Source: Sulfurirhabdus autotrophica | GTDB taxonomy: Bacteria; Pseudomonadota; Gammaproteobacteria; Burkholderiales; SMCO01 | Length of the DNA stretch: 64,000 bases | Direction: 5' to 3' | Assembly: GCF_004346685.1 (NCBI RefSeq) | Contig: NZ_SMCO01000006.1 | Span: 1-64,000, forward strand | Shown: positions 1 through 64,000 of the stretch, in pieces | How positions within the stretch are numbered: position 1 is the stretch's first letter | Layout: each line of letters begins with the position of its first letter | The notes under the pieces: generated by a model | Database searches by the model: none | Told to the model about the DNA's origin: nothing | The model's input: the letters and a program-made list of their open reading frames with translations, nothing else | Position numbers and translations under genes: made by a program

Positions 1-48
1 AGCTTCGCTGATTCGAGAACGGCAATAATATCTATTTTTATTAATCAT

Positions 49-91
49 CTTAGGAAGTTAGCACACTTTAAAACGTGCTTAACTTCCTAAG
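49..91. repeat. Near-perfect inverted repeat (hairpin)
   Basis: Left arm 49-64 and right arm 75-91 are complementary over 16 pairs with a single bulged base, around a 10-base loop. It overlaps the stop codon of the small minus-strand gene that ends at 87. No clear T-run follows on either strand, so a rho-independent terminator is possible but not proven. It could equally be an operator or mRNA-stabilising hairpin. Confidence 0.55.
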
Positions 92-314
92 ACCCTAAGC
101 TATTAACCTGTGAGCGACGCTGATCAGTCGATGCTATTCGAATTTTGAATTGTATTTCATCAGTAGTATGTTTTTTTGATTTTGGCTCCTGTTCTTGAAT
201 ACACAGTTCTCTGAGCTTTTGAGGAGTCTCGAATGAAATGATGGAATTAGTCAAAGCATCATCCGCTCTTTGCCTCAATATATTCGCTTCATTTTTTTCT
301 TCATCATTGCTCAT
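87..314 (-). CDS. Small hypothetical protein (75 aa)
   Basis: I do not recognise this family. The start at 314 is chosen because GGGGAAG lies about six bases upstream; a longer reading to 350 has no such site. The product is hydrophilic and charged (MSNDEEKNEAN at the N-terminus, then a Lys/Arg-rich second half) with no membrane segment or Cys motif. It is the last of three minus-strand genes after the large helicase gene, separated from the preceding gene by about 190 bases, so co-transcription is possible. The stop codon lies inside a hairpin. Existence as a real gene is moderately likely; function unknown. Confidence 0.4.
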   Translation of the reverse strand: MSNDEEKNEANILRQRADDALTNSIISFETPQKLRELCIQEQEPKSKKHTTDEIQFKIRIASTDQRRSQVNSLGS

Positions 315-506
315 GATGGACTTCCCCATAATATCGTAGCCATGTAGCAACCTCTGAATCTGCTTTTACCGGTTTCTAAACTCTGTGGTACTTCAAAGCA
401 ATATTGTGCGCTAATTTACGGCATTAATTAAATAACCTGTGATGCTGCTTAAACATAACTAAGTTTGGACCATGCGACTATTCAATTTGATAGATAGGCT
501 GAAACT

Positions 507-1037
507 TTAGTTTTGAGCTTCAGCTGTTACCCAATATTCAAGTGCACAGTTTTTATTGTATGGAATAAGAGCTGTATCCTGAAGTACTGCTGTGCGGTAC
601 ATATTCTCTTTTGCCATAGCAGCAACCGTCATTTGATAACCAGTTCCGGATATGCCTGAAAAATAAATACGCATAAGAATAGAACTTTGTGCCGCGTATT
701 GGCTTTGACCTTGCCACTGCGTTCCAAGAACATTCATGCCTAGAAAGCGCGCTGACTTGTGGTAGCACTTAAGTGTTTCTCTTGCGAAATCAGCAGCACT
801 GCTTTGCATTTGTTCCACCTTTATTTCCCCAGGCGTAGAAAAATTCTTTAAAGTGTCACTTGTTACTTGTGGATTCTTTAATGCAAGAGTCAATATCATT
901 GTTATTGGATCCATATTCATCCTTATTTTTTTTGGGGCTATGCATTCAGAAAAACCACTATCCGATAGTATTTCAAGTATGTCTCCCTGTTCCGTTATTG
1001 GGGGGGGATATTCTAATTTTCCCGATATAAATGACAT
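507..1037 (-). CDS. Hypothetical protein directly downstream of the helicase-nuclease gene
   Basis: About 176 residues. The start codon region (TTG-ATG, 1040-1035) follows the TAA stop of the helicase gene (1041-1043) with no gap, so the two are almost certainly translationally coupled. The sequence has a repeated theme of short hydrophobic and polar helices (DPITMILTLALKNPQ; later FSGISGTGYQMTVAAMAKEN) but no recognised domain, signal peptide or catalytic motif. The C-terminal part, rich in aromatic and small residues, could be an alpha/beta fold. Because of the coupling, its job probably relates to the helicase, for example as an immunity or accessory partner; that is inference only. Confidence 0.6.
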   Translation of the reverse strand: MSFISGKLEYPPPITEQGDILEILSDSGFSECIAPKKIRMNMDPITMILTLALKNPQVTSDTLKNFSTPGEIKVEQMQSSAADFARETLKCYHKSARFLGMNVLGTQWQGQSQYAAQSSILMRIYFSGISGTGYQMTVAAMAKENMYRTAVLQDTALIPYNKNCALEYWVTAEAQN

Positions 1038-1040
1038 CAA

Positions 1041-4000
1041 TTAGGTGGCAATTTCTATCTGGCGCTGTATTTTGATAACGCGAACCTTGTGACCTGCATT
1101 TCCAACCATCTCCTCTTCACCAACAGGTAAGTCGAGAAGAGCTTTTGCAAGAGCGGTCTCTTGATTAACGAGATGCAGCTTCGGGTTGCTTTCAGTATCA
1201 ACAATCATCACAGTATGTCGCTCATCCGGCTTATCAACCAAGCAGTAGGTCACCAGGTCACCGACTTCAACACAAAGCTCGTCTCCGTATATAGGTGAGG
1301 AAACATTTGAAGATAAATCAACTTGGTTTTCCTTGCCAACTTCCTCACCCTCTGATTCAGCCCCAATACCTTCATAATCGTATTCGGGTGCAGGCTCCAC
1401 TTGAGCAATTTTTCTTCGCTGCTCCAGAAAAGATAACAGCCTGTCTATTTCATTCCTAGCATTGTAGAACCAGTCTGTCGACCAAATTCTCCAAATACGA
1501 TTCTCCCAGCCCAAAGATTCAAGGATTGACTGTCTAATCCTGTCACGATCTCTCGCTGAATTACTGGAGTGGTAGGTAGCCCCATCGCATTCCACTGCCG
1601 CAAGAAACTCACCTGGACGGTCCGGATTCCTAACTGCCAAATCAATAAAAAATCCTGCAACGCCCAGTTGCGGAACAACTTCGTACCCGTGATTTCTCAG
1701 TAAGTTGCCGACCGAAACTTCAAAGTCACTATCTGGGTCACGTCCAGTGAAATTAGTTGTCGTCAGAACACCACGACTGGCAAAATCCAGATAGTCCTTT
1801 AATGCCCTTGTACCAGCCGGTGTTTTCTCATCTGTCACGATGTCATCCGACTGCATTGAGGTGAAGAGTTCAACTTTTCTACGGGCGCGAGTAAAAAGAA
1901 CATTCAATCGCCTCCACCCACCTTGGCGACTAATTGGCCCAAAATTCTGGCGGGGTTTCTCGGTACCTGGAGCTTTACCAAAAGTCGTCGAAATAAAGAT
2001 TACGTCTCGCTCATCACCTTGAACATTCTCAAGGTTCTTAACAAAGAACGGCCAGCCATCTGCTTCCCATTTGGATATAAACTCATCAGCTTCATCGATA
2101 TTGCGAAGACTTTTTTCAAGTAGGTCTTCAATGAGGTCCCGTTGTGTCTGATTGAGTGTAACAACACCCAAAGATTCTTCGGGATATTTCATCATATGCT
2201 CTAATACAGCAGCGACGACCCGTTGTGCTTCCGGCAAGTTTTGACGGTCTTTATAAATACCATCTTTTACATATCGATATCTGACACCTAATCGATTATT
2301 ACGGCTATAGGGAGAGGGGAATACAACCAACCTACTTTCATAAAAATGATAGTTCGAGAACGCAATCAGGGATTCATGTTGAGAGCGGTAATGCCATCTC
2401 AAACTTCGAACTGGATGGAACAACTGCTGACAAATATCCAGAATACTTTCGGAACCAGACAAAACAGCTGGAGATTCATCTTCGTCATCATCGTCACCAC
2501 CATCGACCAGACGATCAAAGAAGTTCGTCGGGGGCAGTTGTTTAGGATCGCCAACAACAACAAGTTGCGTACCTCTTGTAATCGCACCGAGAGCTTCCTC
2601 TGGCCGAAGCTGCGACGCTTCATCCATAACAATAATATCAAACTCGATGGCACCGTGCGCAAGGTATTGAGCAACTGAAAGTGGGCCCATCATGAAGCAA
2701 GGCTTAAGAGCCTGTATCGCACCACCAGCCCTTCTAATAAGCTGACGTATGGGCAAGTGCCTACGTGTCTTCCCTAATTCATGGCGAATCAGTTGCATTT
2801 CTGTTTTCTGTGAGGCCGTTATACCAGAGTCTCCAGGAGGTACTTTCTTTACCCTATCAATTTCATAAGCAAAGCTTTTTCCAGTAAGACTGATGATTTC
2901 CTCATCGAGAGTTACGAACTCATTACGCATCTTTTGGTGCTTTAGGCCAGAAAATCTTTCCAGTTCCGGATGGCTGCGATAAATACTCTTGCCAATAGAG
3001 CGGTATGCCACATATTCAAAAATCTCAGCGACAGCGGCGGCGGGAAATTTCTTGGCTTCCGCTCCGTTTATGAACTCCTTCAAGCCCGAACTTTCGCAAT
3101 CTTTACGCTCTTGCATGTACTTGGACCAAGGGAGAACCTCGTTTAGATTTGCGCTGGCATTCTTAAGTCTGGCCAAGAGCTTGCCAGCATACTTGGTGTT
3201 TAATTCGGAAAGATTCCAAACCTCCCATTTATAAGCACCAAAATCTCGCAATTTTTCTAGGGCTGACTCCAAAGCTTCCCTTTGAAATGCAACATTTGCC
3301 AGTAACCCTTTGGCAGATTTTAATTTAAACGGAGCTTCTTCAGAAAGCAGGAGAGACCTAATTGGCATGCCCACTAACTGACGATCCTCCATGATCTTGG
3401 AGCACCATTCTGTGGTTGCCTGCAAAGTATCCAGGTCAGTTTTCAGTCCATCGAAATGTCCCTGTAGAATTGAAATTGCATCTTCATCGTTTTCCACAGA
3501 ACTAATGAATCTATCCGCGCTATCGCGTGCTTCTAATCCTTCAATGACATTTTTGGCGGTTGATCCAGGCTTGCCCGCGGAAAGCAGTGTCGAAGTGAAT
3601 TGCTCAGTTAGCACGACTTTTTCCCTGATGTTAGAAATATAACTGACCCAACTATCGAAAACAGCCTGATCCGGTATGGCTGAGAATTGCTCCAAGGCAT
3701 TATCCAACTTGAATTTAGCTTCAAGCAAATCTTTGGTTTCAGCTGGTTTGATCTCGTCCCCTCCACAGGCAGAAACAATTTCAGCTAAGGCCGTAGTGGC
3801 GAGAACAAATACATCCAATTGATCAAGAAAACTTCCCCAGGAATTACAAGAAACTTGGGAAATACCGGGAAGAATATGCTCGGTATGCTCTTGAATGTAT
3901 GCGACGCCTTGATTAAGTGCCGTAAAATCATCCTGTGCTGAATGTAGCTCGAGCTTGGCATTTAGAACATCAACAGCTCGTCGTGGTGATATGTCTGCAG

Positions 4001-7000
4001 TGACAAATCGCTCGAGATAGAGAATTGCCTTACCAATACCGTTTTTGATTTGTTGTAGCTTCTGATTAAACTCACCCCATCCGGTATTATTGACTGTTGA
4101 TTCTAAATACTGCCCAACAGGTCCCACTAATTCTTTAGATTCGCCTAAGATTTGAGTCAGGGCAGTCGAATAGGCATGCAATTTTTCAACTGATGAGGCA
4201 AGCTTCGAAATTTTCCTTTCGTCAAAGGTAGATAGGTCAATAGTTTCACTCAGAGTGGTATGGTGAAGCAGCTCAGAGTTACTAGTAGAGTACCACTCCT
4301 GCAAGCGCCTGATTTTTGAAAAATCAGTATCGATGCCCCTAAACAGAGAACCAAATGAAGTCTTGTATTCCTCATTGTTGATAAATGCTGCAAGATGCTC
4401 CATCCAACTGATGAGATCTGAAATTTGTTCCGCATACCCAGCTGCTTTTAACTTCTGCTTATTTTTTGCCATACCAGAGAATAGCTTCTTGGCACGATGC
4501 CAATCTCCATTCAAAAAATTAAAGAAATTATCGCCCCGCCTAAATACTCTTAGGGCATTTTTTAGCTCTTCGGCAGTAGGTAGTGAGTCAAGATAGAACT
4601 TCGAATCGAGTTCGCTACGCATTTTCTCTTCGTGGATAAATGCGTTTTCTGAAGCTTCAATCAGCTCGAGTGCACGAGGGTGCCCAAAGGAGGAACTTCT
4701 ATAATCGAGCAAATCTGTCGGCGCTCGGTTGAAAATGTTGCTCAACACTTCCAAATTTTCCAGCCCTTTTACGGAACCGTCAAAAACAATTCCACCTTGC
4801 TGTGCGATTTCGTTTACTTCGTCGAGTAGTTGCGTGGATTTTTGTAAGACTATGACCAACTTTGCATGTCGCAGACTCAATTCCTGCAAAGATTGTTCTG
4901 GCAGCAATAAGTCATTCGATTGACTTGCCCTGGCAATTTTCCCAATAGGCATGTCGAATAGCAAATACTCAGCAGTTTTTCTGGCGTTCGCGATAATTTC
5001 AGCGTCAACAGTCGTACCTTTCACAACCCCAGTAACACCATCTGGTTGTCCTAACAAGGAAACTGCAGATGGAGATCCATCAAACTCAATTCCACGGATT
5101 TTGGCAATATCTCTTACGCGGCCATAAGAAACACGTAGTCGTAAAACCTCTGAAGCAAGTACTTCAGCTCCAACTTTCAATGCATTGAGCGGCTGACCAA
5201 GTAGCTTCAGCGGCGCTGCTTCTTCGAGTCTACGATTCAAATTTTCTAGCATTGATACCCTTGCCTGAAAATATTGGCAGGGAGTGGAAGTAGCAGTTTT
5301 TTCCAATTCACTAAGAGCAATTTCAGCTGCTGAGATGCATTCCTTGATGGATTCAAGAGGCGAGGTGAAAAAAGCAGGCTTCAGCTCGGACGAACAACGC
5401 CTTGCCATCGGTGCAACTTGTGTAAGCGTTACATTGTTATCCGGCAAAAGTAATGAACAAGCTTTATCGTCAAGAATTTGTGCCTGCCTTAACTTTCCGA
5501 AGGCAGCCTCAAGCGTTCTAATGGGGTAATCAACACGCACTTCTGCGGCTAGCATCTTAGGAAGAAGCAAACTATCCAGATTTTCCGGAGGATCAGGCAA
5601 GAGGCGAATAGCTTTCTCTAAACTGAGAACTGTAGCAATTTCCGGCTCTTCAATAACACCCAGAAATTCAAAACAATTAACGACAGAATCAAATAGATCC
5701 TTTGCGATTTCAATTGCATTAGAGACTATTGTGTCGATAGCCTCCTCATCTCCTGGAATCAACGGACGCGGAAAAAATCCCCACCATGGATGACTTGTAT
5801 CGTATGTACCGATAGCTAAATACATTTGCCCGAAAGCATCCAACTTGGATCGTCTCGACTCAATATCAGCGTAATTCCAGGACTCAACATTGGGTAACTC
5901 AATAGATTGGACTGATTGGGCCAAGTCGCCAATTTGTTGCCTTAGCCTTTCAGTCTTCCAGAAAATGTCGTAGACGGTGAGTTCAAGCTCATTACCAACT
6001 TTACTCCCCATGATGGTGGCGTAGCGGTTGAGTTCCTTCTTTCTTAGCTTAAGAGAGTCAATCTTGCTTTCAAGTTGATGTGGCGCATGAAACCTCTCTT
6101 GAATACGAGCTTCAATATCCTCTAACAGTTTCTTTTTCTGTGTCTTGTGACTGTGAAGTTCAAGGCAAAAATGACCAAGACTGGCTTTATTGAGCCGATA
6201 CCTGACCACCTCAAGAGCAGCTAGTTTGTCTGATACAAACAAAACTTTTTTACCAGCTTTAAGTCCTGCAGCAATGATGTTGGTAATTGTTTGGGACTTG
6301 CCTGTGCCAGGAGGCCCATTAATAACCATATTCTTACCATTGAGTACGTCAATAATCGCGCTATGTTGAGAAGAATCCGCATCGTAAATCAGCGGAGTTT
6401 CTCCCATTGGATGACTATCAATGTCGTAATCAACGGGGAATAGTGCACCACCGTCCCCTGAGCCACCAGAAAATATCTGATTGAGGAGTGGGTGCTCAAG
6501 CAATCCTGGCCATTTTTCCGGGTCTAGGCCCTCCCATAGAGCTAGTTTTCCGAAAGATAGGAAACCCAAAGTGAGTTGGTGCCGGACTCTCCAGCGCTTC
6601 TGATTTTTAAACGCCTCTGCCAATTTATCAAAATAGGTTCCCGGCTCGTCATCCTCATCAAATGTCGGAAGTTGAAGAAGGAAATCTCGACTCAATTTTT
6701 CACGAAGAGTCTGATTCTCATGAATATCCTCATCCGAGTAATGGATGTTATATTGATAGGTTCTGGTTTTGTTGTCAGTTCCAGCACGCTCAAGTCTTAT
6801 CGGCACGGATAGCAGCGGTGCTAACAACGGTTTATTAGAAGCGGGGTTTTCGTAGAATTCCAGGAATCCAAACACTAGATACAACATGTTGGTTCCGGTT
6901 TCTTCAATGACTGTACGAGCCTCAGAGGCAAGTTTGCGGCAAAGTTTATCCAACTCAGCAGGATAGTTTAGGGCCTGCAATTTCGGTGTGTGCTTATTAG

Positions 7001-7370
7001 CAGTCTCTCCGCATGCCAATGGAGAAAACTCAACGTCAGTATCAATCCCTTGGCTTTGTGCGTAAGTTTTTACATCTGGACGTCTTAGCTCATACGAGTC
7101 CGGAGGCGGATCAGAAACATAGATAATTTGTATGGATTTGCCATCAACTAGGCGATTGAACACCAGATTAAGATTTGGTTTATCAACAAACTGTATTGAC
7201 CTACCTTTAGGGTGGCGGTAATTCAGTAGCCTATTTCTGGCTGAGAGGTCTAATAGGCGTGTTCTTAGCTTTTGCAGAGCCTGCTCAAGTGATAGTTTTC
7301 CTGAAAACAACTCGTTTACAGTACCTTCAACATTTTCCGCCTTGTACTGGTCTTGATTTTGATGTGCCAC
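1041..7370 (-). CDS. DUF4011-type superfamily 1 helicase with C-terminal Vsr/MTES_1575-like endonuclease; candidate HheA-like defence protein
   Basis: About 2109 residues. The GTG start at 7370 is preferred over ATG at 7394 because AGGGGA sits five bases upstream of it. Domain order seen: N-terminal DUF4011-like segment (DLSARNRLLNYRHPKG near residue 42); Walker A GPPGTGKS near 350; a long coiled-coil-rich insertion (about 450-1450); DEAD-like Walker B (VMDEASQ near 1580) with GDPKQLPPT and the later SF1 motifs; a very-short-patch-repair-like nuclease (AVECDGATYHSS near 1925, then WRIWSTDWF); and a C-terminal segment (about 2035-2105) that looks like the GreA/GreB C-terminal domain. The family architecture DUF4011-helicase-Vsr is a known predicted anti-phage gene (Hhe). 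The product is cytoplasmic and expected to act on invading nucleic acid. It lies in a mobile island, which fits a defence role. The nuclease and helicase calls are strong; the defence role is inferred. Confidence 0.85.
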   Translation of the reverse strand: MAHQNQDQYKAENVEGTVNELFSGKLSLEQALQKLRTRLLDLSARNRLLNYRHPKGRSIQFVDKPNLNLVFNRLVDGKSIQIIYVSDPPPDSYELRRPDVKTYAQSQGIDTDVEFSPLACGETANKHTPKLQALNYPAELDKLCRKLASEARTVIEETGTNMLYLVFGFLEFYENPASNKPLLAPLLSVPIRLERAGTDNKTRTYQYNIHYSDEDIHENQTLREKLSRDFLLQLPTFDEDDEPGTYFDKLAEAFKNQKRWRVRHQLTLGFLSFGKLALWEGLDPEKWPGLLEHPLLNQIFSGGSGDGGALFPVDYDIDSHPMGETPLIYDADSSQHSAIIDVLNGKNMVINGPPGTGKSQTITNIIAAGLKAGKKVLFVSDKLAALEVVRYRLNKASLGHFCLELHSHKTQKKKLLEDIEARIQERFHAPHQLESKIDSLKLRKKELNRYATIMGSKVGNELELTVYDIFWKTERLRQQIGDLAQSVQSIELPNVESWNYADIESRRSKLDAFGQMYLAIGTYDTSHPWWGFFPRPLIPGDEEAIDTIVSNAIEIAKDLFDSVVNCFEFLGVIEEPEIATVLSLEKAIRLLPDPPENLDSLLLPKMLAAEVRVDYPIRTLEAAFGKLRQAQILDDKACSLLLPDNNVTLTQVAPMARRCSSELKPAFFTSPLESIKECISAAEIALSELEKTATSTPCQYFQARVSMLENLNRRLEEAAPLKLLGQPLNALKVGAEVLASEVLRLRVSYGRVRDIAKIRGIEFDGSPSAVSLLGQPDGVTGVVKGTTVDAEIIANARKTAEYLLFDMPIGKIARASQSNDLLLPEQSLQELSLRHAKLVIVLQKSTQLLDEVNEIAQQGGIVFDGSVKGLENLEVLSNIFNRAPTDLLDYRSSSFGHPRALELIEASENAFIHEEKMRSELDSKFYLDSLPTAEELKNALRVFRRGDNFFNFLNGDWHRAKKLFSGMAKNKQKLKAAGYAEQISDLISWMEHLAAFINNEEYKTSFGSLFRGIDTDFSKIRRLQEWYSTSNSELLHHTTLSETIDLSTFDERKISKLASSVEKLHAYSTALTQILGESKELVGPVGQYLESTVNNTGWGEFNQKLQQIKNGIGKAILYLERFVTADISPRRAVDVLNAKLELHSAQDDFTALNQGVAYIQEHTEHILPGISQVSCNSWGSFLDQLDVFVLATTALAEIVSACGGDEIKPAETKDLLEAKFKLDNALEQFSAIPDQAVFDSWVSYISNIREKVVLTEQFTSTLLSAGKPGSTAKNVIEGLEARDSADRFISSVENDEDAISILQGHFDGLKTDLDTLQATTEWCSKIMEDRQLVGMPIRSLLLSEEAPFKLKSAKGLLANVAFQREALESALEKLRDFGAYKWEVWNLSELNTKYAGKLLARLKNASANLNEVLPWSKYMQERKDCESSGLKEFINGAEAKKFPAAAVAEIFEYVAYRSIGKSIYRSHPELERFSGLKHQKMRNEFVTLDEEIISLTGKSFAYEIDRVKKVPPGDSGITASQKTEMQLIRHELGKTRRHLPIRQLIRRAGGAIQALKPCFMMGPLSVAQYLAHGAIEFDIIVMDEASQLRPEEALGAITRGTQLVVVGDPKQLPPTNFFDRLVDGGDDDDEDESPAVLSGSESILDICQQLFHPVRSLRWHYRSQHESLIAFSNYHFYESRLVVFPSPYSRNNRLGVRYRYVKDGIYKDRQNLPEAQRVVAAVLEHMMKYPEESLGVVTLNQTQRDLIEDLLEKSLRNIDEADEFISKWEADGWPFFVKNLENVQGDERDVIFISTTFGKAPGTEKPRQNFGPISRQGGWRRLNVLFTRARRKVELFTSMQSDDIVTDEKTPAGTRALKDYLDFASRGVLTTTNFTGRDPDSDFEVSVGNLLRNHGYEVVPQLGVAGFFIDLAVRNPDRPGEFLAAVECDGATYHSSNSARDRDRIRQSILESLGWENRIWRIWSTDWFYNARNEIDRLLSFLEQRRKIAQVEPAPEYDYEGIGAESEGEEVGKENQVDLSSNVSSPIYGDELCVEVGDLVTYCLVDKPDERHTVMIVDTESNPKLHLVNQETALAKALLDLPVGEEEMVGNAGHKVRVIKIQRQIEIAT

Positions 7371-7550
7371 GATTTCCCCTGTGAAACGCAACATATGGCC
7401 GGTTATTTATTTCAGGCCAATAAATTAGTTCGTAATTCTCGCTAAACGGCATGAGCTAATTCAAACAGTACATATGCGAAACTTAATTACATGTTGCTTA
7501 CGTTTCTTTCTAGTGATTTGTTTTCCTAGATATAGGAGTAAAGCCGACTC

Positions 7551-8813
7551 TTAGTTCAAGTCCCTTGTTTTAGCTAATAAAGGTATATCGGCGATTTTTC
7601 TAGCTATAATATCAATTAAATCTTGCCGCAGTTTTTCAACACCGCCATTATTCTGATTACTTCCAGAACACTTTGCCCTAACATCGTCATTAGCATAAAA
7701 TTTTGCGCCTTGGACGCCGCCGAAAACATTCTGTACACGCATATTGCTACAAGAGTGATAGGTATTAGATAGCTTGTCTCGAATAAGCTCATCCGCCAGA
7801 ACACCTCCTTTACGCGAAGCTTTTATTGCATACCCATATTCTAGGTTTGCGCCACCAGAAGTATAGTCATACAGATATGAAGCATTTCGTGGCATCAAAA
7901 GTGCAGCTTTAAGCAAATCAACTTCAGTATCTGAAACCGTAACAGTTTGCGTTCTCTCCGGGATTGCTCGTTCATCATGACGTAACTTCTCGACAACCAC
8001 ATCCACAGTATCTGAATCCAACTCCGGAACAATTATAAAGTTATTAGATAAACCTTTGAGCTTAGCTGCGATATCTTCCTGCAACAATCTATCCTGTGGT
8101 TGACAATGAAGTTTAATCTTTAGAGACAAGTTAGCTAACCTTTCTTGTGTAAAAGCCGGGAATATTCGGGAAAACTCATCAGTCAATTCACTTCGTTTAA
8201 TGTTTAGCTGAGGTAGCGCATTAAAAACTTCTGTAAACTGCGACGAATTGCGCCCCTTTGATTCAACGAACTTTAATAATGCGTTAACCTGTCTGGGCAC
8301 TCGTTTTGTGTCTTTTAAAATATTAAGTGTACGATGAAATATTAAGTCCTCTCCTTCAGTTGAGGAAAGCGAGGTGAATTTTGAATAGTCATCGCCGAGC
8401 ATCCAGTCCAATGAATTGGTGACGTTGCTTTTCGAAATGCTTGCATTAAGCTCAGATACAATCGCATTGGACGAAGATGACCTCCAAATACCAGCATCCG
8501 ATATTTCTCGAGTAGTATTTAGAACATCAAATGCTTCATATTTTGATGTCAGTGCACGTGCTCTATTAAGTAGCGAGTCCTCAAGTTGTTTGACATATAT
8601 AGGATTTTTTGCCAAAAAGCTTTTAATTTGTGCTTTCCCGGATGGTTGAGCCAATGCAGAAGTCATGTTCAAACAGGCATCCAGTGGATTCCCACTTTTA
8701 TATTGTTGTTCGATCTTATCTGCATAGTACATAGCCTGATCGTCAGGTGATTTAGGGAATGTTGCACATCCTGCTAGAGTCGATATCAATAACGCAAGAA
8801 ACCAATTTTTCAT
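7551..8813 (-). CDS. Predicted outer-membrane/periplasmic lipoprotein, unknown function
   Basis: About 420 residues. The start at 8813 gives a classic lipoprotein signal (MKNWFLALLISTLAGC, lipobox LAGC) and is preceded by AAGGGA. The mature part is mostly helical and charged, with Asp/Ser-rich linkers, and has four Cys toward the C-terminus (VYSCSNM-like and KCSGSN regions) that could form disulfides. No recognised enzymatic motif. It ends about 180 bases before the helicase start and is transcribed in the same direction, but the gap makes a common operon uncertain. It could be a surface or envelope-stress lipoprotein; no function is claimed. Confidence 0.7.
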   Translation of the reverse strand: MKNWFLALLISTLAGCATFPKSPDDQAMYYADKIEQQYKSGNPLDACLNMTSALAQPSGKAQIKSFLAKNPIYVKQLEDSLLNRARALTSKYEAFDVLNTTREISDAGIWRSSSSNAIVSELNASISKSNVTNSLDWMLGDDYSKFTSLSSTEGEDLIFHRTLNILKDTKRVPRQVNALLKFVESKGRNSSQFTEVFNALPQLNIKRSELTDEFSRIFPAFTQERLANLSLKIKLHCQPQDRLLQEDIAAKLKGLSNNFIIVPELDSDTVDVVVEKLRHDERAIPERTQTVTVSDTEVDLLKAALLMPRNASYLYDYTSGGANLEYGYAIKASRKGGVLADELIRDKLSNTYHSCSNMRVQNVFGGVQGAKFYANDDVRAKCSGSNQNNGGVEKLRQDLIDIIARKIADIPLLAKTRDLN

Positions 8814-8875
8814 TCGATCTTCCCTTAATTTTTTATTTATATTTAAGAACAATTCAGAACATGCAATAACGCATA

Positions 8876-9046
8876 TCAACTATCGCCGACACTTTCACTA
8901 TTTTTCCGATTATTCACCGTTCGCCTATCAGATGTTTTCCTACGATCGGAAAAAATCAAACCACCCATTACACCCCTTGCAAGCCATGGTGGCTTATTAC
9001 CAAAAGGAAGTCCCGTTCGACGTTCCTTATTAAGTCTTATATCCAT
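8876..9046 (-). CDS. Possible small protein with DRR repeats (56 aa)
   Basis: A 57-codon open frame between the lipoprotein and the HAF-protein genes. The predicted product contains ERRTGLPFGN near the start and SDRRKTSDRR in the middle. Such DRR-spaced motifs occur at the N-terminus of some small PilZ- or GGDEF-associated bacterial proteins. An AGG just upstream of the ATG is a weak ribosome site. It ends about 60 bases before the lipoprotein start on the same strand. Short length means it may be spurious, but the non-random composition argues for a real gene or a remnant. Confidence 0.4.
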   Translation of the reverse strand: MDIRLNKERRTGLPFGNKPPWLARGVMGGLIFSDRRKTSDRRTVNNRKNSESVGDS

Positions 9047-9067
9047 TACCTATATCCACTTATCTTA

Positions 9068-10195
9068 TTATTTTCTAGTTTCCAAGCGTGTTGTACATTT
9101 TCTTACGAACCCAGCCATACCTAATAGACCAGAACCGAACAACCACGCAGCGGCAGGCACCGGAACGGCAGTCGGTGTCATGAGATAAGCGTGGCTCTGA
9201 CCATTAATCGTCCCCATACCAACAATCTGGCCTAGGTCGTTGATGCCATTGGCTTCTAACAATGTCCAACCTGAACCCTGGTTCAGCAAGCTATTAAGGT
9301 CGCTCATCGCACCATTGCTGTAAAGGAAGGCGGTTCGAGCGGAATTGCCTACAGTGTCGGATTCACCCACCACCTGGCCATTGTTGTTGATGCTTATAGC
9401 AAAGCTGTTCGTGCCGCCCAATGTGCCAAGATTACTCATCGTACCGTTGCTGTAAAGAAAGGCATGATAAGCAGTATTATCCAAAGATTGTGCAATACCC
9501 ACCACCTGACCGTTACTGTTAATACCAAAGGCTTCGCTACGCGTGCCGCCGAAGGTGCCGAGATCGCTCATTGCACCGTTGCTAAAGAGGAAAGCATGAT
9601 AAGCAGTATTATCCGCAGTGAAGGCGCCGCCAACAATCTGACCGCTGTTGTTGATGCCAAAAGCGCGACTGTCGCTGCCGCCAAAAGTACCAAGATCGGT
9701 CATCACATTGTTGCTATAAAGGAAAGCGTGGGAAGTAAAACTGCAACAACTGTTGTAGACCGCAGTGTTAGCTTCACCGACCACCTGGCCATTGTTGTTG
9801 ATGGAATAAGCAGCGCTGTTCGTGCCGCCCAATGTGCCAAGACTGCTCATTGTACCGTTACTGTATAGAAAGGCGGTTCGAGCGGCATTGCCTGCTGTGT
9901 AGGCTCCACCCACCACTTGACCACTTCCATTAATGCCATAGGCATCACTGTAGCCACCACCGAGGGTTCCAAGATCGCCTATCGATCCATTGCTGTAAAG
10001 GAATGCATGCGAAGCGTAATTGTGACCTACCACTTGGCCATTTTGGTTGATGCCAGAAGCCCAACTGAGAGTGCCATCGCCAATGGCACCGAGATCTTTG
10101 ATCGTGTAAAAATTACCGACAGCGTATGCAGGCGTATGAGTTAGACAGGCAAGAGTAGCGACCAGAGCCATGATCGAGGTGATTTTGATACTCAT
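9068..10195 (-). CDS. HAF-repeat PEP-CTERM exported protein (paralogue 1)
   Basis: About 375 residues. The start at 10195 follows GGGGAGGGG and gives a signal peptide (SIMALVATLACLTHTPAYA). The body is about seven tandem HAF repeats of roughly 40 residues (pattern HAFLYSNG-MSDLGTLGGTNS-A-GINNNGQVVG). The C-terminus is a PEP-CTERM-type sorting signal (VPVPAAAWLFGSGLLG, then a basic tail), which is processed by an exosortase/EpsH system and links proteins to the cell surface or exopolysaccharide matrix. HAF repeats probably fold as a beta-propeller-like structure. A second copy lies at 20277-21410 in the opposite orientation. Family call is certain; biological role is unknown. Confidence 0.9.
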   Translation of the reverse strand: MSIKITSIMALVATLACLTHTPAYAVGNFYTIKDLGAIGDGTLSWASGINQNGQVVGHNYASHAFLYSNGSIGDLGTLGGGYSDAYGINGSGQVVGGAYTAGNAARTAFLYSNGTMSSLGTLGGTNSAAYSINNNGQVVGEANTAVYNSCCSFTSHAFLYSNNVMTDLGTFGGSDSRAFGINNSGQIVGGAFTADNTAYHAFLFSNGAMSDLGTFGGTRSEAFGINSNGQVVGIAQSLDNTAYHAFLYSNGTMSNLGTLGGTNSFAISINNNGQVVGESDTVGNSARTAFLYSNGAMSDLNSLLNQGSGWTLLEANGINDLGQIVGMGTINGQSHAYLMTPTAVPVPAAAWLFGSGLLGMAGFVRKCTTRLETRK

Positions 10196-10476
10196 TGTGC
10201 ACCCCTCCCCGGGGCAATAATTATTATTTTTTGTATATTTCTTATTTATTTCCATTCACAAAGCAATAACTATACCGATATAAGATATATTTCTTAATCA
10301 ATTGATAACAATAGAAAATATTAATAATAAATTTTAAGTAGCTAATGGCATGTAAAAAATTCCGACAAAATTGGATCAATAGTTGGCAATCTCTTAACTG
10401 CCACAACCCCATCCTTTATCTGCATTAAGTTCCTCGTAGCAGCCCAAGTAACCACAACACTAAAGGGAAATACAAA

Positions 10477-10785
10477 ATGGCAAAACAAAATGGAAAGTTT
10501 GGTAACAAAGGAATACACAATCTGCGGTCGGCTGGATGGCAAGCTGCCAAGCTCACCGGACGAGCTACAGACAAAACAGCAACAAGCCTATTCCGCTGGG
10601 TGACCACCGATCACTCAGGCATAGGCAAAGCACTGCAGAACATGCCCTCAATGGGATTTTTCAATACCCTCCGGTACATCCTCATGAAATCCCTGATCGC
10701 CTTGACCTGTGCCGTTTTAACGGGAGTATTGGTATTTCTACTTATAGCTTATGGAATACCGTACCTTATTATGGGGCACTTTTAA
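10477..10785 (+). CDS. Small basic membrane protein, unknown
   Basis: 102 residues. AAAGGGA lies nine bases before the ATG. The first half is hydrophilic and basic (MAKQNGKFGNKGIHNLRSAG, with repeated Lys/Arg/Thr), followed by one long hydrophobic stretch near residues 70-97 (LMKSLIALTCAVLTGVLVFL), so it is probably a single-pass inner-membrane protein with a cytoplasmic N-terminus. First gene of the plus-strand mobile module that leads to the primase and integrase. Not recognised as a named family. Confidence 0.6.
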   Translation: MAKQNGKFGNKGIHNLRSAGWQAAKLTGRATDKTATSLFRWVTTDHSGIGKALQNMPSMGFFNTLRYILMKSLIALTCAVLTGVLVFLLIAYGIPYLIMGHF

Positions 10786-10968
10786 TAACCGCCCTGCCCC
10801 TGCCTCCCCCTACCACCTCATTTACCCCCATAAATCCCCCTTAGCTGTTTCACCCGTAATCATCCTCACCCATTAGTAACTAGCCTCACTCGAAATCTGC
10901 AACATCCTGTGCCTGCCAATCTTTTGATGCGTTGGCATTTTTTTTCGTCCATTAAAAAGGAGATATCT

Positions 10969-11385
10969 ATGATTGTCCTACGCGGTCCCACTTTAGCAAG
11001 CAACATTCCCGATCCTGAAATTCGTAGTCTGGTCGAGCGACGCTTTACCGAAATCTGTGCAGGCGAAGAATATAACTACGATCTGCATGGATACATGATC
11101 GTTGTCGAACCTGGCGACAGTGTGGAATCGCTGGAGAAGGAAAGCAGTTGTCCTATCCTGAGTGACCTCTTCGATGATACCTGCTTCGGAGGCCCTGATT
11201 TCTCGCCTTCCTATGAAGCTCTGGAGGAACACTCAGGGTGCTACGAAATGGTCTTCATTCTGAATGATGACGGATTCGGTATCGATATCTTCATTCCCAA
11301 AACATCGGGAATCGATGCTGATCTACTGGCGATGTGTGCCATTTATGCAGTACCAGCACCTGACTTCACTGCTCAGGCAACATAG
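10969..11385 (+). CDS. Acidic hypothetical protein of the mobile module
   Basis: 138 residues starting at 10969, seven bases after a strong AAAAAGGAGA site; the longer reading from 10909 lacks one. The protein is very acidic (runs such as DSVESLEKESS, DLFDDTCF, ILNDDGFGIDIFI) with no membrane segment. Acidic small proteins are common in plasmids and integrative elements, where some mimic DNA, but no specific family is recognised here. It sits between small orphan genes that each have their own ribosome site. Confidence 0.65.
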   Translation: MIVLRGPTLASNIPDPEIRSLVERRFTEICAGEEYNYDLHGYMIVVEPGDSVESLEKESSCPILSDLFDDTCFGGPDFSPSYEALEEHSGCYEMVFILNDDGFGIDIFIPKTSGIDADLLAMCAIYAVPAPDFTAQAT

Positions 11386-11510
11386 CCCCTCACCATCCAC
11401 CCACTTCTTCCTAATATCTACCCAACCATCATTTCACTCCACCATCACTAGACCTATTTAAGGCTGGTTTGCGTGGTTTCCCCTTTGAAGTACCACTTCT
11501 GGAGACTGAT

Positions 11511-11711
11511 ATGAATATAACTTATCCAATCCCCCTGGATGCACTCGTTGCTGAAATGGTCACCCTGCTGGATGAAAGACAGCGTGAGGAATTTGAGGAG
11601 CGAGCCGGAATCATTGAGTACGACGCAAAGATTCCCCGCGCCCATGCCGAATGCCTTGCGCTACTGAATGTTCTTTATCGCCAGCCTGAGATTTTTACTG
11701 CGATCAAGTAA
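11511..11711 (+). CDS. Small hypothetical protein (66 aa)
   Basis: Start chosen at 11511, a few bases after CTGGAG; the longer reading from 11469 starts in a stretch without a ribosome site. The product is acidic and helical (VAEMVTLLDERQREEFEERAG) and looks like a compact helical bundle or coiled coil. No family recognised. Similar small proteins occur in conjugative and integrative elements, consistent with the neighbouring antirestriction, primase and integrase genes. Confidence 0.6.
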   Translation: MNITYPIPLDALVAEMVTLLDERQREEFEERAGIIEYDAKIPRAHAECLALLNVLYRQPEIFTAIK

Positions 11712-11808
11712 CAAATGCTGTTGCGGCTTTTTAACCATCTTATATGAAACAGATGTTTGTCATTAACCCAACCACTAAACAAACCCATCACTACAAAGGA
11801 GTCCCATC

Positions 11809-12429
11809 ATGAAAAAAGTTACAGCAATCAAGTCAGATGCTGCCATCCAAAAACCGGCAACTTCTGGAACTACAACTTCTGAAACTGTCATGCGTATCCT
11901 GAAGACTGGCACATGCCCTTCCTGCTCCGGGAAATCTAATCTGACCTACCACATCGGATGTGCAGTAAATGGTGAAAGTAATTGCACAGATGAATCCTCA
12001 ATCCAGTTCCGTGTTTTTTCCAATACTGGGAATGGCTTTTTCAGTAAGGAATGGATACCGCTAGAAGTGATCCTGCAGGTGCTTTCCAAGGTACCCAGCG
12101 ACAAGCCACTCATATCGTATGTTCTCTATCCGCTCTTTCGTGGCAAATCAATAAACACACCTGCCTTTCTGCTGGCTGCAATGAAACAAGAAGGATTGGT
12201 ACAGCAGTCAACAGAGAAGCGTCGATGCTATGAACTCTTGGACCCAACTGAGTTTATGGCCGAAATCAGAAAGTTGATGGCGTCACCTGATACTGCTTCC
12301 AATGCTGCTGTGAAGGCCAAGGATAAACCTATGCGGAGCACAACTGGTAAAGAAGCAGTACCAACCAAGCAGGACAAGTCGGCATTACCCCCTAAAGGTA
12401 AAAAGCAGGCTGAATCTTCTCCGACGTAG
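11809..12429 (+). CDS. Hypothetical protein with CxxC motif and low-complexity basic tail
   Basis: 206 residues. AAAGGAG precedes the ATG by about eight bases. A CPSC motif lies near residue 36 and further Cys residues at about 51 and 59, so a small zinc-binding or disulfide region is possible. The middle (about 80-155) resembles a winged-helix-like fold (EWIPLEVILQVLSKVP; MKQEGLVQQSTEKRRCYELL), suggesting nucleic-acid binding, and the last 50 residues are Lys/Ser/Thr-rich and disordered. Function unknown; probably a mobile-element protein. Confidence 0.65.
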   Translation: MKKVTAIKSDAAIQKPATSGTTTSETVMRILKTGTCPSCSGKSNLTYHIGCAVNGESNCTDESSIQFRVFSNTGNGFFSKEWIPLEVILQVLSKVPSDKPLISYVLYPLFRGKSINTPAFLLAAMKQEGLVQQSTEKRRCYELLDPTEFMAEIRKLMASPDTASNAAVKAKDKPMRSTTGKEAVPTKQDKSALPPKGKKQAESSPT

Positions 12430-12609
12430 TTGAAGTCCGCAGTTCTCTCAATATTCACACGCCTAACTCTAAGAAACCTAAGGAGTTTTCAGCTTCGCAA
12501 TGAAGCACAGGCGCAATACCGACCTTATTCCGACCCTAATCAACCTTTTTCACTCAGTAAATGCATCTTTAGCAAATCCATTTACTTCTTTAACCAACCT
12601 GGAGCCTTG

Positions 12610-12846
12610 ATGATCACCATTGCCATTACCTTGTTTTTTATCTCACTTATATGCCTCGCATTTGCCTCCACCCGATGGATCGGAGTTGTTAGTTTGGCAT
12701 TGCTGTTCTTCTTATATCCCCTCGTATTCACGGTACTGCTTGTACTTGCAGGAATCGTTTTTTATTTCATTCACGTTCACAAAACCAAACACAACCAAAG
12801 GAGCAAACACCATGTACAACCAAAACTGCCTTCTAGCCGCGATTGA
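12610..12846 (+). CDS. Small membrane protein (78 aa)
   Basis: Start set at 12610 because CTGGAG lies immediately upstream; the longer reading from 12430 begins directly after the previous stop without a site. Two hydrophobic segments (about residues 2-22 and 26-52) are followed by a basic tail (HVHKTKHNQRSKHHVQ). Its end overlaps the next small gene, which starts at 12812 in another frame. Not recognised. Confidence 0.5.
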   Translation: MITIAITLFFISLICLAFASTRWIGVVSLALLFFLYPLVFTVLLVLAGIVFYFIHVHKTKHNQRSKHHVQPKLPSSRD

Positions 12847-12967
12847 TGTAGTGCTTACCTGGGATCTGCCAGATGAAGCCTTTACGGATGCAGTCAATGA
12901 CCAAGTCAGGTTGATGGCTGCCATCGATCATGAAGATACCTGGGAATTCCATACTGACTTTTCTTAG
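12812..12967 (+). CDS. Very small hypothetical protein (51 aa)
   Basis: The ATG at 12812 is preceded by AAAGGAG with ideal spacing. The product is acidic (AAIDVVLTWDLPDEAF, ending with HEDTWEFHTDF). Its first half overlaps the tail of the preceding membrane-protein gene by 35 bases, a compact arrangement typical of small mobile-element genes. The strong ribosome site is the main support; no family is recognised. Confidence 0.5.
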   Translation: MYNQNCLLAAIDVVLTWDLPDEAFTDAVNDQVRLMAAIDHEDTWEFHTDFS

Positions 12968-13163
12968 TTTCATCTATCCCCTTCCCTCCCCCTAATTCCT
13001 TTTCTTAGCTTTATTTTTCCAGCTTCATGTTAATCAGGCAGACAGAACATCTATGTCATTGCAAAGGGTTGCGTTCGTCTGGAGGAAATAGGCATAGATA
13101 AAGGTTTGGGGGATTTTTACATACCTACACAACCGGTCATGCGACCATAACTGGAGTACAGAA

Positions 13164-13595
13164 ATGATTACAACTATCACCCGCCAGCAAGTAACCAATC
13201 AACAACGCATCCACCATACCGCTGATTTATTCGGCATTCACTTCCCACTGCTACTTGAACCGCATGTGTATGCAATCACGGATAGCATAGCCCGTGAATA
13301 CAACGGCGGTTACTGGGAGTTTTACACATTAAGCAACGGTGGTTTCTATATGGCTCCCGCTATAGCATCTACCACAGCAATTGACCATCAATACCATGTA
13401 GTCTGCGAGAACGGCTTTGAGGGCAGCCTATCAGCGGATGCCTTAGGTATTACTGCTTGCCTGTATACATATAGTCATATGTCGTTCAGCAACAATCAGA
13501 AGTTTGCAGCAACATGTGCCCAGCATTACCACTGGCTGCGGGAATACATGTTGGGACATCCTGAGGCTCAGCAAGTTTTGAGGGCAATCGACTGA
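13164..13595 (+). CDS. Antirestriction protein of the ArdB/KlcA family
   Basis: 143 residues. The central block YNGGYWEFYTLSNGGFYMAP followed by NGF-G-LSADALGI-ACLYTYSHMSF is the family signature. ArdB/KlcA proteins, carried by plasmids and integrative elements, relieve type I restriction of incoming DNA without binding the enzyme as a DNA mimic. A GGAG site lies upstream (CTGGAGTACAG). Found in the same island as the predicted defence helicase-nuclease, it argues that this part of the island was once, or is still, transferred between cells. Family call firm; activity untested. Confidence 0.88.
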   Translation: MITTITRQQVTNQQRIHHTADLFGIHFPLLLEPHVYAITDSIAREYNGGYWEFYTLSNGGFYMAPAIASTTAIDHQYHVVCENGFEGSLSADALGITACLYTYSHMSFSNNQKFAATCAQHYHWLREYMLGHPEAQQVLRAID

Positions 13596-13842
13596 GTCAG
13601 GGGTGGGGAGGGGGAAGCAAAAACTGAAATCCTGGATGAGGACATACAGGTTTGTTGATGCCAGTTAAAAATTTACCATATATACCGGTTAAGCGTTGAC
13701 CAGGCGATAACACATTACAAGTTAGTTGTTGTTTATTGCTTTCGCTTAGTTCATGCTCAACCGTCAAATGGAAAAAAAAAAGTTCATTTTGTTGAATTTC
13801 CTCTACTGGCATCAAAATTTATCACTTTCACAGGAGAAGAAA

Positions 13843-14061
13843 ATGAAGAACAAATTGTTTTGGCTGGCAATTGTTGCAGTTTCGATGCTTCCATTGCAGG
13901 CATTTGCGGTAAATAGTTATTACTATGTGGTTATGTCATCAACTGGTACTGCCACCTGGGGTCCGTTTCCAAGTTTGGGAGAATGCCAAGAAGCGTTGGC
14001 TAAGATGCAAGGCAAAGGACTCAGGAAGGATGCGAGCGCTTCAAGTTGTTTTGCCAAATAG
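13843..14061 (+). CDS. Small secreted protein with two cysteines (72 aa)
   Basis: Start at 13843 follows CAGGAGAAG. A clear signal peptide (KNKLFWLAIVAVSMLPLQAFA) precedes a mature part of about 50 residues with Cys in GECQEAL and SSCFAK that may form a disulfide. The mature sequence, with YYYVVMSSTGTATWGPF, is not recognised. Exported small protein of unknown role; followed by a terminator-like hairpin. Confidence 0.6.
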   Translation: MKNKLFWLAIVAVSMLPLQAFAVNSYYYVVMSSTGTATWGPFPSLGECQEALAKMQGKGLRKDASASSCFAK

Positions 14062-14114
14062 AAAGCAGGATGGCGAAAGAATCAAAATGCAGCTAATCAA
14101 AGCACATGTAGCCT

Positions 14115-14144
14115 CGGCTCACCTTCCGCATGTTGGCTGAGCCG
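14115..14144 (+). terminator. Terminator-like hairpin
   Basis: Seven-base stem CGGCTCA/TGAGCCG with a 16-base loop, followed only by TTTG. It lies about 55 bases past the small secreted-protein gene. The short T-run makes it a weak terminator candidate. Confidence 0.4.
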
Positions 14145-14196
14145 TTTGAAGGTTACTCTGAATGATTCGCTTTTTACTTCTACAATGGAGAAATGC

Positions 14197-14478
14197 ATGA
14201 AACTTTTAGGTTATGTTCTACCCATAATATTACTTTCCGCTTGCGCCTCAACCTCTGGAGTCATTCCTATGGGGAGCGATACTTATATGATTTCAAGAAC
14301 AAAGAAAGGATTTGAAACAGGATCAAAAGTGAAAGCTGATGCGATTAAAGAGGCTAACGAATTTTGTTCGTCAAAAGGCAAAGTAATTGAAATCGTAAAA
14401 TCAACAGACAAGGATATGGTCCCATTTAGAACTGACGCACAAGCTGAAATTGAATTTAAGTGTGTTCCTGATAAATAA
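14197..14478 (+). CDS. Small lipoprotein (93 aa)
   Basis: Start at 14197, seven bases after GGAG; another ATG at 14185 belongs to the same ribosome region. The N-terminus is a lipoprotein signal (MKLLGYVLPIILLSAC, lipobox LSAC). The mature part (DTYMISRTKKGFETGSKVKADAI, two more Cys) resembles short bacterial lipoproteins with a conserved YMIS motif seen in many proteobacteria; I cannot name a function. Envelope-located. Confidence 0.65.
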   Translation: MKLLGYVLPIILLSACASTSGVIPMGSDTYMISRTKKGFETGSKVKADAIKEANEFCSSKGKVIEIVKSTDKDMVPFRTDAQAEIEFKCVPDK

Positions 14479-14972
14479 GTTTCAAAATGATCACCTCATG
14501 AGCACCTAATAAAGTTTTCCAAAAATTCTGTCGGGTCGCGCATCTGTTAGACCCAAGAAATTTACCGCACATCCACAACGATACGCCGAAAGCCAATAAC
14601 TACGAAGTATGGCGCGTTGCAGGTAAAACGCAACACTTCCGCATCCATTTTCCACGTGGTATGCCTGTTCGGAGGCGTTTCGCAACCACATTTTATCCAC
14701 ATCGATTCCGCAACGCGCGAGAGCCATACCAGTACTTGAATGTTGCGTCGTTGCGGATAAAATGCCAACTTTTGGGGGCTGCTGCGCAATGAAGTCATCT
14801 CACTACTGCCAGAGTGGTGGCTGAAGCCCGTGTACCCCCAAAGCTGCAACCGTAGATAATTAACTTCGGCTTCTGGCCTTAAATCTACCTATCACCGCAA
14901 ATTGGGATCTGTATAATTCCAGAGAAATTCCTTTTCTTGTTTCATAAATCAATAAGACGGAGCATAAATGTC
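14479..14972 (+). other. Gene-poor stretch with a possible decayed primase-module remnant
   Basis: About 490 bases without a convincing gene. Between about 14570 and 14790 short runs (for example GTTGC-GGTAAAACGCAACA, and GTTGCGGATAAAATGCCAA) resemble the 3' end of the DUF3631 gene at 18440-18610 (GTTGCGGGTAACACACAAC; GTTGCGGATAAAACGGCGAA), but the frame is broken. This may be a relic of a second copy of that gene. Open frames on the minus strand here look like chance readings. Confidence 0.35.
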
Positions 14973-15749
14973 ATGATTAACCCTGATGATAAAAAGCATG
15001 ACAATTATGTATCGGCACCCATCGTGCAAACAGAACATGCAGTAGCCAAAATGATAGGCTGGGAGTCTCCACTGTTGTCTTCGTCGGCGCCATCTCTAAT
15101 GGAGCAACTGATGCAACATAAAGACGCAGCCATTCTAGAATTTATCCAAGCTGAATCAGTCAGGGATGCAGCTAAGAATACCGTAGAAACTGATGCCACA
15201 ATAAAGGCGCTCGCTGAAAAAAAATCTGACGTACTTAAATATAAGGAACTAATCGATAAAGCTAAAACTTATTTTCGAGATATCCGTGAAGAGATCAGCA
15301 AAGGCGAAAACTCCGATATAAGAATCGATCAGGAATCTACAGATTGGACAGGTGATGAATTCCTCACACTAGCAAGTGTTGAGTGGTGGGCAAGAAATAA
15401 ATATAACATTTCCATTACCTCCCCGGATTCATTGACTAGAAATTCTCCAGAGCCACAAAAGCTTCCATTAGCGACCATTGAAATTGAAATGGACATAAAG
15501 CAAAACCAGGATAAACAACCGAAATTACGGGCGCAAGAAAAAGCCATATTTGATGAAATTATAAGACTTGGATATATCCCGAAAAGCCTACCAAAAAATA
15601 AGGCAGGCAAGCCTGGCGTGAAATTTAAAGTAAGAACGTCACTAAAAGAAAATGACTTATTTACTGGCATAACAGTTTTCGATCGAGCCTGGGAAAGATT
15701 GCGTAAATTTGGTGACATAGTAGATGATGTACAAGTACCCTCCCCCTAA
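14973..15749 (+). CDS. Hypothetical protein upstream of the primase gene
   Basis: About 258 residues; start set at 14973, about ten bases after GGAG, though 14937 is possible. The N-terminal two thirds are helical and charged (KALAEKKSDVLKYKEL; AKTYFRDIREEIS), then a conserved-looking aromatic stretch (EFLTLASVEWWARNKYN). The C-terminus (AQEKAIFDEIIRLGYIPKSLPK, then KAGKPGVKFKVR) looks like the short DNA-binding-type helical tail found in other mobile-element proteins. No family name is assigned. It is followed, after 90 bases, by the primase gene in the same direction. Confidence 0.65.
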   Translation: MINPDDKKHDNYVSAPIVQTEHAVAKMIGWESPLLSSSAPSLMEQLMQHKDAAILEFIQAESVRDAAKNTVETDATIKALAEKKSDVLKYKELIDKAKTYFRDIREEISKGENSDIRIDQESTDWTGDEFLTLASVEWWARNKYNISITSPDSLTRNSPEPQKLPLATIEIEMDIKQNQDKQPKLRAQEKAIFDEIIRLGYIPKSLPKNKAGKPGVKFKVRTSLKENDLFTGITVFDRAWERLRKFGDIVDDVQVPSP

Positions 15750-15839
15750 ATAAATCATGAGGGACAGTTGCGGGGGAGGATAGTCAGCCTCCCACTATTG
15801 GCATCGTTATAACAACGGCAATGCCGATAGGAAACGACG

Positions 15840-17039
15840 ATGCACAATAAACACCTGCAACATACCGGCGAAAGCCATTTCACTAAAGAGCCACACGGCC
15901 TAAATCAGGTCAATCCATCCCTTCAACCCCTGAAAAACCCGCTGCTAGAAGCATTCTGGCGCTCACCTGATCGAATCCACCAGATAAGTGAGATGGACAG
16001 GGATACAGGGCGGTTCAAAAACTTGCATGCCAAAGATGTAAGCACAGCGATTGCACGTGCACTGGCCATATCTGAGGTTGGTAAAGATGTATATTTTGCT
16101 TGCGCTGAATACCTGAGTGCAAATAGCCGAATGGCAGGCAATGCATCTGGTGCATGGGGATTCTGGATGGATATTGACTGCGGTGAAAATAAAGCTGCAG
16201 CCGGTAAGGGTTATCTGACGGAAGAAAAGGCACTTATAGCTGTAAATAAGTTTTGCGCAGACACGGTACTGCCCTACCCAACTCACATCGTGTCCAGTGG
16301 TGGCGGGCTACACATATATTGGGTGCTAGATAATGTGGCTGAGAGTGAAATGTGGCTGGCGTATGCGAGAAGGCTTAAGGCGATAACGAAGGCGCTAAAA
16401 TTTTTAGTCGATGACTCGAGAACAGCGGATATAGCCAGCGTGCTGCGGATACCTGGCACGTTGAATTTCAAATACGATCCACCAAAACTTGTAACGCTAA
16501 TTCACGCCTCAAATAAACATATAGAACAGAAAGGAATGTTCCACGCCATTGACAGCGCCTTCAAGCTTCTGTGTGGTGGGATGGATAGTCATTCCGCACA
16601 GTTTGTCTTCAAAACTGTTAATGCTGACCATACCCAATATGGCCCACCAGATCTAAAGAAATTAACATCTGCAATGAGCATACTTGACCCGGATTGTAAC
16701 GATGAAACGTGGAAGCTAAGACGCCTTGCGCCTCTGGCAGGAGCGGCAAGAGCATATCCAGATTTTAGCGAGGCTTTATACATAATTGCCAAATCCTGGA
16801 GTAGCGGCAAACTTCGTGGAATTGAGTCGAAAGCATGGGTCAATCCAGGCAGTAATGGCTACACGGGCGAGGAGGTTTTTGATACCGTGTGGCAACGCTT
16901 TCTGAATTACAACTATGGCGGGATACCCGTAACCCTGGGCACGATCTACTTCGATGCTAAGGAAGCAGGGTGGGATAAAAGCATTGATTCGGCTGGGCAG
17001 TTTGAAATTATTAACAAAGAAATTGGGGAGAATGCATGA
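15840..17039 (+). CDS. Archaeo-eukaryotic-type (Prim-Pol) primase of a mobile element
   Basis: 399 residues. Motifs of the AEP primase core are visible: DID in WMDIDCGE (metal ligands, about residue 109), SSGGGLHIYW (catalytic His, about 156), and RTADIASVLRIPGTLNFK (about 195). The C-terminal third (LDPDCNDETWKLRRLAPL onward) fits a PriCT-type helical domain. Such primases start replication of plasmids, phages and integrative elements. The stop codon overlaps the ATG of the downstream DUF3631 gene, so the two are translationally coupled and probably work together as primase and helicase. Confident on family; exact replicon type unknown. Confidence 0.82.
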   Translation: MHNKHLQHTGESHFTKEPHGLNQVNPSLQPLKNPLLEAFWRSPDRIHQISEMDRDTGRFKNLHAKDVSTAIARALAISEVGKDVYFACAEYLSANSRMAGNASGAWGFWMDIDCGENKAAAGKGYLTEEKALIAVNKFCADTVLPYPTHIVSSGGGLHIYWVLDNVAESEMWLAYARRLKAITKALKFLVDDSRTADIASVLRIPGTLNFKYDPPKLVTLIHASNKHIEQKGMFHAIDSAFKLLCGGMDSHSAQFVFKTVNADHTQYGPPDLKKLTSAMSILDPDCNDETWKLRRLAPLAGAARAYPDFSEALYIIAKSWSSGKLRGIESKAWVNPGSNGYTGEEVFDTVWQRFLNYNYGGIPVTLGTIYFDAKEAGWDKSIDSAGQFEIINKEIGENA

Positions 17040-18640
17040 TGACAAACATTCTTCCTTCATTGGTTGAAAAAATTTCGCCAATTGACATCAAGGCTGGAAC
17101 GCAAGCTGTGCCCGAAACAGAAAACATTACAGGTATTACGCCAGCAGCACCCCAACAAGAGGACGATGAAGTCATTGCAAGATTGGCAACCATGAAGCCC
17201 ATGGACTACGATCGCGTAAGGACAGAGCAAGCCAAGGCATTAGGGGTTCAAGTCAAAACACTAGATGGTATGGTTAAGGCGGCACGTAATGAAGAAAACG
17301 GACTCATGCTGCCATTCCTCGAAGTCGAGCCACACCCGGAACCGATAGATCCGGCGCAATTGCTAAATGATATATCAAACATCATTTGTCGTTTTATCGT
17401 GATGGATATTGAACAGGCTGACGCTGCGGCGCTTTGGGTGGCATTTACTTGGTTTATCGATGCAGCTGAAGTAGCGCCATTAGCCATAATCAATGCCCCA
17501 GAAAAGGCTTGCGGTAAGTCGCAGTTTTTGGACTTACTGGGGCGCATGGTGGCAAGACCATTATCTGCCGCAAATTCATCCACAGCATTTATGTTTCGCG
17601 CAGTGGAAATGTGGACTCCAACCATACTGATTGACGAAGCAGATACCTTCATACGAGAAAATGACGAAATCAAAGGACTCATTAATGCTGGTTACACTCG
17701 CGCGAATGCTTTTGTTGGTCGGGTAGTTGGCGATAACCACGAACCCAAACTTTTCAAGGTATGGGGTGCAAAGGCACTCGCAGGTATCTCGCTAGAAAAA
17801 CACTTGCCAGATGCGACCATGAGTCGCGCTATTGTGTTTAATCTTCGACGGAAATTGCCACATGAATCGGTAGCGCGCTTGCGCCATGCAGAGTCTGACC
17901 TATTTAAGAATTATTCGTCTAAATTGGCTCGTTTTGCTGATGATTACTCGCAACAGATACGACTATCACACCCTGCCCTTCCGGATGAATTAGGCGACCG
18001 AGCCCAGGACAATTGGGAGCCTCTATTAGCAATTGCTGAATGTGCAGGTCCAGATTGGGTGCTACGTGCAACTACAGCAGCGTTAAAACTTTCCAGTACT
18101 GGTGAAGCATCAGTAAGTATTGGCAACGAATTGCTTGCCGATATCCAGTATGTATTTGAGTGCAAGCATGTCGAGAAAATAAGCACTGCGGATTTAATTG
18201 AGGCGCTTATGAAAGATGAAGAAAATTCATGGGCAACCTATAACCGGGGCAAGCCACTTACACCGCGTCAACTAGCAAAGCAACTTTCAGGGTATGGCAT
18301 CAAGTCCAAAACAGTCCGCCTAGGGCCAAAAAATACACCCAAAGGTTTCGATAAAGCGCAGTTTGAAGATTCCTTTGCACGCTATCTCCTCTCCCCCACA
18401 AAATTGCCGCAACAGCGCAACGAATTGCCGGAATCCAATAACGGCGAGGCAGGGGTCGTTGCGGGTAACACACAACATTCAAGCAACGATACAGCCGGAA
18501 ACGTTTTGGACTGTCCGCAACTATTCCGCAACGATTCCGCAACACCGGAAGCCATTTCAGGAATCAATTGTGGAGACGTTGCGGATAAAACGGCGAATTT
18601 AGGTGACAACACTGGGGCACCCACAGTTCCTGCCTTTTAA
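17036..18640 (+). CDS. DUF3631-type P-loop ATPase/helicase of a mobile element
   Basis: 534 residues. Walker A is an atypical APEKACGKSQFL (about residue 158), Walker B TILIDEAD (about 198), with GVRVVGDNHEPK-like and ISLEKHLPDATMSRAI segments after it, as in DUF3631 proteins paired with AEP primases on plasmids and integrated elements. The last 130 residues are Asn/Gln/Ser-rich and probably disordered. It overlaps the primase gene by four bases (ATGA) and is followed by a hairpin. Likely role: helicase loader or replicative helicase for the element; inference from pairing. Confidence 0.78.
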   Translation: MMTNILPSLVEKISPIDIKAGTQAVPETENITGITPAAPQQEDDEVIARLATMKPMDYDRVRTEQAKALGVQVKTLDGMVKAARNEENGLMLPFLEVEPHPEPIDPAQLLNDISNIICRFIVMDIEQADAAALWVAFTWFIDAAEVAPLAIINAPEKACGKSQFLDLLGRMVARPLSAANSSTAFMFRAVEMWTPTILIDEADTFIRENDEIKGLINAGYTRANAFVGRVVGDNHEPKLFKVWGAKALAGISLEKHLPDATMSRAIVFNLRRKLPHESVARLRHAESDLFKNYSSKLARFADDYSQQIRLSHPALPDELGDRAQDNWEPLLAIAECAGPDWVLRATTAALKLSSTGEASVSIGNELLADIQYVFECKHVEKISTADLIEALMKDEENSWATYNRGKPLTPRQLAKQLSGYGIKSKTVRLGPKNTPKGFDKAQFEDSFARYLLSPTKLPQQRNELPESNNGEAGVVAGNTQHSSNDTAGNVLDCPQLFRNDSATPEAISGINCGDVADKTANLGDNTGAPTVPAF

Positions 18641-18662
18641 CCTTTAACGATACAGCAAGTAC

Positions 18663-18697
18663 AAATGATTGCGGTTCATACCCGACTGCAATCATTT
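18663..18697 (+). terminator. Perfect 10-base-stem hairpin after the primase-helicase genes
   Basis: AAATGATTGC pairs exactly with GCAATCATTT around a 15-base loop, 22 bases after the stop codon. No long T-run follows, so it could terminate transcription weakly or protect the mRNA end. Confidence 0.45.
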
Positions 18698-18750
18698 CGT
18701 TCCATATAACCATTAAAAATTTAACAATTCGTTTTAAACAAGGAAATATT

Positions 18751-19932
18751 ATGCCCATCGTAAAACTTGATTCAAATTTCATCAGTAACAATCTAAAAAC
18801 CCCTGACAATGTATCTCGCATTGAGATGTGCTGTTCCGAACTGAAAGGATTTTACGTTGAAGTCCGTGCTACCAGCCAAGGCCAAGGCACGTTTTATTTA
18901 CGTTCAAAAAATATCGCCGGAAAAACATGCCATCAGCATATTGGACGCACGACGGATATCAGCTTAACGGATGCACGCAAACAAGCCAAAATACTCAAGG
19001 CAGAAATTGCTCTGGGGGCTGACCCACGTGGTCAGGAAAAGGCTCGTAAAGAAATTCTGCTGTTCTCTGACTTCTTTGAAAATCACTACCTACCCTACGT
19101 AATACCACGCAAACGATCCTGGAAGCGCGATGAGGAGCTTTACAGATTGCGTATCAAGGGTGTTCTGGGAAGTAAACGACTGAATACCATTACGCGGTTG
19201 GCCATTCAAAATTTTCATTCTGCACTTAAGGCCGAAGGACTGGCAGCTGCGACCTGCAATCATCACGTTAAGCTGATCAAGCATTCACTTAATTTGGCCA
19301 TAGATTGGGATATGCTGGAAATCAACCCAGCAGCGCGTATCCCGTTATTTTTTGAGGACAATAAAAAGGAAAACTATCTTGACGACGAACAATTACAAAG
19401 CTTGTTGGCTGTGTTGTATAGCGATCCGGACCACATGGCATCACGTATCGCCCTGTTTTTACTAAGCACTGGGTGCCGATTAAATGAAGCACTTTCAGCA
19501 AAATGGAGTGACGTTGACATGGTAAAGCGGATATTCATTGTGAGAGCAATCAACAGTAAAAGCAAAAGGCTCCGCTCTGTTCCGTTGAATGATAGTGCAC
19601 TGGCTGTGCTATCTCAACTGGATACAGAGGAAACATTTGATTACTTGTTCATAAACCTAAAAACGGAGAAACCAATTACATCAATCAATCGAACATGGAC
19701 CCGCCTTCGGAACAGAGCAGGATTGCCGCACCTTCGCATCCACGATCTGCGACATATGTATGCATCCTTCTTAGTGAACAGCGGAAGGCAAATATATGAA
19801 ATAAAACAGATACTTGGACATGCAGACATAAAGACGACCGAGAGGTATGCACATCTAAGCACAAAGACGCTTCAGAATGCTGCTGACAGCGCTTCGCTCA
19901 TGATAAGGAGGGGGATAAAACCTTCGGTTTAA
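18751..19932 (+). CDS. Site-specific tyrosine integrase
   Basis: 393 residues. AAGGAAA precedes the ATG. The N-terminal part is the arm-binding domain of the DUF4102 type (about 1-90), then the SAM-like core-binding domain (about 100-190), then the catalytic domain with Arg in TGCRLNEAL (about 246), HDLRH (about 330), and the GHADIKTTERYAHLS segment carrying His and the nucleophile Tyr (about 365). All catalytic residues are intact. Enzymes of this type usually integrate elements at tRNA genes; the 3' tRNA-Asn fragment at 25342-25386 is a plausible end of the element, but it lies 5.4 kb away with other genes between. Confidence 0.92.
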   Translation: MPIVKLDSNFISNNLKTPDNVSRIEMCCSELKGFYVEVRATSQGQGTFYLRSKNIAGKTCHQHIGRTTDISLTDARKQAKILKAEIALGADPRGQEKARKEILLFSDFFENHYLPYVIPRKRSWKRDEELYRLRIKGVLGSKRLNTITRLAIQNFHSALKAEGLAAATCNHHVKLIKHSLNLAIDWDMLEINPAARIPLFFEDNKKENYLDDEQLQSLLAVLYSDPDHMASRIALFLLSTGCRLNEALSAKWSDVDMVKRIFIVRAINSKSKRLRSVPLNDSALAVLSQLDTEETFDYLFINLKTEKPITSINRTWTRLRNRAGLPHLRIHDLRHMYASFLVNSGRQIYEIKQILGHADIKTTERYAHLSTKTLQNAADSASLMIRRGIKPSV

Positions 19933-20276
19933 AGGTAGTCACAACAAGTTCCGGGATGGGTGTAAGTCGGCTCACCTCGGGACTATTAAGCCACCCACAT
20001 TTTCTTCATTTAACATTACCATCAGAAAGTCCTGAATTACCTATTCAAGATGCTTTTGTGGTTAATTTTGACACAAGAAAAGTAGAATTTCTCCAGGCTT
20101 TTACCGTAATTTATGTCGGTATATTTTACAATTTAATATTTCAAACAAAATCCCCAATAAATTAATCTATTACAATCATTACATTGGAAATGGTAATGAA
20201 AACGGCATGCTTATTGCTTGAACATTCTGAACAACATAATTTACAACAATAAACATAATCCAATCTGGAGTAGACA
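19933..20276. other. Gene-poor stretch before the second HAF gene
   Basis: About 340 bases with only short chance open frames. An AT-rich tract near 20110-20260 is likely to hold the promoter of the following PEP-CTERM gene. No repeat or RNA gene was recognised. Confidence 0.4.
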
Positions 20277-21410
20277 TTGAAAATCCTTAGCTCATCCTTT
20301 GCCCTATCAATAAAAACCACGCGCAAACTTTCACACCTGATTCCCTTGCTACTAGTGGGTCTTGCTCTGAGCAGTCCGGCAGGGGCGGTGGGCTACACGA
20401 TCACCGATCTGGGCACTTTTGGTGGCATCAACAACGGCGCCTATGGCATCAACCATAATGGCCAAGTGGCGGGCTACTCCTCTACAGGCAGCGCCAATCG
20501 CGCCTTCCTTTACAGCAACGCTACAATGAATGCTATCGGCACCTTAGGTGGCGCGGAAAGCTACGCCAGGGATATCAACGGAAATGGCCAGGTGGTGGGC
20601 TATGCCAATGTAGCGATTGGTGCTTATCACGCCTTCCTCTACAACAATGGTGCGATGAGCGATCTCGGTACCTTGGGTGGACTGTACAGCGCCGCCTTGG
20701 GCATCAACGACTACGGTCAAGTTGTGGGCTATGCCAACACCAACATGGGCGTCACCCCTAATCACGCCTTCCTCTACAGCAACGGTGTGATGAACGACAT
20801 TGGTACATTGGGTGGCACGGACAGCGTTGCCCTTGGCATCAACAACAACGGTCAAGTTGTGGGCTATGCCTCTAAAGCGAATGGCGCTCAAAATGCCTTC
20901 CTCTACAACAACGGTGTGATGAGAGATCTCGGCACCTTAGGTGGCACCAGCAGCTCTGCCCAGGACATCAATAACAACGGCCAGGTAGTGGGCCAAGCCT
21001 ACACCGCGAGCAATGCCACTTATCATGCCTTCCTCTACAGCAACGGTGCGATGAGTGACCTTGGCACCTTCGGTGGTACCTATGGCAGCACTGCCAATGG
21101 CATCAACGATAACGGTCAGGTGGTGGGCTATTCCTGGACAGCGGGCAATGCCTCCTTTCACGCCTTCCTCTATAACGGTGGTAGCCTGCTGGATCTCAAC
21201 AGTCTGCTGCCGGATAATTCGGGTTGGACATTAAATGATGCCGAAGATATCAACGACCTCGGCCAGATCGTCGGCATTGGGACGATCAACGGTCAATATC
21301 GCTCTTTTCTCATGACACCAACTTCTGTACCTGTGCCCGCAGCTGCATGGCTACTCGGCTCTGGTCTCCTTGGGTTAATCAGCGTTGCTCATAAGCGCAA
21401 AACAGCTTAA
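20277..21410 (+). CDS. HAF-repeat PEP-CTERM exported protein (paralogue 2)
   Basis: 377 residues with a TTG start at 20277 preceded by CTGGAG. A signal peptide (LIPLLLVGLALSSPAGA) leads into about seven HAF repeats (HAFLYSNG-MSDLGTLGG, GINDNGQVVGY) and a C-terminal sorting signal (VPVPAAAWLLGSGLLG followed by HKRKTA). Same architecture as the protein at 9068-10195 but encoded on the other strand, so the pair forms an inverted duplicate flanking the mobile module. Probably surface- or matrix-exposed after exosortase processing. Confidence 0.9.
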   Translation: MKILSSSFALSIKTTRKLSHLIPLLLVGLALSSPAGAVGYTITDLGTFGGINNGAYGINHNGQVAGYSSTGSANRAFLYSNATMNAIGTLGGAESYARDINGNGQVVGYANVAIGAYHAFLYNNGAMSDLGTLGGLYSAALGINDYGQVVGYANTNMGVTPNHAFLYSNGVMNDIGTLGGTDSVALGINNNGQVVGYASKANGAQNAFLYNNGVMRDLGTLGGTSSSAQDINNNGQVVGQAYTASNATYHAFLYSNGAMSDLGTFGGTYGSTANGINDNGQVVGYSWTAGNASFHAFLYNGGSLLDLNSLLPDNSGWTLNDAEDINDLGQIVGIGTINGQYRSFLMTPTSVPVPAAAWLLGSGLLGLISVAHKRKTA

Positions 21411-21489
21411 TAGCATTTTTTTCTCATTAAAACATTGGGTTTACATTTAAATCTGTAGGATAGAACCTGAATATTTTGGGCTCAGGAAC

Positions 21490-21514
21490 ACTGGCCTTAA
21501 CTGGTCAGTTTTCA
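21490..21514 (+). terminator. Likely rho-independent terminator of the HAF gene
   Basis: ACTGGCC pairs with GGTCAGT (one G-U pair) around a six-base loop and is followed by TTTTC. It lies about 80 bases past the PEP-CTERM gene and 30 bases before the next gene. Confidence 0.5.
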
Positions 21515-21547
21515 TTTGTGCAAATTTAGGCTTGCCCTTCCCTGCTG

Positions 21548-22717
21548 ATGAAAGGAGTACTGACAAGAGTGAGAAAACTACTATTATTTTTAGCGATAGC
21601 CATTGTTGTTTCTTTAGCTATTGCCCAATTTTCTAAGCCTGCGCCCTATTCAGAGCAGCTGATTCATATTCAGGCAGAACAGGAATTAGGGCATATTGAT
21701 AAAGCTATTCTCAATGAAAAATTACCGATACAGGCTTTGTTGCTGGATTATTCTGGAGATAAAGAACTCACATTAAAAGCATGGATTGCTTTATCTAAAT
21801 ACCCTGAGAAAACCAGAAAAATTTTTTTACTATATGGTTCCGAGCCGCAATTCAAAGAGATTCTCCGGAAATATGGTGAATCAATTATCCCCGTCATTCA
21901 GTATTTTATTGAAAACGATGTTTGGTCTGTCAAAGCAAAAGATATAGTTAAGACAACCTTTGATGAAGTCAAAGCATACGGAATTGAAATATGGAGACAT
22001 TTAACCGGAAACGGACAACAACCAGATAAGAAGCCAGTCGCTCATATTCAACCTCATAAAATTGGGTCGGAGGAACGTGGCTGGTATGCAGTCAATTTTA
22101 TTAAACAAGAAGGCAATGACCTTTTGGGACAGTTTGTAGTTGGTAAAGATGAAAAAATTAAGAGGAATCAAACAGATCGAATTACTAAAGGACTAATTTC
22201 TTTCTTTACTAGCGGTATTCGCAATCTTGAAACAAAGCACGACCTTGGGGAGAACATAACAACAAGCGACATGTTCTGGGCAGGTGTCGATGTTGCAATG
22301 GTGGCTGCCCCTGTAAAGATTCTCGGAGCTGGTGGAAAGGTTGTTGGACGCACCGGCAAGGAATTGAACCTCACAACTAGAACTAAGATCTTTGCACCAC
22401 GACTGTTATCAGAGGGGAAAATATTCCGGAAGTTGGGTAAATATGGTGCTGTGGCTGCTACTGCGTACATCATCATTAAACATCCCAGTTTAATAAACAG
22501 TGTATTTGCTGAATTAGCCCAGTTATTAGATTTAAACCCTTTGCTTGTTCAGATTGCAGGGTGGTCACTGATTATCTTCCTTGTGCTCTACCCTATTTCT
22601 TGGCTGCTCAAGCCTTTGGCGCAGTCTGTGCTTTTTGGTCTTTCATGGATTGAACGATCAAGGAAGAAAATCACTCCAAATGTGACTTCTGCAACTATGA
22701 ATGCGAGTGGAGCTTAA
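21548..22717 (+). CDS. Membrane-anchored hypothetical protein
   Basis: 389 residues. An N-terminal hydrophobic anchor (LLLFLAIAIVVSLAIAQF), a long soluble region, a Gly-rich segment (APVKILGAGGKVVGRTGKEL, about 255) and two further membrane segments near 300 and 335-360 (VQIAGWSLIIFLVLYPISWLL). The ribosome site GAAAGGAG lies in the start region, so ATG at 21548 or the following GTG at 21569 could be used. Family not recognised. It is followed after 56 bases by the NERD nuclease gene, so a functional pair is possible. Confidence 0.65.
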   Translation: MKGVLTRVRKLLLFLAIAIVVSLAIAQFSKPAPYSEQLIHIQAEQELGHIDKAILNEKLPIQALLLDYSGDKELTLKAWIALSKYPEKTRKIFLLYGSEPQFKEILRKYGESIIPVIQYFIENDVWSVKAKDIVKTTFDEVKAYGIEIWRHLTGNGQQPDKKPVAHIQPHKIGSEERGWYAVNFIKQEGNDLLGQFVVGKDEKIKRNQTDRITKGLISFFTSGIRNLETKHDLGENITTSDMFWAGVDVAMVAAPVKILGAGGKVVGRTGKELNLTTRTKIFAPRLLSEGKIFRKLGKYGAVAATAYIIIKHPSLINSVFAELAQLLDLNPLLVQIAGWSLIIFLVLYPISWLLKPLAQSVLFGLSWIERSRKKITPNVTSATMNASGA

Positions 22718-22773
22718 CCTTATGCATACAAAAACCTGAAAACTTACCAACCACATAACAAAATGGAATACAT

Positions 22774-23490
22774 ATGGGCTTGTTTTCGATGTTCAAAGGG
22801 CTTATTGGCGAGACGATGGGCTCTCTTGCTCACAAGATTATGTTGGACAAGACTGTTTACCATGAACTCAATAATGTAACTATTCCTACAACAGACGGTA
22901 CTACGCAAATCGACCATATCATTGTTTCTCGCTTTGGCATTTTTGTGATTGAAGCAAAGAATATGAACGGTTGGATATTCGGTAATGAAAAATCAGCCGA
23001 GTGGACCCAGTCCTTCCCTGGAGGTAAATTCAAGTTTCAAAATCCACTTCGGCAGAACTATCGACACACAAAGTGCCTATCAGATTTTTTAGGCATTGAG
23101 CACAATAAGCTCCATTCAGTTGTGATGTTTTGGGGTGAAAGTACGTTTAAGACCTCTATGCCTGTGAATGTGTTGGATAAAGGCTATTCGTCATACATCA
23201 AAAGCAAATCGGAAGTGTTGTTCACAGATGATGAAGTTGAGCAGATAGTAACTGCCATCCAGACAGGAAAGCTACCAAGAATGTGGGCAACACATAAATT
23301 GCACGTAGCATCACTCAAGGAGCGCCATGCTTCTCCTGTTGCGTCAAATTCATTAAAATCAGGCGATCCCAGTTGCCCTCTTTGTGGCAAAACCATGCTG
23401 AAGCGTTTAGCTAAAAAGGGTTCCAACGCCGGAAATGAATTTTGGGGATGTTCTGGTTACCCTGGCTGCAAAGGTATCGTGAATATTTAG
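22774..23490 (+). CDS. NERD-domain nuclease-like protein with topoisomerase-type zinc finger
   Basis: 238 residues. The NERD (nuclease-related) domain occupies about residues 15-130: IDHIIVSRFGIFVIEAKNMN provides the Asp and Glu-x-Lys of a PD-(D/E)XK-like nuclease, followed by GWIFGNEKSAEWTQ. The C-terminus (about 200-238) is a topoisomerase I-type C4 zinc finger (CPLCGKTM, then FWGCSGYPGCKG). This combination is common in bacteria and is found in defence islands and near mobile elements. DNA binding and cleavage are inferred from the domains. Catalytic residues look intact. Confidence 0.85.
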   Translation: MGLFSMFKGLIGETMGSLAHKIMLDKTVYHELNNVTIPTTDGTTQIDHIIVSRFGIFVIEAKNMNGWIFGNEKSAEWTQSFPGGKFKFQNPLRQNYRHTKCLSDFLGIEHNKLHSVVMFWGESTFKTSMPVNVLDKGYSSYIKSKSEVLFTDDEVEQIVTAIQTGKLPRMWATHKLHVASLKERHASPVASNSLKSGDPSCPLCGKTMLKRLAKKGSNAGNEFWGCSGYPGCKGIVNI

Positions 23491-23741
23491 GGAATAGTAT
23501 CACCATCCCTTGTCTTTTGTGCCAGGAAGGCACTTCTTCTACTTAATTTGTTATAGCTTCCCAAGCACTTCAATTTCTTTAATCTGTACTATCATTAAAA
23601 TCCTAGAAGTAGATAGCCAATTACAGGGTATCTCAAAAAAAAAATCAGTCGGTTATTGCATAATGACGTTCATTGCGATTTTCAATTGTGCTGACCGATG
23701 GGTCTGGTGAATGACTATTATCCATCATAGGAGATAAGAAA

Positions 23742-24203
23742 ATGCCTGAAACAATTAAAACGCTAAGTCTTGAAACAATTGAAACGTTAAGTGCTTTCCT
23801 TGCATCAATGATTGAACTGCTACAAGTGATTGAGCAATCTAGTCCAATCCTGTTTCGATCACAGTTCCAGATAAATTATCGAAATAGCTTAGAAGAAGCG
23901 TTGCCCATGTTGGAAAGTTTGATAGGGGAAACATGCATCCAATATCCAGATGAATGTCCGGAGATGAGTCAATCCGGCTTAAATGGAAATCAATTAAAAC
24001 TCAAACTAGAATCATTTGAAAACAGTTATCTAGAATTGAAGCAAGGAGGCGGACTTGATAATTTAGAACAAGTTCTTGATAAGGGCAGCACCATATTAAA
24101 TAGCCTTGCTGGTGCAATACCTGGATTTGGCTCTTTTGCACAAGAATTGATTGATTTTATTATCAAAGAGCTAAAACGACGTTTCAAGATTTGGAAGAGA
24201 TAG
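23742..24203 (+). CDS. Hypothetical helical protein (153 aa)
   Basis: GGAGATAAG precedes the ATG. The product is helical with several hydrophobic amphipathic stretches (LSAFLASMIELLQVIEQ; LNSLAGAIPGFGSFAQELIDFI) and a strongly basic end (KELKRRFKIWKR). The Gly-rich AGAIPGFG segment followed by an amphipathic helix resembles membrane-inserting or pore-forming tails, but this is only a suggestion. Located between two nuclease-like genes; not a recognised family. Confidence 0.6.
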   Translation: MPETIKTLSLETIETLSAFLASMIELLQVIEQSSPILFRSQFQINYRNSLEEALPMLESLIGETCIQYPDECPEMSQSGLNGNQLKLKLESFENSYLELKQGGGLDNLEQVLDKGSTILNSLAGAIPGFGSFAQELIDFIIKELKRRFKIWKR

Positions 24204-24310
24204 CTAGAACTAAATTGCCTCCTAATGGACAAATTTGGCCTCCAGGTAGAACCAATGGAGAGAAAATTTTCACCTCATCCAAGGATTGCTAATATATTAG
24301 ATTAAGCTTT

Positions 24311-24763
24311 TTATACGCCAATAATGTCACCAGTTGACTCATCAAACTCAATAAACTCTACATCTTCAGGAATAAGATGAAAATAAGTTCTTTTATAGTA
24401 GGAAACAAGCGTTTCTCCAGTAGTTTGTCTTTTGTCGTGAAGTGTAAAAAATACTTTTTTGAAATCTTTTGGCGAGAGATGAAAATATAGCATGGCTTCA
24501 TTCCATTTAGTCATTTTGGCGCTAGGAACCTTACCTCCCGCAGTCCACCTATGCGATTTACATTCGATGATAATTTTTTGACTAGCTGAACCAAGATCAA
24601 AACAATGATTTTTCTTCTTTAGGGAAATGCCTATTTTTAGTGGAAAATTACGCGTAAGGTGCATTCCCTGCTTATTGAAAAACAATAAAGCTGCATTTTC
24701 AAAATCAGCACCTACATGAGCGTTACTAATCGCCCCAACTCTCTGATGTAGCTTATTCATCAT
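24311..24763 (-). CDS. PD-(D/E)XK-like hypothetical nuclease
   Basis: 150 residues. CFDLGSASQKIIIECKSHRW (about residues 54-73) gives an Asp, then Glu-Cys-Lys separated as in PD-(D/E)XK restriction-like nucleases, with a conserved WTAGGKVPSAKMTKWNEAMLYF block just after. N-terminal HVGADFENAALLFF fits the first helix with the conserved Glu. No target-recognition domain is visible. The gene stands alone on the minus strand at the end of the island. Nuclease fold likely; substrate unknown. Confidence 0.7.
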   Translation of the reverse strand: MMNKLHQRVGAISNAHVGADFENAALLFFNKQGMHLTRNFPLKIGISLKKKNHCFDLGSASQKIIIECKSHRWTAGGKVPSAKMTKWNEAMLYFHLSPKDFKKVFFTLHDKRQTTGETLVSYYKRTYFHLIPEDVEFIEFDESTGDIIGV

Positions 24764-25341
24764 TGGCCTAACAGTTATTCACATGAAAGAATTGCCAGGA
24801 TATCTTGATATCACTAGTACCAAAATATTTTATTAACTTATTGATAATAGGTTATCTATTTTATAGGTGATTCACAAGCGCAATCATAAGGACACAATTC
24901 AACATCTGGGCCTGGATAACTGTTGTCGCTTGCTGAATTTCCCTTCGACAAACTGGCCCACAGTAGCACCCTCTGGCACCAGTTTCGGCGCGGGTTACCT
25001 ACCCCCATCCGCCGCCAAAACGTGTCTCTCTGGGGCTCCCTCTGCCCCACTCTGGGCAATTTCGGGCCACCATGGGGATTCCGTTTCCCTCCCAGCCCTG
25101 CACCACTCATGAGGGTGGTGATTAGTGCCAATTCGCTTACAATACCTAGAGAAATGCTCAGTAAAAGTTCGGATAAAAAAAGTACAATATGTTGTTTTGT
25201 TTTATATTTTTTCAATTAAGTGATTGATATAAAAAAGTAAAGTTCGGTATAGGTTCGGTCCCACAGATAAAGCTAAACACCCTCAAAAAATTACCTTCCA
25301 ATTCTTCAACATTTTAAGTATAGTGTAGCTCGTGGGTTGTT
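24764..25341. other. Gene-poor stretch with a GC-rich patch at the island end
   Basis: About 580 bases. The part from about 24940 to 25115 is much richer in C and G than the AT-rich DNA around it (for example CTACCCCCATCCGCC), hinting at an inserted or decayed piece of foreign DNA. Open frames here on both strands have improbable composition and I do not count them as genes. Confidence 0.45.
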
Positions 25342-25386
25342 CTGTTAATCCGCAGGTCCCTGGTTCGAGTCCAGGTCGGGGAGCCA
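25342..25386 (+). other. 3' fragment of a tRNA-Asn gene; probable attachment site of the island
   Basis: The sequence runs from the anticodon loop (CTGTTAA, anticodon GTT for Asn) through the T-arm (GGTTCGAGTCC) and acceptor end to GCCA. The 5' half is not present: the bases before 25342 cannot pair as an anticodon stem. The fragment is followed by a good terminator. This is the expected look of the distal end of an element inserted into the 3' part of tRNA-Asn; the intact gene should lie to the left outside this window. Confidence 0.7.
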
Positions 25387-25394
25387 CAGATATA

Positions 25395-25423
25395 AAGCCT
25401 TGCAGAAATGCAGGGCTTTTTTC
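25395..25423 (+). terminator. Terminator of the original tRNA-Asn gene
   Basis: A 10-base stem (AAGCCTTGCA/TGCAGGGCTT, one T-G pair) with a GAAA loop and a following T-run. Its position nine bases past the tRNA 3' end shows it belongs to the disrupted tRNA gene. Confidence 0.75.
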
Positions 25424-25510
25424 TATTTCGGGGTCTGTATAGACTGCTTTGAGGCTCGATAACGAGCACAGCACTGAGCAATATACGTTCGCCAATACAG
25501 GAGACAACCC

Positions 25511-25849
25511 ATGACTACACTACCCAAATGTCCAAAATGCAATTCGGAATTCACCTACGAAGACGGCACCATGTTCGTCTGCCCGGAATGTGCACACGAG
25601 TGGCCGAAAGAGGCAACAGAGAGCACTGATGACCAGCGCGTCGTGTGCGATGCCAATGGAAACGAACTTAAGAGCGGCGACACCGTGGTGGTGATCAAGG
25701 ATCTGAAGGTCAAAGGATCGTCCTTGGTAGTGAAAGTTGGGACAAAGGTAAAGAACATCCGTCTGGTGGAAGGCGATCACGACATTGACTGCAAGATCGA
25801 CGGAATTGGTGCGATGCAGCTGAAATCCGAATTCGTGAAGAAGGCGTAG
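25511..25849 (+). CDS. yjdM: Zinc-ribbon protein of the YjdM/PhnA family
   Basis: 112 residues, usual length for the family. N-terminal zinc ribbon (CPKCNSEF, then CPECAHEW, residues 8-33) and the C-terminal PhnA-type domain ([47 protein letters not shown]). Ribosome site CAGGAGAC upstream. Despite old naming with phosphonate genes, the function of YjdM is not established. Followed by a good terminator; part of the 3' end is repeated in decayed form at 27021-27128. Confidence 0.93.
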
Positions 25850-25895
25850 GGTTACGCGTTACATCAGGAAGCCAAAATACTCTTCAAACAACAAT

Positions 25896-25918
25896 GCCAT
25901 CTTTCGGGGTGGCTTTTT
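25896..25918 (+). terminator. Rho-independent terminator of yjdM
   Basis: GCCATC pairs with GGTGGC around a TTTCGG loop, followed by five T, 46 bases after the stop codon. Confidence 0.7.
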
Positions 25919-26142
25919 GCTTTTCTGAAGCTCCGAATTGAGTGTCTGGGGGCTGTAAAAGTTCAGCCTTCTCCGGGGGAAATTTCTGTCCGATATTTGA
26001 GTTTCAATTTTAAAGCTAAGACTACTGATACACAAAAAAGAAAAGCAACCATAACCGAGTTAGTTTTCAATACATTTAGAATGGTTATTGCTATATAGTT
26101 TAGATATTGAAATAACCACTAAATTTTATTGTAGGAAAACTT

Positions 26143-26418
26143 ATGGAAAACCATAAAAAGATCGGAATGATTGTGATGGTAGCATCTGTTGCGCTAGTTG
26201 CAGTTGCATTAGCAATGACTGAAAGTTATTGCCCTCGCTATGAAACATGGAGTAGCTTTGATTTTCTAATGAAATGTTGGTACGTAAATTTCTTTAGTGA
26301 CAGCGACTTTTTTCTAAATTTTTACTTAAAATACGCTTTGGCATTTTGTGTTACTAGCTTTGGCACTGGGTTTCTTTGGTATCAAGGGGTATTCAAAGGT
26401 AATGAAAACAACAAATAG
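26143..26418 (+). CDS. Small membrane protein (91 aa)
   Basis: Two hydrophobic segments, residues 8-27 (MIVMVASVALVAVALAM) and about 62-80 (LAFCVTSFGTGFLWYQG), joined by a soluble loop with two Cys (SYCPRYETW; MKCWYVNFF). TAGGAAAAC precedes the ATG. A loop cysteine pair could form a periplasmic disulfide. Not recognised; sits alone between terminators. Confidence 0.55.
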   Translation: MENHKKIGMIVMVASVALVAVALAMTESYCPRYETWSSFDFLMKCWYVNFFSDSDFFLNFYLKYALAFCVTSFGTGFLWYQGVFKGNENNK

Positions 26419-26604
26419 AAAAGGTAGTTAGGTACGGCAGAATTATATGTCACTAGAAGTAAACAGTCCGATGCACATTTATTTAACTCTCTATAAATAG
26501 AACTTGTTAGTTTTATTGTAAAACAGTATCCCTCGTTGAGTCCGCTGACCATCGAATCTAATATGGACCCTCAGCCGAATGAGAGGCTCAACAGGGAGAA
26601 CAAT

Positions 26605-26871
26605 ATGTTTGACGAAAGAACCAGTTACAGCATCTTAAATGAAATTGGGAAGAAAACCACTATAACCCTAGAAAAACTAGTTGCTGATAGCCTTCAAGAA
26701 TTACTTCCCAATGTTCACACATGGGTTCAAAACACCTACAACAAAGTTGCCATACAAAGTCCAGAACTAGGACGACGCAAAAAAGGCGATATTGTTCGCT
26801 TATTGTCGTTGAGAGAAGCGGAGAGTTCACCTCTCTACAAAAAATTGCTTGATAAACTCTTTGGGCTGTAA
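26605..26871 (+). CDS. Hypothetical protein (88 aa)
   Basis: Start set at 26605, eight bases after AGGGAG; a longer reading from 26536 lacks a site. Helical and mixed-charge (EIGKKTTITLEKLVADSLQELL; KKGDIVRLLSLREAESSP), possibly a small DNA-binding or structural protein. No family recognised. Followed by strong stem-loops. Confidence 0.55.
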   Translation: MFDERTSYSILNEIGKKTTITLEKLVADSLQELLPNVHTWVQNTYNKVAIQSPELGRRKKGDIVRLLSLREAESSPLYKKLLDKLFGL

Positions 26872-26922
26872 CCCCTAACACTATTGGTGAAAAAAATTCA
26901 CTGACTGACACCAATTAAGTTA

Positions 26923-26968
26923 CCTCCGGCAAAGCCGGAGGTTTATCGTTTTGGCGCCTCAAAGGCGC
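26923..26968. repeat. Tandem stem-loops (terminator and REP-like)
   Basis: CCTCCGGC-AAA-GCCGGAGG (26923-26941) is a perfect hairpin followed by TTTATCGTTTT, and GCGCCT-CAA-AGGCGC (26954-26968) is a second perfect hairpin. The first can terminate the gene ending at 26871. The pair resembles repetitive intergenic stem-loops that occur at many places in proteobacterial genomes. Confidence 0.6.
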
Positions 26969-27020
26969 TGGTAACCCATGAGCCACCTAAAAGGCAGCTA
27001 TAGCCCTAATTTCATTTGGA

Positions 27021-27128
27021 ACGAAGGAGAAGAACATCCGTCTAGTGGAAGGCGATCACGACATCGACTGTAAGATCGATGGAATTGGCGCGATGCAGCT
27101 GAAATCCGAATTTGTGAAGAAGGCTTAG
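27021..27128 (+). pseudogene. Truncated copy of the yjdM 3' end
   Basis: From AAGGAGAAGAACATCC to the TAG stop this matches the yjdM sequence at about 25745-25849 with few differences; the deduced residues ([21 protein letters not shown]) are identical. The 5' part of the gene is absent and no start is available, so it is a decayed duplicate. The sequence after the stop also resembles the region after yjdM. Confidence 0.85.
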
Positions 27129-27197
27129 ACGGTTGGCGTTAGATCGGGAAGGAATAACTTTCATGCTACATGGCCATTATTAGAGCTCCAAGAGTGC

Positions 27198-27339
27198 CAA
27201 ACAGCGTACAATATTTTCCACCAAACAGCGCGCATATTTGCCAGTAGTCTTTCAAAGAATCCACAAACTACAAGAGGTTATGAGTTCTTTCCACAGATGC
27301 TGAAATTCACAAAAAGTGGAAAATTCAACGCGCTGTTTG
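27198..27339. mobile_element. MITE-like element bounded by a 24-base inverted repeat
   Basis: Arm 27198-27221 (CAAACAGCGTACAATATT and on to TTCCAC) is closely matched by the complement of 27316-27339 (CAAACAGCGCGTTGAATT to TTCCAC), with about four mismatches. About 140 bases in all and no coding capacity. It lies between two decayed repeats of the yjdM tail. A CCAAACAGCG copy also follows the left arm. Size and structure suit a miniature inverted-repeat element, but no target duplication is clear. Confidence 0.4.
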
Positions 27340-27394
27340 ACAGGCGTAGACGGTTAGCGTTAGATCAGAGAACCAACTACTTGCACGCTACAAG

Positions 27395-27416
27395 ATCATC
27401 TTTTGGGATGATTTTT
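27395..27416 (+). terminator. Duplicated terminator (third copy of the yjdM downstream region)
   Basis: ATCATC-TTTTGG-GATGAT followed by five T. The surrounding sequence (GACGGTTAGCGTTAGATCAG) resembles that after both yjdM and its truncated copy, so it is a third, shorter duplicate of the same region. Confidence 0.55.
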
Positions 27417-27600
27417 GCTTACATGAAGCTTTCGAAGGGATACTGGAGCTATCTCCTTGGCTTTAACTCGGTTACGAGTGACAAAATTCCAGTTTGATCC
27501 CCCTCTCTGTAGATTTCCAATATAATGTTACAATACGATTTGCATATGTATGTACTTATATGCGCATTCCTATTTCAGCTAGTCAATTACCAAGGCAGAT

Positions 27601-28008
27601 ATGGCAAGAAAATCGATAACCAAGGCAACGCAACTGGATTTTTTATTTCCCGAAGATAATCAGGTAATAAAAGCTGCAAAGCCCACCAAGCGAACAACCA
27701 CCAAGCCACGCCCACAAACGGGCAAGCAAAATACCAAGAAATCAATTGGTAAATCCTCAAATCCCAAACCAGTGAAGTCTGCACTCAGCAATAGCAAATC
27801 AGTTGCGGTTAGCAAGCCAAAAACCAAAGCGTTAAAACCTGTATTAAATAAACCCAAAAAACGCAGCCCTGGATTGGCACCTGAAGGGTTTGTAAGATTA
27901 ACTATCAATATCCGCCATGATTTGCGCACTAAATTAAAAATCATTGCTGCAAAGCAAAATACAACCATAGGGAAGCTAATCGAAGACTTTACCAACTCGC
28001 ATAGTTAG
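27601..28008 (+). CDS. Basic protein with C-terminal ribbon-helix-helix-like domain
   Basis: 135 residues. The first 95 are Lys/Pro/Thr/Ser-rich and disordered (TKRTTTKPRPQTGKQNTKK). The last 40 (VRLTINIRHDLRTKLKIIAA, then TTIGKLIEDFTNSH) fit a ribbon-helix-helix DNA-binding domain. Such proteins act as small transcription or partition factors. Its target is not visible. A short palindrome-free AT-rich region precedes it. Confidence 0.65.
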   Translation: MARKSITKATQLDFLFPEDNQVIKAAKPTKRTTTKPRPQTGKQNTKKSIGKSSNPKPVKSALSNSKSVAVSKPKTKALKPVLNKPKKRSPGLAPEGFVRLTINIRHDLRTKLKIIAAKQNTTIGKLIEDFTNSHS

Positions 28009-28107
28009 ATTGCATTTGCTTGACTAATCAAATTCAAAAAAAATAGGTTTCGCCACTCTAAAGAGCACCATTAGATGAGTTCTGACGCAATTAGGATATT
28101 AAGTTAG

Positions 28108-28938
28108 ATGAATGACAAGAACGAAATCAGACTAGGTCAATCCATAGAACTCTTAAAAGAACTACATATTCTCACCCGCGATGGCAAAATGAATCAGGAT
28201 AGCCGTCGAAAGCTGAAACAGGTTTATCATCTTTATCAGTTCATTGAACCACTTCTGAAAGAAATTCAAAAAGATCATTTAGATATACAGCTGGTGGATC
28301 ATGGCGCAGGTAAATCATATCTGGGTTTTATTATCTACGATTTATTTTTTAAAGGATTAAATAACGGCTCTCGTATTTACGGCATAGAAACACGGGATGA
28401 GTTGGTTAAAAAATCCCAGGAATTAGCTCAGAAACTTGATTTTCCGGGTATGTCTTTTCTAAATCTGTCCGTTGCAGACTCGATTGAATCCCATCTTTTA
28501 CCCGCCAGAATCGACATTGTTACAGCATTGCATGCATGTAACACCGCTACTGACGATGCCATTCATTTTGCTTTGAAAAAACACGCAAAGTACATCGTTC
28601 TAGTTCCGTGTTGCCAGGCTGAAATCGCTTCAGTACTTAAAAAGAACAAAGGTAAGACTCTTGCCAAAAACACATTGACTGAAATTTGGCGTCACCCACT
28701 GCATACCAGAGAGTTTGGCAGCCACATTACCAATGTGTTGCGTTGCCTTCAGCTAGAGGCTCACGGTTATCAGGTCAACGTAACTGAACTTGTCGGATGG
28801 GAACATTCCATGAAAAATGAACTGATTATTGCCCAATTCAAAAATTTGCCGCGCAAACGCCCCACTGAACGCCTTAATGAAGTATTACAAGAATTGGGCC
28901 TTGAAGAAATGAGCACGCGTTTTTTCACCTCACTATGA
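28108..28938 (+). CDS. SAM-dependent methyltransferase-like protein
   Basis: 276 residues. DHGAGKSYLGFI (about residue 68) matches the Gly-rich motif I, GIETRDELV (about 93) motif II, and DIVTALHACNTATDDAI (about 136) the acidic/motif-IV area that in this family is followed by a conserved CCQ (VPCCQAEI). This is the class I Rossmann family with domain DUF13679-type methyltransferases, where HACNTATD is the conserved core. Substrate unknown; soluble. Confidence 0.75.
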   Translation: MNDKNEIRLGQSIELLKELHILTRDGKMNQDSRRKLKQVYHLYQFIEPLLKEIQKDHLDIQLVDHGAGKSYLGFIIYDLFFKGLNNGSRIYGIETRDELVKKSQELAQKLDFPGMSFLNLSVADSIESHLLPARIDIVTALHACNTATDDAIHFALKKHAKYIVLVPCCQAEIASVLKKNKGKTLAKNTLTEIWRHPLHTREFGSHITNVLRCLQLEAHGYQVNVTELVGWEHSMKNELIIAQFKNLPRKRPTERLNEVLQELGLEEMSTRFFTSL

Positions 28939-29010
28939 TGCGCTACTCATTTCATCCCTTAAACATTAATTAAAACAATACGTTAATCTATACGGACAAA
29001 CAAAAACCTT

Positions 29011-29568
29011 ATGGCGCTCAAATCAACCATTTTTAAAATTGATCTGCAAATTGCAGACATGGATCGTAATTATTACCAGGAACATTTACTCACCATTGCT
29101 CAACATCCATCCGAAACTGACGAGCGCATGATGGTTCGTGTATTGGCATTTGCTTTAAACGCCAGTGAATATTTAACTTTTGGAAATGGAATTAGCGCAG
29201 ATGACGAGCCCGATCTCTGGCATAAAGACTTAACTGGTGCAATTGATCTGTGGATAGACGTTGGTTTGCCAGATGAAAAGCTAATTCGCAAAGCTTGTGG
29301 GCGATCAGGTCAGGTCATTCTTTACACTTATGGTGGTCGTGTCGCTGATATGTGGTGGGATCAAAGCAGCAGTAAGCTTGAAAAATCAAACAACTTATCA
29401 GTTATCAACTTGTCGCTAGAAACCACCAGAGAGCTAACTAAACTAGCTCAACGTAATATGAAGTTGCATTGTACTATTCAGGATGGCGATATTTGGTTGG
29501 CTGATAATGCCAGCACAATTGAAGTCCAGTTGTCGAAACTCAAAATCCCGAATGAATTTACCAATTAA
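29011..29568 (+). CDS. yaeQ: YaeQ family protein
   Basis: 185 residues, typical length. MALKSTIFKIDLQIADMDR, HPSETDERMMVRVLAFALNA and EPDLWHKDLTGAIDLWIDVG are family signatures, and the fold is a degenerate PD-(D/E)XK nuclease-like core. Function not settled (E. coli YaeQ was suggested to affect transcription). Single gene with no clear operon partner. Confidence 0.92.
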   Translation: MALKSTIFKIDLQIADMDRNYYQEHLLTIAQHPSETDERMMVRVLAFALNASEYLTFGNGISADDEPDLWHKDLTGAIDLWIDVGLPDEKLIRKACGRSGQVILYTYGGRVADMWWDQSSSKLEKSNNLSVINLSLETTRELTKLAQRNMKLHCTIQDGDIWLADNASTIEVQLSKLKIPNEFTN

Positions 29569-29698
29569 CCTATACGGCACTTTGCAAGCTCTTCCCATAC
29601 AACAAGACAAATCAACTTTACTATTTGCCAATTCAGTTGCACCATGAGATGAATGCCAACTGAAATCGGCAACAACCTGTTTATTTGGAAAATCGCGG

Positions 29699-30802
29699 AT
29701 GAGCAATTCCAATACTTATAACGAACCACAGATTATTGATAATGACTCACTAAAGGACTTCACTGAAGCCTTAGCCGACTACGCCCATAATATTGAAAGC
29801 GATATTGCACACCTGAAACGATTTCCTGAAGATCAAGCCGTTATCGCCAATCTTTTCCGTGCACTTCACAATATCAAAGGTGACGCTGCCTTATGCCGAG
29901 TTGATCTGGGTGTAGCGATAATTCATCCCATTGAAACCATTCTAGATCGTATCCGCTCGGGTAAACTACAATTTACGGAATTACTGGGTGAAACTATTTT
30001 GTTGGCTATAGACCGCCTGGAATTAGCAATGAATGCATTAGCCACAGGCAAATCTGTCTCAAGTTTAAAGCTTGGTATTCTTGCTGAAGAACTGGATGGG
30101 CTAAGCCAGGCAAGACAAGTGCAACTTGAAATTCTCACACATCAGTTGATTCAGTCTATAACGGGCTTTCGACCTTCCAGCACCCCTGTATCCAATAACG
30201 CCAGGAAACACGCTGTATCTCCCAGGTCTGAAAGCACTGCTACCCACTTAGCTTTTTTCCGGTCACTTGCACAGCAATATGAAAGCAGATCCCCCCACTT
30301 TGAAGGACGAACAGCTCGCTTGCTTCATTTGGCACTGGTTACAAACAAATTAGCTGGAGAACCAGTTGATCCCATTCAATTGGAAGCCGCTATATACATG
30401 CATGATGTAGGAATGATGTTTCTGCCTGAATCCATCTGGCTAAAACCGGATCGTTTAAATGAAATGGACAAAATTGCATTACATGCACACCCGGCATATG
30501 GTGCAGGACTTCTGGAACGCATGCCTGATTGGCAAGAAGCTGCCAAGATGGTGTTGCAACACCATGAAACGCCAGATGGCACAGGTTACCCCAAAGGATT
30601 AAAGCAGGACCAGATTTGCTCAGGAGCGAAAATACTGGCCATTATTGATGCCTTTGAAGCTGTTATGCTAAAACATAGCCACCGCGGCCACAGTCGTTCA
30701 ATCCTTCGCGCTATTTCTGAAATCAATGCATGCAACAATCAGTTCGCGCAAGAATGGATCGAACCATTTAACCAAGTCATTCGCCACATGATTGAAAAAT
30801 AG
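29699..30802 (+). CDS. HPt domain fused to HD-GYP phosphodiesterase domain
   Basis: 367 residues. The N-terminal HPt domain (about 10-110) has the phospho-accepting His in LFRALHNIKGDAAL. The C-terminal HD-GYP domain (about 185-360) has YMHDVGMMFLP (HD), then QHHETPDGTGYPKGL (HHE and GYP), the residues needed to hydrolyse cyclic di-GMP. The order HPt then HD-GYP suggests that phosphotransfer controls the phosphodiesterase. Cytoplasmic. Located 320 bases upstream of a NarX/NarL-like pair, a possible phosphodonor, but the link is only positional. Confidence 0.85.
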   Translation: MSNSNTYNEPQIIDNDSLKDFTEALADYAHNIESDIAHLKRFPEDQAVIANLFRALHNIKGDAALCRVDLGVAIIHPIETILDRIRSGKLQFTELLGETILLAIDRLELAMNALATGKSVSSLKLGILAEELDGLSQARQVQLEILTHQLIQSITGFRPSSTPVSNNARKHAVSPRSESTATHLAFFRSLAQQYESRSPHFEGRTARLLHLALVTNKLAGEPVDPIQLEAAIYMHDVGMMFLPESIWLKPDRLNEMDKIALHAHPAYGAGLLERMPDWQEAAKMVLQHHETPDGTGYPKGLKQDQICSGAKILAIIDAFEAVMLKHSHRGHSRSILRAISEINACNNQFAQEWIEPFNQVIRHMIEK

Positions 30803-31125
30803 TCGGCTTGAACTTTCCGTGAAAATAAAATTACCGAGCCATATATCTCACTGGGTTGCGCTTTAATTTTTTATTTTTATATCAATATATTATAAAAATA
30901 AAAAGATTTACATTCACGAAAATAATGCCATATGGTTTTCATTTTAATTAGATTTCACGCAATATAATGCCATTAAATTATTTCCGACACTCACGCATAA
31001 CCGCATATGATTGCAAGAAATTTTATGTCACTATAGAATGAAACGTTAGTTACATCATATTAATGTTGCCATAGATTGGCGCAAATTTCTGTGCATTAAT
31101 TCGCGTCTTTGACCTATGGAAACAA
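30803..31125. promoter_or_regulatory. Gene-free region with an AT-rich palindrome
   Basis: About 320 bases. A long A/T inverted repeat (30867-30904, arms of about 15 bases) may act as terminator for the HPt/HD-GYP gene in plus direction. The remainder is AT-rich and probably holds the promoter of the two-component operon that starts at 31126. Two copies of ATAATGCCAT (near 30923 and 30963) form a direct repeat. Confidence 0.5.
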
Positions 31126-32334
31126 ATGACACCTTATCTTGAAATTTTGACTACGTCATCCAAAAAATCTTCATCTCAAGGTACCTACAAAATACCTGCG
31201 CTGCATGCGCTTTCTGAAATTACAGCCAGCTTAAGCAGTGACAACAACCTTGAAGAGTTGCTGGAGCGCTTTCTCAGCACCATGATAAGACTATCTGGTG
31301 CAGATGCGGGGGCAGTACGCATCATTACCAGCGATGGAAAACATCTGCGCCTGGTCGGATCAATCGGATTACCGCAAGATGTCATCGATAAAGAAGAATA
31401 TGTCCCGTTAGAGTGCGGAATTTGCGGACACGCTGCACGTGAACACACCATACAATCTGACAATCACCCAAGCATGTGCAGAGAAGTCACTGCACTGAAT
31501 TACTTTGGTGACGGGTGCAAAAATGTCATCGCCGTACCCTTACGCCATAAAGGCAAAGTGATGGGGGTGTACAACCTCTTCATGGCAACAGACTCTCCTA
31601 TTCCGGAAGATTTGTCCCTGCTCTTCTTCTCTATCAGCGAACATCTCGGTATCGCTTTGGAAAATGCACGGCTAACCCGTGAAAATATGCGCATTAGCCT
31701 GACGAATGAAAGACAAATGCTCGCGAATGAAATACATGACTCACTCGCACAGACAATTGCTTACATGAAAATGCGCGTTGCCTTGCTCAGAGAAGCACTT
31801 ATTGCTAGTGACGAAACAATGAGTAACAAATATTTAAATGACGTGGATGAAGCTGTAGAGTCTGCCTATTCAGGGTTAAGAGACTTATTGGGGCAGTTCC
31901 GTTATCGCATGGACCCCAGAGGCCTGGTACCAGCGCTAGAAGATGTGATGTTGAAATATTGCGACAAATCCTTGGTAAACATTGATTTCGTCAATTTTAC
32001 CCAAGACCTGAATCTCACTCCGAATCAGGAAGTTCAGGTTTTTCACATCGTGCAGGAAGCATTGATCAATATTTGCAAACATGCACGTGCACAGCGTGTT
32101 AAATTAACAATGGAAATCAAAGAGGGGCAATATCTGATTACTGTTGAAGATGATGGCATTGGCCTTAAAAGCATTAATAATCAACAAAATGGATTGCATT
32201 TTGGACTTAACATCATGAGAGAGCGTGCTCAACGCTTAGGTGGAGACATCACGATTGACAGTCAAATTGGAGAAGGGACTCGCCTCCAGCTTAAATTTCC
32301 AGTCACATCAGACCGAAAGGATAAAAACGCATGA
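31126..32334 (+). CDS. NarX-like sensor histidine kinase with cysteine-bearing GAF domain
   Basis: 402 residues, no membrane segment, so cytoplasmic. GAF domain about 20-190, containing CGIC (about 96), a Cys in SMCRE (about 117) and another in DGCKN (about 130), i.e. C-X2-C-X17-C-X12-C. A HisKA_3 dimerisation box follows (NEIHDSLAQTIAYMK; phosphorylated His near 204), then a HATPase domain (EDDGIGLK, HFGLNIMRERA, GEGTRLQL). The pattern is that of NarL-family kinases. The cysteine set could hold an iron-sulfur cluster or sense redox. Its stop overlaps the start of the response regulator (ATGA). Signal unknown. Confidence 0.88.
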   Translation: MTPYLEILTTSSKKSSSQGTYKIPALHALSEITASLSSDNNLEELLERFLSTMIRLSGADAGAVRIITSDGKHLRLVGSIGLPQDVIDKEEYVPLECGICGHAAREHTIQSDNHPSMCREVTALNYFGDGCKNVIAVPLRHKGKVMGVYNLFMATDSPIPEDLSLLFFSISEHLGIALENARLTRENMRISLTNERQMLANEIHDSLAQTIAYMKMRVALLREALIASDETMSNKYLNDVDEAVESAYSGLRDLLGQFRYRMDPRGLVPALEDVMLKYCDKSLVNIDFVNFTQDLNLTPNQEVQVFHIVQEALINICKHARAQRVKLTMEIKEGQYLITVEDDGIGLKSINNQQNGLHFGLNIMRERAQRLGGDITIDSQIGEGTRLQLKFPVTSDRKDKNA

Positions 32335-33002
32335 CAGAGCATCTGAGAATTGTACTGGTTGATGACCACACGCTATTCCGGATGGGGCTTGCCGAGTTAC
32401 TTGAGCATCGTGGTAACATCAAAGTTGTAGGCATAACGGGTAACGCTGCTGAAGCCCGCACATTATTAGCCGAACAGCAGCCTGATGTAGTGATTATGGA
32501 CCTCAACATGCCCCCCATTGATGGCATCTCTCTGCTCACTCAACTCAGATCAGAGGGGGTTAATATCCCTATACTCATGTTGACAGTAAGCGACGCCCAG
32601 GAAGATTTGGCAAATGCATTGCGTGCAGGCGCCCGCGGATATCTGCTGAAAGATATTGAACCAGATGATCTTGTCGATGCAATTCAGCGTGCTGCCCGTG
32701 GGGAAACTGTCGTATCACCCACTATGACCATGAAATTAGTCAGCTTATTGCAAGATGGCTCCCCAAGTAACACGCAAGAAGATCTGCTTGCACATTTAAC
32801 TCAAAGAGAACGAGAAATATTAATGCACCTGGCTCATGGTGAAAGCAACAAAACCATTGCTAGAGCACTAGACATTAGCCACGACACAGTCAAGTTGCAT
32901 GTACGCCATATACTTGCAAAATTAAACCTGTCTTCACGTGTAGAAGCAGCCGTATTTGCCGTGGAACATCAACTTGTCCCTTCCAGAATATCCCACGGCT
33001 AA
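32331..33002 (+). CDS. NarL/FixJ-family response regulator
   Basis: 223 residues. Receiver domain with phospho-acceptor Asp in VVIMDLNMPPIDG (about 57), Lys in YLLKDIEPD (about 107) and DD at 11-12; LuxR-type HTH about 160-220 (LTQREREILMHLAHGESNKTIA, DTVKLHVRHILAKL). Overlaps the kinase gene by four bases. Ends 24 bases from the convergent stop of cysG. A candidate regulator for the adjacent siroheme/dsr genes or for the nearby respiration genes; no binding site has been proven. Confidence 0.92.
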   Translation: MTEHLRIVLVDDHTLFRMGLAELLEHRGNIKVVGITGNAAEARTLLAEQQPDVVIMDLNMPPIDGISLLTQLRSEGVNIPILMLTVSDAQEDLANALRAGARGYLLKDIEPDDLVDAIQRAARGETVVSPTMTMKLVSLLQDGSPSNTQEDLLAHLTQREREILMHLAHGESNKTIARALDISHDTVKLHVRHILAKLNLSSRVEAAVFAVEHQLVPSRISHG

Positions 33003-33025
33003 TCTTGTAAAACTAACAGATTGAA

Positions 33026-34456
33026 TTAAGCATCTTCAAGTGGTGCAGCACTTAGTGGATGCTCAGAATCCTCTGTTTTAAACCAGGAAAGTTTTTCATG
33101 CAAGCTAACGACATTACCAACAATAATCAAAGTTGGCGGCTTTAAGTTAGCATCCTTGGCCAGTCCAGGTAGTGTCTCAAGCGTTCCGGTTAATACCCGC
33201 TGATTAGGCGTTGTACCTTGCTGAACAATTGCTGCGGGTGTAGTTGTAGCAAGACCATGTACGATCAACTCCTTACACAACACTGGCAAACCCATCAACC
33301 CCATGTAAATAACCACCGTCTGATTGGGTCTGGCCAGACCATTCCAATCCAGATTCATAGTGTTATCTTTCAAATGCCCTGTAACAAATACGCATGACTG
33401 GGCATAATCCCGATGTGTCAGTGGAATGCCAGTATAAGCTGCCACACCCGAAGCAGCCGTAATACCTGGGACCACCTGGAAAGGCACATCATTTTCCGAC
33501 AAAGTCTCAATTTCCTCACCACCGCGACCAAAGATAAAGGGGTCACCACCTTTCAAGCGCACAACGCGTTTACCCTCTTTAGCCAAGCGCACCAATAACT
33601 GATTAATTCCTTCCTGAGGCATTGCATGGTTATTAGCCTGTTTACCGACATAAATACGCTCAGCATCACGCCTTGACAGATCCAATACCGCAGCAGAAAC
33701 AAGATTATCGTATACAACTACGTCTGCCTGCTGCATCAACCTGACTGCACGGAAGGTCAACAACTCGGGATTTCCAGGCCCGCCACCAACAAGATAAACC
33801 TCGCCACGCGGCAGCGCATCACCCGATTCAGACTGAAGCAATTTATCCAGTGCGACACTTGCATCTTGTTCACGGCCAGCAAATACCATCTCTGCCACTG
33901 GACCTTCAAGTGCCTTTTCCCAAAATATACGACGCTGAGCAGGAATCTTGAAACGCTCTTTGACCTTTTCACGAAAACTTCCCGCAAGCGCTGTCAAACG
34001 ACCATAAGCCGCAGGTATCAATGCTTCCAGTCTTGCCCTCAACAACCTCGCCAGGACGGGCGAATCACCACCTGTTGAAATCGCAATCATCATCGGTGAG
34101 CGGTCGATAATCGAAGGGATAATAAAAGAACAATATTCAGGTCGATCCACTACGTTAACTGGAATCCGCTGTTTTTTAGCAGTTTCAGAAACCAGTTTAT
34201 TAAGCGATTCATCTTCAGTAGCCGCAATGACCAGAAAAGCATCATCCAGCATTGCAGGAATAAAAGGATCTTTACAATGCGAAAGCATGTCCTGCTCAGG
34301 CAAATGACTAAAGTCATCGCACATTTCAGGCGCAACTACCGTCACTTTAGCGCCACATTTAAGTAAAAGAGCTGCTTTACGCGAAGCGGTTTCATCCCCG
34401 CCGATTACCAAGCATTTATTACCACGCATATCCAGAAAAGCTGGAAAAAAATTCAT
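33026..34456 (-). CDS. cysG: Siroheme synthase CysG (trifunctional)
   Basis: 476 residues. N-terminal precorrin-2 dehydrogenase/sirohydrochlorin ferrochelatase domain (NAD-binding MRGNKCLVIGGDETASRKAALL; SIIDRSPMMIAISTGGDSPVL), C-terminal uroporphyrinogen-III C-methyltransferase (VYLVGGGPGNPELLT; ERIYVGKQ; VRLKGGDPFIFGRGGEE). It turns uroporphyrinogen III into siroheme, the cofactor of DsrAB. Last gene of the dsr-associated minus-strand run, 34 bases after the dihydrolipoamide-dehydrogenase-like gene. Slightly longer than E. coli CysG; otherwise standard. Confidence 0.95.
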   Translation of the reverse strand: MNFFPAFLDMRGNKCLVIGGDETASRKAALLLKCGAKVTVVAPEMCDDFSHLPEQDMLSHCKDPFIPAMLDDAFLVIAATEDESLNKLVSETAKKQRIPVNVVDRPEYCSFIIPSIIDRSPMMIAISTGGDSPVLARLLRARLEALIPAAYGRLTALAGSFREKVKERFKIPAQRRIFWEKALEGPVAEMVFAGREQDASVALDKLLQSESGDALPRGEVYLVGGGPGNPELLTFRAVRLMQQADVVVYDNLVSAAVLDLSRRDAERIYVGKQANNHAMPQEGINQLLVRLAKEGKRVVRLKGGDPFIFGRGGEEIETLSENDVPFQVVPGITAASGVAAYTGIPLTHRDYAQSCVFVTGHLKDNTMNLDWNGLARPNQTVVIYMGLMGLPVLCKELIVHGLATTTPAAIVQQGTTPNQRVLTGTLETLPGLAKDANLKPPTLIIVGNVVSLHEKLSWFKTEDSEHPLSAAPLEDA

Positions 34457-34489
34457 AAATCACACCTATTAATCAAAACTAACAACAAA

Positions 34490-35947
34490 TCAAGGCTTAT
34501 CAGCATAAATGCCGGGGAAAATCATTTTATCTGTTTTTGAGTACGCAGCAGTATAAGGATCAATCGCCGTTTCAAGCTCTTCACACCAAGAGGGGTGACT
34601 GTAGCTCATATCCTTAAAAAACCAAAGCCCTCTATTTGACTGGCAAGCAGCTTCAAGCATATGAATTTGTTCACCCGCTTCAGGGCCTACAATACAACCA
34701 CCGAGCAACTGCCCAGTTTCTGTATCATGAACAACTTCAATAAAGCCTTCAAAATCGTGATGCGCTCTCGATTTACCCGAGCCACCAAAACTTGCCCGGG
34801 CCACATCTGATTCAAATCCTGCTTCGTCCGCCTGGTCTTCTGTTAAACCTACCGCAGCAATCTCTAGCGCTGAATTGATAACAACCGGCACCTTGAAATA
34901 ATTCGAATGCAAACGATTACCCTTAATTGCATTTGCCGCTGCAATTTTGGCGTCATGAAGCGCCGCATTTGCAGTCATTGGACCAGGTTTAACATCGCCG
35001 ATTGCGTAAATTCCTGGAACACTGGTTTCAAGATAATCCGAAGTCTGAATAAAGCCATCATCAGTTAAAGCAATACCCACATCCTCAAGACCAAGACCAG
35101 TAATAACAGGTTCCCTTCCAATCGCCACCAAAACACGTTCGTAAGAGGCAGTGTCACCATTCGTGAAAGTGACCGAAACCGAATCATCCATGACCTCACA
35201 ACTCGCCACCGAAGCGTTTTTACGCACTTCAATACCGATACGCTTAAATTTGCGTTCCAGTATATTACTAGCTCGATCAGGTATCCGCGCTTGATTCAGC
35301 AAGCGTTCACCCTGCTCGACAATACATACTTTTGAGCCAAATTGGTGCATCAGAAAACCAAGTTCAGTGCCTATAGCCCCACCACCTACGAACAAAACAG
35401 ACACAGGCAGATGATCCAGTGTAAACATGAAATCTTTGGAACTGATAATTCTAGAACCATCTGTTGGGCAAATATCAAACTCTTTCGGCTTAGATCCTGT
35501 AGCCAAAACAATGCGCGGCGCAGTCAGTTTAACCAATTCGTCAACTTGTTCATCCGCACTCAGATTTGCATTTTCCGCCAGCAAAACATCAACATTCTGA
35601 GCACCACTCAACTTAGCAGTCCCATAAAACACTTGTATCCCCAAGCGTTTAAGCCAGACAGAAAAATTGTCGCGAATACCCTTAACTACTGCGTTTTTAT
35701 GCGCCATTGCAGCCGAGAAGTCACCCTTAACCTCCCCTACTAAACCCCTACCTTGAAGATCGTTGATATCCTCGATCAAAGTCGCAAGATGTAGCAATGT
35801 CGATTTCGGGATACAGCCTTGATTAAGACAAGTACCACCTGCCAAACCTTTTTCTACCAAAGCAACTTTAGCACCAAGATGTGCTGCTGTAATGGCAGCC
35901 TTATACCCACCGGGCCCGCTACCAATTACAATAAGATCGAAATTCAT
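34490..35947 (-). CDS. Dihydrolipoamide dehydrogenase-like flavoprotein of the dsr locus
   Basis: 485 residues. FAD-binding GSGPGGYKAAITAAHLG, redox-active disulfide GGTCLNQGCIPKS, NAD-binding GGGAIGTELGFL, and the C-terminal HP-x3-EE of the dimer interface (SHPSWCEELE). All catalytic features of an active enzyme are present. No lipoyl-protein partners or oxoacid dehydrogenase genes are nearby; instead it lies between dsrR and cysG. A redox role in sulfur oxidation (for example with DsrC or another thiol protein) is inference. GGGGG lies four bases upstream of the ATG. Confidence 0.88.
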   Translation of the reverse strand: MNFDLIVIGSGPGGYKAAITAAHLGAKVALVEKGLAGGTCLNQGCIPKSTLLHLATLIEDINDLQGRGLVGEVKGDFSAAMAHKNAVVKGIRDNFSVWLKRLGIQVFYGTAKLSGAQNVDVLLAENANLSADEQVDELVKLTAPRIVLATGSKPKEFDICPTDGSRIISSKDFMFTLDHLPVSVLFVGGGAIGTELGFLMHQFGSKVCIVEQGERLLNQARIPDRASNILERKFKRIGIEVRKNASVASCEVMDDSVSVTFTNGDTASYERVLVAIGREPVITGLGLEDVGIALTDDGFIQTSDYLETSVPGIYAIGDVKPGPMTANAALHDAKIAAANAIKGNRLHSNYFKVPVVINSALEIAAVGLTEDQADEAGFESDVARASFGGSGKSRAHHDFEGFIEVVHDTETGQLLGGCIVGPEAGEQIHMLEAACQSNRGLWFFKDMSYSHPSWCEELETAIDPYTAAYSKTDKMIFPGIYADKP

Positions 35948-35980
35948 CTAACCCCCACTTTGTAGGGAAAACAGCAAGAT

Positions 35981-36370
35981 TTAAGCGCAACCGCCACCAC
36001 TGCTACTACTGCTTCCACAACTTCCAGTACCGCAGCCGCCACTACCACATCCACCACCTTGTTTCTTGGCAGGAGGAACACCAGTATCATTGGGGTTAAT
36101 AAATATAAATTGAAACTCACCTGGATTGAGTTCAACAAAATCAACAACCGTTCCATTCAAAAGCATTTCACTGTTTGCTGACACTAAAAGCGAAACCCCT
36201 TCAGAAATAACCTGATGATCATTTTCTCTTATCTCATCAAAACCCATACCATATTGCATGGAACCATCAGCCAAATATTTGGCAGCAATACGTAACGGCA
36301 GACCAACTGCATCAGTTTGCTCAGATGCCAAACGAATCTGCTCAGCTGCTCCTGGTGTCACTGTAATCAT
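35981..36370 (-). CDS. dsrR: DsrR, A-type iron-sulfur scaffold-like protein with unusual Gly/Cys tail
   Basis: 129 residues. The first 105 align with the IscA/HesB fold (MITVTPGAAEQIR at start; VLVDFVELNPGEFQFIFINPN near 90), but the usual cluster-binding cysteines of A-type proteins are absent from this part, as known for DsrR. The last 25 residues are nearly all Gly, Ser and Cys, with four Cys. In DsrR of known sulfur oxidisers, a role in post-transcriptional control of the dsr genes has been reported. AAAGGAA precedes the start. The tail could bind metal; this is not known. Confidence 0.88.
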   Translation of the reverse strand: MITVTPGAAEQIRLASEQTDAVGLPLRIAAKYLADGSMQYGMGFDEIRENDHQVISEGVSLLVSANSEMLLNGTVVDFVELNPGEFQFIFINPNDTGVPPAKKQGGGCGSGGCGTGSCGSSSSSGGGCA

Positions 36371-36393
36371 TTCAGTTTCCTTTAATTAATTAA

Positions 36394-37800
36394 CTATGCA
36401 ACTGACTCACTGGCCAGTTTACGTTGCATTGCAATTTTACGAACCCATACTACAAAGCGTTCAGCCCAGTTAAATGCTTTCAGGCTACGCAAATGGCTAT
36501 AGGAAGCAAACATATTATTGATCATAATACCATCATGTTCGCCATCCACACCGTAGCCACGTAATACCCTATAAGCGAACTTGATATCACCTTCAAGATT
36601 TTCCAGACTGGAATAATGAAATTCATGGGCAGGTATAACAACTTTAGCCTCGTCTTTATCACGGTGCCAAGGAGATAAACCAGTTTCTTCCAACCTGACA
36701 TAGCCCCGACCAACCGGCTTGGGGTTCATAACAATATCCCCAGGTATGACTCCCACCATCTCGCAAGTACTGCCCTGCCAGGTCAAACTTCGAGAAAGAT
36801 ACATTAATCCACCACATTCTGCATAAACGGGCAAACCCTTAGCAATGGCTTCGCGAATCTGTACACGAAGAGTCGCATTAGCTTCAAGTTCCTTCATCAT
36901 CATTTCAGGGAACCCACCGCCAATAAATAACCCATCAATATCAGGCAATACTTTGTCATTCAACGTATCAATGAAAACAATTTCTGCGCCTGCAGATTCC
37001 ATTGCATCCAAATCATCCGCATAATAAAAACCAAAAGCTTTATCCTGAGCCAACCCTATCCGCACTCGCTTAACATCAGTATAGGCTGTATTGAATTCTG
37101 AAATGGATGGTTTAGGTTTGGAAGTTTTTCCGAGGGACACCAGCTGATCAAGATTCACTTGTTCACTTATGACTTTGCTGATATCAGCCACATAGTTAAC
37201 AGCTTCCTCCGTCTCGTTACTTGGCATCAACCCAAGATGACGTTCCTTGATTTGCAAACCTTCGTCATGGTGAATAGCACCCAAAACTGGAACATCTGTA
37301 TAGTGCTCAATCACTGCTCGCAATTTACCTTCATGGCGTGCACCACCCAAATGATTCAGTATCACGCCGGATATTTTAACCTCACGGTCAAATGCCTGAT
37401 ATCCAAGAATTAATGGTGCAATCCCTCTAGTCATACCACGCGCATCAATAACTAGCACAACTGGCACATCCAACAAGCGCGCTAAAGCAGAGTTACTGTT
37501 ACTGCCATCAAGATCAAGACCATCATACAAACCTTTGTTACCCTCAATCAGGGTAACATCAGCTTTCTCTGAATATTGATGGTACATGGAAAGAATTTCC
37601 TCGTTATCCATCAAGTAGAAATCAAGATTACGACAACGTAAACCACTAGCCATGGTCAACCACATAGGGTCGATATAATCAGGCCCTTTTTTAAAGGGTT
37701 GTACAATTAAGCCGCGTTGCTTGAGCGCTGCACATAACCCGATGCTAATGGTCGTTTTACCAGAAGATTTATGTGCTGCAGAAATAAGAAATTGGGACAT
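36394..37800 (-). CDS. dsrN: DsrN, siro(heme)amide synthase of the cobyrinate a,c-diamide synthase family
   Basis: 468 residues. P-loop-like SSGKTTISIGLCAAL (about 12), DxxG-type ADVTLIEGNKGLYDG, and C-terminal class I glutamine amidotransferase domain (GLFIGGGFPE; YAECGGLMYL with the catalytic Cys near 330). DsrN amidates siroheme to the siro-amide form used by DsrA in oxidising bacteria. Separated from dsrP by 190 bases with a strong terminator, so likely a second transcription unit dsrN-dsrR-lpd-cysG. Confidence 0.93.
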   Translation of the reverse strand: MSQFLISAAHKSSGKTTISIGLCAALKQRGLIVQPFKKGPDYIDPMWLTMASGLRCRNLDFYLMDNEEILSMYHQYSEKADVTLIEGNKGLYDGLDLDGSNSNSALARLLDVPVVLVIDARGMTRGIAPLILGYQAFDREVKISGVILNHLGGARHEGKLRAVIEHYTDVPVLGAIHHDEGLQIKERHLGLMPSNETEEAVNYVADISKVISEQVNLDQLVSLGKTSKPKPSISEFNTAYTDVKRVRIGLAQDKAFGFYYADDLDAMESAGAEIVFIDTLNDKVLPDIDGLFIGGGFPEMMMKELEANATLRVQIREAIAKGLPVYAECGGLMYLSRSLTWQGSTCEMVGVIPGDIVMNPKPVGRGYVRLEETGLSPWHRDKDEAKVVIPAHEFHYSSLENLEGDIKFAYRVLRGYGVDGEHDGIMINNMFASYSHLRSLKAFNWAERFVVWVRKIAMQRKLASESVA

Positions 37801-37898
37801 TGTATTCCGCCAAGTAGCAATACGCCACGTATTAGCTAGCCTTAAGAAGGCTGAAATTATGACTGAATAAATGAAGAGAATTCATTTTAAGTCTATGT

Positions 37899-37935
37899 GA
37901 AAAAACTTCACCTTTCTTGGAAGAAAAGTGAAGTT
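37899..37935 (-). terminator. Rho-independent terminator between dsrP and dsrN
   Basis: Reading the minus strand, AACTTCACTTTTCTT pairs with the complement AAGAAAGGTGAAGTT (one G-T pair, two-base loop), followed by five T. A stem of 15 pairs is very stable. It lies 57 bases past the dsrP stop, so the long dsrA-dsrP transcript probably ends here, at least in part. Confidence 0.85.
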
Positions 37936-37991
37936 CTCATTCGTCTTTACTGCATTTAGCAACAGCAAAGACGTGAAACCAGTGACCAATA

Positions 37992-39224
37992 TTACTTTGA
38001 CAAGGCCTTTGAGCCATGATTAGCGTCTATCACCTTATCGTCCAGACTATCTGGTAAAAAACGAAGCACTTTGATACCAAAAGCAGCAATTACACCTGCA
38101 ATAGCAATACCACCAATACCAAGCATAGTTTCGGGCAAGCTTGCATGATAACCATGTATAACACCATCATAAAAACTGCTAGATTCATGCATTCCAGGGA
38201 ATAATTCCAGTGGAAATGCCTGTCCACCAATAATTGTTACATACATCTGAGCCAAACCACCCAGTATTACCATTACAGATGAAATAGCAATCCATGAACG
38301 GGATTTACCCAATGTAGGGTGAAACAAAATAACTAATGGCAAGATTCCACCAATGAGTATCTGACCAATCCAGAACAACTGGGTATAAATACCCCCGTTT
38401 ACCAGAATAAAACTCTCAATTCCATGCTTTTTAGCAAAGTAAAGATTTGTCATATGGAAGACAGCAACAAAATAAAGCGATGCAGAAATAAAGACAGCTA
38501 GCAATTTCTTCAATCTCAGCACAACCTTATCGCCTAAAGGACGGTTTGTATGACTGTATGCTGCCATTAATACAAGCAGATATACCGCCAATCCATAAGC
38601 AAAAGACATGATGATAAACATCGGCGCAAGTAATGCCGAATCATAAGCTTGTCGTGCAACCAGGAAGCCAAAGATAGAACCAGTACCCGTAGTTAATAGC
38701 AAACGCCAAATAAATGCAGCCACACCCACAGATTTAGTAAATACATTCATACGGCGTTCCATCATCGTCCAGATATAAGCAGCAACGATAGTGAAAAAGC
38801 CAGTATAAAGGAACACATTCCAAGCAAAAACAGACTTGAAATTGTAGTAAGTCATGGCAATTATAACGCGATCAGGTCGGCCTAAATCCAGCATCAACAC
38901 AGTCAAACCACCCGCTAACAAAGCGATTGCAAGCAATCCAGAAAGCGGTGCCAAAGGCTTATACATGGTTTTACCAAATACAGAACCAATAGAAGCAACA
39001 TTCAATGCACCAGATGCTGCAACAATCAGAAATACTGCAAAAACATGCGGCATACCCCAAACAACCTGATTTGTCATCCCGGTTACTATGTGGCCATGTT
39101 CTTCCATGTAGTAGGCGGATCCCAAACCAAACAACACAAAAAGACCTAAAGCAGCAAGCAACATATAATAACCTGCGCTGCGACCTTCAATTTGACGAAA
39201 GGCTATTGAACTCATGTATTTCAA
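37992..39224 (-). CDS. dsrP: DsrP, NrfD/PsrC-family membrane quinol-interacting protein
   Basis: 410 residues with about ten hydrophobic membrane segments; family-typical blocks LLSGLLAIALLAGGLTVLMLDLGRPDR and GIGGIAIAGVIAAFGIKVLRFL. It is the integral subunit of the DsrMKJOP complex that exchanges electrons with the quinone pool. Its start overlaps the dsrO stop by four bases. Last gene before the terminator. Confidence 0.93.
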   Translation of the reverse strand: MKYMSSIAFRQIEGRSAGYYMLLAALGLFVLFGLGSAYYMEEHGHIVTGMTNQVVWGMPHVFAVFLIVAASGALNVASIGSVFGKTMYKPLAPLSGLLAIALLAGGLTVLMLDLGRPDRVIIAMTYYNFKSVFAWNVFLYTGFFTIVAAYIWTMMERRMNVFTKSVGVAAFIWRLLLTTGTGSIFGFLVARQAYDSALLAPMFIIMSFAYGLAVYLLVLMAAYSHTNRPLGDKVVLRLKKLLAVFISASLYFVAVFHMTNLYFAKKHGIESFILVNGGIYTQLFWIGQILIGGILPLVILFHPTLGKSRSWIAISSVMVILGGLAQMYVTIIGGQAFPLELFPGMHESSSFYDGVIHGYHASLPETMLGIGGIAIAGVIAAFGIKVLRFLPDSLDDKVIDANHGSKALSK

Positions 39225-39955
39225 ATCCCCTGATAACGAACGCCAGTATTCAATCCCAAATCAGCTCGCACTTGCTTGGTAGCAAATGTGCTTACACGCT
39301 TTGAAATTTCACTGTTCGCATCATTTAAATCACCGAATAAAATGGCATCGTGACCAGCCTTTGTACATGCCTCAGCACAGGCAGTAGTCTGACCTTTGTC
39401 AACGCGATGAACACACATGGTGCAGGATTCAACCACACCTTTCCCACGTGGCACATCAGGATTTTGATCAGCCAAGGCTTCGTGAATGAATGAGCGAGCC
39501 TTATATGGACAAGCCATTACACAATAACGGCAACCAATACAAATATGCTTGTCTACAAGTACAATTCCGTCAGCACGCTTAAAAGAAGCTCCCGTTGGAC
39601 AAACATCAACACAAGGTGGCTCAGCACAATGCTGGCACATCATGGGCAAGGATGTAGCCTTGCCAGTACGCATATCTTTAAGCTCTACCTTACGAATCCA
39701 TTGAGAACCTGTCTCACTTGTGTCACCTGAAAGACCGTTTTCAGTATTACAAGCAGTCACACAATCAGTACAACCAGAATCGCATTTATTCGTATCAACC
39801 AACATACCCCAACGAACACTGCTTGAAGCAGCTTCCTCTGGTGCACGTCCGTGAGCCATATCAATTAGCATTACCCCAGGAGCAACAGCTAAACTTGCTG
39901 TTGCAACTGCAGTCGTACCAAGGAACTCTCTCCGACTTTTATTCGCGCAGCTCAT
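39221..39955 (-). CDS. dsrO: DsrO, periplasmic iron-sulfur subunit of DsrMKJOP
   Basis: 244 residues. Twin-arginine signal KSRREFLGTTAVATASLAVA for export in folded form. Four [4Fe-4S]-type cysteine groups: CDSGCTDCVTACN, CQHCAEPPCVDVCP, CIGCRYCVMACP and CTMCVHRVDKGQTTACAEAC. It overlaps dsrJ and dsrP by four bases at each end, indicating tight coupling of complex subunits. Confidence 0.94.
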   Translation of the reverse strand: MSCANKSRREFLGTTAVATASLAVAPGVMLIDMAHGRAPEEAASSSVRWGMLVDTNKCDSGCTDCVTACNTENGLSGDTSETGSQWIRKVELKDMRTGKATSLPMMCQHCAEPPCVDVCPTGASFKRADGIVLVDKHICIGCRYCVMACPYKARSFIHEALADQNPDVPRGKGVVESCTMCVHRVDKGQTTACAEACTKAGHDAILFGDLNDANSEISKRVSTFATKQVRADLGLNTGVRYQGI

Positions 39956-40512
39956 CTAGTTACTCCAGCATTGTTTTGCTCATTAACATTTGAACGCATT
40001 TGTTGCCTCATACTATATGACAGACCATGACTTTCTTTGTCTGTAGCCGCCACTCCTGGTGTAGCAGGTGGAACGATAGGGTGAAAAAACCCGGCTGATG
40101 GCTGCACTTTTGGTTTGCTGGCATGACATTCAAAGCAATCAATCTTAACAGCAGCATAGCTATGGCAACTTTGACAAAAGTTTTCATTGCTACCAAGCAC
40201 ACTATTATTTTTCTTGCTTGCGTGACATTCAATACAGTTTTGCAAACTGTATTTCTTTGTACGAATGCCTTTATGCATTGTTTCATCGCGCTTGTGCATC
40301 AAAAGTTTCATGTGATTACGACGCATGAAATCTTCATCTTCAACACATTTATCGCCCTTCTCAATTTCAATCTTGGGTTTCGGCACACGGCCTGAGTTAG
40401 ACTCAGGCTCGCTAGAAGCAACCGAAACCGCGCTGATTGTGAGAAGAGCCGCAATTAATGCACCCATCTTCCAGTTCAGTAAAGTGCGGATCTTTGCCAG
40501 GCTTATCATCAC
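39952..40512 (-). CDS. dsrJ: DsrJ, periplasmic triheme cytochrome c
   Basis: 186 residues. N-terminal hydrophobic signal/anchor (ALIAALLTISAVSVA). Three CXXCH heme sites: CIECH, CQSCH and CFECH (about 92-130). The extra Cys in GDKCVED is at the place of the distal heme ligand reported for DsrJ of Allochromatium vinosum. Subunit of DsrMKJOP. GTG at 40512 and ATG at 40509 are both possible starts, right behind the dsrL stop. Confidence 0.94.
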   Translation of the reverse strand: MMISLAKIRTLLNWKMGALIAALLTISAVSVASSEPESNSGRVPKPKIEIEKGDKCVEDEDFMRRNHMKLLMHKRDETMHKGIRTKKYSLQNCIECHASKKNNSVLGSNENFCQSCHSYAAVKIDCFECHASKPKVQPSAGFFHPIVPPATPGVAATDKESHGLSYSMRQQMRSNVNEQNNAGVTR

Positions 40513-42465
40513 TTAATCACCCATACCCATTTTGATGTAACCGGTTGGGCAAACATCTGCACAAATATGGCAGCCAATACATCTGCTGTAGTCAGTATCA
40601 ACATAACGACCTGTTGTATTGACATCGCGCTTCACTTTAAACACCGCGATTTGTGGGCAATAAACAACGCAGTTATCACATTCAAAACATAATCCACAAC
40701 TCATGCAACGCTTTGCTTCATCAATAACTTCTTTTTCAGACAAAACATCAAGACGATCTTCAAAGTTACCCAAAGCCTGTTCGGCATCCAGCATTGTCAT
40801 GTTACGCACGTGACGAGGTACGAATGGGAAATGGCCCAAGAAAAGTTCATCTGAAGGAATAACATACTTCAGTGAGCGGTCTTCAAAGTTATGAACTGAG
40901 AATTTAGCTGAATCCGTTCCCCATACCTGCTTGTGATCATACTCTGTAGGCTGCAGACCTTTTTCTTCCAGTTTGCGCAGCAAATCGAAGTGGTGTACAT
41001 CAACCTTTGGACGCTTTTCCTGTTCAGCACCCGCCAAGTAGCGATCAATACCATCAGCAGCAATTGCACCATGGCCAATTGCAGTTGTCAGCAAGTGAGG
41101 CTTAATAACGTCACCACCAACAAAGAAACCTGGTTTACCAGGAATTTGATAGTTCTTGTCTGACTTGATCAAGCCATTACCATTATTAAAAGTCTCAAGG
41201 CCGGTAAAATCAACAGCCTGTCCAATAGCAGAAACAATCAGATCAGCAGCAATATCTACTTCAGTACCTGGGCGAATGACAGTCTCATTCTTGACCATAT
41301 CAAATTCAGCAACACGTAATGCAGTGGCGCGACCATCAGCACCTACAATCACGGCTACTGGTGTTACACCGCCACGAATATCAATACCTTCAGCTAAAGC
41401 GTGGTCAATTTCGTGCTTGTTAGCATTCATCTTGTCCATTGTGGCACGTGAAATCAAAACGACTTCCGCACCTTCGCGAGCAGATACCTGAGCAACGTCA
41501 TGAGCAACCTGACCAGCAATTACATGCTCAGGGCGATCATTCTCATTAACCTTGGTAATATGACCAAGACGTCGAGCTACAGTGGCAACGTCGATGGATG
41601 TATCACCACCACCAATAACAACAACTCGCTTACCAACGTGCTGCAAACGGCCATCGTTAAATGCCTTAAGGAATGCCATAGCTGTAACACAGTTAGGCGC
41701 TTCGGCACCTTCAACTGGTAAAGGACGACCACTTTGAGCACCTAGACCCATAAACACAGCATCATATTCTTTTTCGATCTGTTCCATCGTAACATCACGA
41801 CCAATATGGCAATTAAGCTTAACTTCAACGCCCAAGTCGATAATACGTTTAATTTCAGCATCCAATACTTCACGTGGAGTACGGAAACCTGGAATACCGT
41901 AACGCATCATGCCACCCAACTCAGCATGATCATCAAAAATTGTACAAGCATGGCCTTTAAGGGTCAGATGATAAGCTGCTGACAAACTTGCGCAACCACC
42001 ACCAATTAACGCTACCTTCTTACCTGAGTTTTTCTCTGGTTTAGTAAAGCCTAAGTTATTAGCAATACCGTACTCACCAACATAATGCTCAACTGAATTG
42101 ATACCAACATGGTCTTCAACTTCATTACGGTTACAACCGCTTTCACAAGGAGCAGGACAAACACGGCCCATTACTGACGGAAAAGGGTTCGCTGAAGTAA
42201 TACGTTCGAAAGCATATTGCTGCCATGGCATTCCAGCTGGCGGTTTCTCAATTCCACGAACGATATTCAAATAACCACGAATATCTTCACCAGCAGGACA
42301 ACTGCCTTGGCAAGGAGGAGTACTCAACACATACTCAGGACACTTATGAGTGTGATCAGCATCCATAATCCAATTGGCACCCTTTCTTTCGTTCCGGGTT
42401 TCACCATCTTTATAACGACGGAAGGTCAGGGGTTTCTTTTTCAAATCGTCTGAAGTGACTGACAT
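40513..42465 (-). CDS. dsrL: DsrL, iron-sulfur flavoprotein NAD(P)H:acceptor oxidoreductase
   Basis: About 650 residues. The start is set at 42465 because AAGGAG lies nine bases upstream; the 42504 reading lacks one. N-terminal Cys cluster CPEYVLSTPPCQGSCPAG and CPAPCESGCNR, glutamate-synthase-small-subunit-like core with FAD site GGGCASLSAAYHLTLKG and NAD(P) site VVVIGGGDTSIDVATVA, and two C-terminal [4Fe-4S] groups (CMSCGLCFECDNC; CIGCHICADVCP). In oxidising bacteria DsrL passes electrons from DsrAB to NAD(P)+. Position between dsrK and dsrJ is the usual one. Confidence 0.95.
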   Translation of the reverse strand: MSVTSDDLKKKPLTFRRYKDGETRNERKGANWIMDADHTHKCPEYVLSTPPCQGSCPAGEDIRGYLNIVRGIEKPPAGMPWQQYAFERITSANPFPSVMGRVCPAPCESGCNRNEVEDHVGINSVEHYVGEYGIANNLGFTKPEKNSGKKVALIGGGCASLSAAYHLTLKGHACTIFDDHAELGGMMRYGIPGFRTPREVLDAEIKRIIDLGVEVKLNCHIGRDVTMEQIEKEYDAVFMGLGAQSGRPLPVEGAEAPNCVTAMAFLKAFNDGRLQHVGKRVVVIGGGDTSIDVATVARRLGHITKVNENDRPEHVIAGQVAHDVAQVSAREGAEVVLISRATMDKMNANKHEIDHALAEGIDIRGGVTPVAVIVGADGRATALRVAEFDMVKNETVIRPGTEVDIAADLIVSAIGQAVDFTGLETFNNGNGLIKSDKNYQIPGKPGFFVGGDVIKPHLLTTAIGHGAIAADGIDRYLAGAEQEKRPKVDVHHFDLLRKLEEKGLQPTEYDHKQVWGTDSAKFSVHNFEDRSLKYVIPSDELFLGHFPFVPRHVRNMTMLDAEQALGNFEDRLDVLSEKEVIDEAKRCMSCGLCFECDNCVVYCPQIAVFKVKRDVNTTGRYVDTDYSRCIGCHICADVCPTGYIKMGMGD

Positions 42466-42513
42466 CTCAATTTTCTCCTTAAACTCACAAGTATTAGGTG
42501 CCAATGGCCCCGA

Positions 42514-44052
42514 TTATTTCTTTTCGCTCAATCGAATCGAAGTACTTACCAACTGATGAACACCACCTATCATGCTCATATCAAACTTATAATATGGCAA
42601 TACCTTACTAAATTGAGCTTTACAAATTGCACAAATAGCTGCCATAAAATTTACCTGATGCTCGTCAACAACACACTGCAGAGCTTGCATCCTAGGCATT
42701 GCACCCTTAACACGTACTTCCATTAAATCATCTGTTAAAATACCGCCACCACCACCGCAGCAGAACGTACCTTCACCAATTGTTTCATCAGCCATGTCAT
42801 GAAAGTTATTAGCAACAGCTTTAATAATTTCACGCGGAATAACAAATTGTCCACCAGGCATATTGCCCATTCTTGAACCACGAGCCACGTTACAAGAATC
42901 ATGGAAAGTGATCGTGCGATGATCATTTTTTTCTTTGTCAAACTTCAATACACCTTGATTGATCAAATCCAATGTCATTTCACAAATATGCTGAGGAGCT
43001 GGATAACGTGGATCAAGCTGAGCTTGCAATGCGCGAGTAAACTCGTCTTCACCACCATGACCGACACCAGTCAGAGTGTTCCAGAAACTGTAAGCTACAC
43101 GCCACGCATGACCACACTCACCAACAACAATACGTTTTACACCTAATTCAAGGGCGGCTTCACGAATACGCATCGCGGCTCTGCGCATGTTCTCGTAGCT
43201 ACCAATAAACAATCCAAAATTTCCTGCCTCAGAGGCTAGAGAACTCAACGTCCAACTGATGCCAGCCTCATGGAAAACCTTGGCATATCCAATCAAACTT
43301 TCAACATGTGGTTCTGAGAAAAAGTCTGCTGAAGGTGTAATTAACAATACTTCAGCACCTTTAACGTCAATAGGCATTTTAACCGCCACACCAGTATCTT
43401 CAAGAATGTCTTCTTCTAGGCCTTCAAGTGTGTCAAGCAATGCTGGTCCAGGCAAACCAAGATTGTTACCTATACGATGTAATTTACCCAAAATTTCATT
43501 GGTATATTTCTGACCCATACCAACTGCGTCCATAATTTCTCTAGCAGCCATAGTGACTTCAGCTGTATCGATACCATAAGGACAATAAACTGAACAACGA
43601 CGACACTCCGAACACTGATAAAAATAACTATACCAATCATTTAAAACATCTTCGGTCAAGTCAGCCGCACCAACCAATTTAGGAAAATACTTGCCCGCAA
43701 AAGTGAAATAACGACGATAAACCTTGCGCATTAATTCTTGGCGGGCAACAGGCATGTTTTTAGGGTCTGCTGTCCCTAAAAAGTAATGACATTTATCAGT
43801 GCAAGCGCCACAATGAACGCAAGCATCCATATAAACTGCAAGTGAACGATATCGATTAAGCAAATCGCCCATCTTATCGATTGCAACTTTGTGCCAGTTA
43901 TCAACTAAAGGCCCTGGAAAACCAATCCCCTCCTGAATTTTCTCAGAAGCAGGAAAAGACTTTAAATGCACAGTAGCATCAGGTTTAATTTTTGGTATAT
44001 CCACAAGTGGATATGGTTGTACTTTGGGTACTTCAAATTCCGCAACAGCCAC
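42514..44052 (-). CDS. dsrK: DsrK, HdrD-like iron-sulfur subunit of DsrMKJOP
   Basis: 512 residues, GTG start after AAAGGGG. Two [4Fe-4S] ferredoxin-type groups (CVHCGACTDKC; CSECRRCSVYC) and two CCG-like catalytic domains for the special cluster (HDSCNVARG; GTFCCGGGGG; AAICAICKAQF). DsrK is the cytoplasmic subunit that reduces or oxidises the DsrC trisulfide. Lies between dsrM and dsrL. Confidence 0.95.
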   Translation of the reverse strand: MAVAEFEVPKVQPYPLVDIPKIKPDATVHLKSFPASEKIQEGIGFPGPLVDNWHKVAIDKMGDLLNRYRSLAVYMDACVHCGACTDKCHYFLGTADPKNMPVARQELMRKVYRRYFTFAGKYFPKLVGAADLTEDVLNDWYSYFYQCSECRRCSVYCPYGIDTAEVTMAAREIMDAVGMGQKYTNEILGKLHRIGNNLGLPGPALLDTLEGLEEDILEDTGVAVKMPIDVKGAEVLLITPSADFFSEPHVESLIGYAKVFHEAGISWTLSSLASEAGNFGLFIGSYENMRRAAMRIREAALELGVKRIVVGECGHAWRVAYSFWNTLTGVGHGGEDEFTRALQAQLDPRYPAPQHICEMTLDLINQGVLKFDKEKNDHRTITFHDSCNVARGSRMGNMPGGQFVIPREIIKAVANNFHDMADETIGEGTFCCGGGGGILTDDLMEVRVKGAMPRMQALQCVVDEHQVNFMAAICAICKAQFSKVLPYYKFDMSMIGGVHQLVSTSIRLSEKK

Positions 44053-44069
44053 AATTCAACCCCTTTAAA

Positions 44070-44798
44070 TTATTTCTCTAGTTCAGCAGCCCAAGGGGCA
44101 AGATGTCTTTTATCACGAGAATTATCTACTTGATTACGCGATGGACTGAAGAACAAACCAGGCGCATGTAGCAATTTACTAATTGGAAAAATAATCATCA
44201 AGAACGATACCAAACCTAAATGAATAAGCAATATAGGATCAGCAGGCATAGGCTGAATATCAAAATACATTAAGCCCAGAATAAACTGCTTAACAGCAAC
44301 AATATCTGTATGGGCTACAAACTTCATAGTTAAGCCGCTAATACCGATAAGGATTAGCAAGAGAAGCATTAAATGATCAGAAGGTGTGGAAATGTAGCGA
44401 ATACGATCAACAAGTATACGACGTGCCCATAAACCGCCTAGACCAGCAACCATCGCAAAACCCGCGTACATGCCAAATGGCTGGATAAGCACAACCCAGG
44501 ACCATACGGGTTCAGTGAAATAACGTAGGTGTCTTAAAAGGACTAGTAACAACCCAAAATGAAAGAGCCAACCGAAAATCCAAATCCATTTATTGGCTTT
44601 GAATAAGCTTTCAAATAAAACGACTTCACGCACAATACGAAATACAACACCAGACTGCGTAGTGGGAGCTGGAGTTGTAGGAATTTTTAGAGGAGCAGGA
44701 GTACGACTGTACGTATATATCTTAAAGGCAACACCCGTAACCATAATTACGGTAGCAGCATACATTAAGAATGCATAAATAAATGTTAAGGAAGACAT
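44070..44798 (-). CDS. dsrM: DsrM, NarI-like diheme cytochrome b membrane subunit
   Basis: About 242 residues; start at 44798 is preferred (AAGAGG upstream) over 44837. Five to six membrane segments; His in FGWLFHFGLLLVLLRHLRYF and others ligate heme b. It forms the quinone-reactive membrane part of DsrMK. Preceded by a hairpin separating it from dsrC, and 17 bases upstream of dsrK. Confidence 0.92.
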   Translation of the reverse strand: MSSLTFIYAFLMYAATVIMVTGVAFKIYTYSRTPAPLKIPTTPAPTTQSGVVFRIVREVVLFESLFKANKWIWIFGWLFHFGLLLVLLRHLRYFTEPVWSWVVLIQPFGMYAGFAMVAGLGGLWARRILVDRIRYISTPSDHLMLLLLILIGISGLTMKFVAHTDIVAVKQFILGLMYFDIQPMPADPILLIHLGLVSFLMIIFPISKLLHAPGLFFSPSRNQVDNSRDKRHLAPWAAELEK

Positions 44799-44817
44799 CA
44801 ACAAACCTCTTAAATAA

Positions 44818-44845
44818 TTAGCTGAGTGAATTACCACTCAGCTAA
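44818..44845 (-). promoter_or_regulatory. Strong hairpin between dsrC and dsrM
   Basis: TTAGCTGAGTG pairs perfectly with CACTCAGCTAA (11 pairs) around a six-base loop. The hairpin lies in the dsrC-dsrM gap 20 bases before the dsrM start. No T-run follows, so it is unlikely to be a simple terminator; it could protect the 3' end of a processed dsrC mRNA and help make DsrC in excess, as the protein needs. Confidence 0.65.
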
Positions 44846-44919
44846 CCGTGACGGACTTATATTATTTTTTCGGAAAATAAAACAATTTATTCCGTGTTAC
44901 TCCTCCACCCATCAACTAC

Positions 44920-45252
44920 TTAGATACAGCCTGTTGGCTTTGGCAATCCAGCAATTTTACATGCTTGTTTAGCAGGACCATATGGGAACAATTCGTACAA
45001 GTACTTGCTGTTACCTTTCTCAGGCCCTAATTTCTTACCAATTGCTTTGGTCAATACACGTACTGCTGGGGCGATCTGGTAGTCGTTGTAATATTCACGA
45101 AGAAAATGAACAACTTCCCAATGACTGTCAGTCATGTCAACTTTTTCTTCAACAGCCAAATGGGCAGCAGCAGCTTCATCCCATTCGCTCAAATTAACCA
45201 AATAACCTTCTTCGTCAGTCTCGTATGTCTTACCGTTAATTTCGAAACCCAT
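44920..45252 (-). CDS. dsrC: DsrC, sulfur-carrier protein
   Basis: 110 residues, standard length. The C-terminal arm ACKIAGLPKPTGCI carries both redox cysteines (CysB in ACKI and the penultimate CysA in GCI). It receives sulfur from DsrE and hands the persulfide to DsrAB, then forms the trisulfide taken up by DsrMK. A second homologue at 50219-50548 lacks both cysteines. Ribosome site GTAGGAG lies before the ATG. Confidence 0.97.
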   Translation of the reverse strand: MGFEINGKTYETDEEGYLVNLSEWDEAAAAHLAVEEKVDMTDSHWEVVHFLREYYNDYQIAPAVRVLTKAIGKKLGPEKGNSKYLYELFPYGPAKQACKIAGLPKPTGCI

Positions 45253-45286
45253 AATGAATCTCCTACGTAAATAAAGTTATAAACAA

Positions 45287-45592
45287 TTAGAGCCAGGACT
45301 GAGCAGCATTGTGTTCAGCTACCAATTCCACAAAACCACTATAATCGACCAACTTAATACCTTCAATACAACCATCTTGCATACCACGTGCTTCTACATC
45401 TGGCCAAAGTGCATATATTTTAAGTGTAGCTGCCGCTTTCTTAATGAGCTCTTCCGCCGCACTACCTTTTGTAGCCGCATAAACGCCATCTTCAATAAGA
45501 ATAAGCGCACTACCCTCAACACCGCTAGCCAATCGCACACAGCTTTCCAACGAGTTGCTCTCAAAAGGAGACTTATTAACAATGTGTAACAT
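45287..45592 (-). CDS. dsrH: DsrH, subunit of the DsrEFH sulfurtransferase
   Basis: 101 residues of the DsrH/TusB family. The conserved Cys (SNSLESCVRL, residue 18) is present. DsrEFH forms a hetero-hexamer relaying sulfur from TusA/rhodanese to DsrC. AAAAGAG upstream of the ATG. Compact spacing with dsrF and dsrC shows an operon. Confidence 0.95.
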   Translation of the reverse strand: MLHIVNKSPFESNSLESCVRLASGVEGSALILIEDGVYAATKGSAAEELIKKAAATLKIYALWPDVEARGMQDGCIEGIKLVDYSGFVELVAEHNAAQSWL

Positions 45593-45607
45593 GCTCTTTT
45601 CCTTGTA

Positions 45608-46015
45608 CTAGAAGCTGATAAGAACTTCTTGCTGACTCATCAATTCACCCATTTCAGCAGAAGTCAAAACTTCAACTGGCACTATCAGGTTATCAACTGT
45701 CAAACCTCTCCGCTCTAAAGATTCTTTTTCAACGTACAGCTTTTCAATATCGTAACCTTCTAATGCACGATATGTTGGAGAAAAATTCTTCATGCCGATT
45801 GCTTTGGTATGCTGACCTTTAACAATTTCGTAAACACCATCATCAAGAAAAGCCATGCTTACGTCTTGATCAAATGCAGCACTAATCAAAACCACTTCCA
45901 AACCCTCAAGCGCATAAATAGTACCATAAGGCGCTTTACGGTTTACAAACATAAACTTCTTGATTGCGCCGCCTGATTCTTCATCAAACTCAACGCCGCC
46001 TGTAGTTTCGCTCAT
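45608..46015 (-). CDS. dsrF: DsrF, subunit of the DsrEFH sulfurtransferase
   Basis: About 135 residues. ATG at 46015 is preferred over 46027 since GGGG lies six bases before it and known DsrF proteins begin with similar residues. Signature MFVNRKAPYGTIYALEGLEVVLISAAFDQDV and GMKNFSPTYRALEGY. This copy has no cysteine at all, so, unlike DsrE, it can only be a structural partner. Confidence 0.94.
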   Translation of the reverse strand: MSETTGGVEFDEESGGAIKKFMFVNRKAPYGTIYALEGLEVVLISAAFDQDVSMAFLDDGVYEIVKGQHTKAIGMKNFSPTYRALEGYDIEKLYVEKESLERRGLTVDNLIVPVEVLTSAEMGELMSQQEVLISF

Positions 46016-46027
46016 ATCAATCCCCAT

Positions 46028-46387
46028 TTAATCGCCGAATACAACTAACCTATCCGACTGAATGCCCATCTCAACCAATTGGCCAAGACCCGAAATACGG
46101 AATCCTTTCGCAAGGTTGCCTTCTGTTATACCGCGACGCATTGCTGCAGCAACACAAACAACCAAATCTACATTGTGCTCTTCAGCCAACTTTGTCCAAC
46201 GGTTAACTATGTGACGGTCATCCTGAGGAGGCTCAGTCAAACTACTGGAGTTATTAACACCATCATGATAGAAAAAAATGCGAGCAACTTCATGCCCTTT
46301 TTCTATAGCAGCTTTTGCAAAAAGAAAAGCTGTATCGGTCGCCTGGTGCGTATAGGGACCTTCATTCACCATAATTCCAAATTTCAT
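46028..46387 (-). CDS. dsrE: DsrE, catalytic subunit of the DsrEFH sulfurtransferase
   Basis: 119 residues from the ATG at 46387. Typical MKFGIMVNEGPYTHQATDTA start and the active-site Cys in DLVVCVAAAMRRGI (about 77), which carries the persulfide to DsrC. The stop is 12 bases from the dsrF start. Follows dsrB by 80 bases. Confidence 0.95.
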   Translation of the reverse strand: MKFGIMVNEGPYTHQATDTAFLFAKAAIEKGHEVARIFFYHDGVNNSSSLTEPPQDDRHIVNRWTKLAEEHNVDLVVCVAAAMRRGITEGNLAKGFRISGLGQLVEMGIQSDRLVVFGD

Positions 46388-46467
46388 TATTGTGTATCCC
46401 AATATCTTAATATGACGTTGAAATCCACCCGCACGATTTAAGTAACTTACGTGCGGGTAGAATTCTC

Positions 46468-47538
46468 TTAGAACCGGATATGAGCCGATGCGTTAAGAGT
46501 TGCTCTTGAACCACGCCAATCATCAATGTGATACTTGGTAAATGGCAAACCAGTTTTTTCAAAGAAACGCGGCCAGCCAATACGATCTATCCAATCAGCC
46601 ATACGTTCCCAAGGTTGGGCATCAGCCTTGTAGACAGAAAGGATATTCTTAACTACAACAGCAACTTCCGGCCAACGTGGTGCGTTGTTTGGAAGGCCGG
46701 ACACAACCAGCTTGTGGAAGGTTGGACGGCTACGTGCGTTTGAGTTTTTGCCGCCAACCCAAATAGCCAGTTTTGAATGCTCTGGATCATTGATTTGCAT
46801 TGGTGGGCATGGTGGATAGCAAGCGCCACAGCAAATGCACTTCTTCTCATCAACTTCCAAAGAAGGCTTACCATTAACCAGCGCAGGACGAATAGCAGCA
46901 ACTGGGCAACGAGCAACAACTGAAGGACGCTCACACACGTTTGCTACTAAATCATGGTTGATCTTAGGTGGTTTGGTGTGCTGCATGATAATCGCAATAT
47001 CAGCCTGGCCGCCGCAGTTAATCTCGCAGCAAGAAGTTGACATTTTAACGCGGTTTGGCATTTCGCAATTGATAAACTCATCATAGAGTTCGTCCATCAA
47101 TGCTTTGACAACACCTGATGCATCAGTACCCGGAATATCGCAATGCAGGAAACCCTGAGTATGCGAAATCATGGATACGGAGTTTGCCGTACCGCCGATT
47201 GGGAAACCATTATCATTTAATGCCTTGATCAATGGCTCTACTTTCGCTGGGTCTGATACCATGTATTCGATGTTACTACGTGCGGTAAAACGAACGTGTC
47301 CATCAGCAAACTTATCAGCGATATCACACAACAAACGAATTGTGTAGACATCCATCTGACGTTGGGTACCAGCTTTAACGGTCCAGATTTCATCGCCATT
47401 TTCAGCACGGTGACGCAAAACGCCCGGCTTCGGATGATCATGAAAAGCCCATTTACCATAGTTCTTTACCATAACCGGGTGCATGTACTGCATCGGGTCC
47501 GGTGCACCACTCTCAATTGGTGGACGCATTTCTGCCAT
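46468..47538 (-). CDS. dsrB: DsrB, beta subunit of reverse dissimilatory sulfite reductase
   Basis: 356 residues. Siroheme-[4Fe-4S] binding block MSTSCCEINCGG and C-terminal ferredoxin insertion CICCGACYPPCPP. With DsrA it oxidises the DsrC-bound persulfide to sulfite in the cytoplasm. GGAGGT lies just before the ATG; 37 bases after dsrA. Full length. Confidence 0.97.
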   Translation of the reverse strand: MAEMRPPIESGAPDPMQYMHPVMVKNYGKWAFHDHPKPGVLRHRAENGDEIWTVKAGTQRQMDVYTIRLLCDIADKFADGHVRFTARSNIEYMVSDPAKVEPLIKALNDNGFPIGGTANSVSMISHTQGFLHCDIPGTDASGVVKALMDELYDEFINCEMPNRVKMSTSCCEINCGGQADIAIIMQHTKPPKINHDLVANVCERPSVVARCPVAAIRPALVNGKPSLEVDEKKCICCGACYPPCPPMQINDPEHSKLAIWVGGKNSNARSRPTFHKLVVSGLPNNAPRWPEVAVVVKNILSVYKADAQPWERMADWIDRIGWPRFFEKTGLPFTKYHIDDWRGSRATLNASAHIRF

Positions 47539-47575
47539 AACTTACTACCTCCAAATAAACTAGTTCAGCGCAGTA

Positions 47576-48877
47576 TTAACCCGCAGCTTTCTTTTTACGT
47601 TCTTCTGCTTTAGCTACTTCTTCATCCCAGCCATCCATACGTGCATATGGATTGCTACGAGGCTCAAGAATCATGTTAGCGTCGATATCAAGACCCACAC
47701 CTTCCAGGAAGTTAACCAAACCAATACGGTCGATCATTTCACCAGTACGCTCATGCTCAAGGGCATTTTCAGCAAAGAAATCAAGAATGTTACGCGACAA
47801 TTCACTCAATGCTTCGAAGTCTTCTTCAGACTCAAGCTTCATGAACGGAATTACAACGGTACCCATTGTTGCACCAATTTTCAGAACACTCTTACCGCCA
47901 ACGAGGATAGTTGCACCCTTATCCATACCTGGAAGTAACGCACCTGGCATGACGTTCAAGCAGTGCATGCAACGTACGCAGTTGTGGTTATCAATTTCAA
48001 GTGACTGGGTGTCTGTTACAGCTACACTGCAGAAACCATCAGCTTTTGAAACATCGCTGGTGTTTTTCAAGGATAGAGCCTTGGTTGGGCAGCGGCTAAT
48101 CACATCATTAACCAGCTTTTCCATTCCGTGGTGCGCCATGTAATCTTTAGCCAGAGCTTCGTTTACACGAATGTTGTCACGCCATGTACCGATAACGGCC
48201 ATGTCTGAACGCTGAATTGCGTTTACACAATCATTAGCACATCCAGAGAATTTGAATTTGAACTTGTAAGGAAGCGCTGGACGATGCATATCATCAATAT
48301 TGCTATTGATAACTGTACGCAAAGCTTTAGCTTCATCGTAGTTTGACATTTCGCAACGAGCTGCACCTACGCATGACATAGATGTACGCAATGCTGGACC
48401 AGCGCCACCCATATCAAAACCCATTTCATTCAACTCATCAAATGCTGGCTGAACGTTTGCAGTTGTAACACCCTGGAACATGATATCGCCACTTTGGCCA
48501 TGGAATGCAATCAGGCCAGAACCGTGCTTTTCCCATGTATCGCAGAATTTGCGAAGAATATCTGTATTGTAGTGCATACCTGCAGGAGGCTGAATGCGCA
48601 GCGTGTGAAATTCTGCTGCTGCTGGGAAAACCGGCTTTTCATTTTCATCTTTCAGTTCGGTAAAGCGTGGAATAACACCACCGCCGTAACCAAACACACC
48701 AACCGTACCACCCTTCCAGTAACCTTTGGTATTTCTGTAGGATGTTTCCAGTTGACCCATCAGGTCAACCATCATGTCGTTGTCTTTTGCCAAACGCTTA
48801 AGGCCGGTAACAAAGCTAGGCCAGGGACCGCTTTCCAGTTGATCGAGCATCGGCGTATCGTGCATTTTCTTAGCCAT
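47576..48877 (-). CDS. dsrA: DsrA, alpha subunit of reverse dissimilatory sulfite reductase
   Basis: 433 residues. Siroheme-proximal cysteines in SMSCVGAARCEMSNYDEA and FKFSGCANDCVN, and ferredoxin domain CVRCMHCLNVMPGAL, as in oxidising-type DsrA. First gene of the dsr operon; CTGGAGAGAAC is its ribosome site. The 400-base divergent region upstream should carry its promoter. Confidence 0.97.
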   Translation of the reverse strand: MAKKMHDTPMLDQLESGPWPSFVTGLKRLAKDNDMMVDLMGQLETSYRNTKGYWKGGTVGVFGYGGGVIPRFTELKDENEKPVFPAAAEFHTLRIQPPAGMHYNTDILRKFCDTWEKHGSGLIAFHGQSGDIMFQGVTTANVQPAFDELNEMGFDMGGAGPALRTSMSCVGAARCEMSNYDEAKALRTVINSNIDDMHRPALPYKFKFKFSGCANDCVNAIQRSDMAVIGTWRDNIRVNEALAKDYMAHHGMEKLVNDVISRCPTKALSLKNTSDVSKADGFCSVAVTDTQSLEIDNHNCVRCMHCLNVMPGALLPGMDKGATILVGGKSVLKIGATMGTVVIPFMKLESEEDFEALSELSRNILDFFAENALEHERTGEMIDRIGLVNFLEGVGLDIDANMILEPRSNPYARMDGWDEEVAKAEERKKKAAG

Positions 48878-49275
48878 AGTTCTCTCCAGTAATAAAATTT
48901 GTTAAAGATTTGCCTACACTTTACGTTAATAAAAGTAGACTCATTTTATAATCAGCAATCCCAAATCGGAACATACAGCATCATACATTCCGTCGTCCTG
49001 CCATGGAACCTCAATAATGAAACCACAACAATGAGAACAGTCCTCAGCCCAATGTCTGGGGTAATATGTTACATCTGTTCGCTTTTATTCCACCACTATT
49101 CTTTTTGATTAGTCCTTACCTACCCAAAAGAGTTACATAGAGACCACCCAAAAGTGTTGTTTTACTATTTTTTCTTGATTAAACATGATCAAATGTTGAT
49201 ACTTTCATCTAACTCTTGATAATGTAAGCAATCGAATTTCTTATTATAACTTTAAAATTTATAGGCACAAGTCCA
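48878..49275. promoter_or_regulatory. Divergent regulatory region of the dsr operon
   Basis: About 400 AT-rich bases between dsrA (minus) and the accessory sulfur genes (plus). A direct repeat ACCCAAAAGAGTT (49122-49134) and ACCCAAAAGTGTT (49146-49158) spaced 24 bases apart is a candidate regulator site on one face of the helix. TTGATTAAACATGATCAAATGTTGAT (about 49178-49203) contains an imperfect palindrome (shown as separate parts: TTGAT, ATGATCAAAT). On the minus strand TATAAA near 48955 may be a -10 element for dsrA. None proven. Confidence 0.6.
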
Positions 49276-49500
49276 GTGGATGAAATAACCAAGTTAGACA
49301 AGTTTGTCGTTTCGCCTTTCAAGCAAGAAATTGAACTGGAACAGGTTGATTATGAAGCAGGTTTTACTAGTTTACGTATAAAAATCCGTGAAAGAAGTCG
49401 TTTTACAATTTTTGATGTAGATACACAAACGGCCGAATATTGGGGTAATGCTCTGATAAATTGGGCCAACGATCAAAAACAGAAAGGAGATTCAAAATAG
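49276..49500 (+). CDS. Small conserved dsr-associated protein (74 aa)
   Basis: GTG start. Residues MDEITKLDKFVVSPFKQEIELEQVDYE then FTSLRIKIRERSRFTIFDVD suggest a beta-rich small domain; I have a recollection of similar short proteins near dsr genes in other sulfur oxidisers but cannot name a function. First gene divergent from dsrA. Its TAG stop overlaps the probable start of the Cas6-like gene, and a strong AAAGGAG site for that gene lies inside its last codons. Confidence 0.65.
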   Translation: MDEITKLDKFVVSPFKQEIELEQVDYEAGFTSLRIKIRERSRFTIFDVDTQTAEYWGNALINWANDQKQKGDSK

Positions 49501-50138
49501 GCTGGCCTACTGACGACGGTGTAACGGCGCCAGACGTAGATGAATCTGCCGTTGTAGATGTCCATTTTGATATTATTGGTAACACGATTCCAATTGATCA
49601 TGGATACACTTTATTTCTTGAGTTATCCAGGATTCTGCCCTGGATAGCGACCGAAGATCTGGTGGGTATTCACCCTATTCAAGGAGCGGATACAGGGCAT
49701 GGTGAGTACATATTAAACCGACGCACCAAAATAGTTGTCCGTGTGCCTTCTAATCGCGCTGAAGAATTATTGACTTTAACTGGCAAAACCATTCATTTCG
49801 GTTCGAATAAAGTTGAAATTGGTAAAGGTAAAGTGAAACCATTAAGTCTTCACACGCCTCTTTATGCACATTGTGTAACCACTGGCAGCACTGATGAGCA
49901 GACTTTTGCTTCAGATGTCATCAAATTATTAGATGAAAAGAAACTCACAACACGTTTCATATGCGGCAGGCGTCAAACAATTTCGACTGCGGAAGGCGTT
50001 GTTTATGGTTACAGCTTAATGCTGCATGATTTGCCGATTGAACACGCTATTTTGTTGCAACAAACTGGTATCGGCAGCAATCGTAAACTGGGCTGCGGGA
50101 TTTTTATTCCGCACAAATCTATTGCTGCGTTGACTTAG
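49461..50138 (+). CDS. Orphan Cas6/Cmx6-like (I-MYXAN type) endoribonuclease-fold protein
   Basis: About 212-225 residues. VVDVHFDIIGNTIPIDHGYTLF (with DHGY, His as in Cas6 catalysis), VGIHPIQGADTG, and the C-terminal Gly-rich RNA-binding loop GIGSNRKLGCGIFIPHKS are the signature of the Cas6/Cmx6 family, which processes CRISPR precursor RNA. No CRISPR array or other cas gene is in the window. Start: ATG at 49461 has no ribosome site, whereas AAAGGAG (49483-49489) is placed seven bases before an in-frame ATA (49497) that overlaps the upstream TAG stop, so an unusual start is possible. Function with dsr genes unknown. Confidence 0.85.
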   Translation: MGQRSKTERRFKIGWPTDDGVTAPDVDESAVVDVHFDIIGNTIPIDHGYTLFLELSRILPWIATEDLVGIHPIQGADTGHGEYILNRRTKIVVRVPSNRAEELLTLTGKTIHFGSNKVEIGKGKVKPLSLHTPLYAHCVTTGSTDEQTFASDVIKLLDEKKLTTRFICGRRQTISTAEGVVYGYSLMLHDLPIEHAILLQQTGIGSNRKLGCGIFIPHKSIAALT

Positions 50139-50160
50139 ATTCATTATCATTTAGTCGCAC

Positions 50161-50192
50161 GGCATTGGCTTCGGTTGATGCCATTTTTTTTT
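50161..50192 (+). terminator. Rho-independent terminator after the Cas6-like gene
   Basis: GGCATTGG-CTTCGG-TTGATGCC (22 bases, some G-T pairs) followed by nine T. Separates the Cas6-like gene from rspA. Confidence 0.85.
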
Positions 50193-50218
50193 AATCACAT
50201 TGTTAAAAGGAGTTAATT

Positions 50219-50548
50219 ATGGGTTATGTAGTCGATGGCGTTGAGCTCGAAACAGATGATCAGGGATTCCTGCTGGAGCCCAACTACAGCGAAGAAATTG
50301 TCAGCCTTATTGCTGAAGCTGAAGGGATCAAATTGACTGATGACCATTGGTTAGTTGTAAACTATATGCGTGATCAATATAAAGAAAATGGACACACTCC
50401 TAATTTTCGAAATATGTTGAAAGGCTTTTCAGAAATTCGTCCTGGCACAGACAGCAAGTTTCTATATGATCTATTTCCATTAGGTCCAGCAAAACAAGCA
50501 CCAAAGGTTGCTGGTTTACCTCAACCGTTAGGAAAAGGCGGTTACTAA
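50219..50548 (+). CDS. Cysteine-free DsrC homologue (RspA-like)
   Basis: 109 residues, same fold and length as DsrC (VDGVELETDDQGFLLEPNYSEE; LTDDHWLVVNYMRDQYKENG; FLYDLFPLGPAKQAPKVAGLP). Both redox cysteines are replaced: ACKI becomes APKV, and GCI becomes a tail ending GKGGY. It cannot carry sulfur and belongs to the regulatory-type (RspA) class of the DsrC superfamily. AAGGAG lies before the ATG and its own terminators flank it, so it is expressed alone and perhaps abundantly. Some family members were proposed to bind DNA or partner proteins; not shown here. Confidence 0.9.
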   Translation: MGYVVDGVELETDDQGFLLEPNYSEEIVSLIAEAEGIKLTDDHWLVVNYMRDQYKENGHTPNFRNMLKGFSEIRPGTDSKFLYDLFPLGPAKQAPKVAGLPQPLGKGGY

Positions 50549-50570
50549 GAATTCCCTTAGTTACGTAGCA

Positions 50571-50611
50571 AATGTGGCCTAGCGCTTTGTGGTGCTAGGC
50601 CACATTGTTTT
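50571..50611 (+). terminator. Rho-independent terminator of the RspA-like gene
   Basis: A perfect 13-pair stem (AATGTGGCCTAGC with its complement GCTAGGCCACATT) with a 10-base loop, followed by GTTTTAT, 22 bases after the stop. Confidence 0.85.
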
Positions 50612-50635
50612 ATAATCCTCGTTAACGATTAATTG

Positions 50636-51481
50636 ATGAAATTTCTTACCCTTATTAGTCCTGAACAGTTGGCAAATCATCTTGAAGACCCGAATTGGGT
50701 CATTTTTGATTGCCGTTTTACTTTGAAAAACCCTGAATCCGGGCGACAAAGTTATGATAAATCCCACATACCTGGTGCACGATATGCACATCTTAATGAA
50801 GATTTATCAGGTAAAATCACAGCAACAAGCGGACGCCACCCTTTACCTGACCCGTTATTGCTCGCCAAAAAGCTGGGCCAATGGGGGGTTAACAAGAATA
50901 CTCAAGTTGTTGTTTATGATGACAGCTTCAGCACAATGGCTGTCAGAATGTGGTGGCTACTGAAATGGCTAGGTCATGATGCCGTTGCACTTCTAGATGG
51001 CGGTCTACCGCTTTGGATCAAAGAAGGACGTGAGATTTCTGCAGTTGCTCCGAAAATATTGCCCACTGAGTTTCATGCTACTGTTAATGACAGTATGTGG
51101 GTTGACAGTGTGGATGTGCAACAAGCTTTGCAGCAACATAAAATTGTTATTGATGCTCGTGCCGAAGAAAGATTTTTGGCCTATATAGAGCCTTTGGATA
51201 AAATTGCTGGCCATATCCCAGGTACGATTAATTCTCCTGTTGAGGACAACCTTGACAATTACGGAAAGCTACTCTCAGCTGATGAACTTCGTACTCAATA
51301 TCAGCAACTTATTGGCGAATCCCCTCCCGAGCAAGTGATACATATGTGCGGCTCAGGTGTAACTGCCTGTCAGAATATTCTCGCCATGGAAATAGCTGGC
51401 TTGTCAGGTAGTAAATTATATGTTGGCTCATGGAGTGAGTGGATTACCGATCCATCACGCCCTGTTTCTCAAGGAGAGTAA
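50636..51481 (+). CDS. Two-domain sulfurtransferase (SseA-like rhodanese)
   Basis: 281 residues. N-terminal inactive-type rhodanese domain (SPEQLANHLEDPNWVIFDCRF) and C-terminal domain with the active loop MCGSGVTAC (about residue 240, catalytic Cys followed by GSGVTA as in mercaptopyruvate/thiosulfate sulfurtransferases). It could supply persulfide sulfur to TusA or DsrE. Part of the plus-strand accessory sulfur cluster; the next gene starts four bases after the stop. Confidence 0.92.
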   Translation: MKFLTLISPEQLANHLEDPNWVIFDCRFTLKNPESGRQSYDKSHIPGARYAHLNEDLSGKITATSGRHPLPDPLLLAKKLGQWGVNKNTQVVVYDDSFSTMAVRMWWLLKWLGHDAVALLDGGLPLWIKEGREISAVAPKILPTEFHATVNDSMWVDSVDVQQALQQHKIVIDARAEERFLAYIEPLDKIAGHIPGTINSPVEDNLDNYGKLLSADELRTQYQQLIGESPPEQVIHMCGSGVTACQNILAMEIAGLSGSKLYVGSWSEWITDPSRPVSQGE

Positions 51482-51484
51482 TGC

Positions 51485-52045
51485 ATGCGCATTAAAACAG
51501 TCTGGTTTAGAAAAGATGGCGATACTAGAGGAGCTGAAGAAACCGCGGGTGCTATTGCATCTATTCTGTGGCGACTTTCCGATGCTGCTGTTATCAATTT
51601 ATCCAAAGCTGAATTTGACATTATTACGCCGCAACGAGGTTTCGGTATCATGGCAGAATTACAGGCATTCATGGTGCACCTATGCGACAGAATGCTTTAT
51701 GACCGTGTGGATGAAGACCAACGTGTGCCAATGATTCAAACTTTGGCTAAACGGTTGGCAACAATCATGGAAGACAATATTCATATGGTTGTCGGTGATC
51801 ATGACTACCCATACCAAGCTGACTTTATCGCGATGGTCAATCGTCGTAGCGATGAATACGCAACGTATGATTTTATTCCTGAAAAACCCAGTTACTCCGT
51901 TCTCACCTTTCTTGGCAACCAGATCCGTGAAATCATGGGTGAGCGGGACCAGTCATGGGTGGTAGACCAGATCATCGAGATAGAAACCCCTGAAATTGTT
52001 GAAACAATCAGAAAGGCGATTGATGGCCTGCTTAATCAGCCATGA
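51485..52045 (+). CDS. Conserved hypothetical protein of the sulfur cluster (186 aa)
   Basis: Soluble, mainly helical, with several conserved-looking short blocks (AEETAGAIASILWRLSDAA; FMVHLCDRMLYDR; VVGDHDYPYQADFIAMVNRR) and no Cys besides one in LCDRM. No recognised enzyme motif. Starts four bases after the sulfurtransferase stop and is followed after 31 bases by the TauD-like gene, so it is co-transcribed with them. I do not know its function. Confidence 0.8.
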   Translation: MRIKTVWFRKDGDTRGAEETAGAIASILWRLSDAAVINLSKAEFDIITPQRGFGIMAELQAFMVHLCDRMLYDRVDEDQRVPMIQTLAKRLATIMEDNIHMVVGDHDYPYQADFIAMVNRRSDEYATYDFIPEKPSYSVLTFLGNQIREIMGERDQSWVVDQIIEIETPEIVETIRKAIDGLLNQP

Positions 52046-52076
52046 TTAACTGGCAGTGTTAAGAGAGTAAATTATC

Positions 52077-53003
52077 TTGAGTCTATCCACAGTGTTGCCG
52101 AAAAATCCATTTGATATTAATGCGTCGGAAGCATACGCCAAATGGCGTGAACGCAAGCTGACAGATTATCCTGAGAATATTGAAGACCTTATTGTTGAAG
52201 TCCGTGATCCACGTGCTTTAACTTCCTCTGAACACAAAGCCATTTTACATCGCTGCCAAAAAGCGAATATGGCTATCTATGCCAGTCAGTGTGGCAGTGA
52301 TCCTGATAAGGATATCCCGCGCCTTATTGGCAATCAATTTGGCATGTTTCACCTTGATTCCAATTTGTTAGCTGAAGAAGACGGCATTACTAAACTGGCC
52401 GTTTCTGAAGCCTCAGAGCGACAACTTTATATTCCCTATACTAACCGCCCTATCAAATGGCACACGGATGGCTATTACAATCCCGAGTCACGTCAGATAA
52501 GGGGAATGCTGCTCCATTGTGTTTCTAGCGCTATCGAGGGAGGTGAAAACGCATTGATGGACCAAGAAATGGTCTATCTTTTGATGCGGGATGCAAATCC
52601 AGATCTTGTCAGGGCTTTTATGCAGCCCGATGCGATGACTATTCCTGCCAGAATGGAAGAAGACAAAATCGCACGTGCTGCGGAAACTGGTCCAGTTTTC
52701 TCTACGCATCCTGTTACAGGTGATTTACATATGCGGTATACCGCCCGTACCCGCAGTATTGAATGGAAAAACAATTCGGTTACACTGGCCGCTGTATCAT
52801 TTATTGAACAATTGCTGTCAAGCGACTCGAATTATATATTCCGTGGCATGCTTGAACCCGGTATGGGTCTTATTTGCAACAATGTATTACATGACCGTTC
52901 CAGTTTTAGTGACAGCCCAGTACACCCACGCGTTCTTTATCGTGCCCGGTATTATGACCGGATTTCAGCAACCTCTTTATCTGACACCTTTCCAGACACT
53001 TGA
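52077..53003 (+). CDS. TauD/TfdA-family Fe(II)/2-oxoglutarate-type dioxygenase
   Basis: 308 residues with TTG start. IKWHTDGYYNPE gives His and Asp, and NNVLHDRSSF the second His of the facial triad; RARYYDR carries the 2-oxoglutarate Arg. Family members oxidise sulfonates, herbicides and others. The substrate here is unknown; its place between sulfur genes suggests an organic or protein-bound sulfur substrate (inference). GAGAG lies ten bases before the start. Confidence 0.85.
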   Translation: MSLSTVLPKNPFDINASEAYAKWRERKLTDYPENIEDLIVEVRDPRALTSSEHKAILHRCQKANMAIYASQCGSDPDKDIPRLIGNQFGMFHLDSNLLAEEDGITKLAVSEASERQLYIPYTNRPIKWHTDGYYNPESRQIRGMLLHCVSSAIEGGENALMDQEMVYLLMRDANPDLVRAFMQPDAMTIPARMEEDKIARAAETGPVFSTHPVTGDLHMRYTARTRSIEWKNNSVTLAAVSFIEQLLSSDSNYIFRGMLEPGMGLICNNVLHDRSSFSDSPVHPRVLYRARYYDRISATSLSDTFPDT

Positions 53004-53042
53004 ATTGCTGAGTATGTAACACTATGATTGTACAAATAAATC

Positions 53043-53588
53043 ATGGCTATTGAATTAACTTCTGCTGCACCAAGCTTTGACGACCCACTGGGACTTCTTT
53101 CAGCTTGCCATAGCAGGATTTCAGCCCAATGCGCCACACTGATTCACTTATCAGATCATTTAAAGAAACATGGTTCTGACTCGCAAGCCAAACAGGCTTC
53201 GACCAAAATACTGAACTACTTCAACACGGCTGGTTCTCACCATCACCAAGATGAAGAGTTTGACCTGTTTCCGGTACTTACATCGATCGCAACAAGTGAT
53301 GGTGATTCTACAATCATAGAAGCTATTCAAACGATACTTGAAGAGCACACCCAGCTCGAATCTCTTTGGCACCCCCTTGCTTCCAGGCTAACTCTAATTG
53401 CTAACAGTTACAAAACAAACCTTGAAAATTTGCCAGTGGAATCATTTGTTAATTTGCAACGTTCCCATATAATAAAAGAGGATGATTTAATTTTTACCTT
53501 TGCACGTCAAAAGCTCTCCCCTGCACAAATTGTCTTGCTTGGGATGAGAATGGCTAATCGACGGAACATTTCAATAACTAAAAAATAA
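53043..53588 (+). CDS. Hemerythrin-like (HHE) domain protein
   Basis: 181 residues, four-helix type. LLSACHSRISAQ, GSHHHQDEEFDLFPVL, EEHTQLESLWHPL and QRSHIIKEDDLIF supply the His, Glu and Asp pattern of a diiron site. Such proteins bind oxygen or handle iron-sulfur repair and redox stress. It follows the dioxygenase by 40 bases and is likely co-transcribed; role in sulfur oxidation is inferred only. Confidence 0.88.
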   Translation: MAIELTSAAPSFDDPLGLLSACHSRISAQCATLIHLSDHLKKHGSDSQAKQASTKILNYFNTAGSHHHQDEEFDLFPVLTSIATSDGDSTIIEAIQTILEEHTQLESLWHPLASRLTLIANSYKTNLENLPVESFVNLQRSHIIKEDDLIFTFARQKLSPAQIVLLGMRMANRRNISITKK

Positions 53589-53600
53589 ATTGATCACTAC

Positions 53601-54098
53601 ATGTTGAAATTTTTTGAAGCAATTTTTTTTATTACATTACTGACTTTTTCATTCACTGCGGCTTCATTTGAAATTGATGATTTTCAAAGCGGTATGGATA
53701 AAAACATGGTTAAGGAACTGCTTAATAACTGGAAATTTGATCGTATTCAGGAGTTTTCTGGCAATGCCGTTATAGCCTATGATTTACCGGAAAAAGAAAG
53801 CTTCAGACAATTTACATTTGTTTTTTGTAACGATAAATTGGTTAGTTTTGAACAAGCGATCAAACCGGAAGTTAAAAACTTTATTCTGATGTCCAGCAAT
53901 TACAATAAACTTTATGGGCAACCTGCCAAAGTTGAAGCAACCAATAATGTCATCAGTATTGGAGAAAAAAATCAGCTGGCGATGTACTGGCGCAAATCTG
54001 GCGATCTGATCGGTTTGAAAATTGTTTTATTACCACCCAACGACCAGATTATTGCCACGTATGAATCACCCAACACCTGCTGGAAGATTCCTCGTTAA
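53601..54098 (+). CDS. Secreted hypothetical protein (165 aa)
   Basis: N-terminal signal (FEAIFFITLLTFSFTAAS), then a mature part with an SmpA-like start (FEIDDFQSGMDKNMVKELLNNW) and two Cys (FVFCNDK; NTCWKIPR). Periplasmic or outer-membrane location likely. The motif GMDKNMVKELL resembles periplasmic assembly-type proteins (BamE/SmpA region), but I do not claim that role. Confidence 0.65.
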   Translation: MLKFFEAIFFITLLTFSFTAASFEIDDFQSGMDKNMVKELLNNWKFDRIQEFSGNAVIAYDLPEKESFRQFTFVFCNDKLVSFEQAIKPEVKNFILMSSNYNKLYGQPAKVEATNNVISIGEKNQLAMYWRKSGDLIGLKIVLLPPNDQIIATYESPNTCWKIPR

Positions 54099-54236
54099 AA
54101 AAAAATTGAATATTACCCGTTATTGTAAAACGATAACAACATGATTTAATGATTTATTTTTTTGTTTTTATCATCATAAATATTTTGACAACCCAAGTCT
54201 TGCCAGAAATTATATCTGTCCGGAAGGAGTACTGTC

Positions 54237-54701
54237 ATGGCATTCTTGCTTACCAGCCCGGCTTTTAACGCGGAGCAACCCATCCCTAAAAGATTTAGCT
54301 GCGATGGTGTAAATATATCCCCCCCATTACATTGGAAAGGCGCTCCTGCTGAGGCAAAAAGCTTTGCATTAATTGCTGATGATCCTGATGCACCGAAGGC
54401 TACATGGATACACTGGGTTATTTATAATCTCCCAGCAACCTGCAACAACCTGTCGGAAGACATTCCTGGCAACTTGCATCTGCCTGAAGGAGGAGTCCAT
54501 GGGAATAATAGCTGGTCAAAATTGGGTTATGGCGGCCCCTGCCCTCCTAGTGGTACCCACCGATATTATTTCAAATTATACGCACTTGACAGGGTATTAC
54601 AGATAGCACCTGGCGCAACAAAAGCAGCATTACTGGCTGCTATGGAGGGCCATATATTGGACCAGGCAGAATTGATGGGTACTTATAACAGAAACATGTA
54701 G
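54237..54701 (+). CDS. YbhB/YbcL-family PEBP-like protein
   Basis: 154 residues. DPDAPKATWIHWVIYNLPA and YGGPCPPSGTHRYYFKLYALD are the phosphatidylethanolamine-binding-protein signatures. GGAAGGAG precedes the ATG. These small cytoplasmic proteins bind anionic ligands; function in bacteria is not settled. Convergent with the acetyltransferase gene, 12 bases apart. Confidence 0.94.
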   Translation: MAFLLTSPAFNAEQPIPKRFSCDGVNISPPLHWKGAPAEAKSFALIADDPDAPKATWIHWVIYNLPATCNNLSEDIPGNLHLPEGGVHGNNSWSKLGYGGPCPPSGTHRYYFKLYALDRVLQIAPGATKAALLAAMEGHILDQAELMGTYNRNM

Positions 54702-54713
54702 TTATCCATCTTT

Positions 54714-55145
54714 TTAAAGTTCACGCAGCATTTTGTAATGGGGAATACCTGCATCCAAAAACTCATTCCCTTCGGCACGAAATCCGAATTTCTCATAAAA
54801 TCCTCGGGCAGTGGTTTGCGCATTCAGCATAGCGACCTTTATACCCTGAATACGGGCGACTTCCATAATCCTGAGCAGTAATGCCTTCCCCACACCTTTA
54901 TTACGCCATGTTCTTTTCACCGCCATGCGCCCGATATGTCCGTCCGCGAGCAAACGTACTGTTCCAACCGGGATATTATCCGGTGTAATCGCCAAAAGGT
55001 GAGTACAGCCATTATCCAAGCCATCCCACTCAAGTGCTTCTGGAACACCTTGCTCCATTATGAATACTTCAGAACGAATTTCTCGTAAGGATAGGCTCGC
55101 AAATTGCCATGACACTTCTTTAATTTGAATTTCATTTAAGACCAT
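54714..55145 (-). CDS. GNAT-family N-acetyltransferase
   Basis: 143 residues. RLLADGHIGRMAVKRTWRNKGVGKALL is the acetyl-CoA-binding motif A (R/Q-x-x-G-x-G/A: RNKGVGKA). VFIMEQGVPEALEWDG at about 30 is the motif typical of ElaA/YjcF-like proteins. Substrate unknown. Transcribed against its neighbours. Confidence 0.9.
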   Translation of the reverse strand: MVLNEIQIKEVSWQFASLSLREIRSEVFIMEQGVPEALEWDGLDNGCTHLLAITPDNIPVGTVRLLADGHIGRMAVKRTWRNKGVGKALLLRIMEVARIQGIKVAMLNAQTTARGFYEKFGFRAEGNEFLDAGIPHYKMLREL

Positions 55146-55254
55146 TTATCTGTTCCATAAGCTATTTTAAGCACACAATAACAAATAATGAGGAAAATTC
55201 AAGATTAGTGTCATACAACCGATAAAGATAATACTTAACAGCATTTATATCATT

Positions 55255-55743
55255 GTGCATAAATTAGTATTTTATATTGTTCTTGCAAGCATGGTTATGC
55301 TACCCGGCCAAGTGTTAGCGGCACCGACCAGCTTTCCACACGTTATTGGTAACGCATTACTATGCCTAGACCAAGTCGACTCAACTTATTTCAAAAAATA
55401 CTTGACCGACAATTTCCAAACGCCATATAAAATCGAAGGAGGAGCATACTGGTTTAAAATTGATTCATTTTTATATGGTGGGAAAATTACAGAAATATTT
55501 ATTAACACCGAAAGCAGTGAATATGTATTTCTTGGTGCTGTAATGGAAGGGCCACAGGACTCATTGAAGATAAAAATTGAAGAACTGACGGGTATCAAAT
55601 TTTTCCAGGATCAGAATATCGAAACTTTAAGGTCACCTCCGGGCAGTTTCCTTATTCCATACGGCTCTGGCAAGAGCAAAATTTTTTGCGTTAAACGTCG
55701 AATTTATGGCATGTCAACCAATAATAAAATGAGAATAACGTGA
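55255..55743 (+). CDS. Secreted hypothetical protein upstream of the response regulator
   Basis: 162 residues, GTG start without a clear ribosome site. Signal peptide MHKLVFYIVLASMVMLPGQVLA; the mature part contains two Cys (LLCLDQVD; IFCVKRR). Its stop overlaps the GTG start of the response regulator by four bases, so they are coupled. Not recognised. Possibly a periplasmic sensor or accessory component of the two-component pair. Confidence 0.65.
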   Translation: MHKLVFYIVLASMVMLPGQVLAAPTSFPHVIGNALLCLDQVDSTYFKKYLTDNFQTPYKIEGGAYWFKIDSFLYGGKITEIFINTESSEYVFLGAVMEGPQDSLKIKIEELTGIKFFQDQNIETLRSPPGSFLIPYGSGKSKIFCVKRRIYGMSTNNKMRIT

Positions 55744-57416
55744 GTATTTTTAAAGCTGATAATGCAAACTCGAATCCATTATCCGAAAGCGCACTGGAAA
55801 TTGAATTTGAAAAAAAGACATTCCTGGTCGTGGATGACATAACAAGTATGCGTGCATCTATGCGCATTACCATCAGCACATTTGGCGGCGTACGGATTGA
55901 TATGGCCGGTAGTGCCAATGATGCCATCTATAAAATTGAACGCAAAGCCTACGACATCATTTTGTGTGACTATGACCTTGGTGAAGGTAAAGACGGCCAA
56001 CAATTACTGGAAGAAATAAAGCGCCGCAAGCTGATTAAAAACTCAGTCATTTTCATGATGGTAACAGCAGAACAGCGCTATGAAAAAGTTGTGAGTGCCG
56101 TTGAAATGGCCCCTGATGATTACCTGATTAAACCGTTCACCGGGGAAACTCTGCGTACCCGTTTAATGCGTTTAGTGTACAAAAAAGCCTTTTTTGCTCC
56201 CGTTTACGATCTTATGGACAAGCAGGAATTTCGCAAAGCAATATTAGTTTGCGATGAACTGCTGGTGCTGAATAATCAGCACTTGATTGATTTATTGAGA
56301 TTAAAAGGCGAAATTTATCTGATGTTGGGTGAATTCGACAATTCAAAAAATATTTATGAACAGATCCTTGCAATCAGAGACATCCCTTGGGCCAGAATGG
56401 GGCTAGCCAAGTCACTATTTAATATGGAAAATTTTGGAGAAGCTGCAGAAATTTTTCTCCAGGTTACCCAGGAAAATCCAAATTACATGGACGCGTATGA
56501 CTGGTTGGCAAAAAGTTATACTGCAATCGGGGATGATGTGTCTGCCCAAAAGGTGTTAATGAAAGTGACGGCAAAATCTCCCCGTATTTTGCCGCGCCAA
56601 AAATCACTTGGTGAAGCCGCATATAGTAATGGAGATCTGGATACCGCACTTGCTTCCTTTGGCTCAGTTTTAAAATTTGGCAAACACTCGACTTTTACTG
56701 CCCCGGAAGATTTTGCAAACATGAGCCGTATTTACATGGACAAAGGGGAATATGATCAAGCGCTTAGCACCATGAGCGATGCGCGAAAAAACTTCAAAAA
56801 CTCACCTGAAGTTGAGTTGCATGCAGCTGTAATGGACAGTTTGGTTTACCATAAATCGGGAGATACTGAGGCTGCAAAAAAAGCTTTTGAATCGGCTAAA
56901 TTTCTTTATGAAACCTCTGAATCTACAACAGGGAATGCTACGTTGGACCTTGCTAACGCCTGTTTTCTGAATGGGGATGATGTGACCGGCGGTGAAATAA
57001 TTAAAAAATTGATCATCAATAACCACGATAATAAACAAGTGCTGAAACAAACAGAAAGCATGTTCAAAAAACTGGGTATGGAAGCGAAAGGTAAAGCGAT
57101 TATCCAGAGTTCTTCACGCGAGCTAATCACACTGAATAACCGTGCTGTTAAGCTTGCGCAGGAAGGTGACATCAAGGGTGCTGTAGACTTGTTAATTGAG
57201 GCCGTCAATACTTATCATGCGAATACATTCATCACCTTGAATGCTGCTCACGCTATTCTGGTTTACATGCAAAAAGAAGGTTGGGACGATGATTTGAGTC
57301 AAACAGCAAAAAAATATCTGCAAAAAGTGAAAGAACGTGATCCGGCAAACAAAAAACTGTTACTTCTTTCTGAATTGATGAAAGAAATTGCACATAAATT
57401 CGGTATAAAAACATGA
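55740..57416 (+). CDS. Response regulator with C-terminal TPR repeats
   Basis: 558 residues. N-terminal receiver domain (VVDDITSMRASMR; phospho-acceptor Asp in ILCDYDLGEGKDG, about 80; Lys in DDYLIKPFTGETL), then about ten TPR-like repeats (for example AEIFLQVTQENPNYMDAYDWLAKSY) to the C-terminus. No DNA-binding domain, so output is likely by protein binding. GTG start. Stop overlaps the kinase gene (ATGA). Confidence 0.9.
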   Translation: MSIFKADNANSNPLSESALEIEFEKKTFLVVDDITSMRASMRITISTFGGVRIDMAGSANDAIYKIERKAYDIILCDYDLGEGKDGQQLLEEIKRRKLIKNSVIFMMVTAEQRYEKVVSAVEMAPDDYLIKPFTGETLRTRLMRLVYKKAFFAPVYDLMDKQEFRKAILVCDELLVLNNQHLIDLLRLKGEIYLMLGEFDNSKNIYEQILAIRDIPWARMGLAKSLFNMENFGEAAEIFLQVTQENPNYMDAYDWLAKSYTAIGDDVSAQKVLMKVTAKSPRILPRQKSLGEAAYSNGDLDTALASFGSVLKFGKHSTFTAPEDFANMSRIYMDKGEYDQALSTMSDARKNFKNSPEVELHAAVMDSLVYHKSGDTEAAKKAFESAKFLYETSESTTGNATLDLANACFLNGDDVTGGEIIKKLIINNHDNKQVLKQTESMFKKLGMEAKGKAIIQSSSRELITLNNRAVKLAQEGDIKGAVDLLIEAVNTYHANTFITLNAAHAILVYMQKEGWDDDLSQTAKKYLQKVKERDPANKKLLLLSELMKEIAHKFGIKT

Positions 57417-58138
57417 GTACCGAAAAACCCGTTACTGCCGGGCACCATGATTTAACTGAAATCGACTTTACCACTTTGTTTGCATCCAGCATTCACGACA
57501 TCAAAAACCTGTTGTTTATGCTGTTAAACTCACTTGATGAAACGATTTGTACAGTTTCTACAAATGATGGCGATTCAAATAACACCTCTTCAAAACTTTC
57601 CTTGTTGAAATACAATGGACAACGTATTAATGACAAGTTAATACAAATGCTTGCCCTTTTCAGCATTGCGCAGGAACGCTACCAGATCAATATTGCCTAC
57701 AACTCAGTAGAAGACTTTATCGAAGATATGGTCATTGAGGCAAAACCGTTGCTTAACGCCAGATCCATCACAATAACAGGGATTGTTGAAGATGGACTAT
57801 GCTGGTTTTTCGACAAGGGGATTGTGGCAGGAATTATTTCAAACGCGGTACACAATGCACTTAACTACGCTAAATCTGAAATCAGGATTAATGCCTACGC
57901 TAAAAACGAGTATCTGGTCGTCGATGTGGAAGATGATGGGGAGGGATTCCCGCAGCACATACTACAAAATGGCGGTACGCTCACAGCCATCAATGACGCC
58001 AATGGAAAAACCGGTTTAGGACTATATTTCGCCTCGGTTTCTGCCAGTCTGCATAGTAACAAGCGTAAATCAGGCCAGATTGAACTACATAACGGGGGGA
58101 AACTAGATGGGGCAGTTTTTACCTTATTACTGCCTTGA
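57413..58138 (+). CDS. Sensor-kinase-like HATPase protein, partner of the TPR response regulator
   Basis: 241 residues, no membrane segment or sensor domain. FASSIHDIKNLLFMLLNSLD contains the phosphorylated-His-like motif (HDIKN) and the HATPase domain has GIISNAVHNALNYAK (N box), DVEDDGEGFP (G1) and KTGLGLYFAS (G2). Overlaps the regulator by four bases. Lacks a signal input, so probably receives it from another protein. Confidence 0.86.
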   Translation: MSTEKPVTAGHHDLTEIDFTTLFASSIHDIKNLLFMLLNSLDETICTVSTNDGDSNNTSSKLSLLKYNGQRINDKLIQMLALFSIAQERYQINIAYNSVEDFIEDMVIEAKPLLNARSITITGIVEDGLCWFFDKGIVAGIISNAVHNALNYAKSEIRINAYAKNEYLVVDVEDDGEGFPQHILQNGGTLTAINDANGKTGLGLYFASVSASLHSNKRKSGQIELHNGGKLDGAVFTLLLP

Positions 58139-58170
58139 TTGATTGGCGATCAACCTGATCACGTAATAGT

Positions 58171-59164
<994 letters not shown>

Positions 59165-60730
59165 TTATTCCCACTCGATTGTTGCAGGCGGTTTGCCTGA
59201 GATATCGTAAACTACCCGGTTGATACCGCGTATTTCATTGATTATCCTATTTGAAACTTTACCAAGTAAGCTATAAGGCAATTCAGCCCAATGTGCGGTC
59301 ATAAAATCCTGGGTTTGCACTGCACGCAACGCCACAACATAATCGTAAGTACGACCGTCACCCATGACGCCAACCGATTTGACAGGTAAAAATACAGCAA
59401 AAGCTTGGGAGGTCTTCTCGTACCAGCCGGACAAACGTAATTCTTCGATAAAAATCGCATCCGCCTTTCGCAATAACTCTGCATATTCCTGTTTCACTTC
59501 ACCCAAGATACGCACACCCAAACCTGGGCCCGGGAACGGATGACGATAAACCATATCATGGGGCAATCCCAGTGAGATACCCAACTCCCGCACTTCATCC
59601 TTGAACAGTTCGCGCAAGGGTTCCAGTAACTTCAAATGTAGCGATTCTGGCAATCCACCCACGTTGTGGTGGGATTTTATGGCGTGAGCCTTATTATTTT
59701 TCGCGCCGGCAGATTCAATCACATCCGGGTAAATCGTTCCCTGAGCCAGCCATTTGGCGTTTGGCAATTTTTGGGATTCACTCTGAAATACTTCGACAAA
59801 TTCACGACCAATTATTTTGCGCTTCTTTTCCGGATCAGTCACACCAGCCAAATGACCCATGAATATCTCACCAGCATCCACATGAATCACTTTCACGCCA
59901 AGATTTTTGGCAAATGTTTCCATTACCTGCGTGGCTTCGTTCAAGCGTAATAAGCCGTTATCAACAAATACACAGGTAAGCTGATCACCTATGGCACGAT
60001 GAAGTAAAGCAGCCACTACTGAAGAGTCTACTCCGCCAGAAAGCCCTAAAATCACTTCATCAGAGCCAACTAGTGAGCGGACTTTTCCAATCGCTTCTTC
60101 AACATAATCGGGCATATTCCAGTCAAAACCGCAGCCGCAAATTTCATGAACAAAACGATCAATAATTGCCTTGCCCTGAAGCGTATGCGTTACTTCTGCA
60201 TGGAACTGAAGCGCATAGAACTTTCGAACTTCATCTGCCATTCCTGCGATTGGTGTAGCAGCATTACTAGCGATCACCTTAAACCCTGCAGGCAATTCAG
60301 TTACTTTGTCACCATGACTCATCCAGACATCCAGCAGACCATGCTTTTCTTCGTTAATTCGGTCCTGAATGTCACGTAACAGCGCTGAATGACCACGCGC
60401 CCGCACTTCAGCATAACCAAACTCGCGATGCAACGCATTTTCAACAGCACCACCAAGTTGTGAAGCCATGGTTTGCATCCCATAGCAAATCCCCAGTACA
60501 GGTACGCCCAGTTCAAATACGATTTGTGGTGCACGTGGTGTTTCTTCTTCTGTGACTGACGAAGGACCACCAGAGAGGATAATGCCTTGTGGGTTAAATT
60601 CACGAATAAAACTATCGGTGACGTCGTAAGGATGCAATTCACAATAAACGCTGGATTCACGAACACGTCGTGCAATAAGTTGGGTGTACTGGGAACCGAA
60701 GTCCAGGATCAGAATTTTTTGATGAGCCAT
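59165..60730 (-). CDS. guaA: GMP synthase (glutamine-hydrolysing) GuaA
   Basis: 521 residues, start [16 protein letters not shown] at 60730 (the in-frame extension to 60769 has no support). Class I amidotransferase with [12 protein letters not shown] (catalytic Cys), [13 protein letters not shown]-pyrophosphatase SGGVDSSV; C-terminal dimerisation domain ending TIEWE. Last step of GMP synthesis. Follows guaB by about 70 bases. Confidence 0.98.
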
Positions 60731-60765
60731 TTTATCGAATCGGGATAAAGAGTGATCTGTAAGAT

Positions 60766-60792
60766 GCAAGAGCTAAATAACTCAGCTCTTGC
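60766..60792. repeat. Inverted repeat between guaB and guaA
   Basis: GCAAGAGCT and AGCTCTTGC form a perfect nine-base stem around a nine-base loop in the gap between the two genes. No T-run, so a partial terminator or mRNA-processing site are possible. Confidence 0.5.
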
Positions 60793-60801
60793 TCCGGTGA
60801 C

Positions 60802-62334
<1,533 letters not shown>

Positions 62335-62578
62335 TTATATCTATATTTGTGAAAAAATAGATAAAAGTGAACCTATTTCCATCAGATTTGACTAACATAA
62401 AGAGCTAATTTTCACCTGCATGCTTTTACTTGCCAGGTTAAACAGCTAAAAACAACCATTCTTCAAACACCGTAGCATGTTTCTTAGATTGATTATTGAG
62501 GAAGTAAAGAGAGAAATACTTGTAGTGTAGATGCAAATCATAGCAAAATGCACAATTAGTCATACCCTAATGGAAATT

Positions 62579-63298
62579 ATGTCAACGACCAGCGAGTTCA
62601 AAAAGGTCTTTAATCAAATCAGCGAAAAAATGCTGGCTTCATTTGATATCAGTGGAATTAATTCTGGAGAACAAGTTACTCCCCCGCAATTAATAGATGC
62701 AATGAACCAGTTTTTCATCATTTTTGAAAAACTGGATAACGATCAAAGTTCCCACGATCATATCAGTAAAGATGAAATCAGCCAGATGGGAGAACATGCT
62801 ATTGGCTGCCTGATGGACCTGAGTGTTTGGGCTGACCGCCTTAAACTGCCTAAAGAAAAGGCCGGTATTGACCAAGTTGCATTGGGCACTGCCCACTGGC
62901 TGATTCAACATCGCGGTGAAATTCGAATTCTTGAACCAATCGTTAATGCGCTTGCTATTAAAGCAAACACAACAGAAAACAAAGAAGCCCTGATCGCATT
63001 ATTTCATGTCATTAGCGATGTAATCGAGCATTCATCTTCTGCAATTAAAAGCGATCTGGAAAAATCCGACCCTACCCGCCCATGGAGAATTCTCAATCTT
63101 AACTTTGCAATTGTTGCCACACGATCGCAAAATACCGACTTAATGGTAAAAGCATTCGATAGGCTTGGACACAATTTACCGGAAGATTGCCCCAGTTTCT
63201 TTGAAGAAGGATTGAAGCAAGCAGAGAAACCCAGCTTCGGGCCAGAAATTAAGACCATTATGAAAGATTACTTTTCTAAATGGACAACTCGTCATTAA
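62579..63298 (+). CDS. Hypothetical protein before yciB
   Basis: About 239 residues from ATG at 62579, although a reading from 62531 exists. Soluble, helical and acidic ([34 protein letters not shown]). No known motif found. It overlaps the yciB start region by 18 bases if yciB is read from 63280, but not if from 63316. Confidence 0.65.
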
Positions 63299-63315
63299 CC
63301 CGTCATAATTTTCAA

Positions 63316-63921
63316 ATGAAATTTCTATTCGATCTCTTCCCCATTATTCTGTTTTTCGTCGCATTCAAGCTGGCTGGAAGCAACCCTGAACATGCCGCAG
63401 CATTGGCAGCATCCGTTGGATATAGTGTAGATATAAAACAACTACCCATCCTTATTGCCACTGCGGTTGCTATTGTTGCCACCTTTGGCCAAATTGGATG
63501 GGTATATTTTCGTCATAGAAAAGTAGATACCATGCTATGGGTCAGTCTTGCCATTATTGTTGTATTTGGTGGAGCAACCTTGCTTTTGCATGATGAGACA
63601 TTTATTAAATGGAAACCAACTGTTCTATACTGGTTGTTTGCCGCCACACTTACCATCAGTGCAACGCTATTTAAAAAGAACCTGATTAGAACCATGATGG
63701 AAAAACAAGTTTCACTTCCAGAACCTTTATGGGGAAAGCTAAACCTGAGCTGGACTTTGTTCTTTGCCATAATGGGCTTCGCCAACCTGTACGTAGCCTT
63801 TAATTTTTCCACCGATACGTGGGTAAATTTCAAACTTTTTGGCACTATGGGACTCATGCTGGTTTTTGTTTTACTGCAAAGTCTGATGTTAGCAAAACAT
63901 ATGGAAGACAAGGAACCGTAA
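63316..63921 (+). CDS. yciB: Septation protein A-like inner membrane protein YciB
   Basis: About 201 residues, start [14 protein letters not shown] at 63316 as in other family members. Five membrane segments ([57 protein letters not shown] and two more). [17 protein letters not shown] and [20 protein letters not shown] are signature blocks. It affects cell-envelope synthesis and division. The YciI-family gene starts two bases after the stop. Confidence 0.93.
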
Positions 63922-63922
63922 C

Positions 63923-64000
63923 ATGCTCTATTGCATTATTGGTGATGATGTACCCAACAGTCTGGATAAACGACTGTCTGTCAGACCTGCACATTTAGAG
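63923..64000 (+). CDS. YciI-family protein (5' part only)
   Basis: The ATG follows the yciB stop after one base. MLYCIIGDDVPNSLDKRLSV at the N-terminus and the yciB neighbour fit YciI, a small ferredoxin-like-fold protein of unknown exact role. The gene continues beyond the window. Confidence 0.75.
   Translation, partial: MLYCIIGDDVPNSLDKRLSVRPAHLE

Follow-up and report, generated by a model that had tools for sequence, protein, structure and literature searches.

The Cas6-like gene beside dsrA in the 64-kb window analyzed here (positions 1 to 64,000 of contig NZ_SMCO01000006.1 of Sulfurirhabdus autotrophica) represents a family of Cas6 relatives that is tied to the dsr sulfur-oxidation locus, and this family almost certainly has a dsr-linked role that is independent of CRISPR. 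Cas6 is the CRISPR RNA processing enzyme. In our main reading, to which we assign a probability of about 0.5, the protein would be a domesticated Cas6 that binds, and perhaps cuts, RNA together with a cysteine-less DsrC paralogue and regulates sulfur-oxidation genes, the regulatory part being suggested by gene order. The features of the window are as follows:

44818..44847, minus strand: hairpin behind dsrC, as folded here; hairpins of this kind also occur in genomes lacking Cas6
47576..48877, minus strand: dsrA, which opens the divergent dsr operon (TIGR02064, 505.8 bits)
48878..49275, no strand: intergenic region between dsrA and the DUF6967-Cas6-DsrC2 genes, where divergent promoters are expected
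49276..49500, plus strand: DUF6967 small protein (PF22295, 95.6 bits), GTG start; an in-frame ATC at 49231 is possible
49483..49489, plus strand: Shine-Dalgarno sequence AAAGGAG of the Cas6-like gene, read from the sequence
49497..50138, plus strand: Cas6-like gene, 213 amino acids from ATA; Cas6 domain with the DHGY His and GCGIFIPHKS (PF09559, TIGR02807, PADLOC, and fold)
50161..50192, plus strand: terminator-like hairpin with a T run in the spacer that separates the Cas6-like gene from the DsrC paralogue (-14.8 kcal/mol)
50219..50548, plus strand: DsrC paralogue ending in KGGY, without C-terminal cysteines (PF04358, 107.2 bits against 24.9)

By profile scores and by superposition of its AlphaFold model, the gene product is a true Cas6 relative, in agreement with the Cas6/Cmx6-like protein named in the first-pass annotation. 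The open reading frame scores 203.4 bits against the PF09559 Cas6 profile (cut-off, 26.7) and 155 bits against TIGR02807, cas6_cmx6 (cut-off, 98.85); six PADLOC Cas6 models match it as well, and the NCBI family model names it a "type I-MYXAN CRISPR-associated protein." The two motifs that had been pointed out, DHGY and the Gly-rich C-terminal stretch (GCGIFIPHKS), are both found in the translation. Among solved structures searched by sequence to an E value of 1, the sole relative is 8fcj_B, the Cas6 of a type I-B CAST Cascade (E value, 2.5e-19). An AlphaFold2 model built on an alignment of 50 sequences (the window protein and relatives, from 79 prepared) has a mean pLDDT of 89.8 and superposes on 8fcj_B with a Z-score of 26.5 over 201 residues (2.5 Å, 27% identity), and many other Cas6 structures align at Z-scores of about 9 to 17. 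The Cas6-related proteins of Pyrococcus furiosus and relatives (3ufc and 3qjj; Z-score of about 17) likewise have the Cas6 fold and provide a precedent for a Cas6 without the complete catalytic set, 3ufc presumably being noncatalytic; Pyrococcus-type proteins of this kind are known from archaea that carry CRISPR. With the type I-MYXAN and I-B Cas6 proteins (Cmx6, e.g., 8fcj), the window protein has in common the family, the fold, the DHGY His, and the Gly-rich loop. It differs from them in standing without adjoining cas genes or an array, in falling into a separate clade on a long branch, and in being encoded by a gene of a type tied to dsrA and the KGGY DsrC; furthermore, dsr-linked proteins have E rather than P at alignment position 124, a C-terminal PHK, and a history of repeated His loss.

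The surroundings of the gene were compared across 92 loci, namely, the best 80 of 192 relatives returned by a scan of 84,980 species genomes, 11 carriers from a 60-genome sample (the own genome included), and one further locus; two of the 92 are the window itself. The best 80 of the 192 relatives come from Sulfuricella, Sulfurimicrobium, Sulfuriferula, Thiobacillus, and other genera. The arrangement described earlier for the window, with a divergent dsrA, a small upstream protein (DUF6967), and a downstream DsrC-family gene (PF04358), is present as described. A DsrC paralogue lies 3' of the Cas6-like gene on the same strand in 92/92 loci, and dsrA stands in front on the opposite strand in 87 of the 92. 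Loss of the gene from dsr neighborhoods in relatives would speak against a sulfur-specific role, and the comparison found retention: disregarding the window's two copies, 85 of 90 loci keep the divergent dsrA, and in the remaining 5, the contig ends before the place of dsrA. A further gene of the window (positions 51485 to 52045) encodes a 186-amino-acid protein without a Pfam match at an E value of 0.01; it is present in 88 of the 92 loci.

The association extends to a class sample of 274 genomes spread evenly over Gammaproteobacteria (in the GTDB sense). PF09559 Cas6 matches occur in 91 of these genomes and DsrA occurs in 94, where fragments down to an E value of 6e-33 count as DsrA (87 of the 94 genomes exceed the cut-off). 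Both are found in 87 genomes, Cas6 only in 4, DsrA only in 7, and neither in 176 (Fisher P value, 1.9e-57). For each of the 4 Cas6-only genomes, the contig runs out at, or close to, the expected place of dsrA. Among the 6 of 7 DsrA-only genomes that were inspected, there are 5 in which either the contig stops upstream of dsrA short of the site expected for Cas6 or dsrA itself is missing its 5' part; the sole one whose contig continues without Cas6 is G269. Where the Cas6-like gene and dsrA share a contig, they are divergent neighbors in 65 of 66 cases, with a median gap of 1.7 kb and a maximum of 4.5 kb; in G167 (1.4 Mb), 41 kb separate the two. They lie on separate contigs in 25 of the 91 carriers. 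A TauD-type gene is found between them in 11 of the 14 fetched gammaproteobacterial loci that show both genes. As such, the divergent same-contig pairs and the related loci that keep dsrA uphold the proposal that this Cas6 is linked to the sulfur locus rather than to CRISPR.

The first-pass annotation had left room for two CRISPR-based explanations, a leftover of a lost system and an array elsewhere in the genome, and both are disfavored. Its observation that the 64 kb contain no CRISPR array holds: a simple array finder, run on 186 loci, detected none in the window or in any dsr-linked locus and detected arrays in 2 of 6 CRISPR-linked cyanobacterial plasmid loci. None of cas3, cas8, cas7, and cas5 was seen among the neighbors of the Cas6-like gene, which thus do not make up a type I-MYXAN system locally. 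In the own genome, a profile search gave no Cas1 match, and all Cas3-core matches stayed under the cut-off (best, 43.2 bits; cut-off, 102); in controls, 14/14 matched the Cas3 core, 6 of them above the cut-off. We take the own-genome Cas3-core matches to be ordinary helicases. Across the class sample, Cas1 is missing from 49 of the 91 Cas6 carriers, and its frequency (42/91 carriers versus 62/183 other genomes) does not differ significantly (P = 0.064). Since every Cas1 match with an E value of up to 0.001 entered the count, weak ones included, CRISPR-bearing carriers may be overcounted.

Maturation of crRNA in trans, for arrays elsewhere in the genome, would draw on membership in the Cas6 family and on the Cas1 match in those 42 carriers. 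We regard it as very improbable, given the Cas1-free carriers, the own genome among them, and a Cas1 association that is not significant next to an overwhelming association with DsrA. That the gene is left over from a lost CRISPR system fits the absence of cas genes around it, and the probability of this is close to nil: the frame is open, residues are invariant and synteny is held over 130 distinct sequences, and the gene is kept in small genomes. The relic reading is refuted by this conservation, which spans Beta- and Gammaproteobacteria. Because the gene is conserved and many carriers are Cas1-free, including four with genomes of 1.0, 1.1, 1.1, and 1.4 Mb, we consider it neither a relic nor part of CRISPR.

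Relatives with CRISPR neighbors were found on cyanobacterial plasmids, where six of seven adjoin cas3, a cas8-type gene, and cas5. The seventh (L122, Gloeobacter morelensis plasmid, positions 5974 to 6765), annotated as type I-MYXAN, is another orphan Cas6; it lies in 12.6 kb without annotated cas neighbors and adjoins a PAPS-reductase-family gene and a cupin gene. This is possibly a further non-CRISPR use or a defense island.

In a phylum sample of 299 genomes (DsrA counted to an E value of 1e-40), DsrA was found in 52 genomes and Cas6 in 4, and those 4 are DsrA genomes of the own class. Cas6 is absent from all 48 DsrA genomes of other classes in this sample, whose Dsr may or may not run in the oxidative direction. 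These 48 genomes indicate that the Cas6-like protein is dispensable for dsr chemistry as such, and necessity for the pathway was rejected as an explanation on the same ground.

Residue conservation was examined after removal of identical cores (147 rows reduced to 137), with 130 dsr-linked sequences compared to 6 CRISPR-linked sequences. R66, R72, and E124 are invariant in 130/130 distinct dsr-linked sequences. R72 and the Gly loop are common to both groups; R66 occurs in 1 of the 6 CRISPR-linked sequences and E124 in none (P in 6/6), and H196 and K197 are missing from all 6, the C-terminal H/K pair being usual in dsr-linked sequences only. The G-C-G of the Gly-rich loop is found in 87/87 betaproteobacterial sequences at each position and in 42, 41, and 43 of the 43 other dsr-linked sequences. 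In Cas6 proteins, the Gly-rich loop and basic residues face the RNA. Here and below, "beta" loci are L001 to L092, and "gamma" loci are L093 to L121 and L129 to L148 (from the class sample), labels that follow the source of the loci rather than the taxonomy of each genome.

The DHGY His near the N terminus, which we take to be the catalytic (general acid/base) residue of Cas6, behaves differently from these residues. It is present in the window protein, in 6/6 CRISPR-linked and 43/43 gammaproteobacterial sequences, and in 45 of 87 betaproteobacterial sequences; in the other 42 distinct betaproteobacterial sequences, from Thiobacillus and a few others, it is replaced by N (33 sequences), S (6), Y (2), or D (1). 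A tree of 136 rows (one further row removed), calculated with the His column left out, places the 129 dsr-linked rows on one side of a branch of length 1.66 with an SH-aLRT support of 99, and the His state requires at least 6 changes on it. These would correspond to approximately five losses and one regain, a count that is approximate because the tree is a quick one with a poorly supported base and long branches that are perhaps misplaced. With the His lost about five times, as estimated from the tree, cleavage would not be required for the conserved function. Since the putative catalytic His goes while the loop and the clade-specific residues stay, the protein is likelier a binder than a cutter. 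Of the earlier description as a Cas6-type RNase, the kinship to Cas6 thus stands, and the RNase nature remains putative, the His being gone in nearly half of the betaproteobacterial sequences.

The same losses would suit a mere scaffold, in which the Cas6 fold no longer binds RNA and serves DsrC or a Dsr enzyme complex as a structural partner, as would the DsrC paralogue that follows in 133 of 140 loci. We consider such a scaffold quite unlikely, as the Gly-rich loop and R66, R72, and K197 are invariant or nearly so.

The DsrC paralogue is the closest companion of the Cas6-like gene. A DsrC-family gene lies within 700 nucleotides 3' of it in 133 of 140 dsr-linked loci, a tally in which re-fetched genomes are counted again; in the other 7, no DsrC gene follows on the same strand within that distance. 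KGGY ends 131 of the 133 downstream DsrC open reading frames (106 distinct tails), where it occupies the place of the last Cys of DsrC; the remaining two are masked or read through. The last 26 residues contain no Cys in 113 of the 133 and one Cys in 20; this lone Cys is always at the QGC position and never last, and the window copy has none. Among the 65 other DsrC-family open reading frames at these loci, two Cys near the end are found in 59 and a single Cys in 2; 3 are truncated, and 1 has another KGGY form. By its PF04358 score, the KGGY paralogue belongs to the DsrC family, and it lacks the two cysteines by which the DsrC sulfur carrier is defined. DsrC paralogues without cysteines bear the name RspA; the window paralogue has DsrC family membership and C-terminal Cys loss in common with them and differs in its KGGY end and in adjoining the Cas6-like gene. 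KGGY DsrC also occurs without Cas6, in 5 of 12 DsrA genomes of other classes (L174 to L177 and L179), so this DsrC does not strictly require Cas6 as its companion. Its neighbor is presumably a glutaredoxin-like open reading frame in L174 and a TtcA-like one, which we take to be a tRNA thiolation enzyme, in L175.

This last neighborhood touches on tRNA. In other bacteria, TusE hands sulfur towards tRNA. The Cas6-like protein and the Cys-less DsrC might therefore bind, protect, or modify tRNA at high sulfur flux: the paralogue belongs to the DsrC/TusE family, it adjoins the TtcA-like frame in L175, which is of another class, and an RNA-binding partner would suit. We find this unlikely, since the KGGY DsrC has no penultimate Cys, the TtcA-like neighborhood is a single one in a Cas6-free genome, and the conserved link is to dsrA. 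In Allochromatium vinosum, according to PMC5944118, DsrC binds DNA upstream of the dsr cluster. This suggests that DsrC-type proteins can regulate dsr, but the protein concerned is DsrC itself and not the KGGY paralogue.

The open frame at positions 49461 to 50138 that had been reported is confirmed, but its TTG start at 49461 is very probably wrong; judged from the sequence, the true start is very probably ATA at 49497. ATA 49497-49499 stands 7 bases after AAAGGAG and overlaps the TAG stop (49498-49500) of the DUF6967 gene. Start codons were surveyed in L002 to L092 (91 loci, of which 9 were unscorable; one TTG, in L037, was dropped as a mis-hit), and the codon at the homologous place in 82 loci is ATA in 29, ATG in 24, ATC in 13, GTG in 13, and TTG in 3. 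A Shine-Dalgarno sequence precedes the ATA (26) or ATC (13) in 39/39 distinct loci. In 20 of these 39, an in-frame upstream ATG, GTG, or TTG is wholly absent. In 30 of the 39, a canonical start lies at most 19 codons downstream; we do not prefer it, because its place is not common to all ATA/ATC loci. The homologous start place reads M-S/N/T-W in Thiobacillus-type loci and M-F/Y-W in many gammaproteobacteria, and ATA-GGC-TGG of the window matches this pattern of ATG, GTG, or TTG followed by x-Trp in other lineages. Because this alignment fits, a noncanonical AUA/AUC start seems to be kept within the window's clade (39 distinct loci). In Escherichia coli, a noncanonical start of infC reportedly couples translation to initiation fidelity. 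Annotation pipelines may put the start of the Cas6-like gene in the wrong place.

The small gene in front encodes DUF6967, which was found in 84 of the 92 loci; two of the 8 loci that lack it are truncated, and it is missing from 6/92 betaproteobacterial loci with dsrA in view. It was detected in just one gammaproteobacterial locus. An AlphaFold2 model built on 43 of 68 prepared sequences (pLDDT, 93.9) has four strands and a helix, and Pur-alpha and PC4 top its fold search list, the best match being Borrelia Pur-alpha (Z-score, 7.8; Foldseek E value, 0.2). Whirly appears lower in the list, and COMMD, KhtT, and SAS-6 domains appear at Z-scores of 5 to 6.5. Pur-alpha, PC4, and Whirly are single-strand nucleic acid binders. 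Given the low Z-score, the E value, and the other domains in the list, the modeled likeness is only a hint that DUF6967 could be a PUR-alpha/PC4-like nucleic acid binder. A relationship of DUF6967 to PAPS reductase (14.3 bits against a cut-off of 254) was taken as chance and rejected.

An RNA target of the Cas6-like protein was sought upstream of dsrA, in the spacers that lead from the Cas6-like gene to the DsrC paralogue, and in the spacers of the dsr operon, and none was found in these regions. Hairpins below -18 kcal/mol were called strong, with crude shuffle controls (6 per spacer); upstream of dsrA, very large z-scores arising from folds of near-zero energy were disregarded. The hairpin behind dsrC, which the first-pass annotation had placed at 44818 to 44845 and near which it had suggested mapping cleavage, is real and recurs in betaproteobacteria but does not track Cas6. 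Strong hairpins occur in betaproteobacterial dsrB-dsrE (59/61), dsrC-dsrM (48/57), and dsrA-dsrB (37/62) spacers. In gammaproteobacteria, they occur in 10 of 19 dsrA-dsrB and 2 of 4 dsrC-dsrM spacers, and 3 of 19 dsrB-dsrE spacers reach 25 nucleotides, all 3 with a strong hairpin. In dsr loci of other classes (L162 and up; those sampled are without Cas6), the dsrC-dsrM hairpin is strong in 6 of 8 spacers of at least 25 nucleotides. With 6/8 in Cas6-free classes and 2/4 in the gammaproteobacterial dsrC-dsrM spacers, the dsr spacer hairpins do not follow Cas6. Among the spacers listed that separate the Cas6-like gene from the DsrC paralogue, no hairpin is common to the relatives.

In betaproteobacteria, the dsrB-dsrE and dsrC-dsrM hairpins bracket dsrEFHC. 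In A. vinosum on sulfide, dsrEFH and dsrC transcripts exceed that of dsrA, according to PMC3397948 (citing Grimm and others). The dsr hairpins may be simple mRNA stabilizers, and segmental stability would explain the higher level of dsrEFHC mRNA.

Long dyads of the type CTACYCCATATGGGTAG stand upstream of dsrA in many betaproteobacteria (e.g., L053, L073, and L062), and we assume a resemblance to NarL heptamers. In the window, the CTACYCCATATGGGTAG pattern matches only with 2 mismatches, which is not above chance. The dyads were set aside as an RNA target, because these sequences can equally well be read as a DNA operator, a candidate site for some dsr regulator, and the window match is no better than chance.

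Taken together with the genomic evidence, our main reading can be laid out as a mechanism. Cas6 would have left CRISPR immunity long ago and would have been passed on ever since with the dsr locus in Beta- and Gammaproteobacteria; we infer the direction and timing of this recruitment, next to the observed co-occurrence, synteny, and separate clade. Going by gene order, the Cas6-like protein would partner the Cys-less DsrC paralogue encoded next door, and in most betaproteobacterial loci, the small DUF6967 protein, maybe a nucleic acid binder, would join as a partner. The Cas6-like protein would recognize an RNA element and so tune the expression of sulfur-oxidation genes. The DsrC paralogue could fill DsrC binding sites and could not carry sulfur on a last cysteine, and it might thereby report the state of the pathway to the regulation exerted by the Cas6-like protein. 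RNA cleavage may persist in lineages that keep the DHGY His, and AUA/AUC initiation would hold the protein at a low level in one clade. A more specific version, which we put forward tentatively and expect to fail somewhat more readily than to hold, is that a CRISPR-free ribonucleoprotein (Cas6, the Cys-less DsrC, and, in betaproteobacteria, the PUR-like protein) senses the state of the sulfur relay and either controls or processes transcripts of dsr genes or tRNAs in most dsr-bearing oxidizers among Gammaproteobacteria (GTDB), with a Cas6 level that depends on initiation fidelity in the AUA/AUC clade.

Among open-access PMC titles and abstracts (subscription journals and preprints being outside this scope), we found no report of a dsr-linked Cas6, and DUF6967 has no mention in the open-access PMC literature searched. 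The cas6-dsr neighborhood has nevertheless been drawn in print: the Figure 3B legend of PMC10989796 (mLife 2023) assigns purple to cas6 among dissimilatory sulfur genes of mangrove metagenome-assembled genomes. In that paper, cas6 is named once, in this legend, and CRISPR nowhere; the map apparently shows the same arrangement, in Burkholderiales or Chromatiales genomes, and leaves cas6 unanalyzed. In the retrieved passages of other open-access papers that name Cas6 and a dsr term, Cas6 appears within CRISPR or in passing, and a word search of the comparative papers PMC11406059, PMC6397845, and PMC10504309 finds no CRISPR. An analysis of the neighborhood was thus not found in the open-access literature searched.

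The regular presence of Cas6 in dsr loci, even in small Cas1-free genomes, would amount to the exaptation of a CRISPR protein and would also make tallies of "orphan Cas6" in CRISPR surveys misleading. The findings suggest that an energy pathway has taken on an RNA-binding protein, frequently in genomes that have no CRISPR genes, and the dsr-linked Cas6 points to RNA as one level at which sulfur oxidation is controlled.
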